IMG/VR virus record: IMGVR_UViG_3300037502_001087
Coordinates: 1-26,659 of that record
DNA: 26,659 nucleotides
Direction: 5' to 3' (one strand)
From: a virus
Position 1 is the first letter of the stretch, and every line of letters begins with the position of its first letter. The position numbers and the translations under genes are program-made. This document shows positions 1 through 26,659 of this stretch, one piece after another. The notes beneath the pieces are model-generated. The model was not told where the DNA came from and did not search any database. It worked only from the letters and a program-made list of their open reading frames with translations.

Positions 1-753
1 GTATTGCTTAATTTTAGCATTGGCATTTTTTACTAAGTTATTGTTTAATTTCAACTTCGGAGTGATAGGCATTTTAGCTGGAACTATAGCAACGTTACTA
101 TTATTCTTTAAGCTACCAATAGTACCGTCTAGTGGCGTTGCATTATCAGTACTTGCCCCGTCAGGATCTATATACTGATGAACTACGATCCCTGCTGCTT
201 TATTAGTTAATTCTTTTCCTAATTCCGAATTAGGATCCACAGTGTACGTGATACCATTGGGGTTCGCTCTAAATTTGTATAATCCATCTGGGCCTGGTCT
301 TAGTGGTTCACTGAATAATAAATCACCCCAATAATAGCCCTTACTTCTGTCAGATTTTTCTAGTCCAGGCCATATTTGTGCTATCAGTTGGTGCAACTGA
401 GACCTATCTACTCCCCGATCTTGGTCATATTTAACAAACTGCTCAGGACTAAAAACTTGTCGTCCAGTGCCATCTTTCTTGTTAAACATGTGTTTATCCA
501 TGATACTAAACTGACCTTGACTGTTACGTCCAAATATCAGAGCAGGATAACCATCCCATTTAATAGTAACTTTGGTAGGATTGGCTACTGTGTCTTGTGT
601 AGCCTGTACTGCTCGTTGTGCCCCCTGACTTCCTCCCAAAAATATTAAATCTTCAGGATGGTCTAAGTGACCCTTATCTTCCAAAATGACAATAGGTCTT
701 TCTTTGTAAGAAATTAAATCACGCAAAGCGCCCAATGATTCAGCAAGATTCAT
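1..753 (-). CDS. KWDG-motif phage protein, ligase/nucleotidyltransferase-like (DUF6267-type), 3' end missing
   Basis: I translated this gene by hand because it runs off the left edge. It starts at ATG 753-751 and stays open for 251 codons to position 1. The start overlaps the stop of the upstream 432-residue gene as ATGA, which suggests translational coupling. An A/G-rich stretch (AGAGAAGAAA) lies just before the start. Lys65 begins KWDGYPALIFGR, which matches motif I (KxDG, then Arg) of covalent nucleotidyltransferases such as DNA and RNA ligases. Further on are GDLLF, which resembles a motif III strand, and FRANPNGITY. The order (HLDHPEDLIF, KWDG, GDLLF, PN-ITY) matches a conserved T4-like phage family I remember as DUF6267, whose function is unknown to me. 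Whether it forms a lysine-AMP adduct cannot be read from the sequence. The C-terminus lies outside the window. Confidence 0.7.
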   Translation of the reverse strand, partial: MNLAESLGALRDLISYKERPIVILEDKGHLDHPEDLIFLGGSQGAQRAVQATQDTVANPTKVTIKWDGYPALIFGRNSQGQFSIMDKHMFNKKDGTGRQVFSPEQFVKYDQDRGVDRSQLHQLIAQIWPGLEKSDRSKGYYWGDLLFSEPLRPGPDGLYKFRANPNGITYTVDPNSELGKELTNKAAGIVVHQYIDPDGASTDNATPLDGTIGSLKNNSNVAIVPAKMPITPKLKLNNNLVKNANAKIKQY

Positions 754-2048
754 TTTCTTCTCTTTCTTGATTCGCTTACGGGTGCGGGAGGTGCTGCAGG
801 AGTAGCTGGTTTACTGCCGCCCCCCGGTAATCCTTGCAAGGATTGTCCTGCTCCGATTTTTTTGACTATTTCAGCATGTAGGGCAGGATCAATTCCCTTC
901 AATTTTGCTAGTAAACTTTGAAGTGAATTTACAATTGAATCTGTGCTAGTGCCGGTTTTTGCTGGCGCTGCTGCTGCGGCAGTTCCTGCACCACCTGCTC
1001 CTGCACCACCTGCTCCTGCACCACCTGCTCCTGCACCACCTGCTCCTGCAGGAGCCTCATCGCCACCGTAACCAGGAGCTTGTGATGTAGCAAACAATGC
1101 GTTTGCAAGCTTTAACATAGACTGTTTAAAAGGTTCTAAATTCTTTGGATCATAGCTATCACCTGCAGCCTTTATTAAATTCTGAGTAGTTGTATCTGTT
1201 ATAGGAATACCTCTTAGGTACGTGGGCAAGAAACGCTTTAACCATTGTTCTACTGACTCGGCTTCAGTTAGCATACTTTCAAAAATCATGTTAAGTTTGT
1301 AGTACTTGGTTTCTGCTATAATGTATTTGCCGTTTTTCTTATTTTCTTTAAGAAGTGTTAGACCCAAATCTTTAAAGGTAAAGCCAATAGATTCAAGTAA
1401 TTTGTTGATCCAATATACTTGCCATGCTTCCATCATTTGTCCAGCTTTTAATCTATTAATTGCTGAGTTTGAGAAGTTAGGATCTGCAATGCCTCGTTTA
1501 ATGATTTGTTGTGCTGTGGCTACTGCGTTTTGCCATTCAGGATAATCTTTGCGGTCAGCCATGAAATTTACTAATTCCTTAGCCAAAGCCATTTTTTTAA
1601 CTTTGTTTGGTTCTGCGTTCAGTGTTTGTGCTAAACCACGAACGTAGTTATTGATATTCTGAGATGTTTGTCTTTGTGCTTGCCCCGGAGCCTTTGCATT
1701 TCCTGGTGCAACTTTCGGAGATGCAGGTGCTGCTGGTTCCGTTTTGGGTGGTTCAGCTGGGCTAGCATCTGCGGGTTCGGCGGTTGTTGACGATTTTATA
1801 CTAGGATCAACACGGCCGGCAGCGATTTCACTTTGCAAAGATTTAAAAGCAGCACTGAAAAGGCTGTTTATAAAACGTTCTTTATGTGCTTTGTCTGCGA
1901 CTGATAGTTCCCCTTCTCCTCGGTCTCCGCCGGGTAGAAATCTATTAGCAAACTGCTTTAATGCAGCAGCCCCGTGTGTTCCGAACATTCTAGCAGTTCT
2001 ACCCACTTCATCGATTTGTTGACCTTCTTTAAACTCATTCAGCCTCAT
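750..2048 (-). CDS. Ala/Gly/Pro-rich phage protein of unknown function
   Basis: This 432-residue protein has no motif I recognise. AAGGA lies before ATG 2048, and the start overlaps the upstream gene by 14 bases. The N-terminus (MRLNEFKEGQQIDEVGR) is followed by a Pro/Ala/Glu-rich linker near residues 90-125, a mostly helical middle section (about 130-320), and a Gly/Ala repeat at about 333-353 encoded by a 15-base tandem repeat. The C-terminus is another Pro/Ala-rich tail ending SESRKRRK. The alternation of folded segments and flexible linkers suits a virion or scaffold-associated protein, but this is inference. It is co-transcribed with the 82-residue gene upstream and the KWDG gene downstream, and a late-type promoter lies ahead of the group. 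Confidence 0.75.
   Translation of the reverse strand: MRLNEFKEGQQIDEVGRTARMFGTHGAAALKQFANRFLPGGDRGEGELSVADKAHKERFINSLFSAAFKSLQSEIAAGRVDPSIKSSTTAEPADASPAEPPKTEPAAPASPKVAPGNAKAPGQAQRQTSQNINNYVRGLAQTLNAEPNKVKKMALAKELVNFMADRKDYPEWQNAVATAQQIIKRGIADPNFSNSAINRLKAGQMMEAWQVYWINKLLESIGFTFKDLGLTLLKENKKNGKYIIAETKYYKLNMIFESMLTEAESVEQWLKRFLPTYLRGIPITDTTTQNLIKAAGDSYDPKNLEPFKQSMLKLANALFATSQAPGYGGDEAPAGAGGAGAGGAGAGGAGAGGAGTAAAAAPAKTGTSTDSIVNSLQSLLAKLKGIDPALHAEIVKKIGAGQSLQGLPGGGSKPATPAAPPAPVSESRKRRK
982..1050. repeat. 15-bp in-frame tandem repeat, four perfect copies plus a partial
   Basis: The unit ccacctgctcctgca occurs four times without mismatch at 991-1050, preceded by a partial copy (982-990). On the minus strand it encodes repeated AGAGG pentapeptides in the 432-residue protein. 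Because the unit is a multiple of three, slippage would change linker length without a frameshift. Confidence 0.95.
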
Positions 2049-2283
2049 GATTTTTCCTTATACTCTTTGCAAATTTTGCTTGATCACGACCCTTGATTGC
2101 GTTCAGTAATTTTCTTTCTAATATCTCGGATGTACTTTTGTCATAATGTTTTCCGATTAATTCCAATAAATTTATAGCACTGGTAATGATATTATGAGCC
2201 CTACTTTCAATAATGTGGTTCATGTCACGATTATTGCCAATAGCTTCTAATTCTTCCAAAAGGGAACGTGTTTTCTTTTGCAT
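2035..2283 (-). CDS. Conserved small phage protein, 82 residues, unknown function
   Basis: This is a charged, mostly helical protein (MQKKTRSLLEELEAIGNN at the start; SEILERKLLNAIKGRDQAKFAKSI near the end, given here only as a guide to its helical, basic character in two parts). It resembles a small family I recall from T4-like cyanophages, with a pattern of an N-terminal LLEELE helix, ESRAHNIITSAINLL in the middle and an LERKLLNAIKG segment. No catalytic residues stand out. There is no Shine-Dalgarno before ATG 2283; instead an AATAAATA octamer ends 6 bases upstream. The 3' end overlaps the next gene by 14 bases. Together with its neighbours it probably belongs to a late or structural transcription unit. 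Confidence 0.75.
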   Translation of the reverse strand: MQKKTRSLLEELEAIGNNRDMNHIIESRAHNIITSAINLLELIGKHYDKSTSEILERKLLNAIKGRDQAKFAKSIRKNHEAE

Positions 2284-2289
2284 AATACG

Positions 2290-2297
2290 TATTTATT
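2290..2297 (-). promoter_or_regulatory. Late-promoter-like octamer (AATAAATA) abutting a start codon
   Basis: The minus strand reads AATAAATA, one base away from the T4 late consensus TATAAATA; NATAAATA is, from memory, the form described for T4-like cyanophages. Transcription from it would begin about at ATG 2283. The gene has no ribosome binding site, so the element could produce a leaderless message. It could also be chance in AT-rich DNA. Confidence 0.35.
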
Positions 2298-2311
2298 CTT
2301 GTTTTGGTTAT

Positions 2312-3745
2312 TTACTTCTTTAGTGAATTAAGCAATGCTTTGAGTTTTGTACTCTGCGGGTCAGCCGTAACTTTCTTATTTATAGGTTGAATTTCTCCTG
2401 TAATTGGATCCGTATTTTCTGTGATTGAAGATTGCGTTTTCAGTTTATTCATAATGTCACTGGGACTAGGCTGAGGATTCTGTGGCCTATAACTCTGTCC
2501 TTCTCCATCTGATCCATCTGGATTAGGATCAGTAATCCTAAGTGTTTCTACATTGAATTCTAGCTCAATCTTTTGTCCTACTCCCGAACTACTACGGGTT
2601 TTCATAAGTTGCAATTGATATTGACCGCGCTCCCTCATAGACCTAGATGTGAAAATACCGAAAACGTTATCTGCTGTGTTGATTTTACTGATACCACCTG
2701 AAATATGACTGTGATCAAATTCAATTTCTTCAACTGCACTACGATTCAACTGACTAGCAGTTACAAATAGTACGTTTAATTCTTTAGCCAAGTTACGCAA
2801 TTCTTCTGATACATACTTGTCCTTAACAAACAAGTCTGATGGACTGACCTTTGCGCTGACGGGCATAAGAAGATCCAAATAATCAACGCATAAGAAATCA
2901 ATCTTTATACCTGTTTGAATTTGAAGTTCCTTACAATATGCTCTTAAGTCATTTACAGTGCTTTGAGCAGGCATATATTTTATACGTAATTTACCTGCTT
3001 TCTTGGCTAACATTTTGACTTTCATTTCAATATTATCGATATCTTTAAAAATATCTCGGCTACTAGTATCTGTCATCATGCTATCAATACGCATAGAACA
3101 CAAGCCTTCACTAAGTTCTAATGTGATGTACGCTCCATTCAATCCTGCTTGTGCCCAATTAACGGCTAAGTTCTGCATAAACAGACTTTTACCCGATCCT
3201 GACCCACCTGCAAAAATTTGCAACTCTCCTCTATTAAACCCACCATATAGTTTCCTATCCATAGTAGGCCATCCAGTACTATTTTGTCCGTTATTAGATT
3301 TAAGTGCCATGAGTCTGGCTCTAGGATCAGCAAAATAATCTGTACCCATATCTTTTTGTAGGCTGATTTGTACGGCATCTTTGATTAATTTTTCAACAGG
3401 ACCGTAGTCTCCCTTTTCTAACAAATCAGCAGACTTTAAAATAGCACGTTCTAATTCTTGTCTTTTAGTAAACTGTTCGAATTCTTCTAAAAACCAATCA
3501 TTGTGTCCCTCATCTAACTCTTGCACTAATTCTACTTCTACTCCGGTCACTGCCTTTATTTGTGTTGGCTCCGGCATCAAATTATATTTTTTAGAATGGT
3601 CTACCATAAATTCAGCTACCGGTTTCAATTTCTTTTCAAAATTAGAAGGGTTCATGATATTCATGACCCTAGTATATAATTCTGAATTTGTAACCATCAT
3701 CCTAAGAAACAAAATCTGTATGTCTGAGTTATATTCTTTTATCAA
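2312..3745 (-). CDS. 41: Replicative DNA helicase, DnaB/gp41 family
   Basis: This 477-residue protein is the 5'-3' hexameric helicase that unwinds DNA at the phage fork together with the primase encoded immediately upstream. The N-terminal helical domain covers about residues 1-130. The RecA-like motor has Walker A GGSGSGKS (180-187), a Walker B-like strand IDFLCVDYLDLL (282-293), the TASQLNRSA strand (329-337) and a candidate arginine finger in KTRSSSGVG (382-390). The start is a TTG at 3745, chosen because AAAGGA lies 6 bases before it and because the next ATG would remove the conserved N-terminal helix. It overlaps the primase 3' end by 17 bases, as expected for a coupled primosome pair. 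The C-terminal 70 residues are Pro/Asn/Ser-rich and probably disordered. Confidence 0.95.
   Translation of the reverse strand: MIKEYNSDIQILFLRMMVTNSELYTRVMNIMNPSNFEKKLKPVAEFMVDHSKKYNLMPEPTQIKAVTGVEVELVQELDEGHNDWFLEEFEQFTKRQELERAILKSADLLEKGDYGPVEKLIKDAVQISLQKDMGTDYFADPRARLMALKSNNGQNSTGWPTMDRKLYGGFNRGELQIFAGGSGSGKSLFMQNLAVNWAQAGLNGAYITLELSEGLCSMRIDSMMTDTSSRDIFKDIDNIEMKVKMLAKKAGKLRIKYMPAQSTVNDLRAYCKELQIQTGIKIDFLCVDYLDLLMPVSAKVSPSDLFVKDKYVSEELRNLAKELNVLFVTASQLNRSAVEEIEFDHSHISGGISKINTADNVFGIFTSRSMRERGQYQLQLMKTRSSSGVGQKIELEFNVETLRITDPNPDGSDGEGQSYRPQNPQPSPSDIMNKLKTQSSITENTDPITGEIQPINKKVTADPQSTKLKALLNSLKK
2377..2384 (-). promoter_or_regulatory. Perfect T4-type late promoter box TATAAATA
   Basis: An exact TATAAATA lies on the minus strand inside the 3' end of the helicase gene. 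It would start transcription near 2371, about 90 bases ahead of the 82-residue gene, and would serve the 82-residue, 432-residue and KWDG genes as a late operon. There is only one other exact copy in the window (5504-5511, plus strand) that I found. Confidence 0.5.
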
Positions 3746-4700
3746 GTTTTTTCCTTTGCATTTCTATCTTTATTTTACTGTTTGTGGCATTTTGTAAAAT
3801 ACTAAGTAATGTCATCAATTTTCCATATTTTACAACCGCATCATTTACATCTTTTACATCATCATCCCAATCGGGTATACTAACACTATATCCTAATTCT
3901 AATGCTCGATCACAGGTTAACAATCCTGTTTTGTCATGATCGGGAACAAAAATAATTTTCTTGTTTAGCCTAGATAACAGTTCTGCTTGATCATCATTAA
4001 TAGTGTTATGTGTCAGGGCACACCCGTTGATACACAACGCATCAAAAATACCTTCGACCAAAATACATATTTCCCATTCTGGTCTTTGAAAATCAACACC
4101 AAAAACATATCCCGGTTGTTGTTCATTAATATACTTTGGTGTCTTATTATCTAAGAATCTACTAGTATGTCCTACAATTTTATTTTGATAAGTATACGGT
4201 ATAACGATTCTATTACCTTGTCTACCCTTATCACCAGGAGTAATCATGAAGGGATAGTCACTAACATTTATGCCCCTAGCTTGCACATAATCAACGTACA
4301 CTTTATGCTCAGGGTTGTTTATATCTAGTATTTCTCCCAATGGTAGTTCTTGCTCTTTAAACTTTATCTTTTTCTTTTGTTTTTTTATTTGAATCAAAGA
4401 TAACAAATCTTTGTGCTGTAAACTTTCTAAATTCCATTTACTTATTTGGGTATCGTCTATACCACACCATTTCAATAGCAGTTTAGTGTTTGTAGTTAAA
4501 GCTTTTCCTAAAGTAAACCCACATTTAAATCCGCAATTGAAACATGCATATGTCCAATTAGTATCGTCTTTTTTGACCCCGCCCCTACCGCGCTTATCCC
4601 TGTTATGTCCGCGATTATGGCAGCAGGTAGCATTGAAACTATACCACCCACTTTGTGTAAGTTTTTTTCTACCTGGAATAATAGATAGGATATCGAACAT
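3729..4700 (-). CDS. 61: DNA primase, gp61 family
   Basis: This 323-residue primase makes RNA primers for lagging-strand synthesis and works with the gp41 helicase, whose gene overlaps it by 17 bases. The N-terminal zinc-binding region has CCH at 26-28 and CFNC at 53-56, with Cys60 close by. A long basic linker (about 105-118) leads to a TOPRIM-type catalytic domain with VEGIFDA (215-221, Glu216) and PDHDKTG (253-259). The order matches T4 gp61 and bacterial DnaG-type primases, and the length is close to T4 gp61. ATG 4700 has no Shine-Dalgarno; a TAAAAT hexamer with a TTGCTT -35-like element lies just upstream, so the message may be leaderless. Confidence 0.93.
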   Translation of the reverse strand: MFDILSIIPGRKKLTQSGWYSFNATCCHNRGHNRDKRGRGGVKKDDTNWTYACFNCGFKCGFTLGKALTTNTKLLLKWCGIDDTQISKWNLESLQHKDLLSLIQIKKQKKKIKFKEQELPLGEILDINNPEHKVYVDYVQARGINVSDYPFMITPGDKGRQGNRIVIPYTYQNKIVGHTSRFLDNKTPKYINEQQPGYVFGVDFQRPEWEICILVEGIFDALCINGCALTHNTINDDQAELLSRLNKKIIFVPDHDKTGLLTCDRALELGYSVSIPDWDDDVKDVNDAVVKYGKLMTLLSILQNATNSKIKIEMQRKKLDKRI

Positions 4701-4706
4701 ACTACA

Positions 4707-4735
4707 ATTTTATCATAGTATGTATCTTAAAGCAA
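4707..4735 (-). promoter_or_regulatory. Possible sigma-70-like promoter directly before the primase start
   Basis: On the minus strand TTGCTT (4730-4735) and TAAAAT (4707-4712) are 17 bases apart. The -10 ends 6 bases before ATG 4700, which would put the transcription start at about the A of the start codon. The hexamers are imperfect, so support is modest. Confidence 0.4.
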
Positions 4736-4748
4736 TGCAGTCGGTATA

Positions 4749-5453
4749 TTACCTTGCTAGTATGTTAGTGACAGCACCAGTGTTACTAGTAAATACCATC
4801 CTTACATACGGATGGTATCCATAAACTGTATATCCTTGTGTGGTGCTGTTGTTAGAATATTCAGTAGATGTGTAAATTGGGTACCAATCCGCATTTACTA
4901 CAGTGGAACCTTCAATTCCCACAAAACCATTATACTCCTCAAACGATGTCTGTAATGTCAATATAGGATTATCTTCGGTATTAATCACGCTGCTATAGTA
5001 TACATTTGCGTTTGGTAAGACATTAGATATACTGTTATTTGGATCTAAGTTAGGGAAAGGTTGTCCAGTAGGTATAGATATATGCGCTGAAGGGATAAAA
5101 GCAGGTAATACAGAGTTTACAATATTCATATCTCCACGTGCGCCTGCGTTTTGATCTACAAAAACTGGAAATCCAAATTCCCCAACTGGAATTTCTAATG
5201 AATAGTGAGCCGCTTGTGCATCTATATCTTCAATATCCGCTGCATTGACCGTTAATACTGCTAGCCCATTTAGTGCGTAGGTGGGGGTCAGCGCCTTACG
5301 TAATAATACTTCACTCCCATCATAGCTTATGATTCTGCATGTAATTTCTTTGCCCGTAATATCTACAGGCTTTTGTTCTTGGTTAAGAAACTGAAATTGT
5401 ATCTGATTGTCAACACCCTTATGGAGTGTCAAGGGTTTGGCGTAAACTGGCAT
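4749..5453 (-). CDS. Virion/baseplate-associated structural protein, BppU-like N-terminus
   Basis: This 234-residue protein begins MPVYAKPLTLHKGVDNQI. I chose ATG 5453 because AGGAG lies 6 bases upstream; a longer version from a GTG at 5531 would add 26 residues with no ribosome binding site. Residues 1-100 (hKGvDNqIqFqFlNqeqkPvDitgkeitcri pattern) resemble the immunoglobulin-like N-terminal fold of phage baseplate upper proteins and related T4-like cyanophage structural proteins. The C-terminal half, rich in Asn, Ser, Thr and Tyr, ends in a segment with VYGYHPYVRMVF, which looks like a second beta-rich domain as found in capsid or tail decoration proteins. No catalytic residues are evident. 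A virion role is inferred from these patterns and from the divergent late promoter beyond its 5' end. Confidence 0.7.
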   Translation of the reverse strand: MPVYAKPLTLHKGVDNQIQFQFLNQEQKPVDITGKEITCRIISYDGSEVLLRKALTPTYALNGLAVLTVNAADIEDIDAQAAHYSLEIPVGEFGFPVFVDQNAGARGDMNIVNSVLPAFIPSAHISIPTGQPFPNLDPNNSISNVLPNANVYYSSVINTEDNPILTLQTSFEEYNGFVGIEGSTVVNADWYPIYTSTEYSNNSTTQGYTVYGYHPYVRMVFTSNTGAVTNILAR

Positions 5454-5503
5454 ATATCTCCTCGCTGAGTTACCAAATAACAAAACAACGATTTGTCTTT
5501 GGG

Positions 5504-5511
5504 TATAAATA
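5504..5511 (+). promoter_or_regulatory. Perfect T4-type late promoter box TATAAATA, plus strand
   Basis: An exact TATAAATA lies in the 170-base gap between divergent genes and faces the only plus-strand gene. The predicted start is near 5517, leaving a leader of about 110 bases before ATG 5625. It overlaps the alternative 5' extension of the minus-strand structural gene, another reason to prefer the shorter form of that gene. Confidence 0.5.
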
Positions 5512-5624
5512 AAAACTGGGGTTGAGTACACAATGTAATCCTTTAACGTATTTAGTACCGAAAATATTAAATTATTAAGTTTGGATTACCACGATTAAAT
5601 ATATGATTATTTTACGCTAATTAC

Positions 5625-6005
5625 ATGATACAAAATGAGTTTTTCAGAAAACTTAGTGACAATCATCCGTTTATAACAGTATGTTCCTACGCTAATCAAG
5701 ACTACGTAGGGATAATTCAAAATAGGGATGATAACGTTACTACCATTTATGACTACGGGGCCATTATCGAATCAGATGCTAAAACAAAATTTTTAGAACT
5801 CGGTGACGTATGGTGGTGGGAGAGTAACAGATTGATTCCTATAAATTTATTTTTAAAAGAGGAATGGGCTCCTTTTAGACCCTATCTAAAAACATTTGCT
5901 AATAAAAGTCTCACAATACTACACGGTCCAGTTACTAGCATGAATGAGCTTCATAAGCGTAGGTCTAAAAGACGTAGTATAACTCTAGTTAAACGATTAC
6001 CGTAA
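5625..6005 (+). CDS. Conserved T4-like phage protein of unknown function (sole plus-strand gene)
   Basis: This 126-residue protein is the only gene on the plus strand. It resembles a family I recall from T4-like marine phages, with YVGIIQNRDDNVTTIYDYG near residues 27-45, LGDVWWWESNRLIPINLFL near 64-82 and a basic C-terminus (HKRRSKRRSITLVKRLP). The basic tail suggests nucleic-acid contact, but no domain is recognised. No clear Shine-Dalgarno precedes ATG 5625. It is convergent with the DnaE-like gene, and their coding regions overlap tail-to-tail by 17 bases (5989-6005), so transcription in one direction would make antisense RNA to the other. The late-type box at 5504-5511 suggests late expression. 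Confidence 0.8.
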   Translation: MIQNEFFRKLSDNHPFITVCSYANQDYVGIIQNRDDNVTTIYDYGAIIESDAKTKFLELGDVWWWESNRLIPINLFLKEEWAPFRPYLKTFANKSLTILHGPVTSMNELHKRRSKRRSITLVKRLP

Positions 6006-6570
6006 CTTCTTCTAACAGGTTCATATGAACTATAACTAATTGGGCATAAGCAATCGCATGTGACTTTTTAAATGTATATCCTGTACTATCTTTATCCCAC
6101 ACTGTTTTTGATATTTCTTTCCAAGTTTTCCCCAATAAATGCTTTTTGCCCGGTCGTATGATAGCCAAGAACATAGCTAGTCTAGTAATACTATCTATTG
6201 ATTCAGGCATATTACGCAAAGTAGCATATTGATTGTTAAGATGAATAAGCTTTTCTACAAAATCTTTGTTTCTTAGGTTTGACCAATTTGGTTCACGCAT
6301 CAACTCAATTAAATGTTCCTCATCACGTACTTGGTTGTATACATGTACGTTTAGAAAGTCTAATTTTAAATAGCCCCGTTGTTCAGCTTCTGTATAATCT
6401 ATAGAAGCCATATCATTTACGGGATCATAGGGTATTTCAGTGACATGCACACCTGTAGCATGTTTTCGTGTTGGTTGTACCTTTAACATTGCAGAAGGAA
6501 TATGGTCTATCAGTGATAAAATTTTTTCTCTATCACCAAAATCTATATCAATATCGCTATTAAATTTCAT
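5989..6570 (-). CDS. Miniature DnaE-like protein with DNA polymerase III alpha palm motifs
   Basis: This 193-residue protein carries, in the correct order, the core motifs of bacterial DNA polymerase III alpha (DnaE, normally about 1100 residues). SDIDIDF (5-11) matches the PDxDxDF catalytic strand. HATGV (37-41) matches HAxGV. GYLKLDFL (66-73) matches GLxKxDFL, which holds the third catalytic Asp. IIRPG (137-141) matches the ALFRPG motif, and FKKSHAIAYA (167-176) matches FxKSHAxAYA. The PHP, thumb, beta-binding and OB domains are absent and the spacing is compressed. I chose ATG 6570, since the upstream in-frame TTG at 6582 has no ribosome site. It overlaps the cytidylyltransferase gene by 11 bases. 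It could be an active mini-polymerase, a regulator or a degenerate but conserved relic. Confidence 0.75.
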   Translation of the reverse strand: MKFNSDIDIDFGDREKILSLIDHIPSAMLKVQPTRKHATGVHVTEIPYDPVNDMASIDYTEAEQRGYLKLDFLNVHVYNQVRDEEHLIELMREPNWSNLRNKDFVEKLIHLNNQYATLRNMPESIDSITRLAMFLAIIRPGKKHLLGKTWKEISKTVWDKDSTGYTFKKSHAIAYAQLVIVHMNLLEEVTVIV

Positions 6571-7051
6571 GTGATTTGACAACTAATTCAGGATCATGCT
6601 GAGGAGGAACATTAGACACAACTTCTTCATTTTTTAGTTTTTCTAATCTAGCAGTACGTGCCCTGAGTTCACTAGAACTATAATCATGTTGACGTTTATG
6701 ATAGTGTAGTTCAATACCATTCTGAATGCAATACTGTTTACCTGTAAAATCACGATTTAGGTATTCTTCACTTAGAAAACGAATATGAATAGTCTGTGTC
6801 ATAAGCAATTGCAACAAATCATATTCTGTTGAGTACACTAATATCTCGTCCACATATTTACATGCTTGTAATTGCACATACCGTTCATAAACACTTTGAA
6901 TTGGTTTATTTTTTACTCCGGGTCTGTCAACTGTAGGATCGACCTGTAGTGCTACAATCAAGTAATCACATAATTGTTTTTCCATTTTAAGCATTGTTAC
7001 ATGACCGGCATGAAAGAGATCAAAACTACTGCAATTAAATCCTATCTTCAT
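6560..7051 (-). CDS. TagD-like cytidylyltransferase
   Basis: This 163-residue protein is a nucleotidyltransferase of the HxGH superfamily. FDLFHAGHVTML places the HAGH signature at residues 14-17, and YSSSELRAR near 124-132 corresponds to the second nucleotide-binding motif (ISTSxI-like). The length and motifs match glycerol-3-phosphate or related cytidylyltransferases, which join CTP to a small phosphorylated alcohol or sugar. The substrate cannot be told from the sequence. AAGGA precedes ATG 7051, which overlaps the epimerase stop as ATGA. With the RmlC-like gene next to it, a role in nucleotide-sugar or envelope/glycan modification is plausible. The last 30 residues extend past the catalytic domain. 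Confidence 0.85.
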   Translation of the reverse strand: MKIGFNCSSFDLFHAGHVTMLKMEKQLCDYLIVALQVDPTVDRPGVKNKPIQSVYERYVQLQACKYVDEILVYSTEYDLLQLLMTQTIHIRFLSEEYLNRDFTGKQYCIQNGIELHYHKRQHDYSSSELRARTARLEKLKNEEVVSNVPPQHDPELVVKSHEI

Positions 7052-7515
7052 TTACTGTCCTTTTCGCTTAGTATAATTTCTATGTCACCGGGCCAATCAA
7101 TACCATAATCAGTGTAATTGAAGTTTTCTTCTTGATCTTTATTATAAGGGGCATCTACTATGTATTGAACTTTTGCAGTTTCAGACAAAACTAGGTACCC
7201 GTGTGCATAATATGGTGGAATGAGTATAGCATTAGAACCATCCAGTTCAACTGCTACCCACTGCTTAGTGTCAACGTTTAACGCAACATCAAATACGGTT
7301 CCAATTACCGCGGTTACAAACTTTGTTTGATCTTGACGATGCATACCACGAAGCACACCTTTTCTAGATGTAGCTAGATTCAACTGCCTAAATGTGCCTC
7401 GCATAGGCTCATCTTCACTGATTTTCCACAATTCACAAAAATCACCTCTGTGATCAACGTGTTTTTTGTGTTCTATAAATCTTACGCCTGGTAGCATTTC
7501 TCCGTAAATCTTCAT
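7048..7515 (-). CDS. RmlC-like sugar epimerase (dTDP-4-dehydrorhamnose 3,5-epimerase family)
   Basis: This 155-residue cupin protein has the RmlC order of motifs: DHRGDFCELW (21-30), RQLNLATSRKGVLRGMH (43-59, with His59 at the catalytic His position), FDVALNVDTKQW (75-86) and PPYYAHGYLVLSETA (100-114). RmlC enzymes epimerise C3 and C5 of a dTDP-keto-sugar during rhamnose-type sugar synthesis. The protein is a little shorter than bacterial RmlC (about 180 residues), as is usual for phage homologues. AGGTAGGA precedes ATG 7515, which overlaps the exonuclease stop by 4 bases. The rest of the dTDP-sugar pathway is not in the window, so it may act on a host-made sugar nucleotide. Confidence 0.88.
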   Translation of the reverse strand: MKIYGEMLPGVRFIEHKKHVDHRGDFCELWKISEDEPMRGTFRQLNLATSRKGVLRGMHRQDQTKFVTAVIGTVFDVALNVDTKQWVAVELDGSNAILIPPYYAHGYLVLSETAKVQYIVDAPYNKDQEENFNYTDYGIDWPGDIEIILSEKDSK

Positions 7516-8075
7516 GTCACTAATCCTACCTTGATTAATTTCTTGTAGGCGTCCTGTACTACGATAGCCTGATGTTCAGCATCTTCTACCGCTTTGTGTG
7601 TAGTCTTACTACCATATTTTTTATCCTTAAGACTAACACCTGTAATATCGTAAATAGTTCTAGTGTCACGAACTGTATAGTATGGCCATGGGATAGGATT
7701 AGGATAATCAGTTAGTGTTTGTCTAAATCCGCTCTCACAGGCTACTACGTCAAAGCTAGCACCATTGCTCCAAACAGCACGACGGTTCCAACAAAACTTA
7801 TAAAGGACCTCCATGCACTCTCTAAATGATGTGCGTCCCCTATCTCCCAGTGCTTCTTCAAGTGCATCAGGGCTCTGTGTAGACCACCATCGTAAGGTAT
7901 CTTCATTGATAATCCTATTATGTATTTCTGTTTGATCTTCAATCGTAGGTCTTAGTTCTAATCGTTCTACGATACCTGTTCCCTTTGGATCGAATCTTAC
8001 TGCACCAATTGTAAGTATTACACAATTTGGACTTGTATCTAATGTTTCCAAGTCTATCATTATATCATTTGCCAT
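7512..8075 (-). CDS. 3'-5' exonuclease, DEDDh RNase H fold
   Basis: This 187-residue protein carries the DEDDh exonuclease residues: IDLET (7-11, Asp8 and Glu10), SFDV (108-111, Asp109) and [11 protein letters not shown] (160-170, His160 and Asp165). It resembles the small phage and mycobacterial exonuclease group that also includes T4 DexA-like enzymes. It would trim 3' ends of DNA or RNA with two metal ions; which nucleic acid is not clear. GGAG lies 7 bases before ATG 8075. The start overlaps the endonuclease VII gene by 11 bases, consistent with a DNA-processing sub-operon. Confidence 0.9.
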
Positions 8076-8469
8076 TTAAATACTCCATTGCTCTTTTACA
8101 TCTGTCTGCATCATCGCCTAAGTTGCCTAATCCTAAATTGCACTTGTGGCACAACCAACCACGAAATTCTTCAGTTTCATGATCGTGATCAGCGACCCAT
8201 ACAGATTTTTTGTTCTTACCATAAGTTACTAATTCATCTGCTGTACGCAAGCATATAGGACATTTATGATCTTCAGGTATAGTTGGTGCAGACTTTTTAA
8301 TCTTTGCAACTAACTTACCCTGTTTCTTAGCACAGGGTCTACATTCATAACGTAGATATCCTTTGCTACCTTCTTTGGCAAAGTTCCAAATAGGAACCTG
8401 CTGTTTACACATAGAACAGAATTTAGTTTCTTCTTCTACACCGTCAAAAAAAGTTGATAAAGTATTCAA
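8065..8469 (-). CDS. 49: Recombination endonuclease VII (Holliday-junction resolvase), gp49 family
   Basis: This 134-residue protein has the endonuclease VII signature: CPIC (70-73), [20 protein letters not shown] (91-110) and NLGLGN just after. The DHDH histidines form the His-Me finger active site, and the Cys70/73-Cys107/110 pairs hold zinc. In T4 the enzyme debranches DNA before packaging. An extra N-terminal CSMC/CRPC pair (18-21, 43-46) suggests a second zinc ribbon not found in the minimal T4 form. The start is taken as TTG 8469, which overlaps the dioxygenase stop as TTGA; no ATG is available before the first zinc ribbon. Translation probably depends on coupling, since only a weak GGA lies upstream. 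Confidence 0.9.
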
Positions 8470-9170
8470 GTATTGCTATTCCAAATGTTATCTAAGGTTT
8501 TTACATCATCTATTATACTACTATTCAGATAATTAAACAATAGTGCTTGCCGTGGATTATTCTGTGGATTGGGCATACTACTATGCAACACTCTACAGTT
8601 ATAAAACAACACACTACCTTTCGGTAATTTAGTTTGGACATAATTTTTCATGTACCAAGAATTGTAAAAACCTTGATAACACAAATTGATGTTAAAATCT
8701 AGTAATTGACTTTTCGGAACAACACCCGTAACACCATTGTTCTCATCTAAATCATAAAGTGAACAGATAGCTTGAACGCCTAATAATCGTTTATCATAGT
8801 TGTACTTTTTAAATCTATGCGGCGTATCAACGTGTGGATTAACCCATTTACTGTTAGGATTTATAGTGACGATATCGCTAGCATACCATTCAGGATCAGA
8901 TAAGTATTCACCCACTTTATGTATAAGAATGTCGTTGATATGTTTGACTTCAGGCCAATCCATAACCATTTGACTCCACCACACTGCAATGTCGGGTAGA
9001 TTTTTTATCTCATCTCTTTCAGCATACTTTTTGCTTGTGCTAGATGCACGTACTGGATACAGTGTGTTAAGTTTTAAATTGATACTGTCAATGATATTCT
9101 CTGGTATCAACTTTTCTAGGATAATAAATCCCGATCCTTCTGTTAATTCTGTTTTAATCAATTTTGCCAT
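8466..9170 (-). CDS. 2-oxoglutarate/Fe(II) dioxygenase, phytanoyl-CoA hydroxylase-like
   Basis: This 234-residue protein fits the PhyH-like double-stranded beta-helix oxygenases. PHVDTPH gives the iron-binding HxD (His113, Asp115), and [20 protein letters not shown] gives the distal His196 and the 2-oxoglutarate-binding Arg207. [10 protein letters not shown] (182-191) is the typical preceding strand. These enzymes hydroxylate small molecules or modified bases. The substrate is unknown, although its place beside sugar-nucleotide enzymes would fit making or decorating a small molecule or glycan. There is no Shine-Dalgarno; the start lies inside the preceding gene (13-base overlap), so translational coupling is likely. 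Confidence 0.85.
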
Positions 9171-9400
9171 AATTCATACATTACTAATAATTTAGATGAC
9201 CATACTGAAATTACTACCTTGTTACCAATACCTTCATAGTCCCAACCATCACCGCGATTTCCAAAATTTCTTCTGCACCATTTAATAACCTTTATGGGAT
9301 CATCTTTGCAATGAAATTGACGTTTATTCATGTCAGACGGATTTATAGGTGTATAGTCAATAAATTCGATATACGGTATTAGTTCTTCAATTGTTCCCAT
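9158..9400 (-). CDS. Hypothetical protein, 80 residues
   Basis: I do not recognise this small protein. It is rich in Trp, Ile and charged residues, with a basic centre (KWCRRNFGNRGDGWDYEG) and no membrane segment. AGAGG lies 6 bases before ATG 9400. It overlaps the genes on both sides (22 and 13 bases), supporting real expression in the same operon. The strong overlap pattern is the main evidence that it is a gene. Confidence 0.6.
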   Translation of the reverse strand: MGTIEELIPYIEFIDYTPINPSDMNKRQFHCKDDPIKVIKWCRRNFGNRGDGWDYEGIGNKVVISVWSSKLLVMYELWQN

Positions 9401-9717
9401 ACGTACCTCTTTTCTAAAATTGTTTTAAATACATCTGCTTCATTTTCTTGTTTGAATACTGCACCGGATATTTCGTAAACATCCTGAACATAATCTGAAT
9501 AAAGCTTCTTGATATCCTGATCAAAAAACGATGCCGTTACCCACAACACATCATAATTTGATCCTGCAAGTTTTATCAGCAATCCAACCTCATCCCTACA
9601 TTTAACTTCATTGAATATGATAGATAATAGTTCTGATTTATTAATGACTGGTTGCATTGGTCCATTTAATTGCCATTCAATTACATAGTTATTACGGATT
9701 TTTACTTTAGTTAGCAA
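9379..9717 (-). CDS. Hypothetical protein, 112 residues
   Basis: I do not recognise this protein. It looks like a compact mixed alpha/beta protein, with a strand-rich N-terminus (KVKIRNNYVIEWQL) and a C-terminal helix (ADVFKTILEKRYVWEQLKN). The start is TTG 9717, supported by AAGGTGG 8 bases upstream; the upstream gene stops 2 bases away. It overlaps the 80-residue gene by 22 bases. Its partners point to an accessory unit with the secreted protease, but no function can be assigned. Confidence 0.6.
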   Translation of the reverse strand: MLTKVKIRNNYVIEWQLNGPMQPVINKSELLSIIFNEVKCRDEVGLLIKLAGSNYDVLWVTASFFDQDIKKLYSDYVQDVYEISGAVFKQENEADVFKTILEKRYVWEQLKN

Positions 9718-9718
9718 T

Positions 9719-9958
9719 TTACGACCACCTTAATATAAACCAAGAAAATTCATTTTGATATCTGAAACGAAACTCGCTATGGTCTTTAAAGTAAATCCAT
9801 CTACAATGACGTTCAGGATTAGATGTGTTTTCGTATAACCAAATGACCATATTTTCATGTGTTTTATGATTTTTTCTATCTATAGAAATAGTATACCAAT
9901 TAGGGTTGGTATTTTCCCAACCCCTTTCACTATCAAAATAGTTACTTGCGTATGCCAT
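9719..9958 (-). CDS. Hypothetical protein, 79 residues, aromatic-rich
   Basis: This small protein is unusually rich in Trp, Tyr, Phe, Asn and His (GWENTNPNWY, WLYENTSNPERHCRWIYF, FSWFILRWS) and has no signal peptide. Its ATG shares one base with the stop of the protease gene (TAATG), so the two are translationally coupled. The coupling suggests a role with the protease, such as an inhibitor, chaperone or partner, but there is no motif to test this. Confidence 0.6.
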   Translation of the reverse strand: MAYASNYFDSERGWENTNPNWYTISIDRKNHKTHENMVIWLYENTSNPERHCRWIYFKDHSEFRFRYQNEFSWFILRWS

Positions 9959-12012
9959 TAAAAAGATTTAATCATAGACAATCCAAAAGCTACATCATCA
10001 ACACTACTTTGTCCTCGATAGTTTTGCCTCTTTTCTAAGAACAACATCGACTTGATATCTCTAGTGTTTTCAAATTTATGATACAGTCCCATTCTTAATT
10101 CTTTAACATTTGCAGATAGATTAACCTTTGAATTTTGTATGACATTAAACTCATTATCTAATCCTATCGGAGCCACTACATCAGCCATAGCTTTATAAAC
10201 CGTTACAGGAGAGTATAACATCAAACCCAGTGTATGATTACCTAAAGAACGTTCTGCTCCTAAAGTCCAACTTTGGCTTAATACATTTCCGATGGATGTA
10301 ATGTTTTCGCTGCTAGACTTAGTAAAAGTAATACCTGTGTTGTACGACATATACAACTTGGAAGTGTCAATAGTCTTATTTACATGTAAAGATGTATAGT
10401 ATGTATTACCAGACTTGTTGTTGCCATCACCAACAAAGCTACCTACACTATTTCCTAACCAAGTTGTTTTCTCAGAAAATGATCCAGTAGATACAGTAAC
10501 TTGAACATCATTATATTTTTTAGAATAGCTAACATCAAACATTCCTAAAGAATCATCATTGACATTTTTATAAACATTTACGTTCATGTTGTTATGTAAT
10601 GTAGCACTAAACTTATTAGTATAATTATTGAACAACACATATGGATTTTTATTATCGTATACCATGAGTGCTTGTGCTAAGTTAAATTCTCTTGGTGGCA
10701 CTCTTGCAGTCAATATCTCCCCGGGGGTGTAAAAATCTCTTTCGAAAGAATCAACAACCATGAGTTTTGTAAGTCCACCTGTACTTGCACTACCGCCTGT
10801 ATATACTAGTGGTTTTACTGCTGATAAACTAGGTCCAGCCAATCTTCCTGTTGTGGGAATCCCCAAATTACCCACTGGGCGTGTCGCTTTTTCTAAATCT
10901 AACAGACCCTGACCATGCACATATAAGTTGTAGTTGGGTATATTTTTATTTGCTGTTACTAATAGAAGTTTAGCAACATTTGAACCCTTCATCTGCGGCC
11001 ACATTTGATGTATAATTGCGGCTGCACCAGAAATAACAGGTGCTGACATAGAAGTCCCTGTCATTGTAGCAAGCCCTGTAGGTTGCAAGGAAGCGTCATA
11101 TTTTTGTGGTATTCCCGCAGTCTTAGGAACGGTACTTAAAATGTTTGTTCCCGGGGCCATCAAGTAAAATTCCCAAGTTTTATATTTGTCAGCACAATAC
11201 TGAGTATTCATAACACCCTTAACTGTAGTTTGGCACAAGTGTGCGGCACCGTTACTAGTATTATTAATAGTATTAGTTGCTGGATTATAATTTCCAGCAA
11301 TTAGTATTCTACCCCCAAATACAAGCGACCCTTTAGTATCGGTCAATGTTGCTAATCCTGCCATGCCTTGAGACCATTTAGTACCATCATTACCTGCCGA
11401 TATGACAATGACGGATTCACCCTGAAGTGCTTGTGCCCAAGAAGAAGCATTAAACAAACTACTAATAGGTAAACTTCCGGTATTAGTGAATTTTGTTTGA
11501 TACACTCCATTGGACATTGACTTAGCAGACAAGTAGCTCTGAGAAAGAGTCCAACCCAAACTCATATTGATTACGTCTACACCGGTAGAATTGATCCAAC
11601 TAGCGGCTGTTAGCAAATTATTAGTTCCCACCATACCATTATCAGTAACCTTACCTATAACTAATTTAGCATCGTAGGCTACTCCATGTATTCCTATACC
11701 ATCCCTAGCAGCAGCGGCTATTCCTGCTACATGAGTTCCGTGACCAATTCTATCTATAGGCGTTCCACTTCCAGTAAAATCTCTAATTAATAGAATCTTG
11801 TCTTTGAATTGGTTACTACTAGTATCGATTCCACTATCAAGAATTCCAATAACACTATCTCTACCTGTATATCCACGAGCATATGCTGAACTAGCATTGA
11901 TAGATTTAAGTGCGTTACTTAAATTATATTCTGTAGTTTGAAATTGTGTTTGAGAGAATACATTACTACCTACTAACAACAGTAATGCAGAAACTACTAT
12001 TTTTGATTTCAT
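9958..12012 (-). CDS. Secreted subtilisin-like (S8) serine protease with autotransporter-like C-terminal domain
   Basis: This 684-residue protein starts with a Sec signal peptide (MKSKIVVSALLLLVGSNVFS, likely cleaved near residue 20). The S8 domain runs from about 40 to 375. Asp59 lies in GILDSGID, His91 in GHGTHVAG, the oxyanion Asn208 in SAGND and Ser321 in GTSMSAP, so the catalytic set is complete. Residues about 380-684 lack protease motifs. They alternate polar and hydrophobic residues in strand-like runs and end in FGLSMIKSF, with a C-terminal Phe as in outer-membrane beta-barrels. This is the layout of a subtilisin autotransporter, though shorter than usual. AGGAG lies before ATG 12012. 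It may act on the host surface, in lysis or in superinfection exclusion; these roles are inference. Confidence 0.9.
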   Translation of the reverse strand: MKSKIVVSALLLLVGSNVFSQTQFQTTEYNLSNALKSINASSAYARGYTGRDSVIGILDSGIDTSSNQFKDKILLIRDFTGSGTPIDRIGHGTHVAGIAAAARDGIGIHGVAYDAKLVIGKVTDNGMVGTNNLLTAASWINSTGVDVINMSLGWTLSQSYLSAKSMSNGVYQTKFTNTGSLPISSLFNASSWAQALQGESVIVISAGNDGTKWSQGMAGLATLTDTKGSLVFGGRILIAGNYNPATNTINNTSNGAAHLCQTTVKGVMNTQYCADKYKTWEFYLMAPGTNILSTVPKTAGIPQKYDASLQPTGLATMTGTSMSAPVISGAAAIIHQMWPQMKGSNVAKLLLVTANKNIPNYNLYVHGQGLLDLEKATRPVGNLGIPTTGRLAGPSLSAVKPLVYTGGSASTGGLTKLMVVDSFERDFYTPGEILTARVPPREFNLAQALMVYDNKNPYVLFNNYTNKFSATLHNNMNVNVYKNVNDDSLGMFDVSYSKKYNDVQVTVSTGSFSEKTTWLGNSVGSFVGDGNNKSGNTYYTSLHVNKTIDTSKLYMSYNTGITFTKSSSENITSIGNVLSQSWTLGAERSLGNHTLGLMLYSPVTVYKAMADVVAPIGLDNEFNVIQNSKVNLSANVKELRMGLYHKFENTRDIKSMLFLEKRQNYRGQSSVDDVAFGLSMIKSF

Positions 12013-12020
12013 TACGACTC

Positions 12021-12722
12021 CTAATAACCTGCAGTTAATAACATTTTTCTAACTTCTTTTACATCATCGATATTTTTGATAAGTTTCAATGCCCATTGTT
12101 CAGGGTTAATGTAATCCATGATCATCTTTTCTTGTGTTTCATTCAACTTTTCAAGAAATTCTCTGCCGCTTTCGCTATGATAAAGCATCCATGGACTGAT
12201 CTTACCTTTAGTTATTTCATAACATATGCGGTTGGTATTACCATATCGTAAAACATCTTTTGTGAATATCTTTTCGTTTTCTGCTAGTTGAATAGTAGTC
12301 TCTATACTTCTAGCCACTGCATCTAGTGCATTTTCAGTACGCAGATATTCTATCAAAAATTTAGTATAGTTTGTATCCGTATTCCAAGTATCTATTTTGA
12401 TTTGGTTCTTAACTAACCAGTCAGCATATCTTGGAACATTGATGACATTGGCATCTATACAATATAAACCAAATTTTACAAAGGCACCATAGTACGCTGA
12501 CTTAATAAATTCTTCGTAAGTTTTAGTTTTCTTACTCGCAGAGTTTTTCCTGTAAAACTGCACCCATGCTTGAAATCCAATTCGGTTACATGGTCTGTCT
12601 TTTTCTAACCAACGATGTTTGTATTCACAAATATGCTTTAGTATTGTTGACTCACGAAGGAACGTGCGTCCGCAAAACTCACAGCCAAATTTAGACTTAT
12701 CCGTTTCCTCTGTCTTTTTCAT
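12021..12722 (-). CDS. Conserved T4-like phage protein with N-terminal C2H2-type zinc finger
   Basis: This roughly 233-residue protein begins with a zinc-finger-like segment, CEFCGRTF followed by LKHICEYKHRW, giving a CxxC...H...C/H set in its first 45 residues. The rest is helical, with YEEFIKSAYYGAFVKFG and a run of aromatic residues. It matches a family I remember from T4-like cyanophages whose function is unassigned. The ATG at 12722 is preferred over the in-frame TTG at 12731. It overlaps the upstream gene by 26 bases, and its stop codon lies directly before the AGGAG of the protease gene. It probably binds nucleic acid or a replisome partner; this is inference from the finger and from the uvsW neighbourhood. 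Confidence 0.75.
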   Translation of the reverse strand: MKKTEETDKSKFGCEFCGRTFLRESTILKHICEYKHRWLEKDRPCNRIGFQAWVQFYRKNSASKKTKTYEEFIKSAYYGAFVKFGLYCIDANVINVPRYADWLVKNQIKIDTWNTDTNYTKFLIEYLRTENALDAVARSIETTIQLAENEKIFTKDVLRYGNTNRICYEITKGKISPWMLYHSESGREFLEKLNETQEKMIMDYINPEQWALKLIKNIDDVKEVRKMLLTAGY

Positions 12723-13293
12723 ATTGTTCAATATCGTTATCGGTAACTAATTCATTCAATACTTCAAGGTCAGAAATTTTCATGTTTGGATATATCTGAC
12801 CTAAATGAACTTTTCTTTTTTGTTGGCTAACATAAACCTTAGATAACTCATCAATATCTTTGGGATCAGCATTACTATAAATTTTACTATAGTATTCTTT
12901 TATTTCTTTCTGTGTGGCTGTCTCTTTGTATTTGCCTACTTTGTCTCTGATGTGAGGTATCCATTGATGAAATTGTTTACCTAGTCCTGGACTAGCACTG
13001 CATAACATTAGCCATTGTAATTTAGGATGCTTCTGTACGAATTCTGCAAATAAATGTTTGTTAGCATATTCATTGGTACTCATTACATAATACCTTGATA
13101 CACCTTCACTTCCTTTGATGGCACTCATCCAATGAGTTAACATGAAGGGCACTACCTTTTTCTTTTGTTCTTCGGTAAGCCTGTCATAATACGCATAATC
13201 TTTTTTGTCTATAGCAGCAAGGATTTCGAAAAGGTCAACCTCTACCTTTTCGAATTTTTCGTCTTTTTCAAGTTTTGGTTTTCGTGTCGCCAT
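12697..13293 (-). CDS. Conserved T4-like phage protein, possibly a clamp-loader small-subunit (gp62) relative
   Basis: This 198-residue protein is mostly helical. It has a segment with MSTNEYANKHLF, then LQWLMLCSASPGLGKQFHQWI. The arrangement of a helix, an LQWL strand and a GxGKQxHxW turn loosely resembles the T4 gp62 pattern (a YLMAAVPRGKRYGKW-type stretch). GPGLGKQ is not a Walker A: there is no following Ser/Thr. The relation to gp62 is from memory and weak. Start TGATG overlaps the upstream stop, and the 3' end overlaps the zinc-finger gene by 26 bases, so these genes form one coupled unit with uvsW upstream. Confidence 0.55.
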   Translation of the reverse strand: MATRKPKLEKDEKFEKVEVDLFEILAAIDKKDYAYYDRLTEEQKKKVVPFMLTHWMSAIKGSEGVSRYYVMSTNEYANKHLFAEFVQKHPKLQWLMLCSASPGLGKQFHQWIPHIRDKVGKYKETATQKEIKEYYSKIYSNADPKDIDELSKVYVSQQKRKVHLGQIYPNMKISDLEVLNELVTDNDIEQYEKDRGNG

Positions 13294-13793
13294 CAGAATA
13301 CTTGATTATAATCTACTAACTCACAGTTTCTACTAATCTCTTTAACAAAGTAAACACATCTGGGTTTTTCAGTATCATCAATTGGCACACATAAAAATTG
13401 TCCGTTTTTCAATCTAGGTGCATACCAAGTAACATCATGGTATATATCTACTATTTCAATAGGCAAAAAGTCAGGACGAAATCCTGACAGTGGATTGAAT
13501 TCAAAAGCACTGAAACCTCTATCATTGATGCTAGTAAGTGGCAGTGTTTCTAAATCTCCGTGTTCTTTTTCTCCTATTAGTATCTGCCAATCTACCGGCA
13601 TCTTTACGGTAGTATCTCCGATGCGTAAAACTAATGCAGGTGAACTAAAGGATTCTAAAAAGATTAATGGAATATAATGATAATCTACATTAGATGGATT
13701 GCTATTGTCAAGTATGGCAAATCGTAGGTCATCTATCTCTTCCGGGAGTGTTTCTAAGTTGAAAAATTTGTTGTCTAACGTTAATATTCGCAT
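13293..13793 (-). CDS. Conserved T4-like phage protein of unknown function, 166 residues
   Basis: This protein resembles a conserved family next to uvsW in T4-like cyanophages. Landmarks are YIPLIFLESFSSPALVLRIG (about 60-79), VKMPVDWQILIGEKEHGD (about 83-100) and LTSINDRGFSAFEFNPLSGF (about 106-125). No enzyme motif is visible. No Shine-Dalgarno lies before ATG 13793. Instead a TATAAT with a TTGGAA 17 bases further upstream ends 6 bases before the ATG, so a leaderless message is possible. The gene follows uvsW with no gap beyond this element. Confidence 0.75.
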   Translation of the reverse strand: MRILTLDNKFFNLETLPEEIDDLRFAILDNSNPSNVDYHYIPLIFLESFSSPALVLRIGDTTVKMPVDWQILIGEKEHGDLETLPLTSINDRGFSAFEFNPLSGFRPDFLPIEIVDIYHDVTWYAPRLKNGQFLCVPIDDTEKPRCVYFVKEISRNCELVDYNQVF

Positions 13794-13799
13794 GTTATC

Positions 13800-13828
13800 A
13801 TTATATACTAGTAGTTTAATTTTTCCAA
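13800..13828 (-). promoter_or_regulatory. Sigma-70-like promoter at the start of the gene after uvsW
   Basis: On the minus strand TTGGAA (13823-13828) and TATAAT (13800-13805) are exactly 17 bases apart. The -10 is perfect and ends 6 bases before ATG 13793, predicting transcription to begin at the start codon. The promoter lies over the last codons of uvsW. Confidence 0.55.
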
Positions 13829-15262
13829 GTCAAATGGATAGTTTGCTTCTTTGTAGAAGCTTTTTCGTTGTGTCAAATGACGTTTAGCAAATTTACAACT
13901 GCTGGTTATGTCCCAGATTTGGACGAAGTCCTTGTCCTCAGCTTTTCGGATGCCTCGCCCAATACTTTGTATAACTCTAATAAAGCTTTTTCCGGGTTCC
14001 AAAAGAACCAAATTAAAAATACGAGGAATATTAATACCCACACTGGCCACACCATAAGTCGCCACAATAATCTTGTTATCTGAAACCGCAATCTCATCAT
14101 ATTCTTCCTTACGCTCGGTTAATTTTGTCTCACCGCTGACAAACACTGCATTGGGTAGACGCTGTATTAATTCCTTTCCTGCGTTCACCCTATCAACCAA
14201 GATTAGAGTATTACCAGATTCTTTTATTTTCGAAATTAAGGAGCTAATAGTATCTAGTCTTTTTTCATCTTCAAGTAAATATTTCAATTCACTTTGATAG
14301 TTTGTAAATTCAACCTTATCTTGTAATTGTATGATATTCACGTGACATTGTGCAAGTACTCCCTTGCCCTGAAGCTCACTAGCACTGAGTTTTCCTATCA
14401 CGTTGCCTAGTGACACGAACAACGCTTGTGCCTCGTATTTGGCTTTAGGTATAGTTCCTGTAAGACCCCATCGGATAGGAACATGACTAAAGACTCCAGT
14501 TAGTAATGTCTTTAAGGCATCAGCTTTAGCCATGTGAACTTCATCCACCATGATGCATATTACATCTTCAATAAATTCTTGTATTGAAAACTCTGCATCA
14601 CCTGATTGTGTGTCTTTAAGTAAGTTATTTAAACTTTGCCATGTACATATCGTGTGTTTCTTGCCCCACTCTTTTCTTTCACCGAAATAAACACCTACGT
14701 CTAAACCTACATTTTTGTAATCTTCTTCAGTCTGTGTGACAAGACTTTTGTTTGGAACAATGACAATGCTTCTTCCATACTTTTCTACGCTATGGCTTAA
14801 TGCAGCCGTAGTAATTGTTTTACCTGCACCAGTAGCTACCTCTTGTATCGACTGAGGATTTTCTAAAAATCGATTGATAACTTCAACTTGGTAATCCCGA
14901 AGAACAATAGGTTCCCCTACTTTAGGGTGACCTTTGGGCCATGTATAGTTAGAAAACGTATCCTCAGACACTTGCCCGAATTGAAAAGTAGTCTTGTATG
15001 TACGTTGATCGTCCAAATCAATGTCGTAACCTGCTTGATCAAGCAACGGCAATATTTCAGGTAGCAGGTTAATGAATGTTGTTCCACCTAAACTAAAGTA
15101 ACTAACCTTTCCATTCCACCTACCCAACCTCACCGAAGGACTATATCTGGCGCCTGGCTTCTCGTACTCAAACATTTTCATCAATGTTTTTCTGTCCCCG
15201 AGTTCCAAACCTTCAATCTTTACATTCACTTCATCTTTAATGATCAGTCTACATTGTTTCAT
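13808..15262 (-). CDS. uvsW: UvsW-type DNA/RNA helicase
   Basis: This 484-residue superfamily 2 helicase matches T4 UvsW. An N-terminal substrate-recognition domain (about 1-95) precedes the helicase core, with LRDYQ (121-125), Walker A TGAGKT (144-149), the DEVH box VDEVH (239-243), GLTGTIPK and the motif VI-like QSIGRGIRK near residue 444. UvsW unwinds R-loops and branched DNA, and in T4 shifts initiation from origin- to recombination-dependent replication. The start ATG 15262 directly abuts the TAA of the upstream gene, so translation is probably coupled. The length is close to T4 UvsW (503). Confidence 0.95.
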   Translation of the reverse strand: MKQCRLIIKDEVNVKIEGLELGDRKTLMKMFEYEKPGARYSPSVRLGRWNGKVSYFSLGGTTFINLLPEILPLLDQAGYDIDLDDQRTYKTTFQFGQVSEDTFSNYTWPKGHPKVGEPIVLRDYQVEVINRFLENPQSIQEVATGAGKTITTAALSHSVEKYGRSIVIVPNKSLVTQTEEDYKNVGLDVGVYFGERKEWGKKHTICTWQSLNNLLKDTQSGDAEFSIQEFIEDVICIMVDEVHMAKADALKTLLTGVFSHVPIRWGLTGTIPKAKYEAQALFVSLGNVIGKLSASELQGKGVLAQCHVNIIQLQDKVEFTNYQSELKYLLEDEKRLDTISSLISKIKESGNTLILVDRVNAGKELIQRLPNAVFVSGETKLTERKEEYDEIAVSDNKIIVATYGVASVGINIPRIFNLVLLEPGKSFIRVIQSIGRGIRKAEDKDFVQIWDITSSCKFAKRHLTQRKSFYKEANYPFDLEKLNY

Positions 15263-16273
15263 TTATAATCTTTCTATGGGAGACGAATTTTTCAATAGCA
15301 CTACTTTCATATAATTTCCTTTAGACACTAAAGGAGAATCAGATGAATGTAAAAGAGTTCTTGTTACAATCAAAACAGTATTTTCGCAATCTTCTGTGAC
15401 CATACTATTGGTGAAAGAATGTGTTTTGATCTTTATATTTGCATTCTGCAATTTTTCACGCACATGGATTACACCCGGGCCATGTATTAAAACCTGATCG
15501 CAACCAATATTAGTTAGATACTCTATAAAAGTTGAAATCTCTTTAACGTCTGCTTCTGCAATATATTTAGAACAAAATTGTAGCAAGGAGTTGTTATCAA
15601 TAATTCTAGGATCTATGTCTACTCCAAACCATGCAAGCATAGATAAACACCTAGGATCGGCCGATAATGTAATATCTTTGATAGCTACATCTATATATTG
15701 GTTTGTAGCAGCAATCAAATAATAATCGTTAATCTTTACTAGAGTAGGATTCCAGTAACCATTATTGTACTTTTTAAATTCTGCTATCTTAGCAGAAGTA
15801 GCTTCACAATAATTTACTTTAGGATAAAATTCATGTGCTAGATTCAACAAAAACTTTAATGCATTCGCCGAATAAGGTGATCTGTAAACCTTTTCTTCTT
15901 TGTTCCATTTAAAAGAATTGGTTTCTATTTTAGCAAACTTATTTAGAAATTTTTTATTGAACGGGCTACGAAACAGGATAGTACTTTCATCAATAGATAT
16001 ATGAGCCTCAGTAAATTGAGGATCGCTAGAAATAATTTTGGTTTCCCATGTTATTGTAGATAGTTTAGTAGTTGTTATGCCGTGTTTCAAAAGTTGTCTA
16101 CTATATTTCTTTACTAGTTTTTCGAACAACTCAGTTTGGTTAGTAGTTAATGTTTTATTTTGATTTGTTATGGTCATTAAGTTTTGTAAAAACTTAAGAT
16201 CATACCGGCTCAACCTCATCATGCCGCATTGCATGAAATAAACTAAATGCTCTTTGGTCGTGATTGGTATCAT
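15263..16273 (-). CDS. Conserved protein adjacent to uvsW, HARP-like middle segment
   Basis: This protein (about 336 residues from ATG 16273) has no ATPase motif but contains segments that recall the HARP domain of annealing helicases and its phage relatives: FRSPFNKKFLNKFAKI, FKWNKEEKVYRSPYS and a following ALKF helix. The resemblance is from memory. Its place immediately before uvsW, with stop and start abutting, suggests that the two act together on branched DNA, almost as a split helicase. The longer version from TTG 16309 would run through a probable promoter, so the ATG is preferred. A TATACT box ends 6 bases before it and there is no usable Shine-Dalgarno. Confidence 0.65.
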   Translation of the reverse strand: MIPITTKEHLVYFMQCGMMRLSRYDLKFLQNLMTITNQNKTLTTNQTELFEKLVKKYSRQLLKHGITTTKLSTITWETKIISSDPQFTEAHISIDESTILFRSPFNKKFLNKFAKIETNSFKWNKEEKVYRSPYSANALKFLLNLAHEFYPKVNYCEATSAKIAEFKKYNNGYWNPTLVKINDYYLIAATNQYIDVAIKDITLSADPRCLSMLAWFGVDIDPRIIDNNSLLQFCSKYIAEADVKEISTFIEYLTNIGCDQVLIHGPGVIHVREKLQNANIKIKTHSFTNSMVTEDCENTVLIVTRTLLHSSDSPLVSKGNYMKVVLLKNSSPIERL

Positions 16274-16279
16274 AGTAAT

Positions 16280-16309
16280 AGTATATACTACCTCAACACA
16301 TAATAGCAA
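16280..16309 (-). promoter_or_regulatory. Possible promoter with overlapping 12-bp palindrome TAGTATATACTA
   Basis: On the minus strand TTGCTA (16304-16309) and TATACT (16280-16285) are 18 bases apart. The -10 lies within a perfect 12-base palindrome (16279-16290), which could be an operator or a chance AT-rich inverted repeat. The -10 ends 6 bases before ATG 16273. It follows the terminator at 16321-16342, which makes a new promoter here sensible. Confidence 0.45.
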
Positions 16310-16320
16310 ACATAAAGGAA

Positions 16321-16342
16321 AGAGGGGACCGAAGTCCCCTCT
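16321..16342 (-). terminator. Strong 9-bp hairpin with CUUCGG tetraloop after the RNA ligase gene
   Basis: On the minus strand AGAGGGGAC pairs with GTCCCCTCT around a TTCG loop closed by C-G. It is followed by TTCCTTT, a moderately U-rich tail. It lies 15 bases after the RNA ligase stop and before the HARP-like gene, so it probably ends the early island transcript. C(UUCG)G loops are known to be common in T4 intercistronic hairpins. Confidence 0.7.
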
Positions 16343-16356
16343 TGTTTCGGGTTAAG

Positions 16357-17367
16357 TCAGTTGCCCGTCTTAAGCAAAAACTTGTTAGAAATTGCCTTGA
16401 AGGACACTAGACCATTATGCTTGAACACCAATCCTTCACGTTCAAAGCCTTCGTTAAGCTTGCTCTTGGCTTCTGCAAACTTCAGAATGTGCTCCACAGA
16501 TTGGATACCCAGCGTATCGTAAAACTCAGCACTGTACGCAATCACAGGAACATGCTTCAGTCCATTGCGTTCAACAAATGCGATACGTTCAGCAGGGCTG
16601 AGGTATCGTTGTTCGTTGATATTGAACACATCATAGACATAAAAATCCTGACCCCTGATCTTATACGGGTTGCCTTGAATGCCTTCACCAATCAGTTCAC
16701 CTTGCACTGCAAAGTTGCCCTCACGGATCAGAACATCCTCAAGATTATAGCGACGGGCTTGTGCCCACAAACTATTACCTTCAGTTTCCTTCAGTGCCCA
16801 GTTGCGAGAGCAGACACCAAACTTGCCATCCTTGAAGTAGACGGTCATGCTAGACCCGTCAAGCTTTTCAGTGATTTCCCAACGCATGTCAGTAGCTTGC
16901 CAAGCCTTGAATTCTTCAGTCAAGTTTTGGATACGTTCCTGATCAGTCTTGGGAACAAAGCTAGGGAAAGGACCCTCAACATCGCCTGCAAGTTGAGCAG
17001 GAATAGGTGCTTCCCACTTTTGGATGCCAAGAAACTCAGTGAGGTCATCACCTTCGCCCTTGAGCGGAGTCTGTCCTACAGTCGGAAGCAACAGACCTTG
17101 TGATACTTGACCACGCAACTTTACGGTACGCAGGCGTTCGCCCTTTACACCGTTAAACTCACGCGGCTCATTGCCCTTGCTCAAAAACGGAGCGAGGTCA
17201 TGTGGGATCCAACTGTCAATTTCGCAATAGATAGCAAGATCACCTGCCTTATATTCACCTCGCTTGACAACAACAGTCCATCCACCGACGACAGCGGCTT
17301 CAATAGCATCGGCTCCTTCAATAGGGCGAATCTCATTAATCTTACGAATAGTTGCTAACTTACGCAT
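16357..17367 (-). CDS. RNA ligase with N-terminal OB-like domain (DRB0094/Rnl5-type)
   Basis: This 336-residue protein has an N-terminal domain (1-115) starting MRKLATIRKINEIRPIEGAD, then an adenylyltransferase domain. Motif I is KLDG (168-171, Lys168 the expected AMP-accepting lysine), followed by SRNW (187-190), VQGELIGEG (221-229), EGLVFK (311-316) and the motif V lysines in FKAISNKFLLK (Lys324, Lys329). The order matches the RNA ligase family typified by the Deinococcus enzyme, which seals nicked 3'-OH/5'-P RNA. In phages such ligases repair host-cleaved tRNA. TTGGAA precedes ATG 17367. Base composition is clearly GC-richer than the flanking core genes. Confidence 0.92.
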   Translation of the reverse strand: MRKLATIRKINEIRPIEGADAIEAAVVGGWTVVVKRGEYKAGDLAIYCEIDSWIPHDLAPFLSKGNEPREFNGVKGERLRTVKLRGQVSQGLLLPTVGQTPLKGEGDDLTEFLGIQKWEAPIPAQLAGDVEGPFPSFVPKTDQERIQNLTEEFKAWQATDMRWEITEKLDGSSMTVYFKDGKFGVCSRNWALKETEGNSLWAQARRYNLEDVLIREGNFAVQGELIGEGIQGNPYKIRGQDFYVYDVFNINEQRYLSPAERIAFVERNGLKHVPVIAYSAEFYDTLGIQSVEHILKFAEAKSKLNEGFEREGLVFKHNGLVSFKAISNKFLLKTGN

Positions 17368-17384
17368 ATCAATTCCAATAGAAA

Positions 17385-17408
17385 AGGGGACTTATTGACA
17401 TTGCCCCT
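17385..17408 (-). terminator. Possible weak terminator between the AAA+ ATPase and RNA ligase genes
   Basis: On the minus strand AGGGG and CCCCT can pair across a 14-base loop, followed by TTTTC. The stem is short, so it may be an attenuator or no signal at all. It lies in the 61-base gap before the ligase and close to its start codon. Confidence 0.3.
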
Positions 17409-17428
17409 CACCTTCACACGGTGTTTAT

Positions 17429-18451
17429 TTAAGCCTTCATGCAAGTAGCACGTGCCAGATTCTTCCAGTTAGTCGGGCTGATCTTAACCAGATCCGCAAG
17501 CTTGAGAGTCATACGCAGGCTGATTTCACGCAGCTTGTTATGATTGTCCCACATGAAGTAGAGAATCGTATCTTCCTGCTCCTTAGTGAAGCCGTAGTCA
17601 ACGAACAGACCAGGATCAGCATCACGATGCACTTGACGGATGCGAAGCATCTTGTCACGCTCGGTGTCGATAGTCAGATCCAGAAAGTGACTACGGGATT
17701 GCAGAGCATCCAAGTGCGGCTGAATCTTAGTAGCCCGCTTGTTGTCGAAGGTCTTGTTGGTGATGAAGATGATCGTACCGTGAAAGTCGAAAGTGTTCGG
17801 AACACCTTCTTCACGCAGGAGTCGAGAATCCTTGTTGTAAGAAATACGACGGGTCTTACCAGAATCGAGAGCACCCTTGAGGATGTTGATAGCATCCTGA
17901 TCTTCCCAAACGTCACAGTCATCGAAGACCAGTACATTCTTGTGATCGGAGTACTTGTACAGCAGGGCAAACAAGCCGATAGCCGAAATCGTACCCTTGA
18001 CAATCTCAAAACGGACCTTGCGACCCGCGATCTTGTCGAACATGCTAGCCTTTTCCATTTGCGTAGTAACGCCGAACGACTTACCAACGCCCGGAGGGCC
18101 AGTCACGATCATAGCACGGATATCACCTGCGATACATGCCTTGGACATTTCATCGAGGATGCTGAAACGCTCCTTGATGCGATCCATAGCCTGCTCATCA
18201 GTCTCCGTCACGACGGGAGCGACGGGCTCGGACACTTGAGCGACAACAGGAGAACCATTCAGAAACTGAATGTCGGACATACCATCGACCTTAACCTTGA
18301 CTACATCAATGTCGATATTGAATTGGCCCTCATTCTTGACGGTCACGTAGTTGCCTTTCTTGCCAGTTTGAAAACCCTTGACAAGCGTAAAGACCTCGTT
18401 CTTGACGGGTTGATTGCGATACGTGCCAGAGAGAATGCGAATCGTAGACAT
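17429..18451 (-). CDS. AAA+ ATPase, phage type
   Basis: This 340-residue protein has a beta-rich N-terminal domain (about 1-70), a linker with Pro/Val/Ala, and an AAA+ core. Walker A is GPPGVGKS (118-125), Walker B is VLVFDDCD (173-180), and the sensor 1-like IIFITNKTF strand lies near 237-245, with a helical lid after it. Similar ATPases of unknown role are common in lytic phages. Its substrate is unknown. CGGAG lies 8 bases before ATG 18451, and a perfect sigma-70 promoter lies just upstream. Expression is expected early. It is likely in one unit with the RNA ligase 61 bases downstream. Confidence 0.88.
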   Translation of the reverse strand: MSTIRILSGTYRNQPVKNEVFTLVKGFQTGKKGNYVTVKNEGQFNIDIDVVKVKVDGMSDIQFLNGSPVVAQVSEPVAPVVTETDEQAMDRIKERFSILDEMSKACIAGDIRAMIVTGPPGVGKSFGVTTQMEKASMFDKIAGRKVRFEIVKGTISAIGLFALLYKYSDHKNVLVFDDCDVWEDQDAINILKGALDSGKTRRISYNKDSRLLREEGVPNTFDFHGTIIFITNKTFDNKRATKIQPHLDALQSRSHFLDLTIDTERDKMLRIRQVHRDADPGLFVDYGFTKEQEDTILYFMWDNHNKLREISLRMTLKLADLVKISPTNWKNLARATCMKA

Positions 18452-18486
18452 TGAATTTGCTCCGTTGTTTAACTGTCTAAGACTAT

Positions 18487-18515
18487 ATTATATAGCCTTA
18501 TCCATTTATTGTCAA
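18487..18515 (-). promoter_or_regulatory. Perfect sigma-70 promoter, cassette copy 1 (AAA+ ATPase)
   Basis: On the minus strand TTGACA (18510-18515) and TATAAT (18487-18492) are 17 bases apart, both matching consensus. TTGACA overlaps the TGA stop of the previous gene. The sequence continues with CTTAGACAGT and an AACGGAG leader, shared with copy 2 upstream of the 162-residue gene. Confidence 0.92.
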
Positions 18516-18721
18516 ATTTTAAATCTGGCCCGAACCTGATCTTCTTCGGTTTGAATTTCAGCTAGGGCCGATTTGAGGGTTTTCCCAGTAGTCCCTACGT
18601 ACTGGACTCCGTCCTTCCAGTGGGCGAATCTACTGACCCCTTCACGAAGTCCCGAGTAATAAGCCATTGATTGACTAAGTTGCAGGAACTGATCCTGCTC
18701 AGGAGTGAAACTTTGAACCAT
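18512..18721 (-). CDS. Small early-region protein, 69 residues, unknown function
   Basis: I start this gene at ATG 18721 (MVQSFTPEQDQFLQLSQS), with AAGG 9 bases upstream and only one base between it and the previous stop. A longer in-frame version from 18772 would lie inside the upstream gene. The protein is hydrophilic, with LREGVSRFAHWKDGVQYVGTTG in the middle and a charged helix at the end. I do not recognise a family. It is in one operon with the 162-residue gene. Its TGA is part of the next TTGACA. Confidence 0.65.
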   Translation of the reverse strand: MVQSFTPEQDQFLQLSQSMAYYSGLREGVSRFAHWKDGVQYVGTTGKTLKSALAEIQTEEDQVRARFKI

Positions 18722-18722
18722 A

Positions 18723-19211
18723 TCAAGCAGCCTTAGTGAGGTACTCGGAAACGTCCTTACCATTGACAACATCCCCGTTGGTCATAGTATAAACCACCGA
18801 GTAATCGGTACGCTCACCCTTAGGGAGCATGACATACTTCTCGGTCTTGCTAGCGACCTCACGGCGCATATAGCCATACTCACCGTTGTCAACAGTGCGA
18901 CGGGCGACCCAACGACCCTGTTCATACGACAGGTTGAACGGAGTGTCCCAGGGCTCACCAACGACCGCATCGTCGTCAAGAATAGCCCAATCGGCAACGT
19001 ACTCCTCGAAGCCCTCATTACGGACCTCAATCAGAGACTTGAGGGTAGGGATACCACCCTCCTTGACCTTCAGGACCTGTGCAACCGACAGGTTCGGGAC
19101 AACGTAAACGTCGCCACCCTTGCACTTCCAATATTGGGGGCAAGCGCCCTTGCCGTCCCAATCATGGGCACCGTAGTTTTCGCGGATTTGAGTGCTGATG
19201 ACGATCTTCAT
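18723..19211 (-). CDS. Conserved phage protein, 162 residues, unknown function
   Basis: The N-terminus MKIVISTQIRENYGAHDWDG followed by KGACPQYWKCKGG is a pattern I recall from small hypothetical proteins of many lytic phages, but no function is known to me. Two Cys residues flank QYWK. Later comes an acidic stretch (ILDDDAVVGEPWDTPF) and a basic region with RWVARR. No membrane segment or enzyme motif is seen. An ACGGAAC element precedes ATG 19211, and a consensus promoter begins 34 bases upstream. It is GC-rich (about half in the lines counted), unlike the core genes. Confidence 0.8.
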   Translation of the reverse strand: MKIVISTQIRENYGAHDWDGKGACPQYWKCKGGDVYVVPNLSVAQVLKVKEGGIPTLKSLIEVRNEGFEEYVADWAILDDDAVVGEPWDTPFNLSYEQGRWVARRTVDNGEYGYMRREVASKTEKYVMLPKGERTDYSVVYTMTNGDVVNGKDVSEYLTKAA

Positions 19212-19244
19212 ATCTTGTTCCGTTGTCTGACTGTCTAAGACTCT

Positions 19245-19273
19245 ATTATATGCCCAAACCGATTTATTGTCAA
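19245..19273 (-). promoter_or_regulatory. Perfect sigma-70 promoter, cassette copy 2
   Basis: On the minus strand TTGACA (19268-19273) and TATAAT (19245-19250) are 17 bases apart. It shares the ATAAATCGG after -35 with the copy at 20041 and the CTTAGACAGT leader with copy 1. It drives the 162- and 69-residue genes. Confidence 0.92.
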
Positions 19274-19276
19274 GCC

Positions 19277-19450
19277 TCAGGAATTGACCGTGTTATACGG
19301 GTCAAAATCTTCTGGTGAGAAATTTAGAGCCTCTACCTCAGCATACACCCAAACGATGGGAATTTCCATCACTTTGGCAATGATCCTAGGGTCCTCGCCA
19401 TCTGCAAGACGGTCCTGAATTTCCAGAGAAATATCACTCATCCTAGACAT
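19277..19450 (-). CDS. Small protein, 57 residues, HTH-like pattern
   Basis: I found this gene by translating the gap by hand. ATG 19448-19450 opens 57 codons to TGA 19277-19279. The sequence runs MSRMSDISLEIQDRLADGE, then DPRIIAKVMEIPIVWVYAEV, then an acidic tail. The IxxxLxxGxxPRxIAxxMxxPxxWVY pattern recalls the small helix-turn-helix-like proteins of phages (recognition helix near 28-42). A second ATG at 19441 is an alternative start. AAAGG lies before the upstream ATG. It shares an operon with the 70-residue gene, 13 bases upstream, and the promoter copy at 19707. It may be a small regulator, which is inference. Confidence 0.65.
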   Translation of the reverse strand: MSRMSDISLEIQDRLADGEDPRIIAKVMEIPIVWVYAEVEALNFSPEDFDPYNTVNS

Positions 19451-19463
19451 TTTTTGTCAACCT

Positions 19464-19676
19464 TTACAGTTTAGCAATCAATTGATTGTGAAGCATATCC
19501 ATTTCGGATTGTTCCACATAGAAATCGGTAGTAGGATCGTAGTAAGATCCTTCCTTGAGATCGTAGTACAGGACACGACCCGAGAAGTTGAACGGACCCT
19601 CGAGTCCTTTACGAGGACCGTACTTTTGACGCATTTGATCCATTTGGAAACTGTCTGCAACAACACGATAGCCCAT
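19464..19676 (-). CDS. Small early-region protein, 70 residues, unknown function
   Basis: I place the start at ATG 19676 because AAGGAG lies just upstream; a longer frame to 19778 would run through the promoter. The protein starts MGYRVVADSFQMDQMRQKYG and has VLYYDLKEGSYYDPTTDFYV in the middle, then a helical end. It is Tyr-rich and slightly basic, with no recognised domain. It is the first gene of a two-gene unit under the promoter copy at 19707-19735. Confidence 0.7.
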   Translation of the reverse strand: MGYRVVADSFQMDQMRQKYGPRKGLEGPFNFSGRVLYYDLKEGSYYDPTTDFYVEQSEMDMLHNQLIAKL

Positions 19677-19706
19677 AAAGAACTCCTTCTGACTGAACAA
19701 GACTAT

Positions 19707-19735
19707 ATTATATAGCCTTGCCCATTTATTGTCAA
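19707..19735 (-). promoter_or_regulatory. Perfect sigma-70 promoter, cassette copy 3
   Basis: On the minus strand TTGACA (19730-19735) and TATAAT (19707-19712) are 17 bases apart. The region around -10 and -35 is nearly identical to copy 1 (ATAAATGG, AGGCTATATAATATAG). It follows the TAA of the 90-residue gene by two bases. Confidence 0.92.
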
Positions 19736-19737
19736 CC

Positions 19738-20010
19738 TTAGTGCAGGTCGATTTGAACTTGACGGAAACCCCGAGCATCTACTACAAGACCAGTTGGGAC
19801 GGGTTCACCTCGCATTTCAGCTAGCCGGCGATCCATAGCCAGTTTGCTCAGTGCAGTCCAAACTGCTACCCGAGCATCGCGGGTAGCAAAAAGATCACTC
19901 ATTTGCTGAACGGTGATTGTCATACCCACTTCCTCACCGCTAGTTGCCATGAGGATAAAACGGAACTTTTGAGAATTTTTGAAACCTTCAACAATGGTCT
20001 TGGTACGCAT
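19738..20010 (-). CDS. Small early-region protein, 90 residues, unknown function
   Basis: The protein starts MRTKTIVEGFKNSQKFRFIL, continues with a helical region (TVQQMSDLFATRDARVAVWTALSKL is the general area, split by ATRDAR) and ends LVVDARGFRQVQIDLH. I see no catalytic motif. CGGAG lies 6 bases before ATG 20010, and the promoter copy at 20041 lies 31 bases upstream. The gene is GC-rich and stops two bases before the next -35. Confidence 0.72.
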   Translation of the reverse strand: MRTKTIVEGFKNSQKFRFILMATSGEEVGMTITVQQMSDLFATRDARVAVWTALSKLAMDRRLAEMRGEPVPTGLVVDARGFRQVQIDLH

Positions 20011-20040
20011 TTGCGACTCCGTTAATCAATCAATACACGT

Positions 20041-20069
20041 ATTATATACCCAGACCGATTTATTGTCAA
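20041..20069 (-). promoter_or_regulatory. Perfect sigma-70 promoter, cassette copy 4
   Basis: On the minus strand TTGACA (20064-20069) and TATAAT (20041-20046) are 17 bases apart, with the ATAAATCGG extension after -35. The -35 overlaps the TGA stop of the previous gene. The leader ends TTAACGGAG before ATG 20010. Confidence 0.92.
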
Positions 20070-20323
20070 GCCTGGGCATTTAGCCGTTCACGGGCACTAG
20101 ATGCGAAAGCACTGATGTTTCCGCACTTATCTTCCCAACGAAGCAGGTTTCGGGCAGTGTGGCCGATATCAAGCTTGCTGTTGCACACAGCCTCTTGATT
20201 CAGGACACCATCTAGAAAAACACGGACATGATAACGACCATTAATGTTGCGAACGGTCACCTCATGTTGGCATTCCCCGACGATGCAACGCTGGATGCGA
20301 ACAAGTTGTGTATAGCGTTCCAT
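20066..20323 (-). CDS. Small early-region protein, 85 residues, unknown function
   Basis: The protein begins MERYTQLVRIQRCIVGECQH and contains three Cys (13, 18 and 47 approximately) plus one near the C-terminus, with a strand-like HEVTVRNINGRYHVRVFLDG and a helical tail. The Cys spacing does not form a clear zinc motif. AACGGAG lies before ATG 20323. It is the first gene of the early island and follows the promoter copy at 20356. Composition is GC-rich compared with the AT-rich 276-residue gene just upstream. Confidence 0.72.
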   Translation of the reverse strand: MERYTQLVRIQRCIVGECQHEVTVRNINGRYHVRVFLDGVLNQEAVCNSKLDIGHTARNLLRWEDKCGNISAFASSARERLNAQA

Positions 20324-20355
20324 TTTGCATCTCCGTTAACTTATCGAATAAGCCT

Positions 20356-20384
20356 ATTGTATATCCAAAAGTATTTATTGTCAA
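20356..20384 (-). promoter_or_regulatory. Near-perfect sigma-70 promoter, cassette copy 5
   Basis: On the minus strand TTGACA (20379-20384) and TACAAT (20356-20361) are 17 bases apart. The -10 differs by one base from consensus. The ATAAAT extension after -35 is conserved. It lies just after the stop of the 276-residue gene and marks the border of the early island. Confidence 0.85.
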
Positions 20385-20386
20385 CC

Positions 20387-21217
20387 TTATGCCACGTGGT
20401 AGTTTTTAAGTTGATAGTAGAACAGACCATCACGTACATGCGGGAGTAGGTCAGTACGAAAATGTATCCTCTGTTTTGAGAACTCACGATCCCACAGTGA
20501 CTTAAGTGGATTATCGTGATTGATAGAAATACAGTACGCTTTTTCTGATTCTGACCTCATCCAATATTCAAAAATCTTAAGCCTTCTACTTTCTTTCTTT
20601 AGTACGGCAACAGGATATAATTCAACGGACTCTCCCCTACACCCAGAATCTAAAAACTCACGCATGTTATAGGCTGTAGTAGGTGCCATATGTCGCTTAA
20701 CATTTTCAAATAAAACATCGAACTCATGGAATTCAGGCAAGCGATAAATCATGGGCACTACTTTTTCAGTGAATTTTTTACAATCACCGTGTAAATAATC
20801 TTTTAGGTCTTGTCTAAAAGAACTCAATCGAACCTCTAACAAGGTAAGCATCATAATTTTTTTACTATAGTAATCACGTATAACATTTGCCTTGTCTCTA
20901 TCCTCTTGAGTAATAAAGCCGAACAAATCATTGCTCAGTAATGTTGTAATCGTAGGATATGGTTTAGAACCGGTTGCTTCTTTGTTCTCCTTACGTATCC
21001 TATGCCAAGCAACACTCATAGCTAACAAATCTTCAGGAGTTTCGATAACCTCATATTTTTTAATTCTAGAAGAATTAGTAAAGATTGAATCTTCCAACAG
21101 AGATTTTACATTCCACGGAGCCATACCGGAAGCACCAGTAACAGTTCCCAATGTAAGTGTTCCTAAATTTAAACCGGCTGTATTACTTCCTGAAGTTATA
21201 TTCACAATTTTTCCCAT
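20387..21217 (-). CDS. Phage protein of unknown function, 276 residues
   Basis: I do not recognise this protein. The first 40 residues are Gly/Thr/Leu-rich (TSGSNTAGLNLGTLTLGTVTG area), followed by a mostly helical, charged body. Possible landmarks are KPYPTITTLLSNDLFGF, LPEFHEFDVLFENVKRHM and a C-terminal LLPHVRDGLFYYQLKNYHV. No transmembrane or catalytic motif is visible. AGGATAATATATG supports the start at 21217, 3 bases after the previous stop. It seems to close the uvsX operon. Confidence 0.75.
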   Translation of the reverse strand: MGKIVNITSGSNTAGLNLGTLTLGTVTGASGMAPWNVKSLLEDSIFTNSSRIKKYEVIETPEDLLAMSVAWHRIRKENKEATGSKPYPTITTLLSNDLFGFITQEDRDKANVIRDYYSKKIMMLTLLEVRLSSFRQDLKDYLHGDCKKFTEKVVPMIYRLPEFHEFDVLFENVKRHMAPTTAYNMREFLDSGCRGESVELYPVAVLKKESRRLKIFEYWMRSESEKAYCISINHDNPLKSLWDREFSKQRIHFRTDLLPHVRDGLFYYQLKNYHVA

Positions 21218-21220
21218 ATA

Positions 21221-21679
21221 TTATCCTATAGTAATGTCTTCCATGCCTGCTGTGCGTAATCTAACAATATGACCCATCTGCCATTGCTTGGCTTCAAGCC
21301 CCTTCATTATACCCAACCAACGGTTTCTTAATAAGGCTACTTCATTAATAATGGTTTCAAAATCAATGACTTCATCTTCTCCGTCAACATATTTTTCAGC
21401 ATCACGGCTAGTCAATGCTCTATTATACGCTTCTAAATATTTTTGAAAATGTTTTCGGCGAATTTTCCGTAATTGTATATTGAGGTAGTTAAGTACAGCC
21501 TCTATCTCTTGTAGTTGATTAAAACGGTGTTCTGTTACACCAGGTAAATTGGCAATGTTCTTTTCAACATTGCCATAAATTTTTACCTCTTTTTTAGCCG
21601 AATCTAATTCAGATTCATAGTACGTAATAAAATCTGGTATGATTGCAAGGTTCTGCGTTATTTTGCTATACCAATTCAT
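21221..21679 (-). CDS. Conserved protein in the uvsX operon, candidate recombination mediator (UvsY-like)
   Basis: This 152-residue protein is helical and charged, with LPGVTEHRFNQLQEIEAVL and LNYLNIQLRKIRRKHFQKYL (about 44-85) forming likely coiled-coil helices, then RDAEKYVDGEDEVIDF, then ALLRNRWLGIMKGLEAKQW. The pattern resembles a protein I recall next to uvsX in T4-like marine phages. T4 UvsY is also a small helical protein that loads UvsX on gp32-coated DNA, so the role is plausible by position and size, but no direct similarity to T4 UvsY is visible. It is separated from the acidic small gene by 3 bases. Confidence 0.55.
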   Translation of the reverse strand: MNWYSKITQNLAIIPDFITYYESELDSAKKEVKIYGNVEKNIANLPGVTEHRFNQLQEIEAVLNYLNIQLRKIRRKHFQKYLEAYNRALTSRDAEKYVDGEDEVIDFETIINEVALLRNRWLGIMKGLEAKQWQMGHIVRLRTAGMEDITIG

Positions 21680-21682
21680 TTA

Positions 21683-21934
21683 TCACCATTCACCGTCATC
21701 GTCCGATTCTTCTTCATAATCTTCATATTCTTCTTCGGCTTCGTGTTCATTAACGTAATCTTTGAGTGCCGTTAGAATTTCTTTCTCACCACGAAACGCC
21801 TCTTTAATTTCATCAGCTTCGTAATTGTTTTCAATAAGTAGATTCACTAGTGAATCTGCTGCATCTTTACGTTCGTTGAAATCAATATGGTTACGTAGTG
21901 CATCCCACACTTCTGCAACAAAATTCAATGTCAT
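21683..21934 (-). CDS. Small acidic-tailed protein in the uvsX operon, 83 residues
   Basis: This protein has a helical body (FVAEVWDALRNHIDFNERKD, then SLVNLLIENNYEADEIKEAF) and an extremely acidic tail from about residue 64 (EAEEEYEDYEEESDDDGEW). It resembles a small conserved T4-like cyanophage family next to uvsX. Acidic tails can mimic DNA and interact with basic DNA-binding proteins, for example UvsX or gp32. Its start overlaps uvsX by 4 bases (ATGA), with the GAGGAGGAACATGAAGA area of uvsX serving as the ribosome site. Function unknown. Confidence 0.75.
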   Translation of the reverse strand: MTLNFVAEVWDALRNHIDFNERKDAADSLVNLLIENNYEADEIKEAFRGEKEILTALKDYVNEHEAEEEYEDYEEESDDDGEW

Positions 21935-22998
21935 TCTTCATGTTCCTCCTCAGTTGATAGAGTACTTAGCTTAGATGTAGATTTTTTTTGGTAATCTACC
22001 ATTACTTTGTCTAAGCATCCATCATCATTGGATTCCCAACCCTTACGAAAGAACTTCAACACTTCGCCCTCATCTGTTGTGTATGACAAGCGATTACCTT
22101 CTTTAGTAAGCATGCCGGCACCTTCAAACAAATCAAGTAAACCACTATACGGGTTCATACCTGTTTCATAAGGAATTTTAACTTGCACACTTTCAAAGGG
22201 CTTTGCATAACGTGTTTTCATTACCTTACAGGCTGAACGAATGCCACGTACATCGCTCACTTTGTTGCCATCTTCATCCTCTTTAAGTTTGAGTTTACGC
22301 ATAGCAACAACAATACTTGACGCATAGATAAAACCTTGACCACCGCTGATCTTATCATCTGGATCAAACATATCTTGTGAAGCATATGTATGATTAGTTG
22401 CAACAAGACCTACATTGTGACTACCGAACATATTAACACAGTTACGCACAAGTGCAGTAAGTGCCTTAGGCTTGCGACCCATGTCGCCTTTCATATCACC
22501 TGCTTCGAACTGGTTAACGTCAGTAGGTGTCAACAACATACCCAAGCTATCAATAATGAAAAGAACTTTAGGCTTATCCTCTGCAGGAAGTGCTTTATAA
22601 CTTTTCATAAACTCGCTAATAGTTTTAGCAACATCATCAATCATTGCCATGTTCAACTTTAATAGCTTATCTTCACTTGTATCAACACCAAGTGCTTTTA
22701 GCCAGTCCTCGTCCAACGCATTTTCTGAATCAACGAGTACAACAAAGATTCCTTGCTGTTGTGCGTGTCTGACAAGGTTTCCTGAACAAATGTAACTCTT
22801 TCCTGATCCACTCTCTCCGGCAAAGACAGTAACTTTACCAAGAGGTACGCCTTTATTAAAATCACCACTAATGAGGTAATTGAGGGCATAATTTCCTGTA
22901 CTAACCCAATCAGTTGGGTCATTGAATCCGATACTAAGTCCTTCAATAGACTTGGTAATGTCTTTTCTAAATTTACTAACATCAAAAGGTTTCCCCAA
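21931..22998 (-). CDS. uvsX: RecA-like recombinase UvsX
   Basis: This 355-residue strand-exchange protein has Walker A GESGSGKS (61-68) after LGKVTVFA, a Walker B-like VLFIIDSLGM, ATNHTY and the GQGFIYASSIVVAMRKLKL segment typical of UvsX and RecA-like proteins. It drives recombination-dependent replication and repair with gp32 and a mediator. The start is TTG 22998, since AGGAG lies 6 bases upstream and no ATG is available before the conserved N-terminus. The C-terminus is acidic (STEEEHEE). It overlaps the acidic small gene by 4 bases. Confidence 0.95.
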   Translation of the reverse strand: MGKPFDVSKFRKDITKSIEGLSIGFNDPTDWVSTGNYALNYLISGDFNKGVPLGKVTVFAGESGSGKSYICSGNLVRHAQQQGIFVVLVDSENALDEDWLKALGVDTSEDKLLKLNMAMIDDVAKTISEFMKSYKALPAEDKPKVLFIIDSLGMLLTPTDVNQFEAGDMKGDMGRKPKALTALVRNCVNMFGSHNVGLVATNHTYASQDMFDPDDKISGGQGFIYASSIVVAMRKLKLKEDEDGNKVSDVRGIRSACKVMKTRYAKPFESVQVKIPYETGMNPYSGLLDLFEGAGMLTKEGNRLSYTTDEGEVLKFFRKGWESNDDGCLDKVMVDYQKKSTSKLSTLSTEEEHEE

Positions 22999-23011
22999 TT
23001 TATTCTCCTAA

Positions 23012-23248
23012 TTATTTTTGCGGTATATTCATATACATTTTATCAGCAAAAGATATTTTGTCAAGGAACTCTGGACAATTGTCTGCGATACGTTCTAGTT
23101 CATAATCACTAGGATAATGCCTTAGTACGCCCCTTGCTCTGTCTCTTACTAATGCAGGAACCCTAGGAGTTCTTCCGGGGTCACATAATTCTTCCAACAA
23201 TTTTTTACCTTGCTTTAAAGCACGGTATCTTTCATCTGGTAATGTCAT
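23012..23248 (-). CDS. BPSL0761-like small protein
   Basis: This 78-residue protein has MTLPDERYRALKQGKKLLEE, then LCDPGRTPRVP, then RDRARGVLRHYPSDYELERI. The pattern of TxPDERxRAL...LL.EL...PR.P..R..AR..LRHYP matches a small bacterial family I remember as BPSL0761, seen in Betaproteobacteria. Its function is unknown. Its start has AGGAG 6 bases upstream (ATG 23248), and a short hairpin (CTCCT/AGGAG) could mask this site. It lies between gp32 and uvsX and may be a host-derived gene. The host hint is weak because phages also carry the family. Confidence 0.75.
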   Translation of the reverse strand: MTLPDERYRALKQGKKLLEELCDPGRTPRVPALVRDRARGVLRHYPSDYELERIADNCPEFLDKISFADKMYMNIPQK

Positions 23249-23263
23249 GATTTTCTCCTAAGG

Positions 23264-23281
23264 AGGGAGCCGAAGCTCCCT
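23264..23281 (-). terminator. CUUCGG hairpin after gp32 with overlapping SD-masking hairpin
   Basis: On the minus strand AGGGAGC pairs with GCTCCCT around TTCG. There is no U-tract, so it may be an mRNA-stabilising or processing hairpin rather than a terminator. Just downstream CTCCT and AGGAG are separated by one base and could mask the ribosome site of the next gene. Confidence 0.5.
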
Positions 23282-23288
23282 GTTCCTG

Positions 23289-24284
23289 TCAAGCAGACTT
23301 ATTCTGTCTAGCACGAATCATCGCTAGGATATCTTGTGCTTTATCACTTGAGGTATTTTTAGGAACTTGTACAGGCTGAGTAGTTGCTGTAGGTTCGTCA
23401 TCCCAAGGAGGTGTAGTTTCTGCTACGGGAGTAGCTGCGGGTACGCTGTTCGTGGCAGACGTTGATGTTTCAGCCGCAGCTCCTGCAGGAGCTTCAAGTC
23501 CATATGGGCGATAGTATTGACCCCAACGTTCATTGTCATAGGGCTTTCCTTCAACACTTGCCTCGAACATTTCTTTAATGACACGAAGTTCTGCTTCATT
23601 AGGCTTCTTAGGCAAGAAGTCAGCCAGATTAAATAATCCATGTGCTTCTAGTGCAGCCTGTTCAGCTTCGGTTAGTGAACTTTCTTTACGTGCCCAATTA
23701 CTGGTTGAGTAATCAGCATAGCCACCTTTGCTGGTCTTTTTGATGTTAAAGTCAAGACCACGCATATAATCAGTAGGCAGTTCTTCCATTTCAGGATCCA
23801 TCAAGCTAGACTTGATAATCGCAAAAATCTGTGGGCTGATGATGAACCTGCGAATAGGGTTAGCAGGAGTCTTGTCATCTCCTAGTGGATTTTGACGTAC
23901 AAAACCTTGGAATAGATAACTACGCTTCTTCCAATACTTGTTAGCCATTTCTTTCAATGTTTCATCCTTATACCAAGGACGAACTTCTGCAAGAATAGGA
24001 CAAGCGTCACCATACATTTCCACGCAAGGAACTTGTACTTGAATTTGCTTAACGTTAGGATCGCCCTTAACACCATTGAATGGAAGCTTGATGATTTGAC
24101 GTTCTACCCAAAAGAATGTATTGCTAGAATTAGCATCAGGAAGGAAACGTACGGTAGCTGTTGTACCTTCATCCATATTCCAGTGGGGGTAGATTGCGTT
24201 ATCAGATGTAGCGCCAGATGCGCCTTTTTGTTGTTTGTTTTCTTGTGCCGCAATACGGGCACGAATTTCTGCTAGTGAGGCCAT
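23289..24284 (-). CDS. 32: Single-stranded DNA-binding protein, gp32 family
   Basis: This 331-residue protein is the phage SSB that coats unwound DNA and organises replisome and recombinase proteins. The N-terminal basic segment (1-20) is followed by an OB-fold-containing core (about 30-230) with WNMDEGTTATVRFLPDANSS, VPCVEMYGDACPI, RSYLFQGFV and RRFIISPQI. The C-terminal third is Pro/Ala/Thr-rich with an acidic cluster PWDDEPTA. It ends DILAMIRARQNKSA, which resembles the N-terminal LAEIRARIAAQENK. The T4 homologue is 301 residues. AAGGAG precedes ATG 24284, and a sigma-70-like promoter and a hairpin lie upstream. It is likely expressed strongly and early. Confidence 0.9.
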   Translation of the reverse strand: MASLAEIRARIAAQENKQQKGASGATSDNAIYPHWNMDEGTTATVRFLPDANSSNTFFWVERQIIKLPFNGVKGDPNVKQIQVQVPCVEMYGDACPILAEVRPWYKDETLKEMANKYWKKRSYLFQGFVRQNPLGDDKTPANPIRRFIISPQIFAIIKSSLMDPEMEELPTDYMRGLDFNIKKTSKGGYADYSTSNWARKESSLTEAEQAALEAHGLFNLADFLPKKPNEAELRVIKEMFEASVEGKPYDNERWGQYYRPYGLEAPAGAAAETSTSATNSVPAATPVAETTPPWDDEPTATTQPVQVPKNTSSDKAQDILAMIRARQNKSA

Positions 24285-24366
24285 AATATTTCTCCTTAAG
24301 TTGGTCTTTGTTGAGCCTTAATTTAATTCGCTGATTCCCTATGAATCAACTAACATGCACAATATA

Positions 24367-24396
24367 AGTATAAACTACTTGCGGTGAGCATGTCAA
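24367..24396 (-). promoter_or_regulatory. Sigma-70 promoter for gp32
   Basis: On the minus strand TTGACA (24391-24396) is followed after 18 bases by TATACT (24367-24372); a 17-base reading gives TTATAC. Transcription would start near 24360, giving a leader of about 75 bases before ATG 24284. The leader is long enough for translational autoregulation as in T4 gene 32, though I see no clear operator. Confidence 0.7.
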
Positions 24397-24418
24397 TAGT
24401 ATTTATTCCAGATGTGGG

Positions 24419-24442
24419 AAACCGCAGATTTTTCTGCGGTTT
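24419..24442 (-). terminator. Hairpin terminator between the 581-residue gene and gp32
   Basis: AAACCGCAGA and TCTGCGGTTT pair around a 4-base loop, 10 bases after the stop of the minus-strand gene at 24452. The T run after the stem is short on this strand, and stronger on the plus strand, so the strand on which it works is uncertain. Its position between operons favours a minus-strand terminator. Confidence 0.6.
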
Positions 24443-24451
24443 TTGGGAGAA

Positions 24452-26197
24452 TTACTTTCTTATAATTCTTAGTATAGCATCGAGGTCTTCTTGACCCTCT
24501 TTCACATCTTTCTTGTGAGCCTTATCCATTGATTTGTCCAATACCTTTTCAGCATCTTTCTCAGCGTCTTTGGCTTTAACTGGTGTTGCTTTACCTTCCG
24601 GGCCTTTGTCATCATCATCACGTGTGCCTTTATAGCCCTCGGAATCCATTTCATTTATTTCTACTGATTCATTAGCTCCTACTAGTTTACCTACAGCACC
24701 TTTAGGTCCTACCTTTTCTGTTGGGCCTAGTTGACCCACACGCTTTTGATTGGCATCAAGGTCTTCCGCCACACCTTGTTCATCCAACTTATCATACTTG
24801 GCACGAATCTGTGCCATCTTTTCTTTGCTAGCGCCATCACGACCCGCTTTGCGTAGTGCATCCATGCCTGCCTTACCATACTTTTTATTGCCTAGATATG
24901 CCTGCAATCCACTTTCTTCTACGTCCTCTTCTTCTAAACCAATACGTTTAGCATGTGCTGCTAATCCTTGGCTGGTTGTACGTGTACCTGCAGGAAGTTT
25001 ATCTAAGTCTTGTTGTGTTACTTTCCAATCTCCGCCTTGCGCCTTGCGTTGGTAGGCAGGAACATTCATTTTCTTTTTAGCAGCTTCAGCATCATCGATT
25101 TCATCTTCATCCAAATCTAAAGCATTTAATCTTGATTTTTCTGTAGCCTTATTGTGTGCTAGTGTTTCAGCTCCAGGGGCTTCTGCGAGACTTTCTGCCC
25201 ATTCTTCTAATTCTTTAACTTGTTTCATTTCACCCAAATTTTTGCTTAACTTGTTTAGTATAGGCATTACGCTTTCGATTCTTGGATCTAATGTTTCTTG
25301 AACAAATAATTCATTCAATGTATTATCATCGCCTTCATTTTCCATCAATGTAGGAGTCCAGCTTTCAAAATATGCAGTATAACCACGATGACCACGCATT
25401 TTTCCTAGTGTTTCACGCAGGTCAGTATAATGATTCAATCCTGCTTCCACTAAACGCTGTGCAGATTCATTGAATTGATTTCCACGAACAGCACGAACAA
25501 AGCCGGCCATTTTGGTGTATTCTTCGCACAGTGACTTAATATGATTCCAACGCTCGTCATTTGGAACTCCACCTTCTGCTAGATGTCTAGCATATACTTG
25601 TGCTATTCCAGGCTTGATTGTGGGTGCTAAGATTCTTTCCCCTTGTGTATTTTCCAAGAAGATTTTAGCTATGTTTCGATAACGCTGTTCACCTTCTTGT
25701 ATCTGACGGGTGTGCTGCAAAATAATTTTAACTGTAGGAATGTTGTCGTTATAGCTTGCAGCTTTCCCCATTGGATAGTATCCTTCAGCGATTTGTTCTT
25801 TCTTTTTCATATATGTCCTTTGTGCCATATCACTATCTAATTTTTCTTTGGGCTCTAAGCTAAAGCTTAACTGGCGAGAGTGCGCCCATTTTTTAAAAAA
25901 CTTTAATAATCCATACCAACTATCATCATACGGAGCAGAAGCTGATTTTTCACCTGCTTTGTCGGCTATATCTTTATCGTAATATACTATAAGAGTGCGG
26001 GCCTTATCTATAGTAGCCCAGGCGTCGTCAATGTCTTTACCGTCTTGTTTAAAGGTAAATCTGAAAACGTCTGCTTCTTCAGGAGGAACAGTTTTTCCAG
26101 CTTGACTAACATCACTATCTCTAGAAACAGGGTTATAACCTCTAGTGTCTAGTAGATCGTATAATTCACGGTTGACGGATTCGTTATTTTTTGGCAT
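24452..26197 (-). CDS. 581-residue phage protein of unknown function, next to terminase
   Basis: This protein has an N-terminal folded part with LYDLLDTRGYNPVSRDSD, ADVFRFTFKQDGKDIDDAW and SWYGLLKFFKKWAHSRQLSF (about 1-115). A middle part has YRNIAKIFLENTQGERI, KPGIAQVYARHLAEGG (about 175-215) and a long helical stretch to about 330. The C-terminal 200 residues are highly charged and repetitive (Asp/Glu/Lys/Ala-rich). The GERILAPTIKPGIAQVYARHLAEGG-type core appears in phage proteins I have seen, but no function is known to me. Its place after terL and before a terminator suggests a virion or assembly role. No Shine-Dalgarno precedes ATG 26197; a GATAAATA octamer does. Confidence 0.75.
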   Translation of the reverse strand: MPKNNESVNRELYDLLDTRGYNPVSRDSDVSQAGKTVPPEEADVFRFTFKQDGKDIDDAWATIDKARTLIVYYDKDIADKAGEKSASAPYDDSWYGLLKFFKKWAHSRQLSFSLEPKEKLDSDMAQRTYMKKKEQIAEGYYPMGKAASYNDNIPTVKIILQHTRQIQEGEQRYRNIAKIFLENTQGERILAPTIKPGIAQVYARHLAEGGVPNDERWNHIKSLCEEYTKMAGFVRAVRGNQFNESAQRLVEAGLNHYTDLRETLGKMRGHRGYTAYFESWTPTLMENEGDDNTLNELFVQETLDPRIESVMPILNKLSKNLGEMKQVKELEEWAESLAEAPGAETLAHNKATEKSRLNALDLDEDEIDDAEAAKKKMNVPAYQRKAQGGDWKVTQQDLDKLPAGTRTTSQGLAAHAKRIGLEEEDVEESGLQAYLGNKKYGKAGMDALRKAGRDGASKEKMAQIRAKYDKLDEQGVAEDLDANQKRVGQLGPTEKVGPKGAVGKLVGANESVEINEMDSEGYKGTRDDDDKGPEGKATPVKAKDAEKDAEKVLDKSMDKAHKKDVKEGQEDLDAILRIIRK

Positions 26198-26201
26198 AAT
26201 G

Positions 26202-26209
26202 TATTTATC
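26202..26209 (-). promoter_or_regulatory. Late-promoter-like octamer GATAAATA abutting a start codon
   Basis: The octamer matches NATAAATA and ends 4 bases before ATG 26197, where no ribosome binding site is seen. It overlaps the terL stop codon. Expected transcription start is within one or two bases of the ATG. Support is modest because the sequence is AT-rich. Confidence 0.35.
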
Positions 26210-26659
26210 AACTTATTACGGCAAAGAAGGGTAAGGGTTGTATGTATTCGTCATGGTCTCGGATTTGCTCTTCCAAACTAGTGTGATAATCCGACAATTC
26301 TTGTAGCATTCTAACAGTTAATAAGCTGGCCATAACCAAATCATCTGTTTCTCCTATTTTAGCAGCATAACTTCCTGCGTTTGCTACAAACGATTTTAAC
26401 TCACTAACTAAGCTTTTACTTCGTATTTTTAATTTCTTAGTTTCGACCAAAGTCTTAAACTTAGCACACGCTGTCAATTTTACTTTATGCGTGGTATTGA
26501 ATCCCTTACGCTTTTTTCCACGCTCACTTAAAAATATTCCGGGAATGTTACTTTCACCGTACTCTGCTAACGAAATCAATGCTGCCTCACCAATAGTATT
26601 GTTTTCTATAGAATAATAAATGTTACTAGGTTCGCCTGTACAATCTTCAATATACTTGT
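26208..26659 (-). CDS. 17: Terminase large subunit gp17, C-terminal nuclease domain (5' end outside window)
   Basis: I extended this frame by hand from the internal TTG at 26579 to the window edge. It gives 149 residues with KYIEDCTGEP, IYYSIENNTIGEAALISL, then FNTTHKVKLTACAKFKTLVE, KSLVSELKSFV and GETDDLVMASLLTVRML. This matches the RuvC-like nuclease domain of T4-type large terminases: the Glu in IENN and the Asp pair in DDLVMA fit two of the acidic metal ligands. The enzyme cuts and pumps DNA into capsids; the ATPase domain lies upstream, outside the window. The stop is followed by a 10-base gap to the 581-residue gene. Confidence 0.88.
   Translation of the reverse strand, partial: KYIEDCTGEPSNIYYSIENNTIGEAALISLAEYGESNIPGIFLSERGKKRKGFNTTHKVKLTACAKFKTLVETKKLKIRSKSLVSELKSFVANAGSYAAKIGETDDLVMASLLTVRMLQELSDYHTSLEEQIRDHDEYIQPLPFFAVIS

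Follow-up and report, generated by a model that had tools for sequence, protein, structure and literature searches.

A 193-residue protein of an uncultured phage is the metal-binding half of a split, minimal bacterial-type DNA polymerase III alpha

The Pol III alpha core is the core of the universal bacterial replicase. Why should a phage encode its motifs within a protein of only 193 residues? This question was raised by an open reading frame (ORF) of an uncultured phage, located in a 26.7-kb genome fragment (the whole stretch of DNA that was analysed, referred to below as the window). The results described below identify its product as one half, the metal-binding one, of a DNA polymerase of bacterial type reduced to its essentials. 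The partner half is encoded by a separate phage gene, and the window phage adds a member to the split minimal Pol III already described in 2021. In these giant T4-like phages, which replicate with an unrelated polymerase family, the bacterial replicase core survives as two small proteins.

Identification of the C-terminal half

The ORF is located on the minus strand, with an ATG codon at position 6570 and a TAA stop codon at positions 5989-5991.

5989..6570, minus strand: C-terminal half of a split minimal Pol III alpha, 193 aa (phrog_11778, AlphaFold2 model, VIA alignment, invariant residues)

The original prediction had drawn attention to DnaE motifs placed in a defined order, and this observation proved correct: SDIDIDF (residues 5-11), KHATGV (36-41), YLKLDFL (67-73), IRPG (138-141) and KKSHAIAYA (168-176) follow one another in the protein, while residues 3-190 match the PHROG profile phrog_11778 ('DNA polymerase') with an E value of 9.6e-58, which is more than chance. 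Weaker PHROG matches tie the protein to families of full-length phage DnaE. Single-sequence searches of Pfam, NCBIfam and the PDB returned nothing significant, and the link to Pol III alpha therefore requires profiles or structure. A direct hhalign comparison with E. coli DnaE alone was also weak (probability 13.7, E 0.002). The metal-binding Asp residues D6, D8 and D71 correspond to D401, D403 and D555 of E. coli alpha, and K69 corresponds to K553.

An AlphaFold2 model of the protein (hereafter the C-half), built from an alignment of 50 homologues, had a pLDDT of 91.5 and a pTM of 0.82. In a Foldseek search, bacterial Pol III alpha accounted for each of the best seven matches of this model, with E values of 0.005-0.015 and probabilities of 0.97-0.99. 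VIA-align placed it on G. kaustophilus PolC (Z 9.5, 187 residues aligned, 3.4 A), Taq alpha (Z 9.3, 189 residues, 3.9 A) and E. coli alpha (4jom; Z 8.6, 185 residues, 4.2 A), the first non-Pol III row reaching only Z 3.5. On E. coli alpha, residues 1-192 of the C-half map to 397-781. The 'reduced DnaE-like fold' originally proposed is thus upheld by the predicted structure, which matches the palm and fingers of Pol III alpha, as well as by the motifs and by the selection acting on the gene (see below).

A separate N-terminal half and the cut point

The C-half chain is without the first part of the palm, which bears the GS motif. Searching the relatives with PF07733 revealed this part as a separate protein of about 170 aa (phrog_11127; hereafter the N-half), encoded elsewhere. 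Its model had a pLDDT of 83.9 and a pTM of 0.56, and residues 60-168 map on E. coli alpha 270-393 (Z 9.8, 101 residues aligned). Since the C-half occupies 397-781, the halves tile without overlap. The motif GxGRGS is present in 40/40 distinct N-halves, whose chains end 0-6 aa after EF[LFI]x, and the C-halves begin a few residues before DIDID. The cut between the halves is exact and invariant.

Each of the 13 full-length phage records tested that encode a C-half also encodes an N-half (these include one 'partial genome' and one unverified record). A family B polymerase is also encoded in 13/13 of these records, in agreement with the original statement that such phages rely on this type of enzyme. 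Five of eight large contigs also carry an N-half, whereas the three without one measure 139-216 kb, and among the 60 C-half records listed the N-half was undetected in one only, a record of 109 kb. Neither the N-half nor a family B polymerase gene is located on the window; given that the window is a 26.7-kb fragment, we infer both for its phage from the relatives. A sister of the window phage (G004), whose C-half is 80% identical to that of the window, contains the N-half.

Split inteins were considered and rejected, as the N-halves stop so close to the cut and most of the open stretches upstream of the C-halves are short. Queries with the N-half also matched positions ~310-440 of PHROG families 13169 (463 aa) and 7513 (461 aa), near the ends of these profiles. 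The members of these families may be proteins of other phages composed of PHP plus the first palm half, i.e. another DnaE split at a similar site.

Regions missing from the split enzyme

The Pol III thumb grips the primer-template, and structures of Pol III have the incoming nucleotide in contact with R390 and with the RR pair. The segment between DxDxDF and KHAxGV has 24 residues in the C-half vs 103 in E. coli, so the thumb (residues 433-509 of E. coli alpha; PMC4703070) is gone. The distance between RPG and KSH is reduced to 27 residues vs 116, which means that the R709-R710 region has been removed together with much of the fingers. In 40/40 N-halves the position of E. coli R390 is occupied by Glu. 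The PHP and (HhH)2 domains, nearly universal in family C polymerases (PMC3919608), are also absent: alignment of the C-half model is confined to residues 397-781 of E. coli alpha, and 193 aa leave no room for them. A search for a third protein with the remaining part of the fingers found none; PF17657 picked up essentially the C-half itself, apart from one very weak match (E 0.016-0.019) in a frame of 558-565 aa in two related phages. The loss of the thumb, parts of the fingers, R390 and R709-R710 casts doubt on templated polymerisation by the split enzyme.

Distribution, conservation and selection

Homologues covering at least 80% of the C-half were detected in 63 phage records, essentially all of jumbo phages, including PA5oct/Paride, Atu_ph07, Phosso, 121Q/PBECO4, RaK2, GAP32/CBB, Munch/SE_PL, SCTP-2, XacN1 and CM1. 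Identity to the window protein was below 60% in all cases (31-50% among the matches listed). In IMG/VR, relatives of the C-half are encoded on 350 stretches.

Alignment of 91 distinct C-half homologues revealed Asp at the positions equivalent to D401, D403 and D405 in 87/87 readable rows. The equivalents of K553 and D555 are invariant (91/91), as are, in the readable rows, the Arg-Pro of RPG (90/90) and the equivalent of H760 (89/89). The invariance of the catalytic Asp residues extends down to about 30% identity. D401, D403 and D555 are metal ligands conserved across family C, while D405 marks the DnaE groups and is replaced by Asn in PolC (PMC3919608). The ratio pN/pS was about 0.15 in pairs of close relatives, with synonymous sites near saturation, which indicates purifying selection.

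A scan of 84,980 genomes gave C-half matches on MAG contigs only, 13 of the 15 relatives on such contigs being 39-54% identical. A cellular origin or home for the C-half was rejected, as these matches most likely represent misbinned phage. Scanning the viral_contigs set with the C-half of a Vibrio phage gave no match.

Gene neighbourhood and linkage to the clamp loader

The C-half gene is embedded in a block with the conserved order UvsX, UvsW helicase, phrog_11279, phrog_11758, phrog_11058, C-half, phrog_11637, primase and DnaB helicase, which is shared by Paride, Atu_ph07, 121Q and RaK2 although these phages differ widely. The following neighbours were distinguished in the window:

2312..3745, minus strand: DnaB-like replicative helicase (T4 gp41-like), conserved neighbour (phrog_19, E 6e-73; synteny)
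3729..4700, minus strand: DNA primase, conserved neighbour (phrog_47, E 4e-36; synteny)
5625..6005, plus strand: phrog_11637 convergent gene, 126 aa, overlapping the 3' end of the C-half gene by 17 nt
12021..12731, minus strand: zinc-finger-like protein, phrog_11058 (in the divergent clade its homologue directly precedes the C-half)
12697..13293, minus strand: phrog_11758 protein, tentatively a T4 gp62-like clamp-loader small subunit (homologue directly after gp44 in contig G010)
13808..15262, minus strand: UvsW-like helicase, conserved neighbour (relatives have a gene annotated as helicase at the syntenic position)
21931..22998, minus strand: UvsX/RecA-like recombinase belonging to this cluster (relatives have a gene annotated as recombinase at the syntenic position)

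The N-half gene is located 0.7-3.3 kb upstream of the gp44 clamp-loader gene, on the same strand, in 20/20 genomes with both genes. A co-chaperonin-like gene lies between them in the inspected cases; for Paride, the annotation of the intervening genes does not go beyond 'hypothetical'. Six divergent genomes, namely XacN1, CM1 and four contigs, carry the genes for the N-half, gp44 and the C-half in this order on a single strand, within 4-15 kb. The arrangement in G010 spans less than 5 kb: N-half, a 93-aa ORF, co-chaperonin, membrane protein, gp44, phrog_11758, phrog_11058 and C-half. A simple reading is that all these genes once formed one clamp-loader operon, which was later broken, in the main lineage, between gp44 and phrog_11758. 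This gene position, together with one weak match to the phrog_225 clamp loader (E 0.0075), suggests that phrog_11758 may be the clamp-loader small subunit; a PDB profile search with this family found no T4 gp62 structure, and the name is therefore tentative.

Several other genes of the window are worth mentioning. The phrog_11637 gene (~120 aa) is the convergent neighbour of the C-half in nearly all relatives with enough flanking sequence; this tail-to-tail arrangement is family-wide, and the protein is 71-90% identical among close relatives, beyond many of its neighbours. Directly before the C-half (6560-7515, minus strand) there are cytidylyltransferase-like and dTDP-sugar 3,5-epimerase-like genes, variably present among relatives. 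A DnaQ/RNase T-type exonuclease gene (7512-8075, minus strand; PF16473, phrog_255) is among the genes nearest the C-half in most near relatives. A 684-aa protein encoded amid the replication genes (9958-12012, minus strand) has a signal-like N-terminus and a subtilisin-type catalytic triad pattern (LDSGID, GHGTHVAG, GTSMSAPV), and its C-terminal portion resembles the barrel of autotransporters; only some of the relatives have this protein.

Possible function of the split enzyme

We consider it probable that the 193-aa protein forms the C-terminal half of a family C (Pol III alpha) catalytic core which is made up of two subunits, has no thumb and acts as an accessory polymerase beside the family B replicase. 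The C-half would contribute the three metal-binding Asp residues and the Lys equivalent to K553, along with shortened fingers that include the KSHA helix, while the N-half of about 170 aa would contribute the first palm part with the GS motif. The two proteins would bind non-covalently, with no intein involved, and rebuild a Pol beta-like nucleotidyltransferase site capable of adding nucleotides to the 3' end of DNA by two-metal catalysis. The linkage of both genes to those of the clamp loader, primase, helicase and recombination proteins points to an accessory DNA polymerase involved in repair or gap filling; such an enzyme might carry out short-patch synthesis beside the family B replicase, e.g. 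gap filling or recombination-dependent repair, and its partners would most likely be the T4-type clamp loader and clamp. We propose, tentatively and with considerable doubt, that the two-subunit enzyme is built into a T4-type family B replisome as its second polymerase and is coupled to the gp44/gp62 clamp loader and the clamp. If so, a single sliding-clamp system would serve two polymerase families, unrelated to each other, within the same phage, and the loss of the thumb and of R390/R709-R710 would mean a different hold on primer and nucleotide.

Many small enzymes of the Pol beta superfamily are terminal or end-modifying transferases, or act on RNA or protein. The pair described here could be an active nucleotidyltransferase of this kind rather than a templated DNA polymerase, since the three Asp residues, the K553 equivalent and the GS motif are kept, while the parts holding the primer-template and the incoming nucleotide (thumb, much of the fingers, R390, R709-R710) are lost; the catalytic domain of Pol III alpha is, moreover, related to that of Pol beta (PMC3919608). 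Retention of RPG and of the KSHA helix of the fingers, and the location of both genes among replisome genes, speak against this reading, which we judge rather unlikely. A catalytically silent Pol III-fold scaffold, organising the clamp loader/primosome or competing with host Pol III, would also be compatible with the lost DNA-gripping parts and with the tight linkage of the N-half to gp44, and resembles the decoy suggested in the original prediction. It is, however, improbable, and the decoy is disfavoured as well, because the Asp residues and the counterparts of K553 and H760 do not vary among 87-91 distinct sequences and because residues 920-924 of E. coli alpha, its clamp-binding region, fall outside the matched part.

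The same invariance argues against a relic, another role originally considered. Decay of a captured host dnaE might explain the large deletions relative to DnaE, yet it is contradicted by the low pN/pS value, the conserved residues and the existence of hundreds of relatives with constant length and fixed gene order, so that we give it hardly any credence. As for the 'mini-polymerase', this term suits the N-half/C-half pair only. The C-half has all three Asp residues in one chain and is predicted with confidence to fold alone; nevertheless, the palm part with the GS motif is a strictly co-occurring separate protein which ends exactly where the 193-aa protein begins, and action of the latter on its own is very improbable.

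If active, the accessory polymerase that we favour would be among the smallest family C catalytic cores and would test the minimum of Pol III alpha needed for chemistry. It could also serve as a model for the assembly of large Pol III alpha, as Iyer et al. argue (PMC7824862). Knowledge of the cut, of the partner protein and of the linkage to the clamp loader opens the enzyme to direct tests in cultured phages, e.g. 121Q, RaK2 or Paride.

Comparison with known systems

A phage-specific minimal Pol III alpha of the jumbo phages of group 2.2 was described by Iyer et al. (2021; PMC7824862). It is composed of two separately encoded proteins, the N-terminal one binding NTP and the C-terminal one binding Mg and the template, which occur alongside a family B polymerase and possibly cooperate with it in the synthesis of one strand or in repair. 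The system analysed here (phrog_11778 plus phrog_11127) has the same Mg-binding C-half, separate NTP-binding N-half and coexisting family B enzyme. A Pol III alpha gene was also noted in the Atu_ph07 paper (PMC6102473); this gene is the N-half (gp316). Literature searches found no experimental study of a split Pol III alpha. Beyond the consulted sections of PMC7824862 and PMC6102473, the present analysis adds the exact cut, the residue losses (thumb, R390-to-E) and the N-half-gp44-C-half gene order.

Another short phage DnaE was detected on contig G019 (7300-9009; L218:1312-3021), about 5 kb from a split C-half gene of the same contig. This single-chain protein of 574 aa contains the GS motif, PDIDIDY, RPV and CRAHA, which means that the phage carries two Pol III alpha-type proteins that differ from each other. 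A search of 19 related records did not recover it, and its best phage relative is in an uncultured phage of 484 kb whose record is unannotated (LR756508). Like other single-chain short phage DnaE (phrog_11165, phrog_405), it has both motif sets in the same order, unsplit; unlike the split pair, it retains both the arginine at the R390 position and the RR pair, and its DIDID-to-HCGG segment is longer.

With bacterial DnaE (1160 aa in E. coli; Taq alpha) the split enzyme shares the palm fold, D401/D403/D405/D555, K553, RPG and the KSHA helix. In contrast to it, the phage enzyme consists of two polypeptides of about 360 aa in all, is devoid of PHP, thumb, C-terminal tail and internal clamp motif, and has shortened fingers and Glu in place of R390. 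It also differs from the DnaE and PolC enzymes of family C in that the GS motif is not in the same chain as the catalytic Asp residues. The T4 gp43-type family B polymerase is encoded by the same genomes as the split Pol III, but has an unrelated fold and catalytic motif.

What the first reader, a model, noticed from the sequence alone, without database searches (positions are those of the whole stretch)
9958..12012. Phage-encoded subtilisin with signal peptide and autotransporter-like C-terminal barrel
Seen: a Sec signal peptide, a full S8 catalytic set (Asp59, His91, Asn208, Ser321) and a C-terminal 300 residues with beta-strand-like alternation ending in Phe. Known: autotransporters carry a secreted passenger and an outer-membrane barrel ending in Phe. 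Inference: the phage may put a protease on the surface of its Gram-negative host, for receptor shaving, superinfection exclusion, lysis or feeding on host envelope protein. A phage that encodes a complete type V-like secreted protease is unusual.
Basis: partly seen in the sequence, partly recalled or inferred. Interest (0 to 1): 0.75.

Follow-up and report, generated by a model that had tools for sequence, protein, structure and literature searches.

The report
Phage-encoded outer-membrane subtilisin protease
Large T4-like phages from environmental samples carry, as a swappable extra gene, a protein-cutting enzyme fused to a barrel that should sit in the outer membrane of the bacterium they infect, so an infected cell may be made to wear a viral protease, probably on its surface.

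Summary
A 684-aa ORF on the minus strand (12012→9958) has a Sec signal peptide, a full S8 subtilase domain and a 220-residue C-terminal domain ending in Phe. AlphaFold2 models residues 400-684 as an outer-membrane β-barrel (pLDDT 93). Every listed close structural match in the PDB (VIA-align) is an outer-membrane barrel, including the NalP, EspP, Hbp and BrkA autotransporter translocators.

It is not an oddity of one contig. Full-length homologues occur in many IMG/VR contigs, including ones with T4-type capsid, portal or terminase. The four active-site residues are invariant in 44 homologues, all 43 non-redundant complete homologues end in the outer-membrane aromatic signal, and dN/dS is 0.07-0.10. 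Bacterial chromosomes hold relatives with the same barrel.

In the window's own lineage it is a clean one-gene insertion: a close relative has the flanking genes directly adjacent without it. The window is a T4-like jumbo-type phage fragment.

It differs from classical type Va autotransporters: no Pfam PF03797 match, no room for a β-helix stalk, and a strand pattern that leaves the side on which the protease sits unproven. Phage entries are already auto-annotated in UniProt; I found no paper describing them. Cleaving host surface proteins, for example to exclude other phages, is the likeliest role, but untested.

The parts
9958..12012 (-). S8 subtilase fused to a C-terminal outer-membrane barrel, 684 aa
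   Evidence: ORF and translation; PF00082; homologues
12018..12022 (-). Shine-Dalgarno AGGAG, 5 nt before the ATG, overlapping the TAG stop (12021-12023) of the upstream gene
   Evidence: sequence
11953..12012 (-). Sec signal peptide, residues 1-20 (likely cleavage after FS, before Q21)
   Evidence: sequence, and conserved pattern in homologues
10927..11865 (-). Peptidase S8 catalytic domain, residues 50-362
   Evidence: Pfam PF00082 E 2.4e-33; structural matches to subtilisins, Z about 24
11836..11838 (-). catalytic Asp59
   Evidence: invariant in 44 of 44
11740..11742 (-). catalytic His91
   Evidence: invariant in 44 of 44
11389..11391 (-). oxyanion Asn208
   Evidence: invariant in 44 of 44
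11050..11052 (-). catalytic Ser321 (GTS motif)
   Evidence: invariant in 44 of 44
10618..10884 (-). linker, residues 377-465: IPTTGR motif, invariant D421 and R425, helices 445-454 and 457-461
   Evidence: alignment and model
9961..10617 (-). outer-membrane beta-barrel, residues 466-684, 11-12 antiparallel strands, C-terminal Phe684 (9961-9963)
   Evidence: AlphaFold2 pLDDT 93.2, pTM 0.87; PDB matches are outer-membrane barrels; terminal aromatic
12021..12731 (-). upstream neighbour (phrog_11058), conserved in jumbo-phage relatives; left border of the insertion
9719..9958 (-). downstream neighbour, 79 aa; its start overlaps the protease stop by one base; right border of the insertion

Best explanation
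This is an accessory phage gene for an outer-membrane-anchored subtilisin that works like a compact subtilase autotransporter. During infection the Sec system exports it and removes the signal peptide; the C-terminal domain is inserted into the host outer membrane by the BAM machinery through its terminal aromatic signal; and the S8 domain is held at the cell surface, where it cleaves surface proteins of the infected cell or its neighbours. The most likely benefit is envelope remodelling that blocks superinfecting phages or keeps progeny from sticking to receptors on debris. Shown here by computation: gene, export signal, intact conserved active site, barrel fold, purifying selection, phage context, insertion as a cargo gene. 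Inferred: protease activity, outward orientation, substrates and benefit.
For: Signal peptide, S8 domain and barrel in autotransporter order. Barrel model pLDDT 93.2; all 50 listed VIA matches are outer-membrane barrels: FapF Z 13.3 (3.7 A, 203 aligned), NalP translocator 1uyn Z 12.4 (3.9 A, 199 aligned), EspP 8bo2 Z 12.2, BrkA 11.5, Hbp 11.4. Terminal aromatic within the last two residues in 43 of 43 non-redundant homologues, with Gly at -8 in 40 of 44 and mostly hydrophobic residues at -5, -7 and -9. Catalytic residues invariant, and a Cys pair (C260, C273) kept in nearly all. dN/dS 0.07-0.10, low in both halves. Every bacterial protein found through the barrel also matches the S8-containing N-terminal part of the family profile. 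T4-type Gp23 capsid, portal or terminase on contigs carrying it, up to 335 kb. Neighbouring cargo includes envelope-sugar-type genes: RmlC-like PF00908 and an HldE-like nucleotidyltransferase in the window, GalE- and DegT-like genes elsewhere. NalP and SphB1, of similar architecture, cleave surface proteins (PMC9977779, PMC9289746).
Against: The barrel does not match PF03797. Predicted tight turns at 473/476, 500/503, 548/551 and 590/593 would, by the usual short-periplasmic-turn rule, put the start of strand 1 on the outer side, unlike the classical topology; orientation of the protease is therefore open. No T4-type late promoter lies near the gene, so timing is unknown. No host is known. Nothing here tests superinfection exclusion.
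Confidence: 0.62

Rival explanations
1. Outer-membrane-anchored but periplasm-facing protease: the barrel is an anchor or plugged pore, and the S8 domain stays in the periplasm, where it degrades envelope proteins or host factors, perhaps helping lysis.
For: The predicted strand and turn pattern fits 11 long strands, with the chain entering strand 1 from the outer side and a roughly 17-residue helix (445-461) just before it; if that helix runs up through the pore, the N-terminal part is periplasmic. No PF03797 match.
Against: Domain order, terminal signal and match to the NalP translocator are those of surface-delivering subtilases.
Confidence: 0.18
2. Nutritional auxiliary gene: the surface protease digests extracellular or neighbouring protein so that the infected cell gains amino acids for phage production. 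The same protein and location, with a different benefit.
For: Optional cargo gene in diverse environmental phage contigs; strong purifying selection.
Against: No peptide transporter or peptidase was identified among the recurrent neighbours I looked at, which are sugar-nucleotide, queuosine-type and nucleotide genes.
Confidence: 0.2
3. Lysis accessory: the protease weakens the envelope at the end of infection.
For: Export to the envelope.
Against: No lysis gene was identified next to it in the recurrent neighbourhoods; absent from most close relatives, whereas lysis functions are essential.
Confidence: 0.06
4. Virion protein (tail-associated protease or prohead protease).
For: Phages do use proteases in virions and proheads (general knowledge).
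Against: Cleavable Sec signal plus outer-membrane barrel and terminal signal; embedded among replication genes; absent from close relatives.
Confidence: 0.03
5. Bacterial gene on a mis-binned or chimeric contig.
For: True bacterial homologues exist.
Against: The same gene with the same flanking genes in about 14 contigs, phage hallmark genes on several contigs carrying the family, and clean empty sites in relatives.
Confidence: 0.01

Closest known systems
Subtilisin-like type Va autotransporters (NalP, SphB1, Ssp, EprS; 'Group 15' in PMC9289746)
   Same: Signal peptide, N-terminal S8 protease, C-terminal outer-membrane barrel with terminal aromatic. Best sequence match in the PDB is the 'Extracellular serine protease' 8e7f (E 2.6e-24), which I take to be the Ssp passenger of PMC9977779; EprS model hit E 1.8e-18, far below its cut-off; NalP barrel Z 12.4.
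   Different: About 645-690 aa in the window's branch, against roughly 1000 or more for the known ones (general knowledge); no room for the ~200-aa beta-helix stalk; no PF03797 match; encoded by phages; non-lipidated signal in the window (a lipobox only in L060).
Bacterial chromosomal S8 proteases with this barrel (L083, L086 and others)
   Same: Homologous over both domains, terminal Phe in most; found with the barrel profile in 24 of 398 Pseudomonadota genomes.
   Different: Host chromosomal context; many of the distant ones carry an extra 100-150 residues between protease and barrel.
A0A6J5TBB6 'Peptidase S8/S53 domain containing protein' and 'Autotransporter beta-domain containing protein' entries of uncultured Caudovirales phages
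   Same: A0A6J5TBB6 (689 aa) matches the barrel model with TM 0.71, E 2.4e-17; same length and S8 annotation.
   Different: Automated annotation only; the likely source paper for such entries (my guess, PMC6802176) does not mention protease or autotransporter in its main text.
Bacillus phage subtilisin-like proteases (SP-15, Goe3, BSP14)
   Same: Phage-encoded S8 catalytic domain.
   Different: Gram-positive hosts, catalytic part only, 25-42% identity, no barrel match.

Membership tests
Peptidase S8 (subtilase, PF00082) | Match above the Pfam gathering score over the catalytic domain | tested here: met
   116 bits against 21.8, residues 50-362; 44 of 44 homologues match
Peptidase S8 (subtilase, PF00082) | Asp-His-Ser triad and oxyanion Asn | tested here: met
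   D59, H91, N208, S321 invariant in 44
Peptidase S8 (subtilase, PF00082) | Proteolytic activity | not testable with these tools
   needs expression and assay
Type Va autotransporter | N-terminal Sec signal peptide | tested here: met
   inspection of window and homologues; no dedicated predictor was available
Type Va autotransporter | C-terminal outer-membrane beta-barrel on the same chain as the passenger | tested here: met
   model pLDDT 93.2; structural matches are outer-membrane barrels
Type Va autotransporter | Terminal aromatic of the outer-membrane insertion signal | tested here: met
   43 of 43 within the last two residues; last residue in 42 of 44
Type Va autotransporter | Translocator domain of family PF03797 | tested here: not met
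   no match in any of 44 homologues at E 0.1 or 10 bacterial relatives at E 1
Type Va autotransporter | 12 strands with the linker helix in the pore | tested here: inconclusive
Type Va autotransporter | Passenger delivered to the cell surface | not testable with these tools
   needs shaving or labelling of cells
Subtilisin-like autotransporters (Group 15) | About 200-aa beta-helix after the protease domain | tested here: not met
   only residues 363-465 lie between protease and barrel, part of them helical

The most novel reading that the evidence does not exclude
Large T4-like phages use an exchangeable surface subtilisin, delivered by a compact autotransporter with its own barrel type, to shave host receptor proteins during infection: proteolytic superinfection exclusion, or prevention of progeny loss on debris, with phages and bacteria trading the gene.
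Probability: 0.3. Interest if true: 0.82.

Novelty: new variant of a known kind. Interest (0 to 1): 0.6.

Why it matters
Phage proteins that act on the host's outer surface are usually lipoproteins, small membrane proteins or sugar-modifying enzymes (general knowledge). An outer-membrane-anchored viral protease, widespread in environmental T4-like phages and shared with bacterial chromosomes, would add proteolysis to the ways a phage remodels its host's envelope. The 2024 superinfection-exclusion review does not mention proteases, nor does the 2022 autotransporter review mention phages. The clean empty and occupied sites make the gene easy to test by deletion or addition once a host is in culture.

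Tried and rejected
Close DNA relatives in cultured phages: none by megablast. Barrel in cultured phages: no tblastn match even at E 0.1. PHROG family for the barrel: none for the window protein. Barrel profile against PDB sequences: none. The structure comparison of the full-length model was filled by subtilisins, so the C-terminal part was folded alone. T4 late promoter TATAAATA: two sites, no more than chance and not near the gene. tRNA and Rfam: none. Host inference failed: no tRNA and no cultured close relative. Contig contamination was rejected through synteny and hallmark genes. Literature searches for phage-encoded autotransporters or S8 auxiliary genes gave nothing on point. IteS anti-phage and mycosin NCBIfam hits are far below cut-off and reflect the shared S8 domain.

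Full report
WHAT IS THERE. The reported ORF is real and lies on the minus strand: ATG at 12012, stop at 9958-9960, 684 aa. A Shine-Dalgarno AGGAG (12018-12022) overlaps the stop of the upstream gene, and the stop of the protease overlaps the start of the next gene by one base, so the gene is embedded in an operon-like row of minus-strand genes. Pfam gives Peptidase_S8 over residues 50-362.

THE C-TERMINAL DOMAIN. With ten sequences the full-length model already showed antiparallel strands. Residues 400-684 folded alone with 44 sequences gave mean pLDDT 93.2 and pTM 0.87. Foldseek and VIA-align return outer-membrane beta-barrels as the listed best matches: FapF, COG4313 channel, KdgM, NanC, NalP translocator (Z 12.4), EspP (12.2), BrkA (11.5), Hbp (11.4) and others. 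Sequence agrees: alternation within strands exceeds shuffles (p 0.0018); 43 of 43 non-redundant complete homologues have an aromatic in the last two residues; Gly at -8 and hydrophobic -5, -7, -9 are mostly kept. This is, in my view, an outer-membrane barrel beyond reasonable doubt, pending experiment.

HOW FAR IT IS AN AUTOTRANSPORTER. Order of parts and export signals are those of a subtilase autotransporter. Three things differ. No homologue matches PF03797, nor do ten bacterial relatives. There is no room for the beta-helix stalk typical of subtilisin-like autotransporters (PMC9289746). And the strand list can be read as 11 long strands: turns 473/476, 500/503, 548/551 and 590/593 are tight while 482/491, 514/535, 564/571, 618/624 and 663/672 are longer and, except the first, better conserved, which by the usual rule puts the start of strand 1 on the outer side. 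Whether helix 445-461 plugs the pore, and from which side the protease hangs, needs coordinates or an experiment. So I say it works like a subtilase autotransporter, not that it is a classical type Va member.

DISTRIBUTION. A first scan of viral contigs with the single protein found 12 full or partial homologues at 36-77% identity. The profile of ten gave 117 (best 80 kept), and the profile of 44 gave 299 candidates at tblastn E 1e-3 (best 80 kept; the deeper tail may include matches to the S8 domain only). Contigs that carry it also carry T4-type Gp23 capsid in 7 of 25 tested, and T4 portal or terminase in several; most are fragments, so absence means little. There is one copy per contig in the 32 checked; in one (L037/G031) it was reported in two adjacent pieces. 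Among annotated cultured phages nearly all matches are Bacillus phages, through the catalytic part alone.

BACTERIAL KIN. The barrel profile finds relatives in 24 of 398 sampled Pseudomonadota genomes and 6 of 300 of one order; each protein found also matches the S8-containing N-terminal part of the family profile. L083 sits by rml-type sugar genes and L086 (Hylemonella) by branched-chain amino-acid transporter genes, so these are chromosomal (identities read from the translations). In the tree 41 phage and 4 bacterial sequences form one clade (100/100) apart from 16 distant bacterial ones; L093 (the L083 gene) groups with three phage sequences (100/100), and L094-L096 fall elsewhere, so well-supported branches force at least two changes between phage and bacterial carriers. 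The window's nearest kin are all phage, and it is not a fresh capture.

CARGO GENE IN A JUMBO-TYPE PHAGE. Neighbouring core genes have their nearest cultured homologues in jumbo phages such as PA5oct, Phosso, Atu_ph07 and SCTP-2; PA5oct keeps a similar order without the protease. Of the 80 best environmental relatives of the upstream gene, 55 could be judged: 8 carry the protease, 47 do not. L201, 82% identical in the upstream gene, has the upstream stop and the start of the 79-aa downstream gene on adjacent bases, where the window has the 2-kb protease gene: a clean one-gene insertion or loss. Elsewhere the family sits in another recurring context with QueE-, GTP cyclohydrolase-, phosphoribosyltransferase- and sugar-nucleotide-type genes.

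SELECTION. Between copies 77-95% identical dN/dS is 0.07-0.10, with catalytic and barrel halves both constrained (dS is saturated for the window-L001 pair, so the other pairs weigh more). Both the enzyme and its membrane part matter to the phage.

FUNCTION. NalP and SphB1, of similar architecture, trim proteins on their own cell surface (PMC9977779, PMC9289746). By analogy the phage protein should cut surface proteins of the infected cell or its neighbours. Close to it in the window are an RmlC-like epimerase and an HldE-like nucleotidyltransferase, and sugar-nucleotide genes recur near it elsewhere, which fits envelope remodelling but does not prove it. Superinfection exclusion is my first choice (about 0.3 on its own), nutrition second, lysis a distant third.

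NOVELTY. Auto-annotated phage copies exist in UniProt-derived structures, and subtilase autotransporters are a known kind. What appears undescribed is a widespread, compact, phage-borne family with its own barrel type and a demonstrable insertion site. I class it as a new variant of a known kind.

Noticed in passing
window 5989-6582 (-): A 197-aa DnaE-like DNA polymerase III alpha fragment (phrog_11778), conserved in jumbo-phage relatives in the same gene order; far too short to be a polymerase.
   Followed up: partly
window 6560-7515 (-): RmlC-like dTDP-sugar epimerase (PF00908) beside an HldE-like nucleotidyltransferase (PF01467), two possible envelope-sugar genes in the same variable region as the protease.
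   Followed up: partly
window 8466-9170 (-): PhyH-type dioxygenase (PF05721), kept in relatives that lack the protease (L201, L204).
   Followed up: no
L005, L007, L031, L053 and others, within about 3.5 kb of the protease: The protease in other phage lineages sits with QueE-like, GTP cyclohydrolase I, phosphoribosyltransferase and, in some, TGT/DpdA-like genes, a context of 7-deazaguanine metabolism.
   Followed up: partly
L060:804-4511: A 1235-aa phage homologue with a lipobox (LTAC) like the lipidated autotransporters NalP and SphB1, and a very long Thr/Val/Lys-rich N-terminal extension.
   Followed up: no
L050, L055-L067: Homologues with about 80-140 extra residues between signal peptide and protease domain; length varies among close relatives.
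   Followed up: no
window 750-2048 and 24452-26197 (-): Two large proteins, repeat- or low-complexity-rich, ending in short basic tails; the first has no PHROG match, and neither has a counterpart in the family loci compared.
   Followed up: no
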